DNA of 64,000 bases, taken from positions 1 through 64,000 of the forward strand of contig JACRLO010000006.1 in NCBI GenBank assembly GCA_016235245.1. Reading direction: 5' to 3'. This document shows, piece after piece, positions 1 to 64,000 of this stretch; position 1 is the stretch's first letter; every line of letters starts with the position of its first letter. Under the pieces are notes generated by a model. The model saw only the letters and a list, made by a program, of their open reading frames with translations, was not told the origin of the DNA and did no database searches. Source of the DNA: Nitrospirota bacterium (lineage in GTDB: Bacteria; Nitrospirota; Thermodesulfovibrionia; Thermodesulfovibrionales; UBA6898). Both the position numbers and the translations under genes were made by a program.

Positions 1-154
1 TATTCGTAAAGATCGATCCCTGTGCCTCAAGCACTGCCCGGCTTGCATAATTTTCCGAGGCTATAAGAACAATCTTCTGATGCTCCCTGTTCTTTTCCTT
101 CTCTATAGCATCAAAAACTTCGGGGTCGCTGGTTTTCAGGCTTTCATTTATCAT
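1..154 (-). CDS. glyA: Serine hydroxymethyltransferase, N-terminal fragment (runs off window)
   Basis: The first 51 codons are present, starting at the ATG at 154 and leaving the window at position 1. The translation has a DPEVFDAI segment, then [15 protein letters not shown], the typical N-terminus of serine hydroxymethyltransferase, a PLP enzyme that makes glycine and methylene-tetrahydrofolate from serine. The start codon overlaps the end of rpiB by 11 nt, so the two are translationally coupled; an rpiB-glyA pair is common in bacteria. Active-site residues lie outside the window, so the call rests on the N-terminal motif and gene order. Confidence 0.9.
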
Positions 155-602
155 TGCTGTTTAAGGTTTCCTCTATTTTCTTGATTTTATTCAGTCGTCT
201 CATATGCCGCTCACCTTCGAAGGCTGTGCTCAGCCATGTCCGCACGATCTCCGAAGCCAGGTCTTTGCCGATAATCCTGCCGCCAAGGACAAGGACATTG
301 GCATCATTATGGAGCCGGCTCATTTTCGCGCTAAAAAGGTCATTACAGAGCGCTGCCCTGACATTCGGGAACTTATTCGCCACCATGGACATACCCAAGC
401 CAGTGCCACAGATCAAAACACCCATTTCAACTTCGCCGGCAGAAACCATATGTGAGACCTTTTCACCAAAATCCGGGTAGTCCACAGATTCCGTATTGTA
501 GGTGCCGCAGTCAACAATATCATGATTGAGCTCATTCAAAAGCTCAAGAACATTCTCTTTGAGGCCAAAGCCTGCATGGTCCGATCCGATTGCTATTTTC
601 AT
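144..602 (-). CDS. rpiB: Ribose-5-phosphate isomerase B
   Basis: A 152-residue cytosolic protein that interconverts ribose-5-phosphate and ribulose-5-phosphate in the pentose phosphate pathway. Family features are clear: N-terminal IAIGSDHAG, the ICGTG segment with the catalytic cysteine, and a C-terminal region with GERHMRRL. Length is normal for RpiB (about 145-155). It is the first gene of an operon with glyA, which overlaps its 3' end. No Shine-Dalgarno sequence precedes the ATG, and the -10 box of a good promoter ends only about 10 nt upstream, so the transcript may be leaderless. Confidence 0.95.
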
Positions 603-611
603 TGAATTGTT

Positions 612-641
612 ATCTTATCCGAGATGGGAATTTCAAGTCAA
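612..641 (-). promoter_or_regulatory. Sigma-70 promoter of rpiB-glyA
   Basis: On the minus strand TTGACT (641-636) and TAAGAT (617-612) are separated by 18 nt. The predicted start, near 605, is about 3 nt before the rpiB ATG and there is no ribosome binding site, which would make a leaderless message. Confidence 0.55.
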
Positions 642-745
642 TAAAGGGTATACTCAAAAATTATCTCGTTTTATCGCCCGATATTTTGATCTTTTTTTCA
701 GGTAAACTAGAAGCAAAACAACTGCTTGTATCTTCAGGACATGAA

Positions 746-2359
746 ATGACAACAAATAAGGATACTTTTATTCCGGAAGGCTCGAAAAAACTCCTTCAGA
801 AGGAGTTGCAGCATATGGATAAGCCGGTAACCGTGGTTGCCGTGCTGTCAGAAGAACAAAACAAATCATTTAATGAATTCTGCAGAAAGCTCCTGAAGGA
901 ACTCTCTGCCCTGTCGGACAAGATCAGGCCTGTTATTGTGACACCGGACAGTGACATTGCAAAAAAATATCATGTAACCCGGACACCTACTCTCCTGATC
1001 GAGCCTGAGCGTTACGCCATAAGGCTCACCGGCGCCCCGGCAGGAGAAGAGGCCCGCACCTTTCTGATCGCGCTTCTCATGGCCTCTACAGGCAAGACCG
1101 TTCTCTCTGATGCATCAAAAAAACGCCTTTCTGAACTGAAAGATAATCGCAATTTAAAGGTCTTTGTGAGCCCCACCTGTCCCTATTGCCCCCTTCAGGT
1201 AATTCTCGCGATCTGCGCTGCCATAGAAAGAGAAGACCTGATCAGCACCGAGATCATTGAGATCTATGAGAACAAAGACCTCGCAACAGAGTTCAACGCC
1301 TTCTCCGTTCCCCAAACATTTGTGAACGACCAACCTGTTGGCATAGGCCTGCAGCCTGAAGAGGTCTTTGTCGAGGAAGTGCTGACAGCAGCACCTATTG
1401 AGGTCAAGCCTTTTGAAGGCAGCGGCACCATAGAGAAAGATCTCGCAATCGTCGGTGCCGGTCCTGCCGGTCTGACTGCTGCCATCTACGCTGAACGGAG
1501 CGGACTGCATGCTGTTGTCATTGAAAAGGGCAATATCGGCGGTCAGGTTGCCATAACCCCCCTGGTAGAGAACTATCCCGGCTTCACCCGAATCGGCGGC
1601 AAGACACTCATGGACATGATGGCACAGCAGGCAATCCAATATACTGACATTCACCAGGGCGAAGAGGTCCTCGAACTTCAGCGAAAGGGTGATTTCTTTG
1701 AAATCAGGACAAACAGCGCAGCCTACAGCGTAAAGGCCATCCTAATTGCTGCCGGCGCAGAATCCAGAAAACTGGACGTTCCAGGAGAGAAAGAGTTTCA
1801 GGGCCGCGGCGTCAGTTACTGCGCGTCCTGTGACGGGTATTTCTTCAAGGACGGCAAGAAGGTCTTCGTTGTCGGGGGCGGCAACACAGCAGCCACAGAA
1901 GCCCTCTATTTAAAGAATATCGGCGTTGATGTCACCATTGTTCACAGGAGGGACAAACTGAGGGCAGAGAAATTCCTGCAGGACAGTCTTGCCGCAAACA
2001 ATATCCCCACTATCTTCAACAGTACCGTGCATGAGATCAGGGGAGATAAGTTCGCAAAAGATGTTGTCCTTGAAAATACGATCGACGGCTCAAGGCGCAT
2101 CGTTCCGATAGACGGTCTGTTCATCGCCATAGGCTATGTCCCCAATAGCGGCCTGGCCAGGAAGCTCAACATCAAGATGGATGACGAAGGCTATATTAAA
2201 ATAGACAAGGCGCACAGGACCAATATTCCGGGAGTGTACGCTGCTGGTGATATTACCGGAGGATTCAAACAGATCGTCACTGCAGTGGGGCAGGGGGCGA
2301 CAGCTGCATCGACGATATTTGACGATCTTACGACTCCCTCAGAAAAATGGTATTCATAG
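746..2359 (+). CDS. Glutaredoxin-like / thioredoxin reductase fusion (AhpF-like FAD disulfide reductase)
   Basis: This 537-residue protein has two parts. The first ~215 residues form a double thioredoxin-fold (protein disulfide oxidoreductase-like) module whose second fold has the active-site motif CPYC. The C-terminal ~310 residues are a thioredoxin-reductase-type flavoprotein with GAGPAGL (FAD), the redox pair CASC, GGGNTA (NAD(P)H) and a GDITGG/QIVTA end. The order resembles AhpF, so electrons probably go from NAD(P)H through FAD and CASC to CPYC and then to a peroxiredoxin or other disulfide partner. The open frame extends to 590, but the first family-like residues and an AGGA site point to the ATG at 746. 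Confidence 0.85.
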   Translation: MTTNKDTFIPEGSKKLLQKELQHMDKPVTVVAVLSEEQNKSFNEFCRKLLKELSALSDKIRPVIVTPDSDIAKKYHVTRTPTLLIEPERYAIRLTGAPAGEEARTFLIALLMASTGKTVLSDASKKRLSELKDNRNLKVFVSPTCPYCPLQVILAICAAIEREDLISTEIIEIYENKDLATEFNAFSVPQTFVNDQPVGIGLQPEEVFVEEVLTAAPIEVKPFEGSGTIEKDLAIVGAGPAGLTAAIYAERSGLHAVVIEKGNIGGQVAITPLVENYPGFTRIGGKTLMDMMAQQAIQYTDIHQGEEVLELQRKGDFFEIRTNSAAYSVKAILIAAGAESRKLDVPGEKEFQGRGVSYCASCDGYFFKDGKKVFVVGGGNTAATEALYLKNIGVDVTIVHRRDKLRAEKFLQDSLAANNIPTIFNSTVHEIRGDKFAKDVVLENTIDGSRRIVPIDGLFIAIGYVPNSGLARKLNIKMDDEGYIKIDKAHRTNIPGVYAAGDITGGFKQIVTAVGQGATAASTIFDDLTTPSEKWYS

Positions 2360-2395
2360 TATAATAATCTATCTTAATATATTGGAGGACTTGTA

Positions 2396-2575
2396 ATGAA
2401 GATCGAACTTGAAGGAACACTTTTGAAAATGACCCCTGAAAATCCCAGGGAAAAAGAAGAGCTTAACCAGCTCTGGTCCATCATCATCGACTGCGTAAAG
2501 GAGAATAAAAAACTGGTTCCTGTTGGCCAGTACATCCCGGGCATGAAAGAGGTAGCTACCTTTAATATCGAGTAA
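2396..2575 (+). CDS. Small conserved-looking hypothetical protein (59 aa)
   Basis: A 59-codon frame from ATG 2396 to TAA 2573-2575 with a strong ribosome binding site (TTGGAGGA, 7 nt upstream). It begins MKIELEGTLLKMTPEN, is rich in Glu and Lys, has one cysteine (IIDCVKEN), and has no signal peptide or membrane segment. It lies between the disulfide reductase and a gene of unknown function, all in the same direction. I do not recognise the family. Confidence 0.7.
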   Translation: MKIELEGTLLKMTPENPREKEELNQLWSIIIDCVKENKKLVPVGQYIPGMKEVATFNIE

Positions 2576-2701
2576 CTGATTCCCGGTGGATGCATCAGAA
2601 GGCAGACCACGTTCATAAACCCGGTGATTCATGGCGGGGGAGAGGTCAACCTCTTTCTGCGCCTGTCCGGGAACCGCACATAATAAGACAGGAGGGCCGC
2701 A

Positions 2702-3178
2702 ATGGGTTACAGCATAGCACTATTGGGGGATAAGGAAGGATTCGACAAACGTCTTCTTTTCCATTCCTCTCTGGATGAGACAGAAATACGAAGCAGATTC
2801 GATGCATTCAAGGCAACATGCTCTGGCGTAGCCAGGGAACATCTTCCTTTCCGTTGCCCTGTAAAAAAAGTCGAGGGGGAAGGAGTGTTCGAACTCGTTC
2901 TCGACGAGCGCAACCTCAGCTATAATTTTGACACACTCATGCAGTTTCTGGCGGAGCTCGTCACGGCAGGGAAAATAAAGGCAGCAAAGGTGATGGACGG
3001 AGGAAGATTCGGGGCAAGCGCCTATGTGGTCACTCCGGGCATCTCGATGAAATTTGACTTTTTCCCTGCTAACGACATGATGACCAGAATTCAGAATGGC
3101 CAGCTTGCCTTCATGGATGCAATGAAGAACAGCAGCGGCATCACAGTCCGGCAGTATCTTGAGAAATTGAACGATTAA
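2702..3178 (+). CDS. Hypothetical protein (158 aa)
   Basis: The protein starts MGYSIALLGDKEGFDKRLL and is preceded by AGGAGG with proper spacing. It appears soluble, with two cysteines (KATCSG, PFRCPVKK) and no signal peptide. The mixed alpha/beta composition and the GGRFGASAYVV stretch suggest a compact globular fold. Its stop codon touches the GTG start of the aminotransferase, so the two are co-translated. I do not recognise the family and give no function. Confidence 0.75.
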   Translation: MGYSIALLGDKEGFDKRLLFHSSLDETEIRSRFDAFKATCSGVAREHLPFRCPVKKVEGEGVFELVLDERNLSYNFDTLMQFLAELVTAGKIKAAKVMDGGRFGASAYVVTPGISMKFDFFPANDMMTRIQNGQLAFMDAMKNSSGITVRQYLEKLND

Positions 3179-4363
3179 GTGGGCAATATATTCGCAGACA
3201 GAATCTCTGATGTGCCGAGGTCCTTTATCAGGGAAATCCTGAAACTGGCTGTGGACGAGTCTGTCATTTCTTTTGCCGGCGGCCTGCCAAACCGCGATCT
3301 GTTTCCTCTTGAAGAAATAAAGAAAGCAACAAACAAGCTCCTGGAAGCCTCAGGCAAGGACGTTCTGCAGTACAGTTCTTCTGAGGGTTTTATCGAACTG
3401 AGAGAGTGGATCGCAGACCGGTACCGGTCAAAACAGATCCATGTTCATCCTGATCATATCCTCATCACCTCAGGTTCGCAGCAGGGCATGGACCTCCTCG
3501 GCAAGACACTCCTGAACGACGGGGACAATGTCATTATTGAAGAACCCGGGTACCTCGGCGCGATCCAGGCATTTTCGATCTACAAATCAACCTTTCACCC
3601 GGTGCCGGTGAATGAAGAAGGAATAGAGCTCGATCCATTTCATGAGATTGTATCGAACCATTATGTAAAAATGTTCTACTGCGTGCCGAACTTTCAGAAC
3701 CCTTCAGGCATAAGCTATTCTGAAGAGAATCGAAAAGGTGTCACGCATATACTCAAGGGCAAACGGACGATCCTTGTTGAAGATGACCCTTATGGAGAAC
3801 TGCGTTTCCTCGGGAAAGAGAAACCATCGTTCTATCAGCTCATGCCCGAAAATACGGTGCTCCTCGGCTCATTTTCGAAGACGGTGGTCCCGTCCTTCCG
3901 CATAGGATGGATCGTTGCAAACAATGAGATCATGGAAAAACTGGTGATCGCCAAGCAGGCCTCTGACCTGCATACCAACTATTTTGGTCAGCGGATCATT
4001 CACCAGTATCTGAAGGACAATGATATAGACGAACATATCAGCAGGATCAGGCATGCGTATGGAAAGCAGAGGGACGCCATGGTAGGGGCGATACAGGAAT
4101 ATTTTCCGGCTGAGATCGCCTATACCCATCCGGAGGGAGGCATGTTCCTCTGGGTCACGCTTCCCCTGGGCATGTCTGCGATGCAGGTCTTCAAAGAAGC
4201 GGTCAGACAGAAGGTGGCCTTTGTACCGGGAGATCCCTTTTATGTAAACAGGAAGGACGTCACCACCCTCCGCCTCAACTACTCAAGCGTTGATGAGGAG
4301 ACGATCAGGATTGGCATCAACCGCCTCGGCAATGTGCTGAAGACCATGATCGCTGCAAAGTAG
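3179..4363 (+). CDS. PLP-dependent class I/II aminotransferase (LysN / MocR catalytic-domain type)
   Basis: A 394-residue fold-type I PLP enzyme. Landmarks: FAGGLPNRDLFP near the N-terminus, TSGSQQGMDLLGK (PLP phosphate cup), CVPNFQNPSG (the Asn-Pro substrate/PLP loop), EDDPYGEL (PLP-ring Asp/Tyr) and SFSKTVVPSFRIGW, whose lysine forms the Schiff base. This pattern fits the 2-aminoadipate/aromatic aminotransferase (LysN, KAT-II) group; there is no GntR DNA-binding domain, so it is an enzyme and not a MocR regulator. The start is GTG directly after the preceding stop. Exact substrate cannot be read from sequence. Confidence 0.88.
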   Translation: MGNIFADRISDVPRSFIREILKLAVDESVISFAGGLPNRDLFPLEEIKKATNKLLEASGKDVLQYSSSEGFIELREWIADRYRSKQIHVHPDHILITSGSQQGMDLLGKTLLNDGDNVIIEEPGYLGAIQAFSIYKSTFHPVPVNEEGIELDPFHEIVSNHYVKMFYCVPNFQNPSGISYSEENRKGVTHILKGKRTILVEDDPYGELRFLGKEKPSFYQLMPENTVLLGSFSKTVVPSFRIGWIVANNEIMEKLVIAKQASDLHTNYFGQRIIHQYLKDNDIDEHISRIRHAYGKQRDAMVGAIQEYFPAEIAYTHPEGGMFLWVTLPLGMSAMQVFKEAVRQKVAFVPGDPFYVNRKDVTTLRLNYSSVDEETIRIGINRLGNVLKTMIAAK

Positions 4364-4375
4364 ATCGTTGCATTA

Positions 4376-4777
4376 ATGAGAGCGAAAACAACAAATCTGC
4401 AAACACGTCTTTACCTCATCAGCGGCATCATCCTGCTCGTTGGTCTGAGCAGTTCCCTATGGATCTATCTGACTGCCGGAAATGATTCGCAGAGCGTTTT
4501 AGGCTATGAAATCGTGGGCGGGAATGCCTATCTCGTTACACCGGAAAATTCCAAAAAGTATGTACATGATTTAAAGCTCATGGGCGGGAATGCGGCTGTG
4601 TTTGCAGATGAAATCAGTCGCTGGTTTATCGGGTTGTGGCACGGCGAAGCGCTCGCAGTCACAGTAGCCTGCATTGCCGTCTTCATATCCCTTGGATGTT
4701 TCTTTGCGGCCAGGACCTCGCCACCCGGACAAGAACCTGATGCCCCGGCTGAACACAAACCGGTTGAGAACAAATAA
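4376..4777 (+). CDS. Small inner-membrane hypothetical protein with two membrane segments
   Basis: The 133-residue protein has a hydrophobic segment at about residues 12-33 and a second at about 92-113, enclosing a loop with two VGGNA/MGGNA-type stretches. The C-terminus is short, polar and Pro/Glu rich. It starts 12 nt after the aminotransferase and is probably the last gene of that operon. I do not recognise the family. Confidence 0.65.
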   Translation: MRAKTTNLQTRLYLISGIILLVGLSSSLWIYLTAGNDSQSVLGYEIVGGNAYLVTPENSKKYVHDLKLMGGNAAVFADEISRWFIGLWHGEALAVTVACIAVFISLGCFFAARTSPPGQEPDAPAEHKPVENK

Positions 4778-5099
4778 TCATAGTCTTAAAGATTATTTTT
4801 TGTTCTTCCTGAACTCAACATCATTAGAATACCCCAGAACCGCCTCATGTCCTTCCCCTGCTCCCACCCCCTAAGGCTCGTGCCATAGGAATTCGATAGA
4901 ATAAATGCCGCTATCGATCCTGAGCGTCAAGATCTGATTATGGGCTTGTCACCTTACGGGAACTTGACGTTGACGGTGTAGGGCTTAACTGCTACGGTTA
5001 GACATAAGCAAGCGCTCCCCACAAAATAAGCTTTTCGACAGGAGGAGACGAAAGGCAGCCTGATTTTAGGGAAAATGAACAGCACTATGGAGGTGCACT
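4778..5099 (+). other. Intergenic region, no gene seen
   Basis: About 320 nt between the membrane protein and the Tat-exported hydrolase. The last part holds the ribosome binding site of the next gene (ATGGAGGTGCACT just before ATG 5100). A TTGACG-containing stretch around 4963-5000 has no convincing -10 partner. I see no small ORF, RNA gene or clear repeat. Confidence 0.6.
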
Positions 5100-6152
5100 A
5101 TGGATGTTGACAGTGGATTAAACCGAAGGGATTTTCTGAAGTACGCAGCAGCGACAGGAGTTCTGGTTGCTGCCGGCGAGGCATTGAACCCCGGCGCAAT
5201 GGCAGAGGCTGCCACAGGTTTCACCGAAGTAGATAAATTGACAATCTGGATCCTGGCAGACAACTATTATGACACGAATGAGCCGGAGAGCAACAATATC
5301 ACAAAGCGCTACCGCTCAGTGGCTGGGAAATCGATGAGCGCGCAACACGGCCTTTCCTATTATATCGAGACGGTTGTCGGCGGGAAGACAAGCTCCTGTA
5401 TGTTCGATTTCGGACTTGACCCCGCAAGCGTGCTGAACAATATTGCATTGCTGGGGCTTGATATTGGAAAGACAAACGCCTTCAGCCTGAGCCACGGCCA
5501 TTACGACCACTATACAGGCGCGATCAGTATCCTCAAGCAGAACCAGTCCAAGATTGCTGCGGGAACGCCATTTTATGTGGGCGAGGAGGCCTTTGCCCGG
5601 AGATACACGCTGCGCCCCGGAGCAACAGAACCTACAGACATCGGGCAGCTGAGCAAAGAAGATCTCGAAGCCCTGGGAGTAAAGGTTGTGGAGACAAAAA
5701 CCCCGACTCAAATCATTCCCGGCGCATACGTCAGCGGAAAAATAGAGAGGATCACGAGCTATGAGAAAGTGCCTGCGTCTCAGCAAGTGAAGCGCGGCGA
5801 CAAGATCGAATCCGATATTTTTCCGGGTGAGCAGGCTGTTTTCTTTAACGTAAAGGGGAAAGGCCTGGTCGTTCTTTCCGGGTGTTCGCATTGCGGAATC
5901 GTTAACACAGTCAAACATGCGCAGAAGGTCTCCGCAACGGAGAAGGTACACGCGATAATGGGAGGGTTCCATCTTATTGTTGCGAAACCTGAACTTATTC
6001 AGAGCACTGTTGCGGATATCAAGGCAATGAAGCCCGACCATATCGTGGGGACCCACTGTACAGGGTTCAGGGCGATGATGGCTTTGAGCAAAGAAATGCC
6101 CGACGCTTTCACCATCAATACCTCGGGAACAAAATATACCTTTGGTGCATAG
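5100..6152 (+). CDS. Tat-exported metallo-beta-lactamase-fold hydrolase (dihydropteroate synthase-like MBL family)
   Basis: A 350-residue protein. The N-terminus has a twin-arginine motif (NRRDFLKYAA) and a hydrophobic segment ending at AMAEA, so it is probably folded in the cytoplasm and exported. The MBL metal-binding motif is SHGHYDHYTG, followed by LSGCSHCGIVNT, MGGFHL and GTHCTG, the arrangement seen in the archaeal 7,8-dihydropterin MBL group (MJ0301-like). A periplasmic copy is unlikely to work in pterin synthesis, so the substrate is unknown. It is transcribed alone and ends at a strong bidirectional terminator. Confidence 0.82.
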   Translation: MDVDSGLNRRDFLKYAAATGVLVAAGEALNPGAMAEAATGFTEVDKLTIWILADNYYDTNEPESNNITKRYRSVAGKSMSAQHGLSYYIETVVGGKTSSCMFDFGLDPASVLNNIALLGLDIGKTNAFSLSHGHYDHYTGAISILKQNQSKIAAGTPFYVGEEAFARRYTLRPGATEPTDIGQLSKEDLEALGVKVVETKTPTQIIPGAYVSGKIERITSYEKVPASQQVKRGDKIESDIFPGEQAVFFNVKGKGLVVLSGCSHCGIVNTVKHAQKVSATEKVHAIMGGFHLIVAKPELIQSTVADIKAMKPDHIVGTHCTGFRAMMALSKEMPDAFTINTSGTKYTFGA

Positions 6153-6170
6153 GCGTTAGGCCATAACAGA

Positions 6171-6200
6171 CAGGGGGAAGTGACATTTCACTTCCCCCTG
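6171..6200. terminator. Bidirectional terminator between convergent genes
   Basis: A perfect 12-bp stem (CAGGGGGAAGTG with its complement) around a 6-nt loop (ACATTT), placed between the stop codons of two convergent genes. It can end transcripts from both sides. Confidence 0.8.
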
Positions 6201-6215
6201 TGAAGTACTCTTCTT

Positions 6216-7472
6216 TTACGATCTTTCCCTTGCCATTTCATGGATCTTCTTCACCCTTTCGACAACCGGAGGATGAGAATAGTAAAATGCAGCGTATAAC
6301 GGATGGGGATGGAGATTCGAGAGATTGTCCTTCGAGAGTTTGATCAGAGATGTGGCAAGAGCATCCGGCTTTGGCGCAATCTCAACTGCAAACCTGTCAG
6401 CCTCGCGCTCATGTTTACGGGAAAACGCGCTAAATAATGGCGTAAAGGGAAAAGAGACAATACTAAAGACAAAGCTAAGGATCACCAGTTCAGCAAAAAA
6501 AGTGTTCCCTTTGATGCCGAATATCTCCGCAAGAATACCTGCCTTAAGAACCCTGAAGGCAATATACGCACCAGCCAAGGAAAGCGTTTCGAAGACAACA
6601 AGCATCTTCAGCACATGCTTTTTCTTCCAGTGTCCCCCTTCATGGGCCAGCACTGCAAGGACCTCGTCCTCATCCATCTTGTTCAGGAGCGTGTCGTACA
6701 AAACGATCCTTTTTGTCTTGCCGATGCCGGTGAAATACGCGTTCGTGTGATGGCTGCGCTTTGAGGCATCGATCTTAAAGACGCGGCTGATCCTGATGCC
6801 GGTCTTCTGCATCATCGCCTTTATCCTCTCCTCGAGGGTATCGCCCTCAAGCGGGGTGAATTTATTGAAGAGCGGTTCGATCACATACGGAGAGATATAC
6901 ATCATGAATATGCTGAAGACAAAAAAGAAGGACCAGACATAAAGCCACCAGAGCTCAGGGCTCTTCTGTATGATCCAGAGCCCGCAGACCAGAACAATGC
7001 CCATAAGCACGGTCGAGATGAGCGTTGACTTGATAAGGTCCGTGATCCAAAGCTTCACGGTCATGGTGTTAAAGCCGTATCTGTTCTCTATTTTAAACGT
7101 GTTGTACAGGCTGAAGGGGATCGAGAGCAGGGAGCCGGCATAACTCAGAATCAGAAAAAAGAGTATGCCCTGGATAATGAAGAAAGCGGAAAGAGAGGAT
7201 ATCCATGAGGAGTACAGCGCAAGCAGACCTCCATAGATAAAGACAAGGGTGATGATGTTGCTGATCACGGATTCGACAAGGCCGATGGTGTTATGCTCGA
7301 TCGTGTACGCATGGGACTTCTTCAACAGCGCCTCGTCAATATATCCCTCAAAACCGGGGGGTATCGCAAGGCCTTTCTCTTTCATATATCTGATATTGAT
7401 ATAGTCAAGCCAATAGTCCGCAGACTGGATCAGGACATAGGCAGCAAGAATGAGATACGCGGTTGTCTGCAT
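6216..7472 (-). CDS. M48 family membrane zinc metallopeptidase (Ste24/CAAX protease 1 type)
   Basis: A 418-residue integral membrane protease. The zinc motif appears as LAHEGGHWKKKH (HExxH) and the third ligand in HEREADRFAVE. Several hydrophobic segments occupy the first ~200 residues and two more flank the catalytic motif, as in Ste24 homologues. The N-terminal LDYINIRYMKEKGLAIPPGF is typical of the family. In bacteria these enzymes are thought to act on membrane-protein quality control; no prenylated substrate is implied. Confidence 0.9.
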   Translation of the reverse strand: MQTTAYLILAAYVLIQSADYWLDYINIRYMKEKGLAIPPGFEGYIDEALLKKSHAYTIEHNTIGLVESVISNIITLVFIYGGLLALYSSWISSLSAFFIIQGILFFLILSYAGSLLSIPFSLYNTFKIENRYGFNTMTVKLWITDLIKSTLISTVLMGIVLVCGLWIIQKSPELWWLYVWSFFFVFSIFMMYISPYVIEPLFNKFTPLEGDTLEERIKAMMQKTGIRISRVFKIDASKRSHHTNAYFTGIGKTKRIVLYDTLLNKMDEDEVLAVLAHEGGHWKKKHVLKMLVVFETLSLAGAYIAFRVLKAGILAEIFGIKGNTFFAELVILSFVFSIVSFPFTPLFSAFSRKHEREADRFAVEIAPKPDALATSLIKLSKDNLSNLHPHPLYAAFYYSHPPVVERVKKIHEMARERS

Positions 7473-7513
7473 GGGAACTATTATACCAGTCTGCTGGCAG
7501 TAATAGAGCGGGG

Positions 7514-8269
7514 CTAGATCTTCAGCACCCGGCTGAGAAAGGTCTTTGTGCGTTCTGCTTTCGGATTGGCAAAGATCTCTTCAGGTGCGCCGATCTCAAC
7601 GATCTCGCCCTTATCAAATACCACGATCCTGTCAGCGACCTCGCGTGCAAAACCCATTTCATGCGTTGCAATGATCGTTGTCATGCCCTCGTTCACCAGA
7701 CCCTTTATGACCCCAAGCACTTCGCCGACCATTTCAGGGTCAAGGGAGGATGTAGGCTCATCAAATAGCATTGCCTCTGGCTTCATCGCAAGGGCCCTCG
7801 CAATTGCAACCCGCTGCTGTTCACCACCCGAGAGCTGATCAGGATAGCTGTTTATCTTTGATTCAAGATTTATTCTCCGCAGAAGCGATACTGCCTGCTC
7901 AGTGGCCGCTTCTTTGTTCACACTGAGAACGCTCATGGGAGCCTCGATAATATTTTCAAGCACAGTCATATGAGGGAAAAGATTGAACTGCTGAAAAACC
8001 ATGCCGACCTTGAGCCGTATCCGGCGTATTGCCTCAAGGTCTTCCCTGGAAGGCCTCACCCTGTTGATCGAATGCAGCTCAAGGGAATCGACCAGGATCT
8101 CGCCCTTCTCGAAATATTCGAGGCCATTGATACATCTCAGGAACGTGCTCTTGCCGCTGCCTGAGGGGCCGATACAGACAACCACCTCACCCTTGTTGAT
8201 CTCAAGGTTAATACCCCTGAAGAGCTGTTGCTCGCCAAAGGCCTTATGCAGATCCCTGACCGTGATCAT
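7514..8269 (-). CDS. Polar amino acid ABC transporter, ATP-binding protein (GlnQ-type)
   Basis: A 251-residue ATPase with Walker [11 protein letters not shown]-loop [12 protein letters not shown], signature LSGGEQQR, Walker [10 protein letters not shown] and the switch histidine in ATHEMGF. The sequence is typical of the polar amino acid uptake family. Its ATG overlaps the TGA of the upstream fused binding protein/permease by 4 nt, so the two are translationally coupled and form one transporter. Confidence 0.93.
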
Positions 8270-9768
8270 CTGCGTTTCCCCTTCAGCTTCTCTTCAAGAC
8301 TGCGCGCAAAAAGGGAAAGCGGATAGCTCATCGCAAAATAAAGGACGGCAACGATCAACCCGAGTTCAAAGAATCTTAGGGTCGATGCAGCAAGTATGGT
8401 ATAGGTCTTCGTGAGCTCGACCATCGCAATGATAGAGACCAAAGAAGAGTCTTTAAAAAGCGCAATAAAATCGTTCGTCACACCCGGCAGTGCTATCCTG
8501 AAGGCCTGGGGCAGTATGACCCTCTGCAAGGCCATGCCCTGCGTCATGCCGAGCGACAGCGCTGCCTCCATCTGTCCTTTTGGAATTGCACTGATACCTG
8601 CCCTGTACAGCTCCGCCTCATATGCGGCATAGTTCATGCCGAGCCCAAGGAATGCGGCAGCAAAAGGACTGAGGGAAATGCCGATATTCGGCAACCCGTA
8701 ATAGAGGATATACAGCTGGATAAGGAGCGGCGTTCCGCGATAGACCTCAATATACGCAGTAGCGAGATTGCTGAAGGGCGGCCTGCTGTACAGTCTCACA
8801 ACCGTCAGCAGAAGCCCAAGGCATATCGCCAGTGCCATGGCTGTTGCCGAGATGAAAATCGTAAGACCGGCTCCCTTCAGAAGCATGGGGAAGAAGGTAT
8901 GGACCGGTGCCTTCTTGCTCTCCTCAAGTCCGCTGCTGCCTGATGAATCCTGCAGGTTCTTATACAGTTTTTCCTGCGTCGCGTTCCAGAGGTCCCACTT
9001 TTCGTATATCTTTTTAAGTTCACCAGATGTGAGGAGTTTTGCGAGGATATCATTGATGGCCTTCTGGAGATCAGCATCGCCCTTGCGCACGGCAATGGCA
9101 TAAAACCCCTCGCCCATTGGCGCTCCGGCATATTTCAGTTTCGGATTCGGCTTGCCATAGTACGCAGCGATCGGAAGGTCAAGAAGCACCGCATCGATCC
9201 TGCCGATCGCAAGGTCCTCGTACGGCTCGACCTGACCGGGATAGATCTTTACGTCAACGCTGCCGATCTTTGTCAGGATATCCTGCGCAACCGTGCCTGA
9301 AAGGGTCCCGACCTTCCTGCCCTTCAGATCATCCATGGTCTGGATGGCTGTCTCTTCCTTTCTGACAACGAGCTGCTCAGTATAGATATAGTAGGGGACC
9401 GAGAAGAGCACTTCCTGCTCTCTCTGGGGCGTGATCTCGATGCCGTTCATCGCAATATCATAATCGCCCCTCTGCAGACCGGGGACAAGACTGTCCCATG
9501 CATTCTGGGACTGCTTTGCCTTTACGCCCAACTCACGGGCAATGGCATCGGCAATATCGACCTCAAATCCGATCAGTTTTGAAGGGTCCCTGGGGTCAGG
9601 GAAGATATAAGGAGCGCCGCCTTCTGCATCAGAGCCCCAGAGCAGGTACCCGCGCTTTTTTATCTCATCGAGAGCAGCCGGCTTTGACTGGGACGGCACA
9701 GCCCAATAAAGCAGCAGCCCAAGACCCAGGAGCAAAGATAGTATTCTGATATAACTCCTCACATTCAT
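8266..9768 (-). CDS. Fused amino acid ABC transporter substrate-binding protein and permease
   Basis: About 500 residues. From the chosen start ([10 protein letters not shown]) there is a signal anchor, a ~240-residue family 3 solute-binding domain ([38 protein letters not shown]), then a GlnP-like permease with the EAA-type loop [20 protein letters not shown]. The frame is open to 9858, but that would add about 30 residues overlapping the Smr gene. ATG 9768 follows GGAGAGG closely. Such fusions hold the binding domain at the membrane. Glutamine or another polar amino acid is likely, but specificity is not readable. Confidence 0.88.
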
Positions 9769-9812
9769 CCTCTCCGGATAAGGTATATCAAAGGCTCCTG
9801 ATGGGTCAAGAC

Positions 9813-10115
9813 TCAATAAAACGGATCTGACTTCAAGCTGACGAGTGTCGCACCCCATGAGCCTGCAGTTTCGTCAGCGAGCTTAAATGATGCGACCAAT
9901 GGCATTCTTTTTAGTATGGCATGCACGGTTTCACGCAGCGCACCAGTGCCCTTGCCGTGTATGACCCGCACCTCAAAGATTCCCTTCATCCAGCATTCAT
10001 GCAGGTAGTCAGGAAGCAGGTCTTTTACCTCACCAGGATGAAATGAGTGGAGATCAAGAACTCCGGAGATCGGGATCTCAACGGGTCCAAACTCTGCGAT
10101 ATTTTCTTCTTCCAT
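9813..10115 (-). CDS. Smr domain protein
   Basis: A 100-residue single-domain protein. It contains LDLHSFHPGEV and the core VRVIHGKGTGALRETV, the two signatures of the Smr (small MutS-related) nuclease fold. It lacks the MutS ATPase, so it is the stand-alone form, which can act as a nicking endonuclease in other bacteria. It lies 5 nt downstream of the methionine sulfoxide reductase gene and is probably co-transcribed with it. Confidence 0.9.
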   Translation of the reverse strand: MEEENIAEFGPVEIPISGVLDLHSFHPGEVKDLLPDYLHECWMKGIFEVRVIHGKGTGALRETVHAILKRMPLVASFKLADETAGSWGATLVSLKSDPFY

Positions 10116-10120
10116 GAAGA

Positions 10121-11209
10121 CTATTTCTCAAAGAGCTTCTTGTACTGCCCGTAGCCTTCTTTTTCAAGATCTTCCTTTGGGATAAAGCGGAGAGCAGCCG
10201 AGTTCATGCAATATCTGAGGCCGGTCGGTTTGGGGCCGTCGTTAAAAACATGGCCGAGATGCGAATCACCCTGTTTGGACCTCACCTCTGTCCGTGTCGT
10301 AAACCAGCTTCTATCCGTCTTCTCAACGATATTCGATGGATCAAGTGGCCGGGTAAAGCTGGGCCAGCCGGTCCCTGAATCATACTTGTCAATTGAGCTG
10401 AAAAGCGGCTCGCCCGAGACAATATCAACATAGATGCCCACTCTTTTGTTGTTTGCATATTCGTTATTGAAAGCTGGTTCCGTTCCTTCCTCCTGAGTCA
10501 CCTTGTACTGCATCGGGGTCAGCTTTTTTTTCAATTCCTCTTTTGATGGCTTCACAAAGGTTTTCACTTGCTGCGTCGCTGTCGGTATCTCAGCCTTTCC
10601 CTTCCATGTCTTTTCAAGAAACTGGTCTCTCCCAGAATTATAACGGTAGAATTTATATTTGATGGCGCTCTTCTTATAATAGTCCTGATGATATTCCTCT
10701 GCACGATAAAATGTTGTCGCAGGCAGGATCTCCGTAACAATGGGCTTGCTGAATATGCCTGATCTGGCAAGTTTTTGTTTTGATGCTTCTGCTATCTTTC
10801 TCTGCTCGTCCGTATGATAGAAGATCGCAGACCGATATTGGCCGCCTCTGTCTACAAACTGACCGGCGGGGTCTGTCGGATCAATATTCCTCCAGAAAAC
10901 CTCAAGGATCTTTTCATACGCCACGACCGAAGGATCATAGGTTACCTCAATCGATTCCAGATGGCCGGTCTTGCCCGAAGATACCTCTTCATAGGTGGGG
11001 CTTTTCTTATGCCCCCCGGTATAGCCCGAGACAACATCTTTGACTCCCGAGAGTTTTTCAAATGGCGGTTCCATACACCAGAAACAGCCTCCGGCCAAAG
11101 TCGCTTTTTCCAGGGTTATTGCAGTAGTCTTGTTTGTCTCGGCACTTGTCATGATAACGCTCCCGGCCAGCAATAGTAGTAACATTGATATCGTTGCAGT
11201 TGCTTTCAT
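10121..11209 (-). CDS. msrAB: Periplasmic MsrA-MsrB methionine sulfoxide reductase fusion
   Basis: The first ~22 residues from ATG 11209 form a signal peptide, so the enzyme probably repairs oxidised methionine in exported proteins. MsrA follows, with the catalytic motif [11 protein letters not shown] and YHQDYY. MsrB occupies the last ~140 residues with [20 protein letters not shown] and the catalytic cysteine in [11 protein letters not shown]. The CxxC zinc motifs of many MsrBs are not seen. An ATG at 11230 would add 7 residues; I prefer 11209 because it gives the better signal peptide. It heads a short operon with the Smr gene. Confidence 0.92.
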
Positions 11210-11626
11210 GGCTTCATCATATCCCTTCATAATGAAGAAAATATGAAAGATCGGTGATCTTCCGTTTTTATATCTCCCGCCCGATTGCGGATATCCATAT
11301 GTTCATTATACCTCGATTTCTAACGACCATCGCTTCACTTGAGCATTATTCTCTGCCTGATACGATTGAATACGGATACACCGCAAGGCGTGAATACGGG
11401 GAAATGGATAAGAGCAGCTTCATCTCCAAGGCTCTGTTGTCCGATTATTGCCCTGCTCTCCATGAATGATGATCAGGCTTCTCAAGTCGGTCTATCATTG
11501 CCGCAGAGACTGCTCACCATATTTCATCTATGCTAATTATTTTTTTGCAGACGCGCCATCTGCTGGTCAGCCAAAGGCTTCTTACAGTATAATGAACCAA
11601 TACCATTTTTGCAGGAGGTATCTGAC
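11210..11626. other. Intergenic region between divergent genes, no gene seen
   Basis: About 415 nt between msrAB and the groES-like gene. A TATAAT lies at 11588-11593, 34 nt before the groES-like start, but no good -35 box stands 16-18 nt before it. I see no CIRCE element and no ORF with coding character. Confidence 0.5.
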
Positions 11627-12379
11627 ATGGGGGTTAGACCGCTTCATGATTGGGTCCTAATCAAAAGAAGTGACCCGGAGGAAAAGACCAGCGGCGGCAT
11701 CATCATTCCTGATGCTGCCAGGAGCAAACCGACTGAAGGCATTATTGAAGCCATCGGTACCGGAAAATTCGAAAAGAAAAAGGGCGAGAAGGAAAAAAAG
11801 TTTGTCCCTACCGTGCTGAAGCCAGGTCAGCGCGTCATGTTCATTGATTACATGGCAAAAGAGATCGTAGTCGACGGCCAGGATATTACACTTATCCAGG
11901 AGGACAATATCCTCGGCGTTCTCGAAAGTTTTGGTCCTCTCTCAGTCAAGAAACCATTTCATGTTGAAATCAAAAAAGAGCACCCGCCTATGGTCCAGGC
12001 TGAAAAAACCAAGGCAGAGCCGAAGAAACCATTCGAGGCTGAAGTAACGTTCAGAAAGGCAGCAACAACAGGCAAGACAAAAAAACAGGTTAAGGCAGAC
12101 GTTAAAACTAACACAAAAAAATCAGCCACAAAAGGAAAGGAAAAACCGATGAAGAAAACTGTAAAGAAAGCTGCTCCAAAGAAGGCTGTCGCAAAGAAAG
12201 CTGTTGTCAAGAAGGCTGCTCCGGCAAAGAAAGCTGCTCCAAAGAAGGCCGTCGTAAAAAAAGCTGTTGTCAAAAAGGCCGCTCCGGCAAAGAAAGCTGC
12301 TCCAAAGAAGGCCGTCGTAAAAAAAGCTGTTGTCAAAAAGGCCGCTCCGGCAAAGAAGACTGTCGCAAAGAAGAAATAG
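11627..12379 (+). CDS. GroES-like co-chaperonin with a long Lys/Ala-rich histone-H1-like tail
   Basis: A 250-residue protein. Residues 1-105 are a GroES (Cpn10) domain: VRPLHDWVLIKR, mobile-loop motif TSGGIIIPD, PGQRVMFIDYMAKEIVVDG, and a short charged insertion (KFEKKKGEKEKK). Residues ~105-160 are a Lys/Pro/Glu-rich linker. The last ~90 residues are almost only Lys, Ala, Pro and Val in KKAAPKKAV repeats like AlgP or histone H1. An AGGAGG lies 8 nt before the chosen ATG. The tail should be disordered and bind nucleic acid or other polyanions. No groEL is adjacent. Confidence 0.85.
   Translation: MGVRPLHDWVLIKRSDPEEKTSGGIIIPDAARSKPTEGIIEAIGTGKFEKKKGEKEKKFVPTVLKPGQRVMFIDYMAKEIVVDGQDITLIQEDNILGVLESFGPLSVKKPFHVEIKKEHPPMVQAEKTKAEPKKPFEAEVTFRKAATTGKTKKQVKADVKTNTKKSATKGKEKPMKKTVKKAAPKKAVAKKAVVKKAAPAKKAAPKKAVVKKAVVKKAAPAKKAAPKKAVVKKAVVKKAAPAKKTVAKKK
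12170..12358 (+). repeat. Three tandem 63-bp repeats inside the groES-like tail
   Basis: The 63-bp unit starts at 12170, 12233 and 12296. The last two copies differ at about one position; the first is more diverged. Each encodes 21 residues of the Ala/Lys/Pro/Val-rich tail. Near identity at silent sites points to recent duplication, so copy number may vary between strains. Confidence 0.85.
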
Positions 12380-12398
12380 CACTGCTATCAGACAAGAG

Positions 12399-12440
12399 CT
12401 TGAAGAGGGGCAGCAGGGCACCCTGCTGCCCCTCTTCAAG
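12399..12440. terminator. Strong bidirectional terminator
   Basis: A perfect 20-bp stem (12399-12418 with 12421-12440) with a 2-nt loop. It sits just after the groES-like gene and touches the stop codon of the convergent gene on the minus strand. Confidence 0.85.
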
Positions 12441-13340
12441 TCAGTTCATGGCAGCCGTTTCCAATTCTTCAATTCTCTCTCTCTTTTCCTCATTACCTGC
12501 ACTATCCCTATAGACGAGTTCATCCGTTTCCAGATCATATTCAGGGATTTTCGGATCTGCCCAATAGTTCAGAAAATACTGGTAGAAGATGCTATAAAGG
12601 CTTCCGGGATTCTGGTTATGAACAAAGACATATTCAGGCATACCTTGCACATCAAGTCCCGTGTGGTAATGGTTCACCCATAGGTAGTCCCCTGACAACG
12701 CCATCTTCAAAAACGGTACATCACAGTAAAGTTTGAGCCTGATATCTTTCTGCACTGCCTTCAGTTCCTTCAGTAAACCGATGCTGCTTCTGATCTGCTC
12801 TCTGAACTTTTCAAGGGTAATTTCAGGGTTAAGGATGCTCTTTACGCGCGTGACCGCTCCCTCCCCTGCGGGGTTGAGGAGCATGATCTTTGCTTTTCGA
12901 CAGTTCTTTATGACCGCATGAAGATCTCCCCGTGGATCCGTAAAGGTCCTGAAGCCGGTCGATCCGATGACCATGATATCCCGTGCTATGCCCTGAGTCT
13001 CCTTCAGTTTTCTGCTGTTCCTGCGCGCAAAGATCCCCCTCGAAGAGGCGAAAACAAGGCCTGCATTGCGTGCAATACGCGCAAGCCGCCTGTCCCGCCA
13101 GACCCAGCCGGTATAATTGAAGAAGAGGATCAGCAGCACCGCGAGGACTATTTCGGCAAGCAGAAGGAATATTTTTTCATCCCCGATGATCTGCCAATAT
13201 GCATGAAATTGACGTGAGAGGAAACTTACTGTATAGGGCAGGGAAAGTGCGATGCCAGCGCTGCTGATAATGATCGCTACATGATAAAGTATATGCGCCG
13301 GGACTTTTATAAATTCTTTGATACTTCGTGCATTAAACAT
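12441..13340 (-). CDS. Membrane protein of unknown function with a PLD-like/DUF5919-like cytoplasmic part
   Basis: About 299 residues from ATG 13340, which follows GGGAGG at 6 nt; an upstream ATG (13379) lacks such a site. Two hydrophobic segments lie near residues 15-40 and 55-80. The rest is soluble, with MVIGSTGFRTF, then CRKAKIMLLNPAGEGAVTRV, and later WVNHYHTGL, resembling the nucleotide/phospholipase-D-like part found in proteins that describe 'lost HKD' folds. I see no catalytic HKD motif. Function is unknown. Confidence 0.65.
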   Translation of the reverse strand: MFNARSIKEFIKVPAHILYHVAIIISSAGIALSLPYTVSFLSRQFHAYWQIIGDEKIFLLLAEIVLAVLLILFFNYTGWVWRDRRLARIARNAGLVFASSRGIFARRNSRKLKETQGIARDIMVIGSTGFRTFTDPRGDLHAVIKNCRKAKIMLLNPAGEGAVTRVKSILNPEITLEKFREQIRSSIGLLKELKAVQKDIRLKLYCDVPFLKMALSGDYLWVNHYHTGLDVQGMPEYVFVHNQNPGSLYSIFYQYFLNYWADPKIPEYDLETDELVYRDSAGNEEKRERIEELETAAMN

Positions 13341-13505
13341 GAAGACCTCCCTTTGAGTTTTTATTCTTGCGGTGAGCACGGAAAACCGGCCATTGATGCG
13401 GTCGTTATGCAGTGTATTTGTGATGAAATAATACCACAGGCAATGGCAGAGAAAAATTAAGTTGCGTTCATCTTCGCTGCAGATACGTTATGCGGCACGG
13501 ACCGG

Positions 13506-13817
13506 CTATTTAAGCACTTCGGGCTCCCCCTCAATCGGGAAGCCCTCTTTTTTCATTGCCGCCTTTATCTTATCCAGATTGACCTTCTCATCGTCGAAAA
13601 TAATAGTCATGGCAGCACTCACCATATCTTCATCCACAAAGGATATGCCGGGGATGGATTTGGCAGCATCACTGGCTGCCATGGCTGAAGAAGCTCAGGT
13701 TATCCCTGGCACCTTGGCCTTAATCTTCTGGTCTGCTGCAGAAGATATCGAAACAAGGACAACGATCAGCATAGACGCAAACAGTCTGAGTAAAATATTT
13801 TTTCTCGCTCTCGTCAT
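13506..13817 (-). CDS. Candidate selenoprotein: exported HMA (heavy-metal-associated) domain protein with in-frame UGA
   Basis: The frame runs 104 codons (ATG 13817, TAG 13506) with one internal TGA at codon 41 (13695-13697). Residues 1-27 are a signal peptide. Then comes VPGIT-(UGA)-ASSAMAA, KSIPGISFVD, MTIIFDDEKVNL and IKAAMKKEGFPI, the beta-alpha-beta pattern of an HMA metal-binding domain. In that family the UGA position is the first Cys of GMTCxxC; the second Cys is Ser here. An AAGGA lies 8 nt before the ATG. The gene is 12 nt after the HEAT gene, in the glgP operon. The downstream part is a well-kept domain, which argues against decay. Sec is the likely residue, with Cys possible. Confidence 0.7.
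13661..13681 (-). promoter_or_regulatory. Candidate bacterial SECIS hairpin of the HMA gene
   Basis: On the minus strand TGGCAGC (13681-13675) pairs perfectly with GCTGCCA (13667-13661), a 7-bp stem with a 7-nt loop CAGTGAT. The loop starts after 20 nt counted from the UGA. Bacterial SECIS elements have this position; the G usually expected in the first two loop bases is third here. Confidence 0.55.
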
Positions 13818-13829
13818 ATGGTTATTCCT

Positions 13830-14303
13830 TCACGCTTTTTGCAGCTTTTCCAAGGCTTCTTTGGCCGTATGCGCTACAATGAGGTCCGGGTCGGAGACCG
13901 CATTTTCAAGAGCCTTCTCTGCGGTCTCTCCACCGATCTGACCAAGACTTCTGGCAACATTCTTACGCACCATATAGGAAGGATCGCTCAGTGCTGCAAC
14001 GAGTTCGTCAACAGCCCCATATGCACGGAGAATTCCCAATGTCTTTGCAACGCTTTTGCGCACCCATTCTTCAGGGTCCTTGAGCAGCGGCTTAATCTCA
14101 GGGACTGCTTCGGAAGCGCCGATCATGCCAAGCGCAAATGCCGCGTTATTCCTGACCGCTGCGTTGCCGTCGCGGAGCGCTTCGACAAGCGGTTTTGCCG
14201 CCCTTCTGTCCTTTGTCTTTCCCAGGGCTTCAGCTGCCTTTGCACGTTCCAGGCCGGATCCTTTTTTGAGAGAGGAAATGAGTTCATTCATATTCATTGA
14301 CAT
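13830..14303 (-). CDS. HEAT-repeat protein
   Basis: 157 residues made of about five HEAT/PBS-lyase-type helical repeats of ~31 residues, with recurring patterns such as AKAAEALGKTKDRRAAKPLVEAL, VRNNAAFALGMIG, VRKSVAKTLGIL and VRKNVARSLGQIG. Such proteins are scaffolds for protein binding. It lies 30 nt after glgP and 12 nt before the HMA gene in the same operon. The partner is unknown. Confidence 0.85.
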   Translation of the reverse strand: MSMNMNELISSLKKGSGLERAKAAEALGKTKDRRAAKPLVEALRDGNAAVRNNAAFALGMIGASEAVPEIKPLLKDPEEWVRKSVAKTLGILRAYGAVDELVAALSDPSYMVRKNVARSLGQIGGETAEKALENAVSDPDLIVAHTAKEALEKLQKA

Positions 14304-14333
14304 CTCGCTTGCGCGTATTTGCGCTTTTCCTTT

Positions 14334-16886
14334 TTAAACTGCCCATTTAATCAGGCCGGGCACAAAGGGGTTCTCAAGGAGATCGTTTTTCGGCAAGATC
14401 CTTATCGAAAACCCCTGCATGCCGCTTAGCGTACAATTAATACAGCCGGAGAACTCGTATTTCCCGTCGCCCAGCTTCCTGATATCTTTAAGGCTGTCTG
14501 AGACTCCGTCAGTGATCATGCCGGTGTTATTGACAAGCCCATGAAAGACCTGCACATCAACATGATCAGGGGCAATTTCTCCGAGGTTTACGGTTGCAAG
14601 CACCGTTAGGCAATTTCCGATCATCACCTTTTCTTCGGCATCCGAACGTATGTCCTCGATCTTGATTTTCGACCATTTCCCGGCTATGTTGTCCTTGAAC
14701 CCGGCAAGTGCCTTTGCATTCTCAAAGTTATTTTCTGTGATTAGTCCGAAGCGGCTCTCTGCCCTGTTGTAACATTTCTCGGTGTACTCAATAACCATTC
14801 TATTGGTATTAAAAACAGGGTAAAGACTCCTGATCGATTCCTTCATATAATGTATCCACCCGCGCGGCAATTTATCTGTTCTGGTATAGAAAAGCGGGAT
14901 GACCTCCTTTTCAAGGAGGTCATAGATGGCATTGGCCTCAATATCATACTGGTAGTTGATATCAGAGTATTCATCGACCTTGCCGATCGCCCAACCGATG
15001 CCCGGCTTGAACGCTTCATCCCACCAGCCGTCAAGAATACTCATATTCAGGACTCCATTGACTGCGGCCTTCATACCGCTGGTGCCTGACGCCTCATAGA
15101 GCCTGCGCGGCGTGTTGAGCCAGACATCAACGCCCTGCACGAGATAGCGAGCAATCGCAATGTCGTAGTCCTCGAGAAACACAATGCGCTTTCTGAACTC
15201 CTCCCGCTGGGACAGATGTACAAGCTCACGGATAAGTTCCTTGCCTGGAGTGTCCTTGGGATGTGCCTTGCCGGAAAAGATGATCTGCACGGGCGTGTTC
15301 TCATTATTTAATATACGGGCAAGTCTGTCGGGGTGGCGCAGTATAAGGTCAGCTCTTTTATAGGTGGCAAATCTTCTGGCAAACCCGATGGTAAGTATCT
15401 CCGGATCGAGGACCTCTTCGGCCGTCTTGATCTCGGTGATCGGTGCGCCGCGTCTGATGAGCTGCTTTTTCAACTTCTTCCGTGCAAAAGATACCAGTCT
15501 CTCCCTTCTTCTCTCATGAGTCCTCCAGAGTTCCTCGTCCGGTATCTCATCAACATGCTCCTTTTTGTTCATGTTCTGAGGCTCCTGGATCCAATGCTCT
15601 CCCATATACCGATAGTACAGCGACTCAACATCATGAGATATCCAGGATCTGTGGTGAATGCCATTCGTGATCGATGTAATCGGAATCTCTTCCTGGGGTA
15701 ATCCCGGCCATATATATCTGAAGATATTCCTTGAGACATGTCCATGGAGTTTACTTACGCCGTTGGACCGCTCAGAAAGATGGAATGCCAGCGCTGCCAT
15801 CGAAAAGCCGTTATGCCGGTTATCGTAACTGTCTGAACCCAGGGCCAGGAAATCATCCCAGCTGATGCCCAGTTCCTTCGCATAGTCGAAGAAATATTTT
15901 TTCATAAGGTCCGAAGGGAACACATCGATGCCGGCCGGCACAGGTGTATGAGTGGTAAATACGCCACCGGCCCGCACAACCTCTATTGCCTGCTTAAAGG
16001 ACATCTTCTGTTCCTGCATCAGAGTCCTGATGCGCTCGAGTCCCAGAAAAGCTGAATGACCCTCATTCATATGACAGACTGCCGGCATTATGCCAAGCTG
16101 TTTGAGCATCCGGATGCCGCCGATACCAAGCACCATCTCCTGCTGGATCCTCTTTTCGTTGTCGCCTCCATACAGCTCGTCAGTGATGTCATGATCCGGT
16201 CCTATATTCAGCGGGATGTTGGTATCGAGAAGAAAAAGCCTTACACGGCCCACATTCACAAGCCATGCTTTTGCATACACCTTTCTGCCTGAGAGGTCAA
16301 TGGATACGACGAGATTATTGCCAGCCTGATCTTTCACCTCTTCGACAGCCATATTGTAGAAATCATTGATCGGATAGCTTTCAGCCTGCCAACCGTCATA
16401 GTTCAGGTGCTGTCTGAAATATCCGCACTGATACAGGAGTCCGACACCGATGAGGGGAATGCCGAGATCAGATGCCGATTTCAGGTGATCACCAGCAAGG
16501 ATCCCGAGTCCGCCAGAATAGATCGGCAACGCCTCTGTAATGCCAAACTCAAGCGAGAAGTAAGAAATAATCGCATCCTTTTTCCCAAAATGTCTGTCAT
16601 ACCATTTTGGCTCCAGCATGTACCGCTCAAATTTTTCCGTTACTCTGCGATAATGGGCAAGGAATCCATCATCTTTCGACAGCTCATCGAGCCGCTCCTG
16701 ACTTATCATGCCGAGGATCTTGACCGGGTTGTGGTCAGCTTCCTCCCATAGGTCATGATCCATTCTCCTGATCAGAGCCACTGCCTCATAATCCCAGCTC
16801 CAGTTGAGATTGTAGGCAAGCGTTCTCAGCTTCTCAATACTCTCAGGAATCTTTGGAATGACTCGGAAGGTCGTTACGGGTATCAT
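14334..16886 (-). CDS. glgP: Alpha-glucan (glycogen/maltodextrin) phosphorylase
   Basis: An 850-residue glycosyltransferase family 35 enzyme that releases glucose-1-phosphate from alpha-1,4-glucan. It is of the shorter bacterial/archaeal type, beginning IPESIEKLRTLAYNLNWSW. Seen motifs: YFSLEFGITEALPIYSGGLGILAGDHLKSASDLG, HMNEGHSAFLGLERIR, FTTHTPVPAG, RRFATYKRADL and EASGTSGMKAAVNG, which holds the PLP lysine. An AAGGAGA precedes the ATG. It heads an operon with the HEAT and HMA genes. (Motifs longer than 20 residues are given in parts: YFSLEFGITEALPIYSGG near residue 110.). Confidence 0.95.
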   Translation of the reverse strand: MIPVTTFRVIPKIPESIEKLRTLAYNLNWSWDYEAVALIRRMDHDLWEEADHNPVKILGMISQERLDELSKDDGFLAHYRRVTEKFERYMLEPKWYDRHFGKKDAIISYFSLEFGITEALPIYSGGLGILAGDHLKSASDLGIPLIGVGLLYQCGYFRQHLNYDGWQAESYPINDFYNMAVEEVKDQAGNNLVVSIDLSGRKVYAKAWLVNVGRVRLFLLDTNIPLNIGPDHDITDELYGGDNEKRIQQEMVLGIGGIRMLKQLGIMPAVCHMNEGHSAFLGLERIRTLMQEQKMSFKQAIEVVRAGGVFTTHTPVPAGIDVFPSDLMKKYFFDYAKELGISWDDFLALGSDSYDNRHNGFSMAALAFHLSERSNGVSKLHGHVSRNIFRYIWPGLPQEEIPITSITNGIHHRSWISHDVESLYYRYMGEHWIQEPQNMNKKEHVDEIPDEELWRTHERRRERLVSFARKKLKKQLIRRGAPITEIKTAEEVLDPEILTIGFARRFATYKRADLILRHPDRLARILNNENTPVQIIFSGKAHPKDTPGKELIRELVHLSQREEFRKRIVFLEDYDIAIARYLVQGVDVWLNTPRRLYEASGTSGMKAAVNGVLNMSILDGWWDEAFKPGIGWAIGKVDEYSDINYQYDIEANAIYDLLEKEVIPLFYTRTDKLPRGWIHYMKESIRSLYPVFNTNRMVIEYTEKCYNRAESRFGLITENNFENAKALAGFKDNIAGKWSKIKIEDIRSDAEEKVMIGNCLTVLATVNLGEIAPDHVDVQVFHGLVNNTGMITDGVSDSLKDIRKLGDGKYEFSGCINCTLSGMQGFSIRILPKNDLLENPFVPGLIKWAV

Positions 16887-17100
16887 AAGTCTCCTTATAT
16901 TCGTCTATGGGCATTACAGAACGTATCATCATTCATAACAGAGCGCTGTCTTCCCGGATTCATCCGTTTGCGCTTGGCACATCAGCTTCTATTTTCCCTA
17001 TTTTACCAATAAATTCAAGATGTTTTTTCTGTATCACTGGCAATATTTGCAGCTCTTTGCTATAGACCTGAAACGCATGACCGTAGGCCCAGCTTTCGTA

Positions 17101-17129
17101 TTGACAAGTTAATGAGTATCGAATAAACT
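17101..17129 (+). promoter_or_regulatory. Sigma-70 promoter of the rhodanese gene
   Basis: TTGACA (17101-17106) and TAAACT (17124-17129) are 17 nt apart. The predicted start is near 17136, leaving a ~30-nt leader that contains GGAGG (17155-17159) 6 nt before the ATG. Confidence 0.75.
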
Positions 17130-17165
17130 TAACTTATATTCACAATTTTAGGTTGGAGGTTATTT

Positions 17166-18545
17166 ATGGTTATCAAGATGCTGCGATTATCTGTTGTGTC
17201 TTTAGTAGCGGCAATAGTTCTTTTTGGAACTGCCGGGCTGTCACTTGCAGAAAAGCCTACCGTTTTGGCTCCATGCAAGCAGTGTCATCAGTCCGAAAAA
17301 GACCTGGTAAGGGGCACGCTGGTATCGGTTTCAGAGAAGTTCAAGACCATTAATGTTCAGGTGGGCCAGAAGCTCGTATGGATCATTAAATATGGCGAAG
17401 ACCTGAAGATCACCGGCGCCGACAAACTCTCATCAATCTCCAAGGATAAAGAGATTGGCATCAAGTTCACCGGAGATGAGAAGAAACCTTACGCAGTAAG
17501 CCTCTCGGTAAAGCCGCCGGCAAAGGTAGCCCCGGAAAAGCTTGTGCCTGCTGATGAACTGTCAAAACTCGTCGCAATGGGTCCTGAAAAAGGCGGCTAT
17601 ATGCTCATTGATTCTAGGCCGAAACCAAGGTTCAATGAGGGCCATATCCCCCATGCAATATCACTCGACAATACGAAATTCAATGAACTGAAAGACAAAT
17701 TACTGCCAAAAGAGAAGGACATACTCATTATCTTCTACTGCGGCGGCGTTACCTGAAGATTGAGCCCAGAGTCTGCCCGTCGGGCAGAAGCAGCAGGCTA
17801 TACCAAAGTAAAGGTTTTTCATGACGGCATGCCTGCATGGAAAAAGGCAGGAAATCTTTTAGTCTCAGAACCTTCAGCGCTTAAAGAGCTTTTGGATAAG
17901 GACATTGCTCATGTACTTATCGACCTTCGGGATGCAAGGGAAGCCCAGAATGGCTATATCCCGGGGGCAGTCTCGATTGTTCCTAAAGATCTGGCAGCAG
18001 CAAAAGATAAGTTCCCGGCTGACAAGTCGGCACCGATTATCCTCTATGCAGACAAACTTGACGAAGAAGCCTTCAGGACAGTCAGGGCATGGGGATTCGG
18101 TAATACTTCGCTGTTAAACGGCGGCATTGCTGCCTGGATAAAGGATGACGGCAAGACAGAAACAGGCAAGCTCGCTTCAACCATATCGTATCTTCCCAAG
18201 CCCCGTCCGGGTGAAATTGCAATTGAAGAATTTAAGGCGATTGCAGAACAAGGCTCTCATGATAAGCTTATTCTTGATGTCAGGGAATCTGATGAGGCGA
18301 TGAACGGCATGATACTGGGAGCGGTCAATATACCGGAGAGCACCATTAAGGGCAGGCTTCAGGAACTGCCAAAGGATTCAATAGCTCATTTGCCAACGAA
18401 AAACTCTTTTCTGTTCTTCCGGAATTGCTCAGAATATCCCTGGAAGCGGGCCTGGCAATCCTCGATGTCTATAATTCCGACTTTGCGGTCGAACAAAAGG
18501 ACGACAAAAGTCCTCTTACTCTGGCCGATAAGCGTTCGCACATGA
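17166..18545 (+). CDS. Candidate selenoprotein: exported c-heme, multi-rhodanese protein with in-frame UGA; 3' end truncated
   Basis: The frame has a TGA at codon 197 (17754-17756) and otherwise stays open to 18545. Residues 1-29 are a signal peptide; CKQCH at 37-41 is a c-type heme motif. Three rhodanese folds follow. Domain 1 reads FYCGGVT-(UGA)-RLSPESARRAEAAGY, where homologues as I know them have a second Cys at the UGA. Domain 2 (LIDLRDAREAQNGYIPGA) has no active-site Cys. Domain 3 (LILDVRESDEAMNGM) stops before its active loop at about 18385, where the sequence passes into the region of cysQ in another frame. So the UGA may be Sec, but the missing 3' end means decay or an assembly join must be considered. 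Confidence 0.6.
17772..17788 (+). promoter_or_regulatory. Candidate bacterial SECIS hairpin of the rhodanese gene
   Basis: TCTGCCC (17772-17778) pairs perfectly with GGGCAGA (17782-17788) around a GTC loop. The loop starts after 22 nt counted from the UGA, and its first base is G. Position, stem length and loop G all match the described bacterial SECIS pattern. Confidence 0.65.
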
Positions 18546-19234
18546 TCATCGCTGGTCGGCTTGCCGCCCTCCGTGACTGGCCGCTTCCCCTGCTGAGCGA
18601 AGAGGGAAGGAACATCGCTTATGATGAGAGGAAAAACTGGGATAGCTTCTGGCTTGTCGATCCTCTTGATGGTACAAAGGAATTTGTCAAACGCAATGGC
18701 GAATTCACCGTGAACATTGCATTGATTCAAAACGGATTACCTTTGCTCGGGGTAATATACATACCGGTGAAGAATATTTTCTATTACGCTGCTCAGGGGC
18801 TGGGTTCATACAAGCTCGAATCATGCGATGCTGAAATCCCGGCATCGATTGAAGGTCTGCTGAAAATATCTTTCCGCCTTCCCCTTGCCTCTCAATCTGC
18901 AGGCCACGCGTCGCCCCGATCACGTACCACTGTCATCGGCAGCCGTTCTCATATGTCGATTGAAACCGAGCAGTTCATAACCGATCTGAAGACCGGATAT
19001 AATGAGGTAGTTTTTCTGGCCGCAGGGAGTTCACTGAAGTTCTGTCTCATCGCCGAAGGCAAGGCAGACGTGTATCCGCGGTTTGGCCCTACCATGGAAT
19101 GGGACACTGCGGCAGGACAGGCAATTGTGGAACAGGCAGGCGGCAGGGTACTCAGGGCAGGCTCGCAGGAGCTTCTGTCCTACAATAAAGAAAATCTTCT
19201 CAATCCAAGCTTTATCGTCCAACGAAGACCGTAA
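18425..19234 (+). CDS. cysQ: 3'(2'),5'-bisphosphate nucleotidase (CysQ), N-terminus uncertain
   Basis: A 269-residue inositol-monophosphatase-family enzyme that hydrolyses phosphoadenosine phosphate, linked to sulfate assimilation. Seen: KDDKSPLTLADK, the metal motif LVDPLDGTKEF, VNIALI and the C-terminal MEWDTAAGQAI. The only start in frame near the domain is TTG 18425, which has no clear ribosome binding site. The frame stays open upstream into the rhodanese gene (…EKLFSVLPE), and those residues look native to CysQ, so the true start was probably lost or displaced at the junction near 18385. Confidence 0.85.
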   Translation: MLRISLEAGLAILDVYNSDFAVEQKDDKSPLTLADKRSHMIIAGRLAALRDWPLPLLSEEGRNIAYDERKNWDSFWLVDPLDGTKEFVKRNGEFTVNIALIQNGLPLLGVIYIPVKNIFYYAAQGLGSYKLESCDAEIPASIEGLLKISFRLPLASQSAGHASPRSRTTVIGSRSHMSIETEQFITDLKTGYNEVVFLAAGSSLKFCLIAEGKADVYPRFGPTMEWDTAAGQAIVEQAGGRVLRAGSQELLSYNKENLLNPSFIVQRRP

Positions 19235-19305
19235 GAGCCTTTCCCTCACTACCTCTGGCCTTACTGCGCGTTAGCAGAGGCCTGCTTTCGAACTATTCCT
19301 GATGA

Positions 19306-21120
19306 TCAGGAGCCGGTGTCTTTATGACGGGGCCTTTTACCTGCCTGGAGCACCTTTTTCCTGAGTCTTATGGACTGAGGCGTTATCTCAACAAGCTCGT
19401 CTTCCTTGAGGAATTCTATCGCCTGCTCAAGGCTCATATGTTTCTGCGGTATAAGCTGAAGAGCCTCATCCGCTCCGGATGCCCGCATATTCGTCATCTT
19501 CTTTTCCTTGATAACGTTTACGTCAAGGTCATTGTCCCGGGAATTCTCGCCGATGATCATGCCTTCATATACCGGGATATTTTCCTGGACGAAAAGCGTG
19601 CCACGGGGCTGGAGATGGAAAAGAGCGTAGGTGGTTGTCTTGCCTGACCTGTCTGAAACAAGAGCGCCTGTCGTACGCTTTGATATGGGCCCCTGCCAGG
19701 GCTCGTAACCATCAAAGAGGTGGTTCAGAAGGCCTGTGCCGCGCGTGTCCGTCAGAAACTGGGAACGGAACCCGATAAGGCCGCGCGAAGGTATCCTGAA
19801 CTCAACTCTGACTCTTCCATGGCCGTTATTCTGCATCTTCTGCATCCTTCCCCTACGCATGCCTGCCTGCTGGGTAACAACGCCGACATATTCCTCGGGC
19901 ACATCTATCACCAGCATTTCCATCGGCTCATGCACTTTTCCGGCGATCTCTTTTGTGATGGTCTCTGGCATGGAAACGGAAAGCTCATACCCTTCCCTCC
20001 TCATCATCTCGATCAGAATCGCAAGCTGAAGCTCACCCCTGCCCATAACCCTGAATGCGTCCATGTTACTAAAATCGACCTTGATCGAAACATTATAGAG
20101 AAGCTCTTTTTCGAGTCGCTCCCGGATGTTTCTTGACGTTACATATTTTCCTTCCTTCCCTGCAAAGGGGGAAGTGTTTACCGCAAAGACCATGGATATG
20201 GTCGGTTCATCAACCGTGATGCGCGGAAGAGGCTTCGGGTTATCGATATTTGTAATGGTATCGCCGATATTTATGCCTTCGATACCTGCCAGCGCCACAA
20301 TATCGCCCACTGAGGCCTCTTTGATATCAACACGGTCAAGGCCCTGAAAACCATAGAGCTGTGTCACTTTTGTCTTGACGGTCTCTCCGTCACTGTTAAC
20401 AACAGCCACCCATTCTCCAACCTTTACGGTGCCGGAAAAGACCCTTGCGATCGCAAGCCTGCCGACATAGTCGTTATAGTCGATGTTCGTAACCAAAAGC
20501 TGAAGCACGCCGTTTTCGTCTCCCTCAGGAGCGGGAATTGTGTTCAATATAAGATCAAAAAGCGGTTTCAGGTCTACATTTTCTTCGTTGAGGTCAAGCT
20601 TTGCCGTGCCCAGCTTTGCGTTGGTGTAAGCAATAGGGAAATCGAGCTGGTCCTCGGTTGCATCGAGGTCGATAAAGAGATCGTAGACCTCGTTCAGCAC
20701 ATCCTGAATGCGGGCATCAGGCCTGTCTATCTTGTTGACCACGATTATCGGCGGGAGGTTCAGTTCAAGCGCCTTCTTCAGCACAAACCGCGTCTGGGGC
20801 AGCGGACCTTCTGAGGCGTCAACAAGGAGAAGAACGCCATCAACCATCTTGAGTGTCCGCTCAACTTCGCCGCCAAAATCAGCATGGCCCGGGGTGTCGA
20901 TGATATTGATCCTCGTGCCCTGATAGTCCACGGCGGTATTTTTTGCCATGATCGTAATACCACGCTCGCGCTCCAGATCAATATTGTCCATGACCCTGTC
21001 CTGCACCCTCTCGTTCTCACGAAAGGTACCGGACTGCCTGAGCATGCCGTCAACCAGCGTAGTCTTGCCATGGTCAACGTGGGCTATAATTGCTATGTTT
21101 CTCAAATTCTCGCGTTTCAT
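19306..21120 (-). CDS. bipA: Translational GTPase BipA/TypA
   Basis: A 604-residue ribosome-associated GTPase. The GTPase motifs are [15 protein letters not shown] (G1), RERGITI (G2), [12 protein letters not shown] (G3) and VNKIDRPDA (G4). Later domains include the EF-G-like domain V and the BipA-specific C-terminal domain ([15 protein letters not shown]). Length is normal (about 600). It faces cysQ with only ~70 nt between the stops. Confidence 0.97.
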
Positions 21121-21317
21121 TGATACCTCATTTTGTTTGAATTATCTCCATGGCCGTAAACGGGCAAAACTATTGCATAGAAGTGCATTTCCGGGATTTA
21201 CCGCCAGGAGTGACTACAGACTCTTAGTTTACTGGGCTTGACAGGGAAAAAGCAACCGAACAATACATAATTAGCGCCAGAGTCAAGGAACTTGCCCTAA
21301 TCCGAATCCGATTGGGC

Positions 21318-22421
21318 TCAGCCCTCGGTTAGTTCGACGCCTGCGGTTTCTTCTCCTGAGAGCGCGACGTCGAGAGGAGGCAGGTTCCGGTCGAGGAATA
21401 TCTTCAATATCCTGAGCTGTAAAAGATTTTTTTCCTTTTCTGTCGAAGATCTAAATACCAGCTTTGTCAGTGCCTCAACAGCCTCTATTGGATCGGCCTT
21501 GATATCGGTCACACGATTGTCCCGGCTCAGCGCAAAGATGGCCGGATAGCTTCCATCGGGATGGAAGACCCGCATCACACGTTCAACCTTGTCCTCTCCG
21601 ATCACTTCCCTGGCAGAGGCAATGATCTCGTTGACCGCATCAATGATGAGCGGTATTCGGTCACCCATTCCGGCGATGATATCAAGGCCAACGCTCAGTG
21701 AATTCATTTTTTCGAGAAATTCCTCTATCAACTGACCTTTGATAATACCCCCGTGCTGCGGTGCAATCATCAGTGGCGGGGGCTGGAGTTCCCTTATGCG
21801 CCGGACTGCAAGGCGAAGAGCGTCATTACTCGGCATGTAGAGTTGATGGAAGGCCTTGATTCCTGCCCAGTTGGCTTCGGTAGCCGTCAGATCAGTCGAC
21901 GCGATACCGCCGAACAGATCGCCGGAAAAGAGAATTCTCGTCTCCAGATCATACACCATGCAAGCGCCCCTGAAGTGGCAGAAAGGGGTCGGGATAAACT
22001 GAAGCAGATGGCCCGTCGGCAGGTTCACTCTCAAATTCTTGAATCGCTCGACTGCGCGGAAGTTCTTCTGGTCCAATCCGAAAAACTGGACAAGACGCCA
22101 CGTGTCCTCGGTCATAAGCGTCAGGAGCTTAGGGTTGAGCCTCGCCAGATACGTCGTATTGGCTCCGACATCCGGGTCTTGGTGGTTAACGTAGACCATC
22201 TGGACCTTGGAGATATTACCAATCACCGAGGCAACCTTCCTGGCCATGGTTTCAAGATCAACGGGCGGACCTGGGTCAATCACCATATTCAGGGTCTTCC
22301 CTTCACCCTGAAAGACCCTCAGGTAAATATTCCGATTGAGAAGAGAATTCGCCGAATCCCCAACCCAGTAGACCCCATTGTCTATCTTAATGGGCTCGTC
22401 ATTGCCCGCAGTTGCCGCCAT
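21318..22421 (-). CDS. Diiron metallo-beta-lactamase-fold protein (ODP/flavodiiron-like oxygen-binding family)
   Basis: A 367-residue cytosolic protein. The MBL core has VNHQDPDVG, TPFCHFRGAC, LFSGDLFGG and APQHGG, matching the metal ligands of flavodiiron proteins and the oxygen-binding diiron protein (ODP). There is no flavodoxin domain, so it is not a complete O2/NO reductase. The last ~100 residues form an extra helical part. In other bacteria ODPs sense oxygen, often with chemotaxis proteins; no such partner is adjacent here. A good promoter precedes it. Confidence 0.8.
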   Translation of the reverse strand: MAATAGNDEPIKIDNGVYWVGDSANSLLNRNIYLRVFQGEGKTLNMVIDPGPPVDLETMARKVASVIGNISKVQMVYVNHQDPDVGANTTYLARLNPKLLTLMTEDTWRLVQFFGLDQKNFRAVERFKNLRVNLPTGHLLQFIPTPFCHFRGACMVYDLETRILFSGDLFGGIASTDLTATEANWAGIKAFHQLYMPSNDALRLAVRRIRELQPPPLMIAPQHGGIIKGQLIEEFLEKMNSLSVGLDIIAGMGDRIPLIIDAVNEIIASAREVIGEDKVERVMRVFHPDGSYPAIFALSRDNRVTDIKADPIEAVEALTKLVFRSSTEKEKNLLQLRILKIFLDRNLPPLDVALSGEETAGVELTEG

Positions 22422-22462
22422 CTCAAGACCCCCAAGTAATCAGGATAATAATGCTCTCAATT

Positions 22463-22491
22463 AGAGTATCACACCAACCGATACAAGTCAA
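22463..22491 (-). promoter_or_regulatory. Sigma-70 promoter of the diiron MBL gene
   Basis: On the minus strand TTGACT (22491-22486) and TACTCT (22468-22463) are 17 nt apart; the leader before ATG 22421 is about 35 nt and includes a GGGGGT site. Confidence 0.55.
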
Positions 22492-22643
22492 ACAGCGAGG
22501 TTGAAAGGGAAAATAGCGCCATCGATACAATCAAACAGTAATGCTCAGATACTTCGCGATGGCCTTATTGTCTTCGGAATCCGGGGCTTTGCAGCAAAAA
22601 ATACTACATTTTCGCTAAAATCCGGAAATACTTTGGCAGGAAA

Positions 22644-24071
22644 TTAAAACATAGAGACTGCGAGTCTGGCGAACATAAGGAATTTTGACGGCAGTATACC
22701 GATGAAGAGCACCGCAATAACAGTCACTGCGAGCGCCAGTGCCAACCCCGGTGAACTGTTCAGTTGCACCGTCTCCTTCGGCTCTTTCATATACATGAGC
22801 ATCACGATTCTGAGATAAAAAAAGGCCGATATTGCGCTGAACAGAACCGCTACGATAACAAGCCAGGTGTACCCGGCACTGATCGCAGACATAAAGAGGT
22901 AGAATTTGCCCATAAAGCCCGCCATCGGTGGTATACCGGTAAGGGAGAACATGAAGACAAGCATAAGGGCCGCGGCAACAGGATGCGTCTTGGCAAGTCC
23001 CTCATAATCAGTTATCTCTTCTCCTTTGAACCCTTCGGTTCTGAGCATGGTAACAATGGCAAAGGCTCCTATGTTCATGAATGCATAGATGAACATATAG
23101 TTGAGCATACTCGCCATGCCATCAGGGGTGCCTGAGATAACACCAAGGAGCATGTAGCCGGCATGTGCGATCGAAGAATATGCCAACATCCTCTTGATAT
23201 TGGTCTGTGAAAGAGCAACGATATTTCCGACTGCCATGGTGAGGATCGCTATCGGGATGAATATCGCCGCCCAGTCCATATGAGCAGGGCCGAATGCCGT
23301 CAAAAAGACTCTGCCCAAGACTGCAAACCCTGCTGCCTTTGGCCCAACTGACATGAATGCCGTAATGGGGGTAGGTGCGCCTTCGTAAGCATCGGGTGCC
23401 CACATATGAAACGGCACTGCAGCGATCTTGAAGGAAAAGGCAACGGCAAAAAGGATCATCGAAAGCATAAGCACGGGATTTGAAACAAGATTGTTTTTGG
23501 CAATATATGCCGCGATATCCCTGAGGTTTGTCGTGCCGGTTAGGCCGTAGATCATGGATGTTCCATACAGGAGTATCGCCGAGGCAAACGCTCCAAGAAG
23601 CAGGTATTTCATTGCGGCTTCGTTCGACTTGATATCATAGCGGATAAAACCGGCAAGGATATACGTGCTCAGAGCCATTAGCTCAAGGCCAAGATACAGA
23701 ACGATGATATCCGCAGCAGACGCCATAAGCATCATTCCAAGCGTGGCAAAAATGATGAGGCTATAATATTCGCCGAAATTGATCTTCAGGGTCTCAAGGT
23801 ATTTCGACGACATGAGAACCGTGAGAATCAGATTGACGAAAAAGATAACCTTGAAGAAGGAGCTGTACCCATCAGAGATATACATGCCGCCGAAAGTGGA
23901 ACCCATTGAGCCTATAAGCGCAAAAAAAGCCGCTCCGGCAGAGACAATCGTAAGGAATCCGATCGTCTCCTTGCGCTTGATCACAAGGTCCGTCATGAGC
24001 ATGGCGATTGCCATAACAACCATCACGATCTCAGGCAACACCGGCTTAAGGTCAGGCATTATCAGGGGCAT
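22644..24071 (-). CDS. nuoN: NADH-quinone oxidoreductase subunit N
   Basis: A 475-residue antiporter-like subunit of the complex I membrane arm with about 14 hydrophobic segments. It has LYLGLELMALSTYIL (the conserved TM5 glutamate) and FHMWAPDAYEGAPTP (TM7 region). It is the last gene of the 14-gene nuo operon, 19 nt after nuoM. GGAGG lies 9 nt before the ATG. Confidence 0.97.
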   Translation of the reverse strand: MPLIMPDLKPVLPEIVMVVMAIAMLMTDLVIKRKETIGFLTIVSAGAAFFALIGSMGSTFGGMYISDGYSSFFKVIFFVNLILTVLMSSKYLETLKINFGEYYSLIIFATLGMMLMASAADIIVLYLGLELMALSTYILAGFIRYDIKSNEAAMKYLLLGAFASAILLYGTSMIYGLTGTTNLRDIAAYIAKNNLVSNPVLMLSMILFAVAFSFKIAAVPFHMWAPDAYEGAPTPITAFMSVGPKAAGFAVLGRVFLTAFGPAHMDWAAIFIPIAILTMAVGNIVALSQTNIKRMLAYSSIAHAGYMLLGVISGTPDGMASMLNYMFIYAFMNIGAFAIVTMLRTEGFKGEEITDYEGLAKTHPVAAALMLVFMFSLTGIPPMAGFMGKFYLFMSAISAGYTWLVIVAVLFSAISAFFYLRIVMLMYMKEPKETVQLNSSPGLALALAVTVIAVLFIGILPSKFLMFARLAVSMF

Positions 24072-24090
24072 CTATCGTAATCCTCCGGTC

Positions 24091-25626
24091 TCATCTCAGA
24101 ATCTGTATGATGCTATTGACTGCTACTGCCGGCGCACTTCCACCGTTCACCCTCTCAAGAAGGTGCTGGACTGTCGGGTGCATGAAACTCAGATATGTGT
24201 TGGGGAATATGCCAATCCAGAATATCAGGATAACCATCGGAAGAAGCGTAAGCAGTTCCCTCGCGGTTATGTCCTGAAGTCCTGCAACTTTTTGGCTCGT
24301 CTCCATAAAAAATACCCGCTGATAAAGCCAGAGCATATAACCCGCACCTATGATAATACCTGTTGCCGAAAGCACCCCGGCCCACTGGCTTGCCTTAAAC
24401 CCGCCCAGTAGAATGAGGAACTCTCCCACAAAGCCGTTCGTTGCCGGCAACCCTATGGACGCAAACGTAAAGACAATAAAAAGCGATGCGTATATCGGCA
24501 TCACTGAGGCAACACCTCCGTAATCAGCGATCACCCTGGTATGTGTCCTTTCATATATGATGCCCACACTGAGGAAGAGGGCTCCGGTGACGATACCGTG
24601 ATTCAGCATCTGCAGTATTCCGCCCTCAACTCCCTGCGTGTTCAGTGCAAAGATCCCCAGGGTAACAAACCCCATGTGGCTTACAGAACTGTATGCGATA
24701 AGCCTTTTCAGGTCTGTTTGTGCAAGGCAGATAATGCCGCCGTAAATAATGGCTATTACGGAGAGAGCCAGCATGATTGGCGCCATCTCCCGGGAAGCAT
24801 CAGGAAGAAGCGGCAGGGAGAATCTGAGAAAACCGTATGCCCCCATCTTGATAAGCACTGCGGCAAGGATAACACTGCCTGCAGTCGGCGCCTCGGTGTG
24901 GGCATCAGGCAGCCAGGTATGCACCGGGAACATCGGCACTTTCACCGCAAATGCTGCGAAAAATGCCCAGAAGAGCATCAATTGGAGCTTGTAGGGATAA
25001 GCCTTCGTCATAAGCTCGAGGATATTGAAAGTCCTGCCCGCATAGAAATAGAGAACGATGATGCCGACAAGCATCAGCACACTCCCGACAAGCGTGTACA
25101 GAAAAAACTTTATTGCAGCATATACCCTGTTTGGGCCACCCCATACGCCGATGAGCAGGTACATCGGAATAAGCATCGCCTCCCAAAACAGATAAAAGAG
25201 CATGAAATCAAGAGAGCAAAAGACCCCGATCATTGCGCTTTCGAGTATCAGGAGGCAGATGAAAAATTCCTTTGTCTTTATCCTGACCGATTCCCATGAG
25301 ATCAGCACGCATAGGATCGTAACGAGCGTTGCAAGGAGAACAAAAAGAACACTGATGCCGTCAAGACCAAGATGGTAATTCATATTCAGATACGGTATCC
25401 ATGCATACCGCTCAACAAACTGCATCATATGTGTTGATTTATCAAAATGGGTAAAGAGAAATATCGAGAGGAGAAACGTCGCGACACTGTACAGGAGGCT
25501 CACCATCTTGATCGCCCTCTCATTCGTCCGGTTAATAAACAAAATACAGGCTGCTCCGACCAGCGGCCAGCAGATCAGCATGCTCAGAATCGGAAATCCC
25601 AATGCGTTATTCATCGTCTGTTCCAT
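24091..25626 (-). CDS. nuoM: NADH-quinone oxidoreductase subunit M
   Basis: A 511-residue antiporter-like proton-channel subunit. Family motifs: LFYLFWEAMLIPMYLLIG with the conserved TM5 glutamate, FPVHTWLPDAHTEAPTAGS and LKRLIAYSSVSHMGF. Length is typical. It lies 3 nt after nuoL. Confidence 0.97.
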   Translation of the reverse strand: MEQTMNNALGFPILSMLICWPLVGAACILFINRTNERAIKMVSLLYSVATFLLSIFLFTHFDKSTHMMQFVERYAWIPYLNMNYHLGLDGISVLFVLLATLVTILCVLISWESVRIKTKEFFICLLILESAMIGVFCSLDFMLFYLFWEAMLIPMYLLIGVWGGPNRVYAAIKFFLYTLVGSVLMLVGIIVLYFYAGRTFNILELMTKAYPYKLQLMLFWAFFAAFAVKVPMFPVHTWLPDAHTEAPTAGSVILAAVLIKMGAYGFLRFSLPLLPDASREMAPIMLALSVIAIIYGGIICLAQTDLKRLIAYSSVSHMGFVTLGIFALNTQGVEGGILQMLNHGIVTGALFLSVGIIYERTHTRVIADYGGVASVMPIYASLFIVFTFASIGLPATNGFVGEFLILLGGFKASQWAGVLSATGIIIGAGYMLWLYQRVFFMETSQKVAGLQDITARELLTLLPMVILIFWIGIFPNTYLSFMHPTVQHLLERVNGGSAPAVAVNSIIQILR

Positions 25627-25629
25627 AAT

Positions 25630-27552
25630 CTACCTCAGGAGCATCATGACGATAATCAGCAGGATGCCGGTAGCCATGATGGTCGCGTAGTGCTGCATAA
25701 GCCCTGTCTGAATTCGCCTCAAGCCTGAACTGAAGGCAGCAATAGCACTCGGCACACCATTGACAATAGCCTCGATAATGCGTGCGTCCGTGATCCCGAT
25801 AAGAACATTCTTTGCGATCCAGATCGTCGGCCTGATTAGTATGAAATCGTAGAGCTCATCGACATAGTATTTGTTGAAGAGGACCCGGTGGACTGCACTG
25901 AACTGCTGAGCGATCCGCGCAGGCAATTCGGGTCTTACCATATACATGAAATAGGCAAGGCCGATACCCGCAAATCCTACAAGCACGGATATACCCATGA
26001 CCATCCACTCCTCTGCGTGCGTACCGTGCCCTTCAGGATGGCCCAACACCGGTTTCATAAACTCGGTAAAATGAGCTCCGCCGCCAACGAGATGCGGGAT
26101 ACCCACCCAGCCTGCCGCCACAGCTCCGATACAGAGCAGCATAAGTGGAATAGTCATAGCCTTGGGAGACTCATGGAGATGATGCTCCTGCTCGTGCGTT
26201 CCGCGGAACGAGCCATGAAATGTAAGAAATATGAGCCGGAATGAATAAAATGCCGTAAGAAAAGCCACTATGGTTCCCATGAGCCAGACAAGCTTGCCGA
26301 CGGGGCTTGGGCCTGAATAGGCAAGCCAGAGTATTTCGTCCTTGCTGAAAAACCCCGCAAGACCGGGAACACCGGCGATACTAAACGAGGCTATCAGCAT
26401 GGTGATATAGGTAATTGGCATATATTTTTTCAGATTCCCCATCTTCTGGATATTGAGTTCTCCGCCCATGGCATGCATAACGCTTCCTGCGCAGAGGAAA
26501 AGAAGCGCTTTAAAGAATGCGTGGGTGTACAGATGAAATACACCGGCAGTATACGCGCCGACCCCGCAGGCCAGGAACATATACCCGAGCTGGCTAACCG
26601 TTGAGTATGCAATGATCCTTTTGAGGTCATTCTGCACAAGACCAATGGTTGCAGCAAAGAGCGAGGTTATCGCTCCGGTGAGCGCAACGACCATCAGCGC
26701 TGTCTCTGAAAGGCTGAATATGGGACTGCAGCGTGCAACAAGAAAAACACCGGCAGTGACCATGGTTGCGGCATGAATGAGCGCGCTGACCGGCGTAGGT
26801 CCTTCCATGGCATCCGGCAGCCAGACATGGAGCGGCATTTGCGCCGATTTTCCGACAGAGCCGCAGAAGAGCAGGAGCGCGATAAGCGTCATGAGATGCA
26901 CGTCAAAGCCGAGGAAGTTAACGGTTGTGTCAGCGAAGCTGGCTGCCTGGCTGAAGACCGGCTCATAATATACATTGCCAAAAGTCAGGAAAATCATAAA
27001 AATACCGATGCCGAAGCCGAAGTCGCCGAAACGGTTCACAATAAACGCCTTCTTGCCTGCATCAGATGCCGACTTCTTATTGAAATAATAGCCGATCAGG
27101 AAGTAGGAACAGAGCCCCACGCCCTCCCATCCGAAATAGAGCTGGAGGAAGTTATTGGCCATGACGAGCATGAGCATCGAAAAGGTGAAGAGGCTGAGAT
27201 AAGAGAAGAACCGGTAATATCCTGGATCGCCATGCATGTACCCGACCGAGTATATATGGATCAGCATACTACAGGTCGTGACCACGATAAGCATTACAAC
27301 CGTAAGTTGGTCGATGAGAAATCCGACCGATACCTTAAATCCTCCGGACAGTATCCAGGTAAATACGTCATAATTGATCTTTGCGCCGGAAAGCACTTCC
27401 GTAAGTGCCATCACCGCAACCACCCAGGACCCCGCCACCGCCAGGATAGATACCCAGTGAGCATTTTCCTTCAAATATTTCCTGCCCAGGAGAATGTTGA
27501 TTACAAAAGCAGCAAGCGGCAGGAACGGTATCAGAGCATAACTGGTCATCAT
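25630..27552 (-). CDS. nuoL: NADH-quinone oxidoreductase subunit L
   Basis: A 640-residue antiporter-like subunit at the far end of the membrane arm. Motifs: LYFGWEGVGLCSYFLIGYYF, HVWLPDAMEGPTPVSALIHA and LKRIIAYSTVSQLGYM, with the long C-terminal part that carries the lateral helix HL in this subunit. It starts one base after the nuoK stop. Confidence 0.97.
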   Translation of the reverse strand: MMTSYALIPFLPLAAFVINILLGRKYLKENAHWVSILAVAGSWVVAVMALTEVLSGAKINYDVFTWILSGGFKVSVGFLIDQLTVVMLIVVTTCSMLIHIYSVGYMHGDPGYYRFFSYLSLFTFSMLMLVMANNFLQLYFGWEGVGLCSYFLIGYYFNKKSASDAGKKAFIVNRFGDFGFGIGIFMIFLTFGNVYYEPVFSQAASFADTTVNFLGFDVHLMTLIALLLFCGSVGKSAQMPLHVWLPDAMEGPTPVSALIHAATMVTAGVFLVARCSPIFSLSETALMVVALTGAITSLFAATIGLVQNDLKRIIAYSTVSQLGYMFLACGVGAYTAGVFHLYTHAFFKALLFLCAGSVMHAMGGELNIQKMGNLKKYMPITYITMLIASFSIAGVPGLAGFFSKDEILWLAYSGPSPVGKLVWLMGTIVAFLTAFYSFRLIFLTFHGSFRGTHEQEHHLHESPKAMTIPLMLLCIGAVAAGWVGIPHLVGGGAHFTEFMKPVLGHPEGHGTHAEEWMVMGISVLVGFAGIGLAYFMYMVRPELPARIAQQFSAVHRVLFNKYYVDELYDFILIRPTIWIAKNVLIGITDARIIEAIVNGVPSAIAAFSSGLRRIQTGLMQHYATIMATGILLIIVMMLLR

Positions 27553-27553
27553 T

Positions 27554-27859
27554 CTATCCCTTCATCTCATTCATTTCGTCGACATGTGCTGTCTGCTTGT
27601 TCCTAAACAGTGCAAGGATGATCGCAAGCCCTATTGCCGCTTCCGCTGCGGCAACCGTGATAATAAAAAATACGAGGATATGGCCGCGCATATCCTGCAG
27701 ATAATGGCTGAACGACACCAGACTGATATTCACGGCGTTCAGCATCAACTCAACCGACATGAACATGATGATAACATTCTTCCTTGTAAGGAAGCCGAAC
27801 ATGCCTATCATGAAGACTGCAGCGCTCAGGATCAGATACCAGTTCAAAGGAACCATCAT
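27554..27859 (-). CDS. nuoK: NADH-quinone oxidoreductase subunit K
   Basis: A 101-residue subunit with three membrane segments and the conserved glutamates in [11 protein letters not shown] and [12 protein letters not shown], which form part of the proton path. Its start overlaps the nuoJ stop. Confidence 0.97.
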
Positions 27860-28371
27860 TAACTCCTCAGTTTCCTTTTTGCAAGAACTATCGAACCGAT
27901 GACAGCCACAAGCAGGATCAGGGATGCTATTTCAAAGGGAAACAGATACTCGGTATACAGGAGCCTGCCCAGGGCCTTTGTGTGCGTCTCGCTCCGGACC
28001 GCTTCGATGGAATATTTACCTATTGGTCCCTTGACATAAGAACCAAGCGCGGTCACCACCGAGACAAAAAGCAGACCGGTAACAAAAAGTCCTGCTGGCC
28101 AGGAGCCGACAAATCTCTTGATCGAAATCTCCTCTTTCAAATTGAGAAGCAGAACAACAAAAAGGAACAGGACCAGAATCGCACCGGCATAGACGATCAC
28201 CTGGATCGCTGCAATAAACTCGGCATTCAGAAAAAGATACAGTCCGGCAATATGGAAAAAAAGTAGCAGCATCCACATCACGCTATGTACCGGGTTCTTC
28301 CGCGTAACGACTAGCAACGACAGTACGATGATCGTAAATGCATAATAGCCGAAGAAAAGTTGTTGCAGCAT
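27859..28371 (-). CDS. nuoJ: NADH-quinone oxidoreductase subunit J
   Basis: A 170-residue membrane subunit with five hydrophobic segments and the family motif [20 protein letters not shown], which includes the TM3 region with the pi-bulge in known structures. It starts 2 nt after nuoI and overlaps nuoK. Confidence 0.96.
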
Positions 28372-28373
28372 CC

Positions 28374-28928
28374 CTATCGTTTTTCCTTTCCGGGTATTTT
28401 ACTGAACATTGCTTGTGCAGGATCGCCTTTGAAGTCTTCGGTCAGGGGCCTCCAGAATTTCTTAAAATACTGTTTCCCTTTTTCACCTTCAAAATACTTG
28501 TCCCAGTTGCCGAGCAGTTTTTCTTTGTTCATATAAAATGCATCTCTGGAGTAGTTGGAATATTCATAGTGCTCGCTCAGGGTTATGGCGCCGAAGGGAC
28601 AGGCCTCAACGCAAAACCCGCAGAAGATGCACCTGACAACATCGATCTCATACCGGTCAACGACCTTGTTATGGTCTTCGCCCTCTGTCGTATAAATGTG
28701 AATGCACTGCGACGGGCAGTACGCCCCGCAGAGGCCGCAACCCACGCACTTCATCCTTCCGGTGTTGTCTTTCGCAAGCGCGTGCAAACCCCGGAACCCT
28801 GGCTGGGCCGGCACCTTTACTTTCGGATAGCGGCGTGTCACCGCCGGCTTGAAAAGCGTCCTGAACGTGAGGGCCATGCCCTTCAGTATCTCGGTAAAAA
28901 ACATTATTTTTATCAATGAATTCTTCAT
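28374..28928 (-). CDS. nuoI: NADH-quinone oxidoreductase subunit I
   Basis: A 184-residue ferredoxin-like subunit of the peripheral arm with two 4Fe-4S motifs, CVGCGLCGAYCPSQC and CIFCGFCVEACPFG, which bind clusters N6a and N6b. I place the start at ATG 28928, where ATGA overlaps the nuoH stop; the frame is open further upstream but only inside nuoH. The N-terminal helix anchors the subunit at the membrane. Confidence 0.96.
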   Translation of the reverse strand: MKNSLIKIMFFTEILKGMALTFRTLFKPAVTRRYPKVKVPAQPGFRGLHALAKDNTGRMKCVGCGLCGAYCPSQCIHIYTTEGEDHNKVVDRYEIDVVRCIFCGFCVEACPFGAITLSEHYEYSNYSRDAFYMNKEKLLGNWDKYFEGEKGKQYFKKFWRPLTEDFKGDPAQAMFSKIPGKEKR

Positions 28929-29983
28929 CAGAACCATCCCATGATCTTCAGCGTGCCGGTAATGACAATATTCACCAGGGCAAGCGGAATGAGGACCTTC
29001 CATCCAATGTTCATGAGCTGATCGTAGCGGTACCGTGGAAGCGTTGCCCTTACCCAGTAGTAGAGGAACATGAAGAAGTAAACCTTGCCGAGAAATACCA
29101 CAACCCAGACTATGGGCGGCAGCTGGGACAGAAAAGGCAGAAGGTCCATGATGAACTTCGGCAATGTCCATCCTCCAAGAAAACAGAGTGTGCCTATGGC
29201 TGACATAATGAGCATACCGGTGTATTCACCGAGAAAGAACATGGCAAACCTGAAGCCACTGTATTCGGTAAAGTAACCGGCGACCAGTTCGCTTTCCGCC
29301 TCGGGAAGATCAAAGGGCAGCCTGTTCGTTTCTGCGAACATGGCAACAAAGAAGACAAAGAAGCCGAGCACCTGCGGAATGGCATAAAAACCTGTCGGAT
29401 AGTTGTACTGTGCCTTCACGATCTCGGTAAGGTTGAGCGAACCGGACATGATCATTACGCCGACCAGGCTCAGGCCCATCGCAATCTCATAACTGATAAC
29501 CTGCGAGGCCGACCTCAGGCCGCCAAGGAATGAATATTTCGATCCCGAAGACCACCCTGCCATCACAATGCCATAAGCGCCGAGGGATGACATGGCCAGG
29601 AGGAAAAGAATGCCGATATTGATGTCGGCCACAGCAAAACCGTCGAAAAAGGGCAATACCGAAAGAGAAGTGAGCGCTGACACGAAAAAGATAACAGGAG
29701 CAAGATAGAAAATCGGTTTGTCCGCAGTCGCCGGGATGATATCTTCCTTGAAAAAAAGCTTTACGCCGTCAGCAATAGGCTGCAACAATCCAAACCAGCC
29801 AACCTCTCTGGGGCCAAGTCTGAACTGCATAAACCCGATAACTTTTCTCTCCCAATACGTGGCATAGGCTACATGCAGAAGCGTAATGCCGATAACGATA
29901 GCAACCTTGATAAGGATTATGACAATATTGGTCAACATCAGTCCGATATTGGGGGCAAGGATCGGCTCAAGGAAGCTGTTCAT
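28928..29983 (-). CDS. nuoH: NADH-quinone oxidoreductase subunit H
   Basis: A 351-residue subunit that forms much of the quinone site with NuoB and NuoD. Motifs: YWERKVIGFMQFRLGPREVGWFG (residues ~47-68, key residues ERK and GP), EGESELVAGY-type segment PEAESELVAGYFTEYSG and RATLPRYRYDQLM at the C-terminus. It has eight to nine membrane segments and overlaps nuoG (ATGA). Confidence 0.97.
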   Translation of the reverse strand: MNSFLEPILAPNIGLMLTNIVIILIKVAIVIGITLLHVAYATYWERKVIGFMQFRLGPREVGWFGLLQPIADGVKLFFKEDIIPATADKPIFYLAPVIFFVSALTSLSVLPFFDGFAVADINIGILFLLAMSSLGAYGIVMAGWSSGSKYSFLGGLRSASQVISYEIAMGLSLVGVMIMSGSLNLTEIVKAQYNYPTGFYAIPQVLGFFVFFVAMFAETNRLPFDLPEAESELVAGYFTEYSGFRFAMFFLGEYTGMLIMSAIGTLCFLGGWTLPKFIMDLLPFLSQLPPIVWVVVFLGKVYFFMFLYYWVRATLPRYRYDQLMNIGWKVLIPLALVNIVITGTLKIMGWF

Positions 29984-32568
29984 GCAGTCACCTTTTCAAT
30001 GGTTATCTCTATACCGTCCAGACAGGGTGCCTTGGTTATTTGATCAAGTATGCAGTCGGTGAGCCTGAAGGCACCCTTCCCTTCGAAGTTGTTGCCTACC
30101 CTGACTGACGAACTGTCGCCGTCCTTTTCAATGGCAACAAACAGGGCAAGGGAGCCTGTTTTTGTCTTGACCCGCACAACATCCCCCTCGGTAAGTGAAA
30201 AGGCCTGTGCTGTCGCTGCGCTGACTCTTGCCACTGATTGGGGATAGATATTTACCAGGGCCGGGGCTTTTGTGCTCATCGTGCCAGAATGGAAAAGCGG
30301 CTTTTCGATTTTCAGATAGAGCTTGTCCGGTACTGCTGAACGTAAAAACGTGTCAACCTGTATATCTTCCTTTGCGTCGCGCAGCGGCTCACCTTTGTAG
30401 GGATAGATATTGTCACCATTCTCTATATCCTCATAGGTCAGGCCCCGATGAAGAGGAGACACTTTTGCCGCCTCATGGAAAATATCTTCTGCGCCCCTAT
30501 AGTCCATACTGTATCCCATATTCTTCGAAATTTCAGCTATGATCTTCCAGTCTTCCAAGCCCTCTCTATGCACAGCCTTTCTCACCCGCTGTATCCTGCG
30601 CTCCATGTTCGTGAATGTGCCGTCCTTCTCTGCCCAGCTCAGCGCCGGGAGCACAACATCTGCGAGCTTTGCCGTATCAGTAAGGAAGATGTCCTGCACG
30701 ACCAGAAAGTCGAGCTTTTTAAATGCTGCTTCAACCCTGCCGGAATCGGGGATATTGCAGAGCGGGTTTTCACCCATAACATAAACAGCCTTGAGGCTTC
30801 CCTTCTGGGCAGCATCTACCATCTCAAAGAGATTGAGACCGGGCTTATCAGATAATTCAGTATGCCAGACATTCTCACATTTCTTTCTGAACTCGGGATA
30901 GGCAACAGGCCGGTGTCCCGGAAGGATATCGGGCGCACAGCCCATATCAAGGGCACCCTGCTCATTGGCTTTTTCCGAGAGAAGGTAGATTCTTCCGTTG
31001 GCAAGGTAGTTTATCGCCGCAAGCAGAAGCAGTTTATAGCTTCCTCCAGTGCTCTGAACAATATCTTTGCCGATAACAAGACTGAAGGTTGCAGCTGCCG
31101 CAAGCAGGTCGACAAACGCCTGGAGCTGCTTTTCCGTTACACCGGTCTTTTCGGTGACTTCATCAGCGGTGACCGCGATATCTTTTATTTTTTCCTCAAG
31201 GGCGGCATTTGATCCTGGCAGACCTTTCTTTGCCCTGAGCGCTGACACAATCCCTTCCAGGAGGGTTGCCTCTGTCTGCAGATCGGGAACAAGCTTCGTA
31301 GGATTAAAGTTCTTGAGGCCGTCTACCATTCCGATGGTCAGAACATTGCCATCTCTTCTTGCACAAGCCCTGATCTGAAGACCAAGAATAGGATTAACCG
31401 TTGTCGGATCGCCGCCGATCACCATGACCGTATCAGAGTTTGCAAGTCCTGAGATGATGTTCGCTGTTGCACCCTGGCCAAAGATATTCTCAATAAAACT
31501 CTGGGCACCTGCAAACCCGGTCCGCGCTGTTGTGTCTATATTGTTCGTGCCTACTGCAACACGCATAAACTTCTGAAACAAATAGTTGTCCTCATTCGTG
31601 CAGCGTAGAGAAGCGATACCTGCGATCGCCTGGCTGCCTGATGTCGCTTTGACATCGCCAAGCTTTTTCGCAACAAGGGTTATTGCCTCTTCCCAGGTTG
31701 CCTCAATAAGTGTCCCGTTTTTTCTGATGAGCGGAGTGGTAAGCCTGTCCTTGCTGCCTACAAATTCGTAGCCGAATCTCCCGCGGGAGCAGAGCATGCC
31801 GTTGTTCACCGCCGAACCGAGCTTAGGGACCACGCGCATGATCACATCATCGCGCACCTGCGCTACGACCGTACAGCCAACCCCGCAATACGGGCATACG
31901 GTCTCGTGCCGCTCCTTCACCTGCCAGGGACGGTAACTGTGTCTGTGGAGCCTCGACATGATGGCGCCTACCGGACAGACCGAGACGCAGTTGCCGCAGT
32001 ATTCGCAGTCAAATTTACCGCCGGAGAAAGGCTCGATATGTGAATGGCCGCCCCGGTCAATGACCGCAATGGCCGATGCACCCTGTTTGCCTTCGCACAT
32101 CCTGACACACCGAGTACACATGACGCAGCGCTCCATGTTTCTGACGATCGCAGAGTCTGCCAGGCTCTCCTTGACCTTTCTCTTCTTCTCCTTGAACCTT
32201 CCCTTTGCAGGGCCGTATTTTTCAACAAGGTCCTGGAGATCACACTCGCCTGCCTTATCGCAGTAAGGACAATCGAGCGGATGATTGATCAGCAGAAACT
32301 CAAGAATGCCGCGCCGCACATCAGCAATCTGCTCCGTCTCGGTCCTGACAACCATGCCGTCAGTCACCATAAGCGTACAGGCAGTCTGCAGCCTCGGCAT
32401 CTTCTCGACTTCAACGAGACAGAGCCGGCAGCCGCCATATCTCTCGAGCTGTTCGTGATAACAAAGCGTCGGTATTTTAATGCCTGCAGAGCGGGCTGCC
32501 TCAAGGACGGTCACTGCTTTTTCAAGCGGGATTTCTTTCCCGTTTATCGTTACTGTTATCATTTTCAT
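29980..32568 (-). CDS. nuoG: NADH-quinone oxidoreductase subunit G
   Basis: About 862 residues. N-terminal 2Fe-2S motif (CYHEQLERYGGCRLCLVEV), the HPLDCPYCDKAGECDLQD His/Cys 4Fe-4S motif, two ferredoxin-type motifs (CVMCTRCVRMC, CEYCGNCVSVCP) and a fourth site CPYCGVGC at the start of the molybdopterin-like domain. At the position of the molybdenum Cys/Sec of formate dehydrogenases it has DTTARTGFAGAQSF, so it is a true NuoG, not an active FDH. The start ATG 32568 overlaps the nuoF TGA. Confidence 0.96.
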   Translation of the reverse strand: MKMITVTINGKEIPLEKAVTVLEAARSAGIKIPTLCYHEQLERYGGCRLCLVEVEKMPRLQTACTLMVTDGMVVRTETEQIADVRRGILEFLLINHPLDCPYCDKAGECDLQDLVEKYGPAKGRFKEKKRKVKESLADSAIVRNMERCVMCTRCVRMCEGKQGASAIAVIDRGGHSHIEPFSGGKFDCEYCGNCVSVCPVGAIMSRLHRHSYRPWQVKERHETVCPYCGVGCTVVAQVRDDVIMRVVPKLGSAVNNGMLCSRGRFGYEFVGSKDRLTTPLIRKNGTLIEATWEEAITLVAKKLGDVKATSGSQAIAGIASLRCTNEDNYLFQKFMRVAVGTNNIDTTARTGFAGAQSFIENIFGQGATANIISGLANSDTVMVIGGDPTTVNPILGLQIRACARRDGNVLTIGMVDGLKNFNPTKLVPDLQTEATLLEGIVSALRAKKGLPGSNAALEEKIKDIAVTADEVTEKTGVTEKQLQAFVDLLAAAATFSLVIGKDIVQSTGGSYKLLLLAAINYLANGRIYLLSEKANEQGALDMGCAPDILPGHRPVAYPEFRKKCENVWHTELSDKPGLNLFEMVDAAQKGSLKAVYVMGENPLCNIPDSGRVEAAFKKLDFLVVQDIFLTDTAKLADVVLPALSWAEKDGTFTNMERRIQRVRKAVHREGLEDWKIIAEISKNMGYSMDYRGAEDIFHEAAKVSPLHRGLTYEDIENGDNIYPYKGEPLRDAKEDIQVDTFLRSAVPDKLYLKIEKPLFHSGTMSTKAPALVNIYPQSVARVSAATAQAFSLTEGDVVRVKTKTGSLALFVAIEKDGDSSSVRVGNNFEGKGAFRLTDCILDQITKAPCLDGIEITIEKVTA

Positions 32569-33827
32569 CCGTTCACCGTGCATTTCTTTGCCTTGATATG
32601 CTCCTCGAACTCCGGCCTGAAATGTTTGATGAAATTTTGAACAACACAGGCTGCGCCATCGCCAAGCGGGCAGAAGGTTTTCCCAAGCATATTGCCGGCA
32701 ACAGACAGCATCAGGTCGATATCTCCCTCTGTGCCGTGGCCCTGCTCGATGCGCTCAAGTATTGCCCTGAGCCAGCCCGTTCCTTCACGGCACGGAGTGC
32801 ATTTGCCGCAGGACTCATGCTCGAAGAACTTAAGCGCCCTGGCGCAGACCTTTACCAGACAGACGGTCTCGTCCATAACAATTACCGCGCCTGAACCAAG
32901 CATGCTGCCGTGTTTCGGCATGTTCACAAAATCCATAGGACAGTCTATCTTGTCGGGCGGAAGCACAGGTGTTGATATGCCTCCGGGGATCACCGCCTTG
33001 AGCTTCTTCCCCCCCTTGAGGCCTCCGCAATGCGTAAAGATAATATCCTTCAGCGTTGTTCCCATAGGAAGCTCGTACACGCCCGGTTTTTGCACGTGGC
33101 CGCTTACACAGAATATCTTCGGGCCAGGACAATCCGGCGTTCCGATCTTTGCATATGCCTCGCCGCCTATCTCCATGATATAGGGCAGATTCGAAAGGGT
33201 CTCAACATTATTGACAACCGTCGGCTTTGAGAAAACACCGACGTTGACCGGAAACGGCGGCTTGATCCTCGGCTGTCCCTTGTCTCCTTCAAGTGACTCG
33301 ATAAGCGCGGTTTCTTCACCGCAGATATAAGCCCCTGCTCCCTGGTGTACCGCCAGGTGAAAGGTGATCCCTTTGCCCAATATATTTTCGCCAAGAAGAT
33401 TGTTTTCGTAAGCCTGTTTGATCGCCTTGTTCAGAATATGCTTTGCTGCAGGGTATTCGCCGCGCAGATATATATACCCGTATTCCGCCTTAAGCGCGTG
33501 CCCTGAAATGGCCATGCCCTCGATAAGCATGTGAGGGTTCTTCTCAAGCAGCGGCCGGTCCTTGAAGGTTCCGGGCTCGCCCTCGTCCGCATTGCAGAGC
33601 AGGTATTTCGGGAACTTCGGATCAGCAGCGGCAAAAGTCCATTTCATCGCAACGGGGAACCCGGCTCCGCCGCGGCCTCTCAGCCCTGCACGCTTCACCT
33701 CATCAATGATCTGCTGGGGCTCCATCGCAAGTGCCTTTGCGATTCCCTTGTACCCGCCGACCTTCTTATATTCGAGGATATCCGCCGAGTTCGGGTTTTC
33801 TATATTTTTTAAGAGTGCCGCTTCCAT
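32565..33827 (-). CDS. nuoF: NADH-quinone oxidoreductase subunit F
   Basis: A 420-residue subunit that binds FMN, NADH and cluster N3. Seen: GLRGRGGAGFPVAMKW and CNADEGEPGTFKDR (FMN/NADH binding), GAGAYICGEETALIESLEG, and ESCGKCTPCREG with a later CPLGDGA cysteine for the 4Fe-4S cluster. Length is normal and there is no ferredoxin extension, unlike the second copy at 40.9 kb. Confidence 0.97.
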   Translation of the reverse strand: MEAALLKNIENPNSADILEYKKVGGYKGIAKALAMEPQQIIDEVKRAGLRGRGGAGFPVAMKWTFAAADPKFPKYLLCNADEGEPGTFKDRPLLEKNPHMLIEGMAISGHALKAEYGYIYLRGEYPAAKHILNKAIKQAYENNLLGENILGKGITFHLAVHQGAGAYICGEETALIESLEGDKGQPRIKPPFPVNVGVFSKPTVVNNVETLSNLPYIMEIGGEAYAKIGTPDCPGPKIFCVSGHVQKPGVYELPMGTTLKDIIFTHCGGLKGGKKLKAVIPGGISTPVLPPDKIDCPMDFVNMPKHGSMLGSGAVIVMDETVCLVKVCARALKFFEHESCGKCTPCREGTGWLRAILERIEQGHGTEGDIDLMLSVAGNMLGKTFCPLGDGAACVVQNFIKHFRPEFEEHIKAKKCTVNG

Positions 33828-33833
33828 AATTCC

Positions 33834-34298
33834 TTATCGGTATTTCCCCAGGATCTCTTCCAGGTTATTTTCGTTGAGATTCTCGTAAAAATCGTCGTTT
33901 ATCAACATTGCCGGCGCTGTACCACAAGCGCCGATGCACTCCATAATGACCAGTGAAAACCTGCCGTCAGACGATACGCCTCCGGGCTCAATACCATATT
34001 TATTTTTCAGAAAATCGACAAGTTTCTCCGCACCAAGGATCATGCAGGAGACATTTGTGCAAAGCTGTATGAGATGTCTGCCCATCGGCTTCTGCTTATA
34101 CATTGCGTAGAACGTCCCAACACCCCGGGCAGTCGCTTTCGGAACGTTAAGCAGGTCAGCGACAGCCTCATATGCTTCAGGAGAGAGCCAGCCGAATTCC
34201 CGCTGCGCCACATAAAGGGCCGGCAGAAGCGCTGCCCGGCTGCTGGGGTATTTTGTCCTGATCTCCTCGATCTCTTTTATCGATGCGTCATTAAACAT
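33834..34298 (-). CDS. nuoE: NADH-quinone oxidoreductase subunit E
   Basis: A 154-residue thioredoxin-fold subunit that carries the 2Fe-2S cluster N1a. Ligands are visible as the CTNVSC pair and the CIGACG pair. It has no added domains, in contrast to the receiver-fused NuoE at 39.9 kb. It lies 6 nt before nuoF. Confidence 0.96.
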   Translation of the reverse strand: MFNDASIKEIEEIRTKYPSSRAALLPALYVAQREFGWLSPEAYEAVADLLNVPKATARGVGTFYAMYKQKPMGRHLIQLCTNVSCMILGAEKLVDFLKNKYGIEPGGVSSDGRFSLVIMECIGACGTAPAMLINDDFYENLNENNLEEILGKYR

Positions 34299-34336
34299 AA
34301 CTTATGATTCTTTGACCTCAGTCTTAATTCTGGTTA

Positions 34337-35527
34337 TTACCGGTCGCACTCACCCAGAACGATATCTATCGTCCCGATATTGGCGATAACGTCTGCTATC
34401 ATACCACCCTCACAGAGTCTTGTAAGGGCCGATGCATGTACAAAAGATGGCGCACGAACCCTCATCCGGTAAGGCTTTCCGGTGCCATCGCTTACGAAGT
34501 AGAAGCCGAGTTCACCTTTGGGGACCTCACTGCCGACATAAATCTCGCCTTCGGGCACGGTCGGGCCCTTGGTGATCAGGATGAACTGATGAATAAGATG
34601 CTCCATGTCCTTGAGAACCATATCCTTTGGCGGCAGCGTAAACTTCGGCGCATCTGCCATGACAGGTCCTGCAGGCAGGTTCTCAATACACTGCTTGATG
34701 ATTCTGATGGATTGCCTCATCTCGCCGACCCTCACGAGGTAACGGTCATAGCAGTCGCCCTTTTTCCCAACCGGAATATCGAAATCGACTTTATCGTAGG
34801 CGTCGTAGGGAAAATATTTTCTCACGTCATAGTCAGAGCCTGAACCTCGGAGTGTCCCTCCGGTAAGGCCCCAGTTAACGGCCTCCTCCAGGGAGATAAC
34901 ACCAATATCGACAGTCCTTTCCTTCCAGATTCTGTTTTCCGTCACCAACGTCTCATAGTCATCCATTTTTGAAGGAAAATCGAGTATGAATGCATAAAGC
35001 TGATCAAGGAATTCCTGGCTGATATCGTTGCGAATTCCGCCCACACGCGGAAAACTGACCGTCAGTCGTGCACCGCAGATCATCTCAAAAAGATCGAGAA
35101 TTTTCTCCCTTGCCACCATGGCATGCAGAAACGGCGTCGTGGCACCGATATCGAGGACATGGGTGCCGAGCCAGACGATATGGCTTGACAGTCTTCCCAT
35201 CTCGGCAAGGATGGTCCTGATATACTTTGCCCGCTCAGGCGCCTCTATACCGAAAAGTTTCTCCACCGCAACGACATATCCCACATTGTTATTCATGGAA
35301 GAAATGTAGTCAAGCCTGTCCGTAAGGGGGAGAGCAGCAAAATAGGTCTTGTTCTCACCAAGTTTTTCTATGCCTCTGTGAAGGTATCCCACGTGAGGAG
35401 TGCACTTAATGACATTTTCTCCCTGAAGGTTGAGCACAAGACGCAGGACGCCATGGGTCGCCGGGTGCTGCGGACCCATGCTGATCGTCAGTTCTTTTGT
35501 CTCAAACGGTTTTTCTATATCTTCCAT
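34337..35527 (-). CDS. nuoD: NADH-quinone oxidoreductase subunit D
   Basis: A 396-residue subunit related to the large subunit of NiFe hydrogenase; it forms the quinone pocket with NuoB. Motifs: [18 protein letters not shown] with the quinone-site histidine, HRGIEKL, and the C-terminal [12 protein letters not shown]. It is separate from nuoC. Confidence 0.97.
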
Positions 35528-35560
35528 AATTATCTGTTCTATTCCGCCAGATACCGATTC

Positions 35561-36094
35561 TTAACCTTGCCAATCATATTGTCTATACTTTTTTGACCGG
35601 TCAAGAACATCAAGAAACCCGCTCCATTCTTCAGCAGGCCCTTTTACTGGATAGTCTTTCCTGAGCGGATAACCTGCCCAGTCCTCAGGCAGCAACACCC
35701 TTCTCAGGTCAGGATGGCCGGCAAAGATAATACCGAACATATCAAAGCATTCACGTTCATGCCAGTTCACGCCGATCCATACAGGCATGACCGAATCAAT
35801 TCTCGCATCATTTTCAGGGACTTCTGCCTTGACACGCAGGGCATGCCGGTGCTTCATGGAAAACAGATGGTAGACCACCTCGAACCGCACATCCTTTTTC
35901 CCGAGATAATCCACGCCGCACAGATCAACAAGAAAGTCAAAAAAAAGATCCGGATCATCATGAAGAAATCTGGCAATCTCCATAATTCTGCCCTTCCGTA
36001 CCGTTACGGAGACCTGCCCCCTGAACTCCCTGATATCAAGGACCTCTTCAGGAAAGCGATCTTTTATCTTATCTGCGATCTGCAATATTTCCAT
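35561..36094 (-). CDS. nuoC: NADH-quinone oxidoreductase subunit C
   Basis: A 177-residue peripheral-arm subunit without cofactors. The signature WHERECFDMFGIIFAGHPDLRR is followed by LPEDWAGYPLRKDYP (conserved family end). It lies between nuoB and nuoD. Confidence 0.96.
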   Translation of the reverse strand: MEILQIADKIKDRFPEEVLDIREFRGQVSVTVRKGRIMEIARFLHDDPDLFFDFLVDLCGVDYLGKKDVRFEVVYHLFSMKHRHALRVKAEVPENDARIDSVMPVWIGVNWHERECFDMFGIIFAGHPDLRRVLLPEDWAGYPLRKDYPVKGPAEEWSGFLDVLDRSKKYRQYDWQG

Positions 36095-36142
36095 GGTTTC
36101 TTTATAATCAGTCTCTTTCAGTAACGGACACTATACACGGGA

Positions 36143-36676
36143 TCATCTCCAGCGGCTCCAGCGGAACTGCTCAGCTTTTATTTTCTCCTGAAGCTTGATA
36201 ATTCCGTCAATAAATGCCTCGGGACGCGGCGGACATCCGGGGATATCTACGTCGATCGGCAAGAATGTATCACACCCCTGCACGGTGCTGTACGTATTGA
36301 ATATGCCTCCGCTGTTTGCGCAACTTCCTACGGAAATTACATACCTCGGCTCTGGCATCTGGTCATAGACGCGCCTCACTATCTCGGACATCTTCTTCGT
36401 CACCGTTCCGGCGACAAACATGAAGTCCGACTGCCTCGGAGAGCCTCTCGGGATGATTCCCATTCTGTCTAGATCATTGTGACTGGCATACACGGCCATC
36501 ATTTCGATGGCACATCAGGCCAAGCCGAACGTCATGGGCCACAACGATGAACTTCTTCCCCAGTTGATCAGCTTGTCCATCGATGTGATAAGTATGTTCG
36601 GCGCAAGAATCTTTACGCCTTCTTCAACTTCGACAAGCGATTGGGAAGGTGTGCTGAGGGTAGTGATCAGTCCCAT
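36143..36676 (-). CDS. nuoB: NADH-quinone oxidoreductase subunit B with in-frame UGA at a cluster N2 cysteine (candidate selenoprotein)
   Basis: The frame has 178 codons (ATG 36676 to stop at 36143) with one TGA at codon 54 (36515-36517). The text before it is [20 protein letters not shown] and after it [19 protein letters not shown]. In NuoB these are continuous as FGLACCAIEMM, where the two adjacent cysteines bind the terminal 4Fe-4S cluster N2. So UGA replaces the first of them. The other two ligands are present ([15 protein letters not shown]). AAGGAGG lies 7 nt before the ATG, which overlaps nuoA. If UGA were a stop, the otherwise intact 14-gene operon would make a dead complex I. Readthrough as Sec or Cys is more likely; a sequencing error or point mutation is the alternative. 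Confidence 0.8.
36484..36498 (-). promoter_or_regulatory. Weak candidate bacterial SECIS hairpin of nuoB
   Basis: On the minus strand TGGC (36498-36495) pairs with GCCA (36487-36484), with a 7-nt loop CGTGTAT. The loop starts after 20 nt counted from the UGA and has G as its second base. The stem is only 4 bp, the minimum in described elements, so chance is possible. A competing 6-bp hairpin lies too close to the UGA (loop after 9 nt). Confidence 0.35.
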
Positions 36677-37038
36677 ACAAAGGCCTCCTTTCTCCATGCG
36701 TAGAGGTAGCCGACCAGCAGAATCACCATAAAGATGAGCATCTCTATGAAGGCATAAAGTCCGATCTTGTCGAACACTATTGCCCAGGGATAGAGAAAAA
36801 CTGCTTCAACGTCGAACACAACAAACAGCATGGCAATAATATAGAACTTTACTGAGAACCGCATGTGAGGCGAACCAACCGGAGCGTTTCCGGATTCATA
36901 CGGCATGAGCTTTTCGGAATACGGCCGCCTGAGGCGCAGCAGTTCGCCGATGAGCAATGAACCAATGCCAAAAGCAGTAGCGACCATCAGGAAGATGAGT
37001 ACAGGCAAATATTCTGAAGGCATAAAAGTTCCAGGCAT
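36667..37038 (-). CDS. nuoA: NADH-quinone oxidoreductase subunit A
   Basis: A 123-residue membrane subunit with three hydrophobic segments, [20 protein letters not shown] (residues ~37-56) and [13 protein letters not shown], both family signatures. First gene of the nuo operon. The ATG at 37038 lies about 11 nt after the -10 box, so it would be leaderless; the ATG at 37023 (five codons on, after GGA) is the other choice and gives an N-terminus more like other NuoA proteins. Confidence 0.95.
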
Positions 37039-37049
37039 AACGGTATAAT

Positions 37050-37078
37050 TTTATAGGACATCCAAACTAATAAGTCAA
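37050..37078 (-). promoter_or_regulatory. Sigma-70 promoter of the nuo operon
   Basis: On the minus strand TTGACT (37078-37073) and TATAAA (37055-37050) are exactly 17 nt apart. It lies in the 113-bp region shared with the divergent sensor-kinase operon. Confidence 0.75.
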
Positions 37079-37113
37079 GCAAAAAAAATGGGACTGCAGC
37101 TTTAGGTTTTTTC

Positions 37114-37141
37114 TTGCTTTAATTGTTGTAAATGATATAAA
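37114..37141 (+). promoter_or_regulatory. Possible promoter of the sensor kinase / NuoEFG-like operon
   Basis: TTGCTT (37114-37119) and TATAAA (37136-37141) are 16 nt apart. The -10 box ends 10 nt before the ATG at 37152 and no Shine-Dalgarno sequence is seen, so the first gene may be leaderless. Confidence 0.45.
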
Positions 37142-37151
37142 TTTTTTAGCG

Positions 37152-38729
37152 ATGCTCGTAAATAAGTCTTTTCACTCACTGACCGGGAAACTCATACTTA
37201 CAATCGGCACGCTCATGATCGCCGGGAGCATGCTCTTCTGGCTGTTTCTTTTTAAGTATCAGGAAAAAGAGCTCATCGCAAGTTCGGTCAAATACGGGTA
37301 TTCCTTCGTCGATTACATCAGAAACAGCACGCGCTACGGCATGCTGACGGTACAGGGCACACTCATCCAGCAGACCGTTGAGGCTGTCGGCATAGCCGAA
37401 GGCATCCAGGATGTCCGCATCTTCGACAGCAGAGGTAAAATTGCCTATGCATCTGACAGAAAACATATCGGTACCGTCCTCGACAAAAACTCAGGCCTTT
37501 GCCTGAGATGCCACCCTCCCTCGGGCCCGACAAAAGACACGCCAAGCTGGAAAATCACAAAAGGCGAGCACTACAGGATACTGAACATTGTGCAGCCCAT
37601 ATACAATGAGCCTGCCTGCTACAATGCCTCGTGCCATGTGCATCCCAGGGAGCAGCGTGTCCTGGGCCTCGTTGAGGCAGATCTTTCGCTCGAACTCCTT
37701 GATCACGGCATCAAACAGCAGGGCATTGCCATCACGATCTATGTGCTTGCCTTTTCGATCGTCATATCCGGCACGCTCTGTGTCATCCTCTGGAACTTTG
37801 TATCTACCCCTGTTACCATGCTCGCACAGGGCATGAGAAAAGTTGCGGCAGGCGATCTCGACTTTAAAATTAATATCAACCGAAAAGACGAAATCGGCGA
37901 ACTCGCCAATACGTTTAATGCTATGAGCGACGAACTCAGGAAGGCAAAGAACGAACGTCTGGAATGGTCTAACACGCTTGAAAAGAAGGTCCAGGAAAAA
38001 ACAGAGGCGATCCATCGGGCACAGCAGCAGCTTATCCATTCGGAAAAACTTGCCTCCCTGGGAAGGATGGCTGCAGGAGTCGCTCATGAGATCAACAGTC
38101 CGCTTACCGGCATTGTGACCTTCGGACATCTCCTTCTGAAGAAGTTTCCGGAAGGCACGGAAGACCGCGAAGATATCGAGGTCATTATTGATCAGGCAAA
38201 CCGTTGCTCCAATATCATCAAGGGGCTTCTGGGCTTTGCACGCGCAACAACAGCAGACAAGACCAGGACAAATATCAATGACGTAATCAACAGTACGCTC
38301 AATATCGTCAAGAACAAGGCAGACTTCTTCAACATAAAGCTGTCCTCGAACCTGGATCCTTCACTTAATATGGTACGGGCAGACGCGCCCCAGTTGCAGC
38401 AGGTCTTCCTGAACATGATCGTTAACGCTGCCGATGCCTGCGAAGGAAAGGGTTCTATCACCATAACGACCTCAAATGTCAATGACAATGGAGAGGACTA
38501 TGCCCAGGTGGAGTTCAGGGATACAGGACATGGGATCAAGGACGAGGCGCTCGAAAAGATCTTTGAGCCCTTTTTCACCACAAAACCTGTCGGCAAAGGC
38601 ACAGGCCTTGGCCTCGCCGTAAGCCACGGTATCATTCAGGACCATGGCGGAAAGATCACGATCAGCACAAAAATCGGTGAAGGCACCAGTTTCTTTATCT
38701 GGCTGCCGGCACTGAAGGAGACTGCATGA
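37152..38729 (+). CDS. Membrane sensor histidine kinase with a periplasmic c-heme-type sensor domain
   Basis: 525 residues. Membrane segment at ~12-34; periplasmic domain to ~190 with CLRCH (117-121, a standard c-heme site) and CYNASCH (156-162, C-x4-CH, the rarer heme spacing); second membrane segment ~190-215; HAMP ~216-270; coiled region; HisKA with [10 protein letters not shown] (phospho-His 312); ATPase domain with NAADAC (N box), DTGHGI, and [14 protein letters not shown]. It probably senses redox state or a gas ligand in the periplasm through one or two hemes. Its stop overlaps the ATG of the next gene, a response regulator. No heme in the protein can be proven from sequence alone. Confidence 0.88.
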
Positions 38730-39100
38730 GCAGGGGAAAGATTCTTGTCATCGATGATGAAGACATTGTACGCTTAAGCTGCAGCCGCTCTCTTGTCCCC
38801 GAAGGATATGAGTTGAAAATGGCGAAAAACGGTCCGGAGGGTCTCAAGATACTTGACGAAGAGACCTTTGATCTCGTACTCACTGATCTTAAAATGCCAA
38901 ACATGGACGGGATAGAAGTGCTGGGGACTATCAAGGAGAAGTGGCCGAAGACAGACGTGGTCATCGTAACGGGATACCAGACTGTTGAAACCGCCGTAAA
39001 GGCGATTAAGCTCGGCGCCTTTGACTATATCGAAAAACCGTTCACACCTGATTCTTTGGTCGAGACCGTAACAAAAGTCTTTAAGGCACGGAATAAGTGA
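38726..39100 (+). CDS. Single-domain response regulator (CheY-like)
   Basis: A 124-residue receiver domain: acidic pocket VIDDED, phospho-acceptor Asp54 in VLTDLKMP, switch Thr82 in VTGY, and Lys104 in YIEKPF. There is no output domain, so it is likely a phosphotransfer or protein-binding regulator. ATGA overlap with the kinase gene shows strict coupling; the kinase is its likely phosphate donor. Confidence 0.92.
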   Translation: MSRGKILVIDDEDIVRLSCSRSLVPEGYELKMAKNGPEGLKILDEETFDLVLTDLKMPNMDGIEVLGTIKEKWPKTDVVIVTGYQTVETAVKAIKLGAFDYIEKPFTPDSLVETVTKVFKARNK

Positions 39101-39152
39101 AGCTTTTTCTTTTTTGTGCAAAATCAGCATGCAGCGTTAAAGGAGGGCAGTC

Positions 39153-39920
39153 ATGAAAAGTAAGGGGAAGATTCTGGTTCTTGACGACGATCCTGTCGTA
39201 ACCCTGAGCTGTAAGAGGATCCTCGGTGCAGAGGGTTTTAATATCATCACGGTTGATAAGGGAGAGGATGCCATCAAGAAGGTATCCAATGAAGAGTTCG
39301 ACCTTCTTATATCAGACGTAAGGCTGCCTGACATGAACGGTATTTCGGTGCTCCGCGAAACAAAAATCGTCCAGCCCAAGCTTGACGTGGTGATTATCAC
39401 CGGGTACCCCACACTCGACGAAGCAAAAGAGTCCGTCCGTTTAGGCGCTTTTGAGTTCATCGAAAAGCCATTTACACCTGACTTCATGCTGAACGTTGCG
39501 CGAAAGGTATTTGATACCCGCGGATGGATACTGAGGAAAGCGTTCATCGATGATTTCAGAAACGACATCGTCAATCTTCGCGACACCCAGAACCCGGTCC
39601 TGTTCTATAAGGAAGGGACCTGGGCACGGCCGCTGAAGGACAACATATGGGAAGTCGGCTGCGATGCACGCTACTGGCTCCTGGCCGGTCAGCTCGCATC
39701 CATTGAACTTCCTCAGAATCTGCGGACGATCATGGCAGGCGAGAGCTTCGGCAAGATCCTTTCGAGCAGCGGCCAGACAGATGATCTGATCGCTCCCATG
39801 ACAGGAAGGGTTACCGAAGTCAACCATCACGCTAACACTGCCATGAGCGCTCTCGTTCGGGACAACCTGAGCGAGGGATGGCTTCTCTGGCTTGCACGCA
39901 TAGAACCGATAACTATTTAA
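39153..39920 (+). CDS. Response regulator fused to a GcvH-like (glycine cleavage H / lipoyl-fold) domain
   Basis: 255 residues. Receiver domain at 1-120 with phospho-Asp55 (LISDVRLPD) and Lys in FIEKPF. After a linker, residues ~150-250 look like GcvH: YWLLAGQLASIELPQNL, MAGESFGKI, LIAPMTGRVTEVN and SEGWLLWLARIEP. GcvH has its lipoyl-lysine between SFG and the following AP/SP motif (ESVKAAS); here that segment is LSSSGQTDD with no lysine, so it is probably not lipoylated and acts as a binding domain. AAGGAGG precedes the ATG. The gene is between the kinase pair and the receiver-NuoE fusion. Confidence 0.82.
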   Translation: MKSKGKILVLDDDPVVTLSCKRILGAEGFNIITVDKGEDAIKKVSNEEFDLLISDVRLPDMNGISVLRETKIVQPKLDVVIITGYPTLDEAKESVRLGAFEFIEKPFTPDFMLNVARKVFDTRGWILRKAFIDDFRNDIVNLRDTQNPVLFYKEGTWARPLKDNIWEVGCDARYWLLAGQLASIELPQNLRTIMAGESFGKILSSSGQTDDLIAPMTGRVTEVNHHANTAMSALVRDNLSEGWLLWLARIEPITI

Positions 39921-39944
39921 TGGAACTACTATTGAGGAGGATTT

Positions 39945-40871
39945 ATGGCTGCTGAACCCAAGATCCTGGTCGTTGATGACGAACTCGTTGTCATCAAGAG
40001 TGCCGAACGGGTACTAAAGAGCGAAGGATACCAGATAGAGGGGGCGCTTGGGGGTCGGGAAGCGATCCTCAAGATGGAACAGGGCAATTATGATCTGGTC
40101 TTTACTGACCTGAAGATGCCGGAGGTTGACGGCATAACGCTTATTCGGTGGATCAAGAAATCCAGACCGAATATCGGGATCGTCATCATAACGGGATATC
40201 CATCGCAGGAGACCATGAAAGAGGCGATAGACCTCGGCATCATAGACTATGTGCCGAAACCTTTCACCCCCTCGGTTCTGCTTGATGTTACAAAAAGGGC
40301 TGTGCAGTGGGCTGAAGGAAGAAAACCCGCGGAGGAAAAAGGCGCGGAGGAGTTCCCGCCGTCTATGGCGGCAGAGCTCGACAGGGTTATACGCGAATAC
40401 CGCCACAGGCCGGGATGCCTGATCCCCGTTTTGCAGAGAGCGCAGGAAATTGTGGGATATCTCCCGCCAATCGTCCAGAAGCGTGTAGCAAAAGGTCTGA
40501 ATATACCCCAGGCAGAGGTTCACAGCGTTGTCTCCTTCTACTCGTTCTTTACCATGAAGCCCCGCGGCGATCATAATATCAGGGTATGCCTCGGAACCGC
40601 ATGCTACGTCAAGGGGATCGAGGGTGTTGTTGACAAAATCAGGGAAACGCTCAAGATCAATGTTGGGGAGACAACAGACGACAAGAAATTCTCACTCGAA
40701 GGAGTGCGCTGTCTCGGTGCATGCGGCCTGGCACCGGTCATGGTCATCGATGAAGATACCTTCGGCAATATGTCTGCAAAAAAAGCGATAGAAATAATCA
40801 ATCGCTACTCACCTGTTACTGCAGAAGCATCTGCCGTTGCTGAAGAAGCGCTTGCAGGACAGGAGGAATAA
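39945..40871 (+). CDS. Response regulator receiver fused to a NuoE/HoxE/HndA-type 2Fe-2S subunit
   Basis: 308 residues. Residues 1-120 are a receiver domain (VVDDE, phospho-Asp55 in VFTDLKMPE, ITGYP, VPKPFTP). A short charged linker (~121-138) leads to a complete NuoE domain: RPGCLIPVLQRAQEIVGYLP, VVSFYSFF, and 2Fe-2S ligands Cys215, Cys220, Cys256 and Cys260 (VCLGTAC, RCLGACGLAPV). So the domain that usually passes signals is built into an NADH dehydrogenase subunit. The next genes are its NuoF and NuoG partners. The natural reading is that phosphorylation changes assembly or electron transfer of this complex. Confidence 0.9.
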   Translation: MAAEPKILVVDDELVVIKSAERVLKSEGYQIEGALGGREAILKMEQGNYDLVFTDLKMPEVDGITLIRWIKKSRPNIGIVIITGYPSQETMKEAIDLGIIDYVPKPFTPSVLLDVTKRAVQWAEGRKPAEEKGAEEFPPSMAAELDRVIREYRHRPGCLIPVLQRAQEIVGYLPPIVQKRVAKGLNIPQAEVHSVVSFYSFFTMKPRGDHNIRVCLGTACYVKGIEGVVDKIRETLKINVGETTDDKKFSLEGVRCLGACGLAPVMVIDEDTFGNMSAKKAIEIINRYSPVTAEASAVAEEALAGQEE

Positions 40872-40876
40872 GCATA

Positions 40877-42784
40877 ATGGCTAAACTGAATATAGAAGAT
40901 CTTAAAACGCTCCATGAAAAGAGCAAGGCGGCTTTCAGACCTGACAGCGGCAAGTATAAAACAAAGGTGACAGTCCATATGGGCACCTGCGGACTTGCCG
41001 CAGGCGCAAAACAGGTGATGGACACGCTCGTTGAAGAGGTGAAAAAGAGCGGCCTTGCAGACATCCTGATCGCAACATCAGGATGCGCAGGGCTCTGCGG
41101 CAGAGAACCGATCATGACGGTTGAGCAGCCGGGATCTGAGCCGGTCAAGTATTGTGACCTCAACAGTGAAAAGACCCAGAAGATTGTGAAGGAACATCTT
41201 GCCGAGGGCAACGTTGTCTCGTCAATGGCCCTCCCTGCCAAGAAAGATATGCCGTTCATGAATCTTCAGGAACTTCGCGTATTGAGGAACACCGGCTTTA
41301 TGGATCCGGAAAGCATAGATGAATATATAGCGCGTGACGGGTATCTCGCAGCAGCAAAAGCGCTTACGATGACAAAAGAAGATATTATCAAGACCGTAAA
41401 GGACTCCGGTCTGAGGGGCAGGGGTGGTGCAGGCTTCCTTACCGGACTTAAATGGGAGTTCGCCTCACGGGTACCATCAGAAATAAAGTATATGCTCTGC
41501 AATGGTGACGAGGGCGATCCCGGTGCATTCATGGACAGGTCTGTCATGGAGGCTGATCCTCACTCTGTCATTGAGGGAATGATCATTGGTGCAAAAGCTA
41601 TCGGAGCAAACTACGGATATATTTATGTCAGGGCTGAATATCCCCTTGCAGTCAAGAGACTGCAGATGGCCATTGACAAGGCAACCGAAATGGGCCTTTT
41701 GGGCAAAAACATATTAAACACCGGCTTTGACTTTGAACTCGGGATCTATCTCGGAGCAGGAGCATTTGTCTGCGGCGAGGAGACTGCACTTATGCGCTCC
41801 CTTGAAGGCAAGCGAGGCATGCCAAGGCCAAGGCCTCCCTTCCCTGCAGTCAAGGGGCTCTGGGACAAGCCTTCGGTGCTGAACAACGTAGAGACCCTTG
41901 CACAGATAGCACCTATCATTCTCAATGGGTCTGAATGGTACAGGACCGCAGGTACGGAAAAGAGCGCAGGCACCAAGGTATTTGCCCTCACCGGAGCGGT
42001 CAATAATGTCGGCCTTGTCGAAGTGCCTATGGGCATCCCTCTCAGGCAGATTATCTACGACATCGGAGGCGGCATCAGGAAAGGAAGAAAGTTCAAGTCC
42101 GTACAGCTCGGCGGCCCGTCAGGAGGCTGCATACCGGAACATCTTCTGGACATCCCCGTGACCTATGAAGACATCATGGCAACCGGAGCAATCGTCGGTT
42201 CAGGCGGCATGGTTGTCATGGACGACAATACCTGCATGGTCGGCACGGCAAAATTCTTTCTTGAGTTTACGGCTGACGAATCCTGCGGCAAGTGTACGCC
42301 CTGCAGGGTCGGCACAAAGATTCTTCTCGATATGCTCACTGACATCACCGAGGGGAAAGGCAAGGAAGGAGACATTGAAACGCTTGAGGACCTGAGCAGG
42401 GACATCATCACAACATCACTCTGCGGCCTTGGTCAGACGGCCCCCAATCCGGTCCTTTCTACGATCAGATATTTCAAAAACGAATATGAATCTCATATCC
42501 ATCAGAAATGGTGCAAAGCAGGCGTATGCCGCAGCCTCACAACATTCATGATCGATGAAAAACTCTGTAAGGCCTGTGGTGCATGCCTCAGGGCATGCCC
42601 GGCAAAGGCAATAGTCGGCGAGAAGAAGGTGCCTCATAAGATCATCCAGGAACTCTGCGTACATTGCAGATCCTGCTATGATACCTGCAAATTCAACTCT
42701 ATCAGGATCCTCCCTGCGGGCTTTGAAGGCGATCCAAATGAGTTCCTCGAAAAAGCCTCAGCAGGCAAAAAGGAGGAGAAATAA
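40877..42784 (+). CDS. NuoF/HndC/HydB-type NADH-binding flavoprotein with ferredoxin extensions
   Basis: 635 residues. N-terminal ~110 residues are a 2Fe-2S thioredoxin-like domain (MGTCGLAAGA, TSGCAGLCGREP). The core is NuoF: GLRGRGGAGFLTGLKWEF, CNGDEGDPGAFMDR, GAGAFVCGEETALMRSLEG, and ESCGKCTPCRVG. The C-terminal ~70 residues add two 4Fe-4S motifs (CKACGACLRACP, CVHCRSCYDTC). This is the layout of NADP-reducing or bifurcating hydrogenase subunits (HndC, HydB), not of plain NuoF. It should oxidise NAD(P)H or reduce NAD(P)+ using FMN. It begins 5 nt after the receiver-NuoE gene. Confidence 0.92.
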   Translation: MAKLNIEDLKTLHEKSKAAFRPDSGKYKTKVTVHMGTCGLAAGAKQVMDTLVEEVKKSGLADILIATSGCAGLCGREPIMTVEQPGSEPVKYCDLNSEKTQKIVKEHLAEGNVVSSMALPAKKDMPFMNLQELRVLRNTGFMDPESIDEYIARDGYLAAAKALTMTKEDIIKTVKDSGLRGRGGAGFLTGLKWEFASRVPSEIKYMLCNGDEGDPGAFMDRSVMEADPHSVIEGMIIGAKAIGANYGYIYVRAEYPLAVKRLQMAIDKATEMGLLGKNILNTGFDFELGIYLGAGAFVCGEETALMRSLEGKRGMPRPRPPFPAVKGLWDKPSVLNNVETLAQIAPIILNGSEWYRTAGTEKSAGTKVFALTGAVNNVGLVEVPMGIPLRQIIYDIGGGIRKGRKFKSVQLGGPSGGCIPEHLLDIPVTYEDIMATGAIVGSGGMVVMDDNTCMVGTAKFFLEFTADESCGKCTPCRVGTKILLDMLTDITEGKGKEGDIETLEDLSRDIITTSLCGLGQTAPNPVLSTIRYFKNEYESHIHQKWCKAGVCRSLTTFMIDEKLCKACGACLRACPAKAIVGEKKVPHKIIQELCVHCRSCYDTCKFNSIRILPAGFEGDPNEFLEKASAGKKEEK

Positions 42785-45241
42785 ATGATTGAACTGATCA
42801 TTGATGATAAGAACGTATCTGTCGAGGAAGGCACCACTATCCTCGCTGCAGCAAAAAAAGTCGGCATCAATATCCCCAATATGTGCTATGACAAGAGACT
42901 AAGACCATACGGTGGATGCAGGATCTGTGTTGTTGAGCAGGAGGGCAACCCGAGACTGCTCGCCTCATGTTCAACGCCGGCAGCAGCAGGCATGGTGATC
43001 AAGACCGATACACCAAAACTGAAAAAAGTTCGTCAGACCGTTCTGGAACTTATGCTTGTGCATCATCCGCTTGACTGTCCGGTCTGCGACAAAGCAGGAG
43101 AGTGCGATCTTCAGGACATGGCCTTTCAGTATGGCAAACCTGAAGGCAGATTTATCCGCCACAGGAAAGCCATGCCTTCAGATGTGAGGGGGCCCCTTGT
43201 AGAGCTCACAGCCAACCGGTGCATCCTCTGCGGCAAGTGTGTGAGAATATGCGCCGAGCACCAGGGACGCGGTGCTCTCGGCCTTATCGGCCGAGGTTTT
43301 CCTACCGTCGTTCAGCCTGCCTTCGGAGAAATCCTTGAATGTGACTACTGCGGACAGTGCATTGATATCTGCCCCACAGGCGCCCTTCTGAGCAAGCCCA
43401 TGAAGTTCCAGGCGCGCGCCTGGTTCCTTGAAGAAAAAGATACGATATGTCCCTTCTGCGGATGCGGCTGCACACTTACCATAGGCACCCGGGAAGGCAA
43501 AATTCTGAGATCCCGCGCAAAAGAAGACAACGGCAGGAGTGAGGGCAACCTCTGCGGAAGAGGCAGATTCGGCGTCGATTACATCTACAGCGAGAACCGG
43601 CTGAAAACACCGCTCATCAGAAAAGATGGTGAGCTTGTTGCCGCAACATGGGATGAAGCCCTCAAGTATGCAGGCGACAGCCTGACCCGAATTGTGGCTG
43701 CTCATGGAAAAGATGCAGTTGGTGCGCTTGGCTCCCACCGCTGCACTAACGAGGACAACTACATGCTCAGGAAGTTCATGAGCACTGTTATCGGCTCTGC
43801 CAACCTTGATTCGTCCGCTGCGTTTGGATACTCGAGGGTCCAGCAGGCCCTGTCTATGGCCTTCGGCACAACATCTCACACCATTGACATGAAATACCCC
43901 CTGGGCAAAGATGTCATAATGGTCATTGAATCTGACATCAGCGCTACCCACCCCGTGTTTGGCCTGAATATCCTCAAGGCAAAGCGTGAAGGTTCAACAC
44001 TGATCGTTTCAGATTCTCGTGAAACAAAACTGACACGCCACTGCAGCTCTCATCTCCGGACGGAAAGCGGCACATCGGTGGCATTCATAAACGGCCTGAT
44101 GAAGGTTATCATTGATAAAGACCTTTTCAACAGACAGGTCGTTTCGAAAATTGAGGGATTTGATACGTTCGAAAAAAGTCTTGGTGACTATACCCCGGAC
44201 AAGGTTTCAAAAATAACACGCGTATCTGAAACAGAGATTACCGAAACAGCTGAAACTCTTGCAAAGGCAAAAAGCCGCATGATCTCATTAACCGTAAATG
44301 TTTCTGAAAACACCAAAGGGATGGACATGGTGCTTGCAGTTGCAAATCTTGTGCTGCTCCTTGGCGATGAACCGGAAACCCTTCAGATACCGGCGGAATA
44401 TGCCAACACCCTCGGCATGACCAAAATGGGGATTGCACCTGAGGCAGGAACAAAAGATTTCTTCAATATGCTCTATGAGCAGGGTGCTGTTAAGGGGCTT
44501 TTCGTCATGGGCGAAGACCCTGTTTCAGCATATCCCTTCAGCTCAAGGATCCTGTCTGTGCTCAAATCCCTTGATCTGCTGATCGTACAGGACATTGCAC
44601 TTACCGAAACCGCAAAGCTTGCACATATTGTGCTTCCTGCCGCAGGCTGGTCGGAAAAAGATGGGACATTTATTAATACTGAAGGCATCAGCCAGAAGCT
44701 CCAGCGGATCATTGAGACGCCGGGCCTGTCCATGCCGGACTGGAAGATATTGAGAAACCTTGCGCTTGCGATGGGCAAGGAGATAGGAACGAGAAGTGTT
44801 GAGGGCCTCTCTGAGGAAATAGCGAATACGGTGCTCAAAGAGAAGAAGCCTGCGGACAAAATGGCCTTTCACGCAGTACCCTATTTGGCAGGAGAAATCC
44901 CTTCGGCCGAGTATCCACTGGCGCTGGTAGTCAGGGATGTGCTTCAGCATTCAGGCAGCATGTCTACGCGCTCAAAGTCTCTCGATCTTGTCGTTTCTGA
45001 GGCATACCTTGAACTCAATGAAGAAGATGCGACCAAACTCGGTGTATCAGACAACAGTCATGTAAAGGTCTCCTCAAGAAGAGGCACGATCTACCTGAAG
45101 GCCAAAATAACCGACGCTGTCCCTGCCGGAACGGTTTTTTCATCAACGCATTTCCCGCATGGTCGTGTAAACACCCTGCTCTACTATCCTGAAAACGGCA
45201 CAGCCAGTCCGTGCGCCGTAAAAGTAGAGTCTACAAAATAA
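42785..45241 (+). CDS. NuoG-like iron-sulfur subunit lacking an active molybdenum site
   Basis: 818 residues. 2Fe-2S ferredoxin motif (CYDKRLRPYGGCRICVVEQ), HHPLDCPVCDKAGECDLQD, two 4Fe-4S motifs (CILCGKCVRIC, CDYCGQCIDICP) and CPFCGCGC at the start of a molybdopterin-oxidoreductase fold. Where NAD-dependent formate dehydrogenases have the Mo-ligand Cys or Sec, this protein has DSSAAFGYSRVQQAL, with none. So it is NuoG-like wiring, not formate dehydrogenase. No FeFe- or NiFe-hydrogenase gene follows, so the final electron partner of this NuoEFG set is not in the operon. It ends at two terminators. Confidence 0.88.
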   Translation: MIELIIDDKNVSVEEGTTILAAAKKVGINIPNMCYDKRLRPYGGCRICVVEQEGNPRLLASCSTPAAAGMVIKTDTPKLKKVRQTVLELMLVHHPLDCPVCDKAGECDLQDMAFQYGKPEGRFIRHRKAMPSDVRGPLVELTANRCILCGKCVRICAEHQGRGALGLIGRGFPTVVQPAFGEILECDYCGQCIDICPTGALLSKPMKFQARAWFLEEKDTICPFCGCGCTLTIGTREGKILRSRAKEDNGRSEGNLCGRGRFGVDYIYSENRLKTPLIRKDGELVAATWDEALKYAGDSLTRIVAAHGKDAVGALGSHRCTNEDNYMLRKFMSTVIGSANLDSSAAFGYSRVQQALSMAFGTTSHTIDMKYPLGKDVIMVIESDISATHPVFGLNILKAKREGSTLIVSDSRETKLTRHCSSHLRTESGTSVAFINGLMKVIIDKDLFNRQVVSKIEGFDTFEKSLGDYTPDKVSKITRVSETEITETAETLAKAKSRMISLTVNVSENTKGMDMVLAVANLVLLLGDEPETLQIPAEYANTLGMTKMGIAPEAGTKDFFNMLYEQGAVKGLFVMGEDPVSAYPFSSRILSVLKSLDLLIVQDIALTETAKLAHIVLPAAGWSEKDGTFINTEGISQKLQRIIETPGLSMPDWKILRNLALAMGKEIGTRSVEGLSEEIANTVLKEKKPADKMAFHAVPYLAGEIPSAEYPLALVVRDVLQHSGSMSTRSKSLDLVVSEAYLELNEEDATKLGVSDNSHVKVSSRRGTIYLKAKITDAVPAGTVFSSTHFPHGRVNTLLYYPENGTASPCAVKVESTK

Positions 45242-45269
45242 AGAGGACAGATGGCAGCCTGTCCTCTTT
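45240..45269 (+). terminator. Rho-independent terminator of the NuoEFG-like operon
   Basis: An 11-bp perfect stem (AAAGAGGACAG with its complement) and 8-nt loop, followed by TTTGTTT. It starts within the stop codon of the NuoG-like gene. Confidence 0.8.
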
Positions 45270-45315
45270 GTTTAGCACCGCCAATATTATCACTCTATTC
45301 TGCTCCTCGCATGAA

Positions 45316-45353
45316 AAGCCCTGTTTTTTCACGAACATCGGAAAGCAGGGCTT
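45316..45353 (+). terminator. Second terminator hairpin
   Basis: AAGCCCTG (45316-45323) pairs with CAGGGCTT (45346-45353); inner TTTC/GAAA pairs lengthen the stem. ATTTTTATT follows. It backs up the terminator 50 nt upstream. Confidence 0.6.
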
Positions 45354-45409
45354 ATTTTTATTGTCTGTCGCTATGGTAGGATAATCAATTCAGAAATCCC
45401 GGGGGAATT

Positions 45410-45772
45410 ATGCCTGAAAAATGGTCTGATGGGCTGCCAGATGATGCTTTTTTATCAGAAGCTGAAAAAACCTATATGAATGCTTTGACAAGGATAAAAG
45501 AAGGTCTGGCAAAAGGATTTGATTTTGATAGTGCAAGCGCCACGGTCAAGATCGATGATGAGTTCCTGAAACAGGATGTATTGGACGATGTGTTGAAGGT
45601 ACTCATTGCCGAGGAGCATTTCGTAAAAAAGATTCCTCTTGAGCAGATCAGCCGGAAATTAAATCTGCCTGGCGACCGTCTTGAAAAAGCCCGGACGGAG
45701 ATGCTTGAAGATATTGAAAGGTCCACTATCGGCGTCTTGCACAATGACGTCGAAAAAGAAACAGAACATTAG
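45410..45772 (+). CDS. Hypothetical protein (120 aa)
   Basis: A small, acidic, mostly helical soluble protein (begins MPEKWSDGLPDDAFLSEAEK). The C-terminal half (LEQISRKLNLPGDRLEKARTEML) could form a helix-turn-helix-like pair, but this is not clear enough for a call. It precedes the L,D-transpeptidase gene by 6 nt and is probably co-transcribed with it. I do not recognise the family. Confidence 0.7.
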   Translation: MPEKWSDGLPDDAFLSEAEKTYMNALTRIKEGLAKGFDFDSASATVKIDDEFLKQDVLDDVLKVLIAEEHFVKKIPLEQISRKLNLPGDRLEKARTEMLEDIERSTIGVLHNDVEKETEH

Positions 45773-45778
45773 TCGCCT

Positions 45779-46666
45779 ATGCTTTCTCCGCTTTTCAAGA
45801 TAATCGTTTTATTGTTACTTCTGCTCATTCTGCCTCACTCGTCATTTGCAGGCATGATCATCGGCGGCGATAGCGTCTATACAATAAAAAAGGGAGATAC
45901 GATTGAGCTTGTCGGAGCACGTACAGGTGTGTACTGGTGGAAGATCGCAAAGGATAATAATATCGACACAAAAAAACGCCTCCAGCCAGGCCAGGAACTG
46001 AAGATCAATACGCGGAAGATCGTTCCCGTAATGATCGATAGTGGAATTATCATCAATGTCCCGGACAGGACCCTCTATTCTTTTAAAAACAGCCGGCTTG
46101 TGCGGTCTTTTTCTGTCGGGATGGGGCTTCCCACGTCAAAAACATCTTCAAGCTGGAAAACGCCAATCGGAAAGTTCAAGGTGATCGCAAAAAAGAAAGA
46201 CCCGACATGGTATGTTCCCCCTTCGATACAGGAAGAGATGGAACTGGAAGGGAAAGAGGTCATCACCTCAGTACCGCCCGGACCGGACAATCCGCTCGGC
46301 AGATACGCAATAAAAACCTCGCTGCCCGGCATCATGATCCATGAAACGAACAAGCCGGCGTCAGTCAACCAGTACAGGAGCCACGGATGCATACGCGTAC
46401 TTCCCGAAAACATGGAAAAGTTCTTCGAAGAAGTTGAGCCGGATGCGCCGGGTGAGTTATTATATATGCCTGTCAAAGCCGCTGTCTCTGACAAGGGACG
46501 GGTCTTCCTCGAAGTTCACAAGGATTTCTACCGCAGGATCAAAAACTTGAAGGAAGAGGCGAAGACGCAACTTGAGAAAACCGGTGCTGCCAACAAGGTA
46601 GACTGGCTAAAAGTGGAAAAGGTCCTGAAAGAACGATCAGGCATTGCCGAGGATGTAACACTATGA
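45779..46666 (+). CDS. LysM / L,D-transpeptidase (YkuD) cell wall enzyme
   Basis: A 295-residue exported protein. Signal peptide (residues 1-24), LysM-type peptidoglycan-binding segment (YTIKKGDTIELVGARTGVYW, RLQPGQELKI) and a YkuD catalytic domain with IMIHETNKP and the active motif SHGCIRV, whose Cys attacks the tetrapeptide. It makes or attaches L,D cross-links in peptidoglycan. Its stop overlaps the start of a DUF882-type peptidase gene, so synthesis and cleavage are coupled. Confidence 0.92.
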   Translation: MLSPLFKIIVLLLLLLILPHSSFAGMIIGGDSVYTIKKGDTIELVGARTGVYWWKIAKDNNIDTKKRLQPGQELKINTRKIVPVMIDSGIIINVPDRTLYSFKNSRLVRSFSVGMGLPTSKTSSSWKTPIGKFKVIAKKKDPTWYVPPSIQEEMELEGKEVITSVPPGPDNPLGRYAIKTSLPGIMIHETNKPASVNQYRSHGCIRVLPENMEKFFEEVEPDAPGELLYMPVKAAVSDKGRVFLEVHKDFYRRIKNLKEEAKTQLEKTGAANKVDWLKVEKVLKERSGIAEDVTL

Positions 46667-47184
46667 TATCAAGAAGAACATTTATACAGGGTTTGGCTGC
46701 TGTTGCAGTTCTATACCCCTATACAAAGGCAGTTGGAAGCGTTCCCTCCGAAAGAACATTAAGTCTTTATAACGTCCATACGGATGAGAGCCTTGATGTT
46801 ACGTATTTTTCTGATGGGTCCTATGACTATGAAGCACTCGGAAAAATTAACCGGCTTATGCGGTGTCACCATGCTGATGAGGTAAAGCCGATCAGCACAG
46901 GGGTTCTTGACCTGCTCTGCGACATAAAAGACCGGCTTCATAAGGACCGGCGCATCGAAATAATATCAGGATACCGTTCTGCCGCCTATAATGAATATCT
47001 GCGGACCAGGAGCAGAAAGGTCGCACGTGACAGTTTTCATATGCAGGGGCTGGCTATCGATTTTTCGGTCAGCGGATTGAGTAAAAATACCCTTTCGGGG
47101 ATCGCCAAATCTTTTTATGCAGGCGGCGTTGGGAAATATCGGGAATTCGTGCATATTGATGTCGGTCCTGTCAGATACTGGTAA
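46663..47184 (+). CDS. DUF882/YcbK-type murein endopeptidase (M15 fold), Tat-exported
   Basis: A 173-residue protein with a twin-arginine signal (SRRTFIQGLAAVAVL). The M15-like zinc motifs are ISGYRSAAYNEYLR, HMQGLAIDFSV and FVHIDVGPVRYW, giving His/Asp/His ligands. E. coli MepK of this family cuts L,D (3-3) cross-links. It overlaps the L,D-transpeptidase gene by 4 nt, a sensible pair. Confidence 0.9.
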   Translation: MISRRTFIQGLAAVAVLYPYTKAVGSVPSERTLSLYNVHTDESLDVTYFSDGSYDYEALGKINRLMRCHHADEVKPISTGVLDLLCDIKDRLHKDRRIEIISGYRSAAYNEYLRTRSRKVARDSFHMQGLAIDFSVSGLSKNTLSGIAKSFYAGGVGKYREFVHIDVGPVRYW

Positions 47185-47207
47185 AATCTTTTTATAAGGA
47201 TAGAGAC

Positions 47208-47864
47208 ATGGGAAAAGAAGCAAAACAGCTAAAGGAACTTTTTAACGATATCGTTGAGTATGTCAGGATTAACCATACTGAAGCCATAGACAAGGCGTAC
47301 AGCTATTTCTGGGATGGGGAAACTCCTGATGAGTTTTTGGCCGGCAGTGCACTTATGCTCGGGTTCCACAATTTTGAAGACTGGATGGTATTTGACCATA
47401 AGATCAATGAAGAAGGCGATACCTATATTGACCTTTTCCTCAGGGATACCAAAGATCTTGATGATCAGGCAATCGATCTTCTGCGCAAGGCAAAAGACTC
47501 GGTAATAAGCCTCTATGAGGTCGCCTCTGTTGTCACGGATAAAAAAGTCATTCTCAAAGATATTCTTTTTGACAGGGAAGCTGAGCTGAAAGAGAAATCG
47601 CTCACGCAGAGCCTGAAAAAAGGCGATCTGTTCGCAACACGGCTTTTCAAACTCGACAATATCGATGTTATGAGCGCCTCTGTCTATCCCTACACCCCCG
47701 GTCAGAAAGAAAAGGTCCTTGCCTATGTTAATAAACAATTCAGGCGTTACATTAAAAATGTGAACCCTGACGGAACCATGCAGGACTATCTCAAAAATTA
47801 TGGTGATGTTTTCAACCTGATCTGGATGAATTTCATTATCGAGCCCCCCGAAAAAAAGGCCTGA
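47208..47864 (+). CDS. Hypothetical protein (218 aa)
   Basis: Soluble, acidic protein beginning MGKEAKQLKELFNDIVEY with no signal peptide. It has a conserved-looking middle (LAGSALMLGFHNFEDWMVFD) and a C-terminal helical part ending NLIWMNFIIEPPEKKA. It starts 24 nt after the endopeptidase gene with a GGATAGAGAC leader. I do not recognise a named family. Confidence 0.75.
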   Translation: MGKEAKQLKELFNDIVEYVRINHTEAIDKAYSYFWDGETPDEFLAGSALMLGFHNFEDWMVFDHKINEEGDTYIDLFLRDTKDLDDQAIDLLRKAKDSVISLYEVASVVTDKKVILKDILFDREAELKEKSLTQSLKKGDLFATRLFKLDNIDVMSASVYPYTPGQKEKVLAYVNKQFRRYIKNVNPDGTMQDYLKNYGDVFNLIWMNFIIEPPEKKA

Positions 47865-47937
47865 CCTCTCTCGGTCTGTTTTTTGCTCCCTGCCATCTGA
47901 AAATCCTGAGACATTCTCAGCGATTTTCTGATACATT

Positions 47938-48693
47938 ATGACTATGATAAATTGCGATCAGGCGTCTATCAGGACAGCCGGACTGATCATCATAGGCAAT
48001 GAGATCCTGTCGGGCAAGACTCAGGACCAGAACTCTTTTTTCCTTGCAACAGAACTCCGAGCCCTTGGCGTAAGCCTCGTCCGCATATCCGTAATCCCCG
48101 ATGACCTTGAGATGATCAGCAAAGAGGCTGTGCTTTTTTCTGAGTCCTTTGATCTCGTCTTTACCACTGGGGGGGTCGGCCCGACCCATGATGACATCAC
48201 CATGTCAGGCGTTGCAAAGGCCTTCGGTGTACCACTCATACGGCATCCGGTGCTTGAAAGAAGATTCCACGAGCGCTATGGTGAAGCGGTAAACAATGCG
48301 ATTATGAAAATGGCTGAAGTGCCTGAAGGCACTGAGGTCATCGAATTTGCAACCAACAATTTCCCTCTGGTGGTCTTCCGAAATATCTATATCTTCCCGG
48401 GCATTCCCCGCTATCTGCAGGAGAAGTTCAACCTTGTCAGGGAGCGCTTCAGGACATCGGCATTTTTTTTGAAACGGATCTATCTGAGGGCAAATGAAGC
48501 CGACATTGCAGCGATTCTTAACACTGTTGTTGCAAAAAATGACTGCGTTACGTTCGGCTCCTATCCCATCCTCGGCAACGACGACTATCAGATCATTGTG
48601 ACGGCAGAGTCAAAAATAGAGGCTGATCTTACCGTCGCACTCGAAGAACTCATTCAGAACCTCCCCCAAAATATCATTGTAACGGTGACATAG
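47938..48693 (+). CDS. CinA N-terminal-like molybdopterin-binding-fold protein
   Basis: 251 residues. MoCF/MogA-type motifs: IIIGNEILSGKTQDQNS, TTGGVGPTHDDITM and FPGIPRYLQEKF. This equals the N-terminal half of CinA; the C-terminal nicotinamide-deamidase domain is missing. Related stand-alone proteins are often annotated as competence/damage-inducible protein A homologues; some hydrolyse ADP-ribose-type substrates. ATG 47938 or ATG 47944 could be the start. Role not certain. Confidence 0.88.
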   Translation: MTMINCDQASIRTAGLIIIGNEILSGKTQDQNSFFLATELRALGVSLVRISVIPDDLEMISKEAVLFSESFDLVFTTGGVGPTHDDITMSGVAKAFGVPLIRHPVLERRFHERYGEAVNNAIMKMAEVPEGTEVIEFATNNFPLVVFRNIYIFPGIPRYLQEKFNLVRERFRTSAFFLKRIYLRANEADIAAILNTVVAKNDCVTFGSYPILGNDDYQIIVTAESKIEADLTVALEELIQNLPQNIIVTVT

Positions 48694-48694
48694 C

Positions 48695-48725
48695 AAAGGG
48701 CCGGGGATATCTCCTCCAGCCCTTT
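48695..48725. terminator. Possible terminator between convergent genes
   Basis: AAAGGGC (48695-48701) pairs with GCCCTTT (48719-48725), with further GGGA/TCC pairing inside. The T-tail is poor. It lies between the CinA-like gene and the convergent gene at 48751. Confidence 0.5.
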
Positions 48726-48750
48726 CTCTGTGCATCAGGAACCAGATCTT

Positions 48751-49242
48751 CTATACCGGCTGTAGCTTAGGGATCATCGGCGTCATGCCTTCCTGCTTGA
48801 TATCTCCCTTTATCCCGATAACCGTTTCGCTATAGGGAATGTCTTTCCCCGAATTCTTGATCGCCTGCTGAGTAATATAGGCAAGACCTCCGCAGCAGGG
48901 GACTTCCATCCGGACGACACTTACGCTCTTGATCGAGAATTGTTTAAACATATCGGTCAACGTTTGAAAATACTCCTGAGCGTTATCGAGCTTCGGGCAT
49001 CCGATGATAACTTTTTTCCCCTTGATGAATCTGCTATGGAACCCGACAGCAGAGAATGCTGTGCAGTCTGCGGCAAGCAGAATGTCGGCATCATTGAGAT
49101 AGGGGGCTCCTGTCCCTATCAACTTCAACTGAATAGGCCAGTTCTGAAGCTCGGGACACTCGTCTCCTGACACTGCTGCAGTTTCCTTCTTATCCGAAAA
49201 GTTCACCGGCTTCATACCTGAGCATCCGCATCCTTCTCCCAT
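48751..49242 (-). CDS. Iron-sulfur-associated protein lacking the ferredoxin domain, FNR-type control
   Basis: 163 residues. The N-terminus has GEGCGCSG; the main part resembles the C-terminal half of a family in which two 4Fe-4S domains precede it: LLAADCTAFS, VIIGCPKLDN, VVRMEVPCCGGLAYI and YSETVIGIKG. Only this half is present, with about eight cysteines kept, so it may still bind a metal centre. AAGGAGG lies 7 nt before the ATG. It is transcribed alone from a promoter with an FNR-type site at -41.5, pointing to induction without oxygen. Molecular function unknown. Confidence 0.75.
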   Translation of the reverse strand: MGEGCGCSGMKPVNFSDKKETAAVSGDECPELQNWPIQLKLIGTGAPYLNDADILLAADCTAFSAVGFHSRFIKGKKVIIGCPKLDNAQEYFQTLTDMFKQFSIKSVSVVRMEVPCCGGLAYITQQAIKNSGKDIPYSETVIGIKGDIKQEGMTPMIPKLQPV

Positions 49243-49298
49243 TTTGTTGCCTCCTTTATACTGATATCTGCCATGTCATTGGTCTGGCTTATGACCTA

Positions 49299-49304
49299 AG
49301 TATA
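49299..49304 (-). promoter_or_regulatory. -10 box of the FNR-type promoter
   Basis: TATACT on the minus strand; start predicted near 49292, leaving a ~50-nt leader. There is no -35 box, as expected for a promoter that needs a class II activator. Confidence 0.6.
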
Positions 49305-49326
49305 AAACAGCCTGCCGATATCCGCT

Positions 49327-49340
49327 ATGATTTAAATCAT
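49327..49340 (-). promoter_or_regulatory. FNR/CRP-family operator at -41.5
   Basis: The perfect 14-bp palindrome ATGATTTAAATCAT has the core TGAT-N4-ATCA of FNR sites. Its centre (49333.5) is 41.5 bp before the predicted start, the standard class II activation distance. Confidence 0.7.
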
Positions 49341-49430
49341 CCTGCCGATGAAACAGATTGTTGTTTGCTGCATGGGAAAGGAAATGTAAGCCCGAATAGC
49401 TAAAGCGACCGCAGGTGACAATGAGTGATG

Positions 49431-50126
49431 CTACGAAAGCGTACCGATAAATCCGGTCAGTTTTTCGGTATTTTCTTCCGGCATATTCAGAAATTCAACG
49501 CCGATAGCAAACCGTTTTGTTTCTGCAGTTTCAATCGGTATGCAAGAGGCTACCCGGCCTGCAAAACTGATTTCACTGTCTCCCGGAAGGGTTATCTCCA
49601 TGGGCCACTGCTGATCGAGTTCAAGGGCATTTTCACTTTCGATGAGCATGCCTCCCAGACTGATTTTTTTGACTGAAAAGTCTTCCGGACAAGTCAGGAT
49701 GAATTTGCCGTTTGCAACGACATGGAATCTCATGTTAACCCTGAGACCACTCAGGCTGTGGAGCTCTACGGAATCCTTCTCTGCCTTATATGACTCAATA
49801 AATTTTATAAGGGTATTGATTTTTTCACTGGCGAGATCGTCGAATCTCATGCCGACCGAGTAGAGCGGTACAACGTCTCCCTCTGCTGTTTTTCTGCTCC
49901 CACTGAGCGTAGACCAGATAACGGCCCCCTTGACCGATATGGACCGGTCTTTTGTTTCAATCCGGAGCATATATTCACTGCCCATTTTCAGCGTCCGGTC
50001 GATTTGTAGCGAAATACCGCCAAGACTGATGTCGATAATATCAACCGTACTTGCAAACATCATTTTCCCGTTGATCTTCATGATATCGGTGGCGAATCGT
50101 TTGAATTTTCTGTGTTCCTGTCCCAT
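49431..50126 (-). CDS. Double PilZ-domain protein (c-di-GMP receptor candidate)
   Basis: 231 residues with two PilZ-like domains. The first has the c-di-GMP motifs HRKFKRF and DISLGGISLQID. The second has RVNMRFHV and KKISLGGMLIES, with Asp replaced by Lys in the D/NxSxxG motif, so it may not bind the ligand. It lies 89 nt after the sigma-54 regulator gene and may respond to c-di-GMP within the same regulatory group. Confidence 0.85.
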   Translation of the reverse strand: MGQEHRKFKRFATDIMKINGKMMFASTVDIIDISLGGISLQIDRTLKMGSEYMLRIETKDRSISVKGAVIWSTLSGSRKTAEGDVVPLYSVGMRFDDLASEKINTLIKFIESYKAEKDSVELHSLSGLRVNMRFHVVANGKFILTCPEDFSVKKISLGGMLIESENALELDQQWPMEITLPGDSEISFAGRVASCIPIETAETKRFAIGVEFLNMPEENTEKLTGFIGTLS

Positions 50127-50215
50127 AGATGGTCTCCCTGTATCCCCAGTAGCCGTAAGTATTTATTATACTGATATGGCTGTATTCTTTACCACACTTC
50201 ACCCCATCTTCACCG

Positions 50216-51580
50216 CTATTCCATCTGGTATTTCTTCAGCTTCCTCTTCAGGGTAGAAAGGGATATGCCGACCGCACGGGCTGCCCTGCTGTAGTTGCCT
50301 GCATGTTCCGCGACTGCAGAAAGAATATGGGTTTTCTCCATGTCTGTAAGGGTTGAAGACGAACCTGCTGCAGATTTTTGCTCAGCTGGCCTCAAAGTCT
50401 GTTCTGCCTTTTTCGGTCTAATCGTAAGAAGCTCAGCCGGTTTCAGCTCAGTTCCCTGCTGCAGGATAGCTGCTCTCTCGAGAATATTTCTCAGTTCCCT
50501 CACATTGCCGGGCCAGTTATACCGCATCATCTTTTCGATCTGACCGTCCGCAAGCCTGAGAGGTCTCCCTTTTGCAACTTTCGAGATCAGAATCTCACAA
50601 AGCGCCGCAATATCTTCTATTCTTTCTCTTAATGGCGGCAGATGCATCTTAATGACCCCAAGGCGGTAATAAAGATCCTCCCTGAATGTTCTGGCTCCTA
50701 TGGCCCTTTCAAGGTCAACACTCGTGGCGGCAATTACCCTTACCTGGGCCTGAAGAAGTGCCGTACCTCCAAGCCTGCGGTATGCCCCGTCATCAAGAAC
50801 GCCCAGAAGCTTTGCTTGAAGTGCTATAGGCATCTCGCCAATTTCATCAAGAAAGATCGTTCCTCCCTCTGCCATCTCAAACATCCCTTTTTTCGTTGTG
50901 ACTGCTCCAGTAAATGCACCTTTTTCATGCCCAAAGAGCTCGGCCTCGATCAGGCTTTCAGGAAGGGCAGCACAGTTGATGCTGATAAACGGCCTGTGCC
51001 TGTACTGGCCGCCATAATGGATCGAGCGCGCAGCAATATTTTTCCCTGATCCGGTTTCGCCAGTGATCAGCACTGGCGCATCAGCATCGGCAGCAAGGCT
51101 GATAAGCCGATGGATTTCTGCAATTGCCGTGCTGTTTCCAACAGGCAGATGTTCCTCGCGTTCCTTGTCTGAACGGTAATTCTGAAACTGCTCAATCTTT
51201 TCAAGGCCGAGGACCCTCATGGCCTGGGCTATGGCAAGCCCAAGCTCTTCAAGTTCAAAGGGTTTTGAGAGATAGTCAAAGGCCCCGCCCCTGACCGCTT
51301 CTACGGCATTATCAAAGCTCGGGAAGGCAGTAGTAAAAACTATCTTTGTCTGACTATTAAAATTCAGGATAGTCGGACAGAGGGTATAGCCTTCGGCATC
51401 AGGCAATTTCTGATCAAGGAGCAGCACGTCAACCCGTATTTTTGCGCAGATAGCAATACATTCCGCGGCCGTATGCGCGACAGATACCACGGTATCATCG
51501 GCCTTAAAATATTCCTGTACTGACATGCAGAAATTTCTGTCGTCATCAACGATCAGAATGCTCCTCTTTATTTTATGCAT
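50216..51580 (-). CDS. Sigma-54-dependent response regulator (NtrC family)
   Basis: 454 residues: receiver domain (IVDDDR, phospho-Asp in [19 protein letters not shown]), AAA+ domain with GETGSGKN (Walker A), GAFTGA (sigma-54 contact), [12 protein letters not shown] (Walker B) and the arginine fingers in REDLYYRL, then a Fis-type helix-turn-helix ([19 protein letters not shown]). It activates sigma-54 promoters when phosphorylated. Its start overlaps the kinase gene by 8 nt. Targets unknown; I did not find a clear sigma-54 promoter nearby. Confidence 0.95.
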
Positions 51581-52679
51581 TGGCGCTGCTATCTGCAGGC
51601 AGACTCAGGGTGACCGTTGTCCCGGCATTTTCTGCGCTTTCGATTTCTATCGTCCCGTTCATCTTAAACATCATCTTCTTTACAATCACCAGTCCCAGAC
51701 CCGTCCCATGGCTTTTTGTGGTTGAAAAAGGCTGAAAAAGATGTTTTTTCTGCTCTTCTGGGATTCCCCGGCCATTGTCCCTTACCCTGATGACAAACCT
51801 GCTGTCTGCCCTGAGCGTACTGATACTGATCTCTGGCGATTCGATATCCTGGAGCGCATCCGATGCATTGACCAGTATGTTCAGCATTACATGCTGCAAG
51901 GCACGCGGATCGAACAGGCCATATTCGGCATCAGGTCTGAAGAAAGTCTTGATCCTGATCTTATGGGTGCTGAAGTCGCGTTCGACCATGGCCAGAAGAT
52001 TGTTCATAAAGGATGCGACATGGACTTCCCGGCATTCAGGGTTCTCATACATGCTGAAGTTTTTGAGGTCTTTCAAAAGGATTTCAACCCTGCCGATGTC
52101 CGAAAGCATCCGGTCGAGAAGCTCGTTTACCGCTTCTTTCGAATAGCTTGGAAGATTCTTCTTGCATACCGCAAGTGTTGTCTTGATAGAGTTTATCGGG
52201 TTGCCCAGTTCATGCCTTATGCCGGAAAAAATATAGCCGAGATTATCCATGGTGTTCACAGCCTCTGCTATCGCCTGCAGTCTGGTCCTTTCCGTTATGT
52301 CCGTCACATACAGCCAGAGGTAGGTATCCGAAATAAGATAAATAGTATAGCCGATAAACTTGTTGCCATATCGAAGGCTGCGCGGTTCCACGAGGTTGGC
52401 AGACAGAAACGGAATTTCGATGTCCGACAGCAGAAGAGAGACCAGTGCATCGTAATCCTTCGGTTTTATGGTGCCCCGGAATATTTCAATGGCCAGCTTA
52501 TTCTGGAAAAATACTTCCTTCTTCGAGATATCAAAGCCTATGATGCCCAGGCTGATATCATCAAGAATGTTCGCATAGATACACTCGCCAAGGCACGGTG
52601 TTTTGCTGATAGGGCAGGCCTTCCCCTCTCCCCGGTGGGAACAGGTAGTCATCTGCGCAGCCGCGACAAAGTCTTTCAT
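51573..52679 (-). CDS. Soluble PAS histidine kinase with an N-terminal cysteine cluster
   Basis: 368 residues and no membrane segment. Cys13, Cys22, Cys29 and Cys33 (TTCSHRGEGKACPISKTPC, GEC) form a tight N-terminal cluster that could bind an iron-sulfur centre or zinc. A PAS-like domain follows (~40-150), then HisKA with GIRHELGNPINSIK (phospho-His), and HATPase with NASDAL, DNGRGIPEEQ and HGTGLGLVIV. It is the partner of the sigma-54 regulator it overlaps. The gene is 18 nt after murA. Confidence 0.9.
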   Translation of the reverse strand: MKDFVAAAQMTTCSHRGEGKACPISKTPCLGECIYANILDDISLGIIGFDISKKEVFFQNKLAIEIFRGTIKPKDYDALVSLLLSDIEIPFLSANLVEPRSLRYGNKFIGYTIYLISDTYLWLYVTDITERTRLQAIAEAVNTMDNLGYIFSGIRHELGNPINSIKTTLAVCKKNLPSYSKEAVNELLDRMLSDIGRVEILLKDLKNFSMYENPECREVHVASFMNNLLAMVERDFSTHKIRIKTFFRPDAEYGLFDPRALQHVMLNILVNASDALQDIESPEISISTLRADSRFVIRVRDNGRGIPEEQKKHLFQPFSTTKSHGTGLGLVIVKKMMFKMNGTIEIESAENAGTTVTLSLPADSSANA

Positions 52680-52697
52680 GTCACCTCGTTACAGGAC

Positions 52698-53951
52698 TTA
52701 TTCTTTTTCTCGGGTAATCTCTGCCCCGATTTTCTTTAATTTTTCTTCGATCCTTTCGTATCCCCTGTCAAGGTGATATATCCTCTTTATGGTCGTCTCT
52801 CCCTCTGCCGCAAGAGCAGCCACAATAAGCGATGCACTAGCCCTCAAATCAGTTGCCATGAGCGGAGCGCCCTTTATCTTCTTTGCGCCTCTGATCGTTG
52901 CAATACCGCCTTCGATCGAGATATCAGCACCCATCCTTTTGAGTTCTGCAACGTGCATGAACCGGTTTTCAAATATCTTCTCGGATATCACGCTTGCGCC
53001 TTCGGCCATACACATCATAGCCATGAGCTGGGCCTGCATGTCAGTCGGGAACCCAGGATAGCGCATGGTTGTTGTGCTCACAGCCTTCAGCCTTTGCGGC
53101 CCGATCGCCCTGATACCCTTGCTCACCGGGCTAAAGACAATCCCGGTATCCGTCAGTTTGTTGATCACCGCATCGAGATGATCAGGCCTGCAGTTTTTAA
53201 TCGTAATATCGCCTCCGGTTATGCCTGCTACCGCCATAAACGTGCCTGTCTCTATCCTGTCCGGTATGACCGTATGCCTGAGAGGCTTCAGTTTCCTGAC
53301 CCCCTCGATCTCGATGAGACTCTCCCCCGCACCTTTTATCTTCGCTCCCATCGAAATAAGGGCATCTGCAAGGTCAACCACCTCAGGCTCGCGTGCAGCG
53401 TTCTCTAAAAAAGTCCTGCCCTCTGCCAGCGTTGCGGCCATCATCAAATTCTCGGTACCGGTCACGGTCGGGATATCAAAATAAATGTGCGCACCTTTCA
53501 GTTTCTTTGCCTTTGCAATCACATACCCTGAATCAAGCGTTATGACCGCCCCCATCTTTTCAAGCCCCATCAGGTGCAGGTCTATGGGGCGTGCACCGAT
53601 TGCGCATCCGCCGGGAAGTGACACTTTTGCCTTGCCAAGGCGGGCGACAAGCGGACCTAAGACAAGAACAGATGCACGCATGGTGCTGACCAGGTCATAG
53701 GGAGCTTCAAAATGCGATATTTTTGAGCAGTCAAGAATTGCCTTGTTCTTTTCGAGGTGAAAACCTGCCCCTAGGTTTGCAATGAGGCGGCCCATGGTAG
53801 ATACATCCCTGAGATGCGGGACATTCCGGAGTATATGTTCGCCGGGTGCAAGGAGGGTTGCAGCCATGATCGGAAGCGCAGCGTTCTTCGATCCACTGAT
53901 CGTAACAGTTCCTTTCAGTCTTTTGCCGCCTCTAATAACAAGTTTGTCCAG
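52698..53951 (-). CDS. murA: UDP-N-acetylglucosamine 1-carboxyvinyltransferase, CTG start
   Basis: 417 residues from CTG 53951. First committed step of peptidoglycan synthesis: transfers enolpyruvate from PEP to UDP-GlcNAc. The segment [20 protein letters not shown] then [11 protein letters not shown] carries the Lys-Asn pair (residues ~22-23) needed for catalysis, and [13 protein letters not shown] holds the fosfomycin-sensitive Cys. An ATG exists only at 53867, which would remove these residues. AAGGAGAG stands just before CTG and an in-frame TAA is four codons further upstream (an ATT codon between is the other possible start). Full family length (about 418) supports the CTG. Confidence 0.93.
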
Positions 53952-54033
53952 ATTAATCTCTCCTTACATCTTTTTCGGTATTGTAATACAAAAGCAGTGA
54001 TTTGGCATAACTCAAATATGGTATATTTCAGGT

Positions 54034-54192
54034 ATGAGAGAATTTATCATCTACCAAAACGATGACAACACATGGATTGCCGAGGCAAAAGAACTCCCTG
54101 GTTTTTATATGAAGGGCAAGACCGAAAAAGAAGCTCTCGAAAAGATCCAGACCGCATTGAAGATCTACTATCCCTGCAGGTGCGACGACTGA
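54034..54192 (+). CDS. Small HicB-like (UPF0150) protein, solitary
   Basis: 52 residues: YQNDDNTWIAEAKELPGFYM, then GKTEKEALEKIQTALKIYYPC, the single-domain HicB-like fold of antitoxins and related small proteins. There is no HicA toxin gene on either side. It is divergent from murA. Function as an antitoxin is therefore doubtful. Confidence 0.75.
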   Translation: MREFIIYQNDDNTWIAEAKELPGFYMKGKTEKEALEKIQTALKIYYPCRCDD

Positions 54193-54477
54193 TCCGGAGC
54201 AGGCCGGCAGATATTCTTCTGCACACAGCTTATCACTAAATCCGGCATCCTGCCTCTTTTTTCGCCCTGAATAGTTGACAAAGCCCCCCTCGTGTGGTTC
54301 AATAGTTATACAACAAATCAATCAGATCTTCCCTAAAACAACCCGGGCTCATCACGTTTTTTCCCATATGTTCAAATGCAGCCAATTCAATAATAAACCA
54401 GGGGTTTACAAGGATGTAACGTTATGAACGTTATGGCCAATGTAATTGTTTTAGGAACAGGTTTTGAGGAGGTATGT

Positions 54478-55110
54478 ATGTTAACAGCTATGACAGAGAA
54501 GTCGGTGGATGCACAAACTAAGCGGATATTGCTGATGCCATTTGTTTTTTTGATTATTGTTGCGATGATAGGCCTTGCAGCTGCATATACGGTAATTATA
54601 CCGGGAGAATTGGCTCACACGCTCTCTTTTTCATCTCTCCGCACAGGCAGTGACGAGGCTGCAAAAAAGAGGGTTCTGGACTGGATGGCAGAGAACTCTG
54701 CCGTACCAGAGCAGGTATTAGCAAAAATCTACAACGCGGCCGCAGTTACCGGCAACAGGGACCTGATCCTCGCCATCTGTCTCGTGGAGTCCAACTTTAA
54801 CCCCAATGCAGAAAGCGATAAGGGTGCAATCGGCCTTATGGGGATAATGCCGGGCGTATGGGTAAAAGAACTGAAGGAGCAAGGCATCATACGGGAGAGA
54901 GACGACCTTTACAATATATCGGGCAATATCGCAGCCGGTGCCCATGTGCTTGCAACGTATATGTCGGAAACAAGCGATCTCAGGCTGGCGCTGATCCGTT
55001 ACGTGGGGGGCGCTTCCTGGTATGCGACCAAGGTTTTGCAGGCGCAAAAACAGATCAGGCTGGCACAAAACGCAGACCAAAGCCTCCCTTTTTCTTCCCT
55101 TCGGAATTAA
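54478..55110 (+). CDS. Membrane-anchored lytic transglycosylase (SLT family)
   Basis: 210 residues from ATG 54478, which follows GAGGAGG at 5 nt; an ATG at 54424 is open but has no such site. A membrane segment (~20-42) is followed by an SLT domain with the catalytic glutamate in AICLVESNFNPNAES, GLMGIMPG, NIAAGAHVLATYM and LALIRYVGG. It cuts peptidoglycan between MurNAc and GlcNAc from the periplasmic side. Confidence 0.9.
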   Translation: MLTAMTEKSVDAQTKRILLMPFVFLIIVAMIGLAAAYTVIIPGELAHTLSFSSLRTGSDEAAKKRVLDWMAENSAVPEQVLAKIYNAAAVTGNRDLILAICLVESNFNPNAESDKGAIGLMGIMPGVWVKELKEQGIIRERDDLYNISGNIAAGAHVLATYMSETSDLRLALIRYVGGASWYATKVLQAQKQIRLAQNADQSLPFSSLRN

Positions 55111-55113
55111 GAA

Positions 55114-55157
55114 CTGAGCGCGGGGATGCTCATCAGAAATCATATCCCGCGGCTCAG
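55114..55157. terminator. Imperfect hairpin between convergent genes
   Basis: CTGAGC-G-CGGGGAT at 55114-55127 pairs, with a small bulge, with ATCCCG-CG-GCTCAG ending at 55157. It lies between two convergent stop codons. Confidence 0.45.
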
Positions 55158-55158
55158 C

Positions 55159-56184
55159 TTACGGGTGATCAAGGTGGCCGGTCTGAGGAATGATCCGTCT
55201 GTAATCCTGATAAGAGACTGAGGATTCCCATCTGCCTGTCAGCTTGGCAATCGTAATACTCCCAAAAAAAAGAGCGATGATCAGGCAGACAAACAGAAGT
55301 GGATGCCACGCATTCCTCCTTGGCAGAGCAATATCAAGCGCGCCTTTAGCCGGACAATGGCTTACGCAGGTCAGGCATCCGGTGCATTCCGGAGATCTCA
55401 CCTGCTTCAGCGTCTCCACCGGCAAAAGAGACGGACAGTTTTCCGTGCACTTCCTGCAATGAATGCATGCCTCTTCATCCCTCCTGATCTTGAGCGGGCT
55501 CAGTATACTCAGCAATCCGAGAAGTGCCCCATAGGGGCAAAGGTATCTGCACCAGAAGTTCCGGTAAAACAGAGAAAAGACAAAGAGCAGAGACAGGGAG
55601 ATCGTTGTCGTTCTTGTCATCTCTGTGAAAAAGAAGAGCATCTTCACATCTGCTATTTTGTAGTAGTCGTTCTCAAGGAAATGCAAGATCGCGGGCGCAG
55701 GCATCTTACTAATAATCACATAGATAAAGAACGCCATGAGAAGGTATTTTACGGACCTTAGGACATAGTCTGCATATCGAGGAACAGAAAAATTCCTGCC
55801 AAAGATCTTTTTACCGAGTCTCCAGACGCTGTCAGAAAGAGCACCCACAGGACATATCCATCCGCAGAACCCTTTTTTCAGAACAAGGGCCATGGCAATG
55901 GCTGAGGCAAAGATGACAAGTCCTGCAGGATGGATACGGTCGAATACGCCTTCCATGATCCAGAGCTTAAGGCCCATAAGCGCGCCAATAGGAAGAAAAC
56001 CTTCAACTGCGGGGAAGCGGTTCTTTAATACCTCTTCTGCGCCTCCTGCCGGCAGCGCTTCCATAGCAAGGAAATGGTCAGTGAAGACAAAAAAGCGATA
56101 GCCTGCATAGAGCAGAAAGAGAATTATTCCCCACTGCACCGTGTAGCGCAGATGCCGCACGTAGGCCCGTTCGATCTTTCCCAT
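55159..56184 (-). CDS. NapH/RnfC-like polyferredoxin membrane protein
   Basis: 341 residues with about five membrane segments. Two CxxxCP motifs at the membrane (GFCGWICPVGAL, FWCRYLCPYGALLG) and two 4Fe-4S motifs (CIHCRKCTENCP, CTGCLTCVSHCP), the pattern of NapH/YccM-type proteins that pass electrons from quinol to periplasmic or soluble carriers. No nap or nos genes are adjacent, so the pathway is open. Confidence 0.9.
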   Translation of the reverse strand: MGKIERAYVRHLRYTVQWGIILFLLYAGYRFFVFTDHFLAMEALPAGGAEEVLKNRFPAVEGFLPIGALMGLKLWIMEGVFDRIHPAGLVIFASAIAMALVLKKGFCGWICPVGALSDSVWRLGKKIFGRNFSVPRYADYVLRSVKYLLMAFFIYVIISKMPAPAILHFLENDYYKIADVKMLFFFTEMTRTTTISLSLLFVFSLFYRNFWCRYLCPYGALLGLLSILSPLKIRRDEEACIHCRKCTENCPSLLPVETLKQVRSPECTGCLTCVSHCPAKGALDIALPRRNAWHPLLFVCLIIALFFGSITIAKLTGRWESSVSYQDYRRIIPQTGHLDHP

Positions 56185-56327
56185 TAATATAGTGTAATTA
56201 AAAGAGACCGAAGATTATATGATCTATGACATGGAACGGCACGCGGTTAGGTGTTTGAACTATCAGTCAGGTATTCACAATACAGACGTATTTTGACCTG
56301 TTGGCAGATAACGCTTCCTCTTCATAC

Positions 56328-57158
56328 TTATCGGGCGAGCAGAATTCGAATTACCGCGGACATCTTTGTTGCGCCTGGCGCTACAGAATGTGCAATGCCC
56401 GCAGCTGCAACAGCCATAAAAAACACAATCGTAAAGGGGATAACCGTGGCTCCCAAAACACTGCCTATCCAGTCAGGATTGTCCATGCGTTTCATGCTCT
56501 TGACAAGGCCTGAAGCGAGAAGGAAATCAAATGCAGCCTCGGCCAGTATTGCAGGCGCTGCATAGACAAGATAAAAGGCAGCTCCGAAGACAACGGCAAG
56601 AATCAGTGCGAGAATGATAAGAAGTATGCCGGCATCCTCCACATCAAATATTCCTGCCACTGCTTTCCCTGTCGCATCGGTTACGCTATTTCCTGATGAT
56701 TTGGATGCTGAGGCAACAGCATCCGGCAGCGCCCCCTGCTCAAAGAAGGCTGATGCACCGCCCCCCTCAAATTGTCCCCCGCCGCCCCCAAAAGACAGGT
56801 TTTCTGTCAATGAGTCCCCTCCGGTCGGGAGGCCATCCGGAATGATGTTTACGATATCGGCATTCGAAATAAAGCTGTCCCCTTTCCCTTTCCCTTTTCC
56901 TTTACCGCTGCCGGAAGACGTCATATAGAGGAGCCAGAGCTTGAGGAAACCGAAGAAAGCGAGATAGGAACAAAACACTGCAAGGGGATATCTGATGAGC
57001 ATGCTGCTGAGCTGCAGATGAAGCAGGGCCCAGCTCACGATAAGACCAGAAAGGGCTGTCCCGGCGAGGATAAGCGACATATGGAAGCGGAGAAAGAACC
57101 GCTCCCTGAGGAACCTCACAAACTTTTCACGCCCGCGCAGCCGTCCGGTGATTTTCAT
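56328..57158 (-). CDS. Membrane protein of unknown function with a Gly-rich loop
   Basis: 276 residues: two N-terminal hydrophobic segments (~27-45 and ~57-78), then a low-complexity linker (SGSGKGKGKGKG), a Gly-rich stretch (SFGGGGGQFEGGGAS), and two or three C-terminal membrane segments. It lies about 110 nt after an ACT-domain gene. I recognise no named family. Confidence 0.7.
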   Translation of the reverse strand: MKITGRLRGREKFVRFLRERFFLRFHMSLILAGTALSGLIVSWALLHLQLSSMLIRYPLAVFCSYLAFFGFLKLWLLYMTSSGSGKGKGKGKGDSFISNADIVNIIPDGLPTGGDSLTENLSFGGGGGQFEGGGASAFFEQGALPDAVASASKSSGNSVTDATGKAVAGIFDVEDAGILLIILALILAVVFGAAFYLVYAAPAILAEAAFDFLLASGLVKSMKRMDNPDWIGSVLGATVIPFTIVFFMAVAAAGIAHSVAPGATKMSAVIRILLAR

Positions 57159-57267
57159 GACTCAGAAAACTATACATGCCCGCCCGTCGGTAAGGCAACT
57201 TCCCCTTCTTTTCGGAGCAGAATTAAGGCAGACTCTCAGAAGGACCTCAAGGCGCCAGTATTGGGTG

Positions 57268-57765
57268 TTAGGCTGCGTGAAGAACCTTGATGGTCTTTTT
57301 GTCGTCTGCCGTCTTGATCACGCAGGTCGCCGTCTTCCCGGAGCTGGTAGTGGAATAAAAATAGTAGATATTAATGCCGGCATCCGCGATGATCTCTGAT
57401 ATCCTCTCAAGCGCTCCAACCTTGTTTGCCATTTCCACCAGGATAACCGACGACTCCTGTATGTCATCAGCGCCGATCTTGTCGAGGGCCTTCTCTGCCT
57501 TTACAAGGTCGTCAACGATCAGAGTAAAGGTAGCTTTACGGCTCATGCCGCTGGCCGAATAGCCGGTGCCGGCCAGTATGTTGACATTCTCCGCTGCAAG
57601 CGCGGCTGCCACTTTTGCCGTCAATCCGGTACTGTCCAGAAACGTAGCCGTTATCTCTTTTGCGGGCCTGGCTGTAAATGCCGGAACTGCCGACACTGTC
57701 ACTGGTGGCTTTGCTGCGGCTTTCTTGACATTCTTTGGAGTCACGTTCTTCGCTGCTTTAGCCAT
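57268..57765 (-). CDS. Double ACT-domain protein with a basic Ala/Lys N-terminus
   Basis: 165 residues. Residues 1-30 are basic and low complexity (KAAKNVTPKNVKKAAAKPP). Two ACT-like domains follow: TATFLDSTGLTAKVAAALAAENVNI and ILVEMANKVGALERISEIIADAGINIYY (each given only by key residues: G-L-T-A-K-V and V-G-A-L-E-R-I). ACT domains bind small ligands such as amino acids. No enzyme domain is attached, so this is a stand-alone sensor or partner protein. Confidence 0.82.
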   Translation of the reverse strand: MAKAAKNVTPKNVKKAAAKPPVTVSAVPAFTARPAKEITATFLDSTGLTAKVAAALAAENVNILAGTGYSASGMSRKATFTLIVDDLVKAEKALDKIGADDIQESSVILVEMANKVGALERISEIIADAGINIYYFYSTTSSGKTATCVIKTADDKKTIKVLHAA

Positions 57766-57854
57766 GGTTTCTCTCCTTATGGTAATGACTGCTCTTAATT
57801 TACTATATCCTGAGGGCGCAGAACAAGCTCAGGGTCCGTGCCGACTGCGTAATG

Positions 57855-59510
57855 TTATCTCCCCATGCTCAGCGCCTGACCGAGTGCCGGAATGAAATCT
57901 TTTTTTCTCGACATTACGCGCGGCAGTATACATTTGCCGTCTTCGACCTTTACATGAAAGGCCTTCTCGACAATCCATATCTCGCCTTTGAGAAGAACCC
58001 GCTCATAGGACGCAAGAAGCGGATTTGTGATAAGGAGCACGGTAAGGTCATAGCCACCAGCAGATCTTATATGCTCCAGCTCGTTCAGCAGGTCCTGTTC
58101 TATCCAGTCTATTTCTTCACAGTCCAACACCATCATCTGGCTAACCCCTAATTTTTTCCCGCCGACAAGAAATTCCTTAAAGTCTGCTGCAATCAATTGC
58201 GCTGTTGTCTTCCCCTCTATATTAATGCTGGCATGAAGGAGCTCCTTGCCATACTCCTTAAGCGATATGCCGGCGATCTCTGCCAGCCGGGCCGCTGCCT
58301 GGCAATCGCGTTCAGTCGTAGTCGACAGTGTGAGTAAAAGTGTGTCTGAGAGGATGCCGGAAAGGAGCACCCCTGCGATCTCCTTCGGTATCTTCACCTG
58401 CCAGAGAAACATCATGCCAGAAACGACCGTGCATGTACTGCCGACCGGGTCGTTATAGACATAGATAGGCGCCACGGTCGAAATATCTCCGACACGGTGA
58501 TGGTCGATGATCTCAAGGATCTCTGCCTCGTCAATATTGTCGACAGCCTGTGATACCTCATTATGGTCAACAAGGATCGCCCTTTTCCGCACAGGGTTGA
58601 GGAGATCCGTTCGCGTGATAAACCCGATCAGGCGGCGGTCCCCGTCTATGGCCACTGCAGAGCGGTATTCTGATTCGAGCACCTTTTTCCTGAGTTCAGA
58701 TATCGGTGTAGAGAGGCCGACCTCAGATGTGCGCGAGCACATAATAGATGCAACAGGCTCGGACATGGTCATAAGCTGCACCGTCGCATATGCCTGATGG
58801 GGTGACGATATCAGCAACGTGCCGTGCTCCTGCGCTGCAGCTGCCACGTCACTTCCGATCGGCATGCCGTCGGTAACAATCAGCGCTGAACAGCCCGAGG
58901 TGATAAGATCGAGCTGGATATCCTGCTGGTCGCCGATAATGACGACGTCTCCGGGACGTATTCTGTTCAGAATCGTACCTTTCTGCATCGACGCCGTATG
59001 GATCCTCCCGGTGAGCAGCTGTACTCGCGTTGCATTACAGATAACCCGGCCACCAAGGGTCTTGATAAGTATATCGAGGCTAATGGGTGCATGGGATAAG
59101 TCAGAAAAACCGGCACTCTCCATGTAATGGCTTGCAATGTCCTTGAGACCGACGATGCCTGAAACCCTTTGGCTGTCATCAACGACGGGGAGCGCCCGGA
59201 CGCCGCTGTTCTTCATCAGCAGTGCCAGTTCGTGCACGGAGTCCTGTTCACGAACCGCAATCGGCTTTTTCATCGAAAGGTCGTTTACCGTTGCGGCAAT
59301 ACTCTCCATTTCAGTCGGCACCGGTACCTTGAACCGCTCGAGAACGAACTTCGTCTCCTCATTGATCTTGCCGGCACGGACAGGGGTAAAGAGAAACCGT
59401 TTGTCTGTTATATTCTTGAAGTGTGAATAGCCTATTGCGGAGCAGACGGAATCAGTGTCCGGGTTCTTATGTCCGATAACATAAACGATCTTCGTATCCT
59501 GTGGTGTCAT
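57855..59510 (-). CDS. ppaC: Manganese-dependent inorganic pyrophosphatase with CBS and DRTGG domains
   Basis: 551 residues. DHH-family catalytic motifs: IGHKNPDTDSVCSAIGY and EIIDHHRVGD. Between them is a regulatory insert with two CBS segments (PIAVREQDSVHELALLM, SGIVGLKDIA; SAVAIDGDRRLIGFIT) around a DRTGG domain, as in CBS-pyrophosphatases of clostridia that are controlled by adenine nucleotides and Ap4A. Cleaves pyrophosphate. Confidence 0.93.
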   Translation of the reverse strand: MTPQDTKIVYVIGHKNPDTDSVCSAIGYSHFKNITDKRFLFTPVRAGKINEETKFVLERFKVPVPTEMESIAATVNDLSMKKPIAVREQDSVHELALLMKNSGVRALPVVDDSQRVSGIVGLKDIASHYMESAGFSDLSHAPISLDILIKTLGGRVICNATRVQLLTGRIHTASMQKGTILNRIRPGDVVIIGDQQDIQLDLITSGCSALIVTDGMPIGSDVAAAAQEHGTLLISSPHQAYATVQLMTMSEPVASIMCSRTSEVGLSTPISELRKKVLESEYRSAVAIDGDRRLIGFITRTDLLNPVRKRAILVDHNEVSQAVDNIDEAEILEIIDHHRVGDISTVAPIYVYNDPVGSTCTVVSGMMFLWQVKIPKEIAGVLLSGILSDTLLLTLSTTTERDCQAAARLAEIAGISLKEYGKELLHASINIEGKTTAQLIAADFKEFLVGGKKLGVSQMMVLDCEEIDWIEQDLLNELEHIRSAGGYDLTVLLITNPLLASYERVLLKGEIWIVEKAFHVKVEDGKCILPRVMSRKKDFIPALGQALSMGR

Positions 59511-59571
59511 ATTATTCTCATACCCTGCCCTTCATCATGATTTTGAGCCTCAATCCCGGCCGTTGACGCCT

Positions 59572-60954
59572 TTATTTTCCAATACAGAAGCTGCTGAATA
59601 TTTTCTGCAGTATCTCGTCGGTGGTAATGGTTCCGGTTATCTCGCCGATCCGGTCAAGGCTTTCCCTCATCTCGACAGAGAACAGTTCAAGGGGGTTATC
59701 CCCTGACAAAAGGCTGACGGCTCTTCCGAGCGATTCAGCTGCGCTGTCCAGTGCAGCCTTATGCCTGATGTTTGTGACCACAACGCCCTCCCGTTCTTCT
59801 TTCCATCCAAGAAGGTTTGATTCGAAGATAACAGACTTGAGCTTCTCGATTCCATCGCCAGTGACCGCAGAGAGACAGAGGTATTGCATCCCTTCAGCAG
59901 CACTCTCATCCAGTGATATCTTCTGCGGCAGATCCGCCTTGCTGATGGCTATCACAACATTCTTATCCCTGATAAGGGCAAGAAGATCCCGGTCCTCCTG
60001 CCTCAATGGCTCGCTTCCGTCAAACATGGCAACGATAAAATCAGCCTGCGACAGTGCCTGTATGCTTCTCCTGATCCCTTCCCGCTCGATAATCTCATCA
60101 GAGCTGCGAATACCTGCGGTGTCCATGATCCTGATAGGCAGGCCATTGATGTTCAGATAGTCTTCAATCAGGTCGCGCGTTGTGCCGGGCAGATCCGTGA
60201 CAATTGAGCGGTCCTTCTGAAGCAGGGTATTCAGAAGCGATGACTTGCCGACATTCGGCCTGCCCACGATAGCGACAGAGAGCCCATCTCTGAAGAACCT
60301 CGCCTCATTGAACGTGTCCGACAGTCTCCTGATCTCCCCGCCTACGTCCGAGAGTTTTTTCTCAATCTCTTTTTTTGAGATTGTCCCAATCTCATCTTCA
60401 GGAAAGTCGATATACGCCTCTACAAAGGCAGTTATCTCTATAAGCCTCTCACGTATTTCAGAGAGTTTCCCGGCAAGTCCGCCTCTGAGCTGCTCGCCGG
60501 CTATTCTCATGCTTTCATTGGTCTTTGCATTGATAACGTCGATTACCGCCTCTGCCTGGCTTAGATCTATTCTGCCATGAAGAAACGCCCGCTTTGTAAA
60601 TTCTCCGGGCTCTGCTACCCTTGCTCCCTGACTCAGGGCGATCTCAAGTATCTGTCTTGCGGAGACGATACTGCCATGGCAATTAATCTCGATAACATCC
60701 TCGCGCGTGTATGTGTTTGGCGCACGCATTACGGCAAGGAGAACCTCGTCCACCAGACGTTGGTCAGCGGGTTCGACAATATGGCCATAGAGCATTTTGT
60801 GAGATGGAGCACATGAAGGCTTTTCATTGTTTTTTGAGCGAAAGATCCTGTCCGCAATTGAAACGGCATCAGGCCCGCTCAGGCGTATAATGCCAATCCC
60901 TCCCTGACCCACAGGAGTCGATATGGCAGCTATCGTATCGTCAGAATAATTCAT
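59572..60954 (-). CDS. mnmE: tRNA uridine-5-carboxymethylaminomethyl(34) GTPase MnmE
   Basis: 460 residues. N-terminal folate-binding domain (DTIAAISTPVGQGGIGIIRLSG region), G domain with GRPNVGKSSLLN (G1), DLPGTTRD (G3-like DxxG as DTAG), SKADLP, and the C-terminal FCIGK with the catalytic cysteine. Works with MnmG to modify wobble uridine in tRNA. It is downstream of yidC, separated by a fold-back repeat. Confidence 0.96.
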   Translation of the reverse strand: MNYSDDTIAAISTPVGQGGIGIIRLSGPDAVSIADRIFRSKNNEKPSCAPSHKMLYGHIVEPADQRLVDEVLLAVMRAPNTYTREDVIEINCHGSIVSARQILEIALSQGARVAEPGEFTKRAFLHGRIDLSQAEAVIDVINAKTNESMRIAGEQLRGGLAGKLSEIRERLIEITAFVEAYIDFPEDEIGTISKKEIEKKLSDVGGEIRRLSDTFNEARFFRDGLSVAIVGRPNVGKSSLLNTLLQKDRSIVTDLPGTTRDLIEDYLNINGLPIRIMDTAGIRSSDEIIEREGIRRSIQALSQADFIVAMFDGSEPLRQEDRDLLALIRDKNVVIAISKADLPQKISLDESAAEGMQYLCLSAVTGDGIEKLKSVIFESNLLGWKEEREGVVVTNIRHKAALDSAAESLGRAVSLLSGDNPLELFSVEMRESLDRIGEITGTITTDEILQKIFSSFCIGK

Positions 60955-61036
60955 GATTTATTGCTCATAACTCCTTCATTGATAGGCATGCTTGTATTAT
61001 ATGAGATCAGGTGAAAAAGTCTGTAGGTCTTGACGT

Positions 61037-61160
61037 ATTCCACGTTGCATTCAAAATGATAACAAGGCGGCAAGGAGGAAGCAACGCAGGCATACTGTTG
61101 TGTATGTTGAGGAGCTGACGACGAAGCCAACGCAGTTTGCGTTTGAATGCAACGTGGAAT
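61037..61160. repeat. Fold-back repeat element, copy 1
   Basis: A 124-bp element with 19-bp perfect terminal inverted repeats (61037-61055, 61142-61160), a GGCGGCAAGGAGGAAGC block, a small central hairpin (CATAC-TGTTGT-GTATG, 61091-61106) and GACGACGAAGCCAACGCAG. The right end touches the yidC stop codon. It has the same layout as copy 2 near 63.5 kb. No ORF; it could form a large hairpin in the yidC-mnmE RNA. Confidence 0.75.
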
Positions 61161-62740
61161 TAATGAGCTGGTTCGTTTGCGAGGCTTCTGTTGACAAAGA
61201 ACTGCTGAATGATACCGAGTATATTGCCGATAAGCCAATAAAGGACCAGACCTGATGCCATATTCAGGAAGACAAAGGTGAAGATGAGCGGCATCATCAG
61301 CATCATCTTTGCCTGGGTCGGGTCCATGGTTGAGGGCGTCATCTTCTGCTGAATGAACATGGTCGCACCCATGAGCAGCGGCAGGGGACCTAAGGCCAAC
61401 CCTCCGACGAGAGGCAGAATTGCCGGGATATGACCAAAGAGCGTATCAGGGCCCGACAGGTCAGTGATCCAGAACATGAACGGCGCGCCTCTCAGTTCAA
61501 TAGCCCTCAGTAAAACCTGATAGAGTGCAAGGAAGACCGGTATCTGAAGGAGCATCGGCAGGCAGCCTCCCAATGGGCTGACCTTATGCTTCTTATAAAG
61601 CGCCATCATTTCTGCCTGCTGTTTCTGGGGATCCTTCTTGTATTTCTCCTTGATCTCATTCATCAAAGGCTGGATTTCCTGAAGCTTCTTCATGGACTTC
61701 TGACTTTTCGTCATGAGCGGGATGAAAGGGATCCTTGTCACAATGGTAATCAGAATGATGGCCCATCCATAGTTGCCGAGGAACTGGTAGAAAAATTTGA
61801 GTATCCAGAAGAGTGGCCGCGCAACGATCGAAAAGAATCCGAAGTCAATTACATGTTCAAGCCCGATATTAAGCGCAGCGAGCCTGCCATCCTCCTTAGG
61901 TCCTGCATACAGATGAAACTTGATTGAACCGCTTTTCGCCTTGAATGCAACGACGGGAGAATCCTGCACCAGAAATGCCTTTGCCTCTTCAACAGGACCT
62001 GCCGGCACGAGCGCCGCAAAGAAATACTTGTCCTGTTGCGCAATCCATTTCAGATTCTCATGAAAGACCTTCGGTTCTTTCAGATCTTTGGCTTTCAGAT
62101 CCTTGAGGTCCGAGCCGGTAAGTACGGTCGGCCCGACATGGATAGAGTCATCCTTCTCATATATGCCGAAATCACTTCCCAGGGTTATCCAATATTCAGG
62201 AAAACCGGAAACCTCATCGGTAAGATCAACCTGATATGTATCAGATGAAAAGGTATAGGTCCTTCTGACTGACTTGCCCTCTTTTGCATACTCAAAAACA
62301 AGCGTTCCTGTCTTGTTCGTAGTATCAAGCTTCAGGGGTCCGCCGATTACGGAGAAGTTGACGTTTGCAAGATCAAAGGAACTGCTTGTCCCCATGCCGG
62401 CGGCAGGGACAATCCCCGGTTTTCCCAGCAGCACAACATCCTTGCCGGCCTTGTCCTTATATGGTTTAATCGTCCATGACTTGATCGTGCCGCCGCGAGA
62501 GGTAAATACCGCAGAGAAAAGATCATTCTCCACAGTAACTTCTTTCTCATCAGCAGCAATAGTCTCTGCAACTGTTTTTGGGGGGGCTGCCTTCTGTGCA
62601 GGATCTTTTATTGCCGGTGCCGGCTGCTGCTCAGCAGGCTTTTGTTCCGGGGCTTTCTGAGGTTCGCCTGGGAAGAGATACTGTGATCCGACGATGACAA
62701 GAAAAGAGAGCACAACTGCAATGATGGTTTTATTGTCCAT
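61160..62740 (-). CDS. yidC: Membrane protein insertase YidC
   Basis: 526 residues. N-terminal membrane segment, a Pro/Ala-rich linker, a large periplasmic beta domain, then five membrane segments with LKFFYQFLGNYGWAIILITI, the charged cytoplasmic loop (KMQKLQEIQPLMNEIKEKYK region) and LGGCLPMLLQIPVFLALY. It inserts membrane proteins with or without Sec. It is just after yidD in the rpmH-rnpA-yidD-yidC cluster. Confidence 0.97.
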   Translation of the reverse strand: MDNKTIIAVVLSFLVIVGSQYLFPGEPQKAPEQKPAEQQPAPAIKDPAQKAAPPKTVAETIAADEKEVTVENDLFSAVFTSRGGTIKSWTIKPYKDKAGKDVVLLGKPGIVPAAGMGTSSSFDLANVNFSVIGGPLKLDTTNKTGTLVFEYAKEGKSVRRTYTFSSDTYQVDLTDEVSGFPEYWITLGSDFGIYEKDDSIHVGPTVLTGSDLKDLKAKDLKEPKVFHENLKWIAQQDKYFFAALVPAGPVEEAKAFLVQDSPVVAFKAKSGSIKFHLYAGPKEDGRLAALNIGLEHVIDFGFFSIVARPLFWILKFFYQFLGNYGWAIILITIVTRIPFIPLMTKSQKSMKKLQEIQPLMNEIKEKYKKDPQKQQAEMMALYKKHKVSPLGGCLPMLLQIPVFLALYQVLLRAIELRGAPFMFWITDLSGPDTLFGHIPAILPLVGGLALGPLPLLMGATMFIQQKMTPSTMDPTQAKMMLMMPLIFTFVFLNMASGLVLYWLIGNILGIIQQFFVNRSLANEPAH

Positions 62741-62742
62741 AG

Positions 62743-62952
62743 TTATTTGACCGGATCAACCCCGCCCTCATGAAAAGGGTTGCATCTCAGAATCCTGCGA
62801 GCGGCAAGGGCCGAGCCTTTCAATGCGCCATACTTCCTGACCGCATCGATCGCATACTCAGAACAGGATGGTATGAACCTGCAGCTGGAGGGGAGAAGGG
62901 GTGATATCATATATTTATAGAGCCTGATGATCGCTATGAATAGTATTTTCAT
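62743..62952 (-). CDS. yidD: Membrane protein insertion efficiency factor YidD
   Basis: 69 residues: [31 protein letters not shown], and [16 protein letters not shown], the full YidD signature. It overlaps rnpA by 38 nt and precedes yidC by 2 nt. Confidence 0.96.
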
Positions 62953-63283
62953 GCTTTAGTCCTGAAAAGACCCTGCGTACGCTCCTGTCAAGGTCGAGAA
63001 ACTCAGCCTCTGCAGCCATGCTCCGTGCAACCACAACGATGTCACAGCACAGGACACTTTCTGCCAGCAGCTTTCTGAAGATCTCCCTGAGACGCCGCTT
63101 GACCCTGTTTCTCGTAACCGCATTGCCGACCTTTCTGCTTACCACAAAGCCGAGCCTGCTCTGCTGAAGGCCATTGGGATGCACGTAGAGTATAAGGTGA
63201 CGGGAAGGAAATTTACGGCCCTGCTCGAAGACGTGTTTGAATTCTCCTCTTCGAGTCAGTGTTTGAAGAAGGCTTCTCTTCAA
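62915..63283 (-). CDS. rnpA: Ribonuclease P protein component
   Basis: 122 residues. Family motif [18 protein letters not shown], and [15 protein letters not shown] at the N-terminus. The start is TTG, and its TTGA overlaps the rpmH stop. It supports the RNase P RNA in 5' tRNA maturation. Confidence 0.95.
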
Positions 63284-63420
63284 ACAGCCAGTCTTTTCCG
63301 TCCTTTTTTCCTTCTCCTCTTGATCACATTGCGGCCGCCGACCGTGCTCATTCTTACGAGAAAGCCGTGCGTCCTCTTCTGTTTCTTTGTGTGTGGATGA
63401 AATGTTGTATATGTTCCCAT
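63280..63420 (-). CDS. rpmH: Large ribosomal subunit protein bL34
   Basis: 46 residues, very basic: [20 protein letters not shown] and [20 protein letters not shown], the complete bL34 sequence pattern (its own N-terminus starts MGTY, slightly unusual). First gene of rpmH-rnpA-yidD-yidC, with a near-consensus promoter upstream. AGGA lies just before the ATG. Confidence 0.97.
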
Positions 63421-63439
63421 AGTTTTTTCCTGAGCGAGA

Positions 63440-63469
63440 ATTATAACCATAGCCTTTTTAGAATGTCAA
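63440..63469 (-). promoter_or_regulatory. Sigma-70 promoter of rpmH
   Basis: On the minus strand consensus TTGACA (63469-63464) and consensus TATAAT (63445-63440), 18 nt apart. Predicted start near 63433. Confidence 0.85.
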
Positions 63470-63500
63470 GGGGAGATGATCAAATAATGAGAAAATATGA

Positions 63501-63626
63501 GACGGGTTGGTAAAAAACTCCGGAGGCAAGGAGCGCAAGAAATGAGGAATGAGGCGTATTTGCAGATACTCCGCAGTGACGAGTTTTGAAGCGCAACGCA
63601 GCATACGGACTTTTTACAACCCCGTC
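63501..63626. repeat. Fold-back repeat element, copy 2
   Basis: A 126-bp element with imperfect ~21-bp terminal inverted repeats (63501-63522, 63606-63626), a GGAGGCAAGGAGCGCAAG block, a small central hairpin (GTAT-TTGCAG-ATAC, 63556-63569), and GACGAG...GCGCAACGCAG. Same layout as copy 1. It lies between the divergent rpmH and yajC promoters. Confidence 0.7.
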
Positions 63627-63631
63627 AATTC

Positions 63632-63661
63632 TTGATAAATATAACCTAAAGAAGGTATATT
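63632..63661 (+). promoter_or_regulatory. Sigma-70 promoter of yajC
   Basis: TTGATA (63632-63637) and TATATT (63656-63661), 18 nt apart. The ~24-nt leader contains GGAGG (63681-63685) before ATG 63692. Confidence 0.65.
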
Positions 63662-63691
63662 ATCAAACTAATTTTCTTACGGAGGTGTCTC

Positions 63692-63997
63692 ATGTTTACA
63701 GACTTGGCTTATGCGATGGGCGCGAACCCGCAGGCAGGACAGGGACAGGGCGGCGGACTGATGGGATTCCTTCCTCTTATCCTTATCTTTGTTATTTTTT
63801 ATTTCATGCTCATAAGGCCCCAGCAGAAAAGAGCAAAAGAGACAAAGGCCATGATCGATAACCTGAAAAAAGGAGACAAGGTCATAACCTCCGGCGGCGA
63901 ATATGGTGTTGTCGAAGAGGTTAAGCCAAGCGAAAACGTAAAGGTAAAATATGGCAAAGGCTTTATCGCTTCTGTCAGGACAGAAGAAGACGAGTAG
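63692..63997 (+). CDS. yajC: Sec translocase accessory protein YajC
   Basis: 101 residues. One membrane segment (~24-42) and the family motif YFMLIRPQQKRAKE, then NLKKGDKVITSGGEYGVV. It works with SecDF, whose genes normally follow; the window ends 3 nt after its stop. A Gly/Gln-rich N-terminus (GANPQAGQGQGGG) precedes the membrane segment. Confidence 0.95.
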   Translation: MFTDLAYAMGANPQAGQGQGGGLMGFLPLILIFVIFYFMLIRPQQKRAKETKAMIDNLKKGDKVITSGGEYGVVEEVKPSENVKVKYGKGFIASVRTEEDE

Positions 63998-64000
63998 TTG

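Follow-up and report, generated by a model that had tools for sequence, protein, structure and literature searches.

A probable exported rhodanese selenoprotein with three rhodanese domains and a Cys-x4-Sec loop in Nitrospirota

We have characterized a gene of an uncultured Nitrospirota bacterium that very probably encodes an exported, three-domain rhodanese selenoprotein in which selenocysteine (Sec197) lies five residues after Cys192. Selenocysteine is the rare 21st amino acid, and comparison of homologous genes makes its insertion at the internal UGA of this gene almost certain. The gene represents a well-supported new branch of the known rhodanese selenoproteins, placed by motif and description, rather than a new kind of selenoprotein.

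The gene lies within the window, which is the whole 64,000-nucleotide stretch of DNA analysed (assembly GCA_016235245.1, contig JACRLO010000006.1, positions 1 to 64,000), and its features are collected in Table 1. Translation from the ATG passes through one internal UGA and is closed by a second TGA at 18543-18545. An earlier sequence-only reading of this DNA had located the UGA and its flanking peptide, FYCGGVT-U-RLSPESARRA, in frame with the ATG exactly as we find them. That reading ended the gene at 17830, which is wrong; the frame runs on to 18545 with two more rhodanese domains, and the gene is approximately twice as long. A GGAGG sequence just 5' of the ATG agrees with the ribosome binding site that had been suggested. 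The proposed consensus promoter does match the sigma-70 consensus, but it fits a chance occurrence, as two such sites were found by the consensus scan where 0.9 would be expected by chance.

Table 1. Features of the rhodanese gene (positions in the window)
Feature	Position	Strand	Basis
Sigma-70-like promoter match, TTGACA-17-TAAACT	17101..17129	+	Consensus scan, 10/12; may be chance
Probable selenoprotein ORF, three rhodanese domains, third truncated	17166..18545	+	Translation; Pfam PF00581, 3 stretches, 128 bits
CKQCH (C37-x-x-C40-H41), putative c-type heme site	17274..17288	+	Invariant motif in homologues
C192-x4-U197 codons, active-site loop of rhodanese domain 1	17739..17756	+	Alignments
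UGA codon, almost certainly read as selenocysteine	17754..17756	+	Single alignment column with 54 UGA and 6 Cys
SECIS hairpin, 7-bp stem, loop GUC	17772..17788	+	Conserved and covarying in homologues; fold
Junction of ~240-bp deletion relative to L053	18376..18390	+	blastn against L053 and L018

The UGA codon among homologues

Matches to the protein were present in 44 of 61 genomes (the source genome and its relatives), and every long match but one had exactly one internal TGA. In the scan of named genomes, the matches came from Nitrospirota metagenome-assembled genomes (MAGs) and from two Desulfobulbaceae MAGs. Once genomes from across the phylum were added, UGA was found in 54 and Cys in six of the 60 homologues (Nitrospirota and Desulfobulbaceae) with either one at the aligned column, a count that omits one duplicated record and two genes that have some other codon at that place, where their alignment is unsure. 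The internal TGA occupies a single column of the alignment and the exceptions carry Cys there. Cys-containing homologues, on whose alignment at this position the sequence-only reading had staked its proposal, do therefore exist. In a tree of 59 genes, the Cys state requires at least five separate changes.

For one of the Desulfobulbaceae MAGs, 395 genomes of its phylum were sampled; relatives occurred in 39 of them, most with one internal TGA, and in all five further genes read from this sample the TGA falls five residues after a Cys. Comparison of homologues indicates selection at the protein level on both sides of the UGA, continuing past it; changes located 3' of the UGA are mostly at the third codon position (4, 2 and 23 by codon position).

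Two further observations concern individual genomes. Genome G303 holds three copies of the family (L084, L097 and L098), one with UGA and two with Cys, and the hairpins of the Cys copies are damaged. A distant relative in another genome (L101 in G081) has TGG at the aligned position, where the alignment is unsure (33% identity, very long branch).

The SECIS hairpin and the selenocysteine machinery

The UGA is followed by the hairpin TCTGCCC-GTC-GGGCAGA, whose stem begins 15 nt and whose loop begins 22 nt downstream; the perfect 7-bp stem, GTC loop and spacing given in the sequence-only reading were all accurate. Published rules for bacterial SECIS elements call for a stem of 4-16 bp capped by a loop of 3-9 nt, a G at loop position 1 or 2, a UGA-to-loop distance of 16-37 nt and an MFE of at most -7.5 kcal/mol (PMC13188914, Fig. 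2A). Folding of the region after the UGA places the window hairpin within every one of these published ranges, with a 3-nt loop (GUC), a 7-bp stem, a distance of 22 nt and, for the hairpin alone, a folding energy of -10.7 kcal/mol. As a single sequence the hairpin is unusual to only a mild degree (synonymous-codon shuffles, P=0.043; dinucleotide shuffles, z=-2.05), and approximately 4% of synonymous-codon shuffles give an equally long stem within the allowed distance. A hairpin in one gene proves little, and the strength of this one lies in its homologues.

Each of the 54 UGA genes has, at a fixed distance after the UGA, at least five of the six inner pairs of the stem. Mean pairing reaches 5.87 of 6 at the fixed hairpin, the highest of the 550 offsets tested; the runner-up reaches 4.09 and the average is 2.20. 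Two-sided changes that preserve pairing were seen in five of eight pairs and 0 of 500 shuffles scored as high; this shuffle test is weakened by the kinship of the sequences, and controls with slid offsets agree with it. A G starts the loop in nearly all homologues, L022 being a UGA homologue without it. A lower stem beneath the hairpin, hinted at by single-sequence folds, was rejected as not conserved (10.6% of cells paired), and an Rfam scan of the region returned no relevant match.

The stem is damaged in four of the six Cys genes. The Cys gene of genome G275 has kept its hairpin whole, and SelB and tRNA-Sec are still present in that genome, as expected of a recent change to Cys. Genome G012 combines Cys with a damaged hairpin and was found without the SelB wing domain and without a tRNA-Sec over the cut-off, while in G232, which also has Cys, the SelB wing domain was not found and tRNA-Sec is present. 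The wing domain was detected in 58 of 60 relatives.

The source genome itself has a tRNA-Sec with anticodon TCA. Its SelD (L050, G000:C35:104784-105710) has an in-frame UGA within SSCAGUAAK and is probably a selenoprotein in its own right. SelA and SelB were searched for in this genome and not found. In relatives G002 and G003, selA and selB lie together in a block beyond kdsC; the kdsC match of the source genome ends at C25:8000, and the sequence reads N from 8001 to at least 20000 (L096). Because the syntenic place reads N, the absence of SelA and SelB is uninformative. The best match to the SelB model is a 380-aa frame on C24, just 3' of tRNA-like matches, and was assigned to EF-Tu. Taken together, the aligned Cys homologues, the covarying hairpin and the presence of tRNA-Sec and SelD bear out the central proposal of the sequence-only reading, a rhodanese selenoprotein with a SECIS element.

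A second rhodanese gene of the same genome (L094:1329-1760, G000:C15) encodes a single domain, contains an in-frame UGA (FYCRGAGUGLS) and has a hairpin downstream of this codon. Its counterparts in relatives from the genus have a UGA too.

Protein architecture and other readings of the UGA

In the protein, a signal-like N-terminus and a CxxCH motif precede a small beta domain, which is followed by three rhodanese domains. A Pfam search assigned PF00581 to three stretches, scoring well over the curated cut-off of 22.2 bits (Table 1). The signal peptide that had been proposed holds to the extent that the N-terminus is signal-like, as judged by eye only. The CKQCH motif is present as reported. 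CxxCH does not vary among 18 aligned homologues, and L037 and L039 have CX4CH. No heme or cytochrome domain over the Pfam cut-off was found in the protein, and the CxxCH region is of low confidence in the structure model; a heme may be attached at this putative site. The strands of the beta domain fall within residues 47-115 of the model.

The loop of domain 1 reads C192-GGVT-U197, and the position of U197 is held by Cys in the Cys homologues and in the solved protein BH2092. It is C192, not U197, that aligns with the known catalytic residues of rhodaneses. The claim that the UGA stands at a conserved Cys is right in that six homologues have Cys there, but that residue is the second Cys of a C-x4-C pair and not the Cys aligned with the catalytic one. 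Cys is absent from the loop of domain 2, and domain 3 has the motif HCxTGxRAE, with C411 invariant in the family. A fold search matched the multi-rhodanese proteins 1yt8, EanB and YnjE with whole-chain TM-scores near 0.2, and because of these scores no function was transferred from them. The gene neighbourhood showed no conserved neighbours and gives no clue to the mechanism.

The window copy is truncated. Relative to L053, the deletion has taken out the loop of domain 3 and its Cys, along with the stop codon and the cysQ start, leaving the third rhodanese domain fused to the 5' part of cysQ. The junction may reflect either a real deletion or a misassembly; if the deletion is real, the function of domain 3 has probably been lost in this copy.

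UGA is a standard stop, and were it a true stop here, the product would be a protein of 196 residues ending in the middle of a rhodanese domain, with the downstream frame, for which a TTG start exists at 17760, being either a separate gene or debris. This is very improbable, given that 54 genes have the UGA inside one rhodanese domain and six have Cys in its place, that downstream changes concentrate at third codon positions, and that the hairpin after the UGA is conserved. We give hardly more than token credence to the idea that TGC or TGT became TGA through sequencing or assembly error, or that the window copy is a decaying pseudogene. The fusion of its 3' end into cysQ by the ~240-bp deletion speaks for decay, and this one copy may have decayed since the deletion, but 5' of the deletion the signs of protein-level selection extend over both sides of the UGA. 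Because dozens of independent assemblies show this UGA, sequencing error is untenable.

An altered code, in which UGA would specify Trp or another residue genome-wide, would likewise leave the frame open. We regard it as exceedingly improbable: the homologues have Cys, not Trp, at the aligned position, the genome has a tRNA-Sec with a TCA anticodon, and the gene carries a SECIS-type hairpin. Insertion of selenocysteine is the reading that we adopt below.

Relation to known rhodaneses and proposed function

Rhodanese selenoproteins have been listed in five forms, of which form 1 has the motif UxxS (PMC13188914); this rhodanese-like domain selenoprotein (PF00581) is exemplified by WP_010941598.1 (PMC13188914, PMC9312934). 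The window protein is likened to form 1 by motif alone, sharing the rhodanese domain, one Sec and a Ser three residues on (U-R-L-S). NF041203, a rhodanese-related (seleno)protein, is likewise a rhodanese selenoprotein with a Cys near its Sec, but its motif is CxU where the window protein has C-x4-U, and the latter scores 49.2 bits against a cut-off of 115. TsoB (NF045694), a rhodanese/DsbD fusion-like double selenoprotein with UxxxxU, shares the C/U-x4-U spacing of its two redox residues; it differs from the window protein, which has Cys first, one Sec and no DsbD part, and which scores 54.4 bits against a cut-off of 805. Because these scores are far below the NCBIfam cut-offs, the protein belongs to neither NF041203 nor TsoB.

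BH2092 (PDB 3nhv, 3o3w) is the closest solved single-domain match and has the same C-x4-C loop, although it has Cys in place of Sec and only the one domain. ExtH of Geobacter sulfurreducens is a rhodanese-like protein of 49 kDa, clustered with the cytochrome selenoprotein ExtKL, and it resembles the window protein by description in its similar size and its occurrence in an anaerobe rich in c-type cytochromes; the available text of the source does not describe ExtH as a selenoprotein, and the window gene has no ext-like neighbours (PMC5877670). In the literature searched, we found no description of the architecture of the window protein.

In the proposed mechanism, SelB with Sec-tRNA-Sec would bind the hairpin during translation, and selenocysteine is almost certainly inserted at the UGA. 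The product would be exported, as suggested by its signal-like N-terminus and CxxCH motif. Cys192 would take up sulfane sulfur as a persulfide, which Sec197 would resolve or reduce through a selenenylsulfide, so that, in the anaerobe periplasm, the protein would move or reduce sulfane sulfur such as polysulfide or thiosulfate. Domain 3, with HCxTGxRAE, might be another place where sulfur is carried, domain 2 might be structural, and a single c-type heme at CxxCH may pass electrons. This periplasmic role for Cys192 and Sec197, with the parts given to domains 2 and 3, is drawn from residue positions and general knowledge of rhodaneses and is put forward tentatively, at somewhat worse than even chances.

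A use in selenium delivery or detoxification instead of sulfur chemistry seems to us quite unlikely. A role in carrying selenium has been proposed for a selenium-substituted rhodanese, in a reference listed by PMC5877670, but the window protein is apparently exported, away from SelD, and its gene is not linked to selA, selB or selD. The broadest proposal would be that Nitrospirota and Desulfobacterota have a previously unreported family of exported selenoproteins, built from three rhodanese domains with a Cys-Sec pair, a small beta domain and possibly one c-type heme. Such proteins would reduce sulfane sulfur or polysulfide in an electron-linked reaction, with Sec resolving the persulfide. As a joint claim this is rather unlikely to be right in every part.

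An annotation that stops at the UGA would split the gene into two fragments. Read through, the gene would link selenium to sulfur chemistry, probably periplasmic, in two anaerobic groups. The Cys genes whose hairpin has been lost offer a natural test of why Sec is used in place of the second Cys in the C-x4-C pair.
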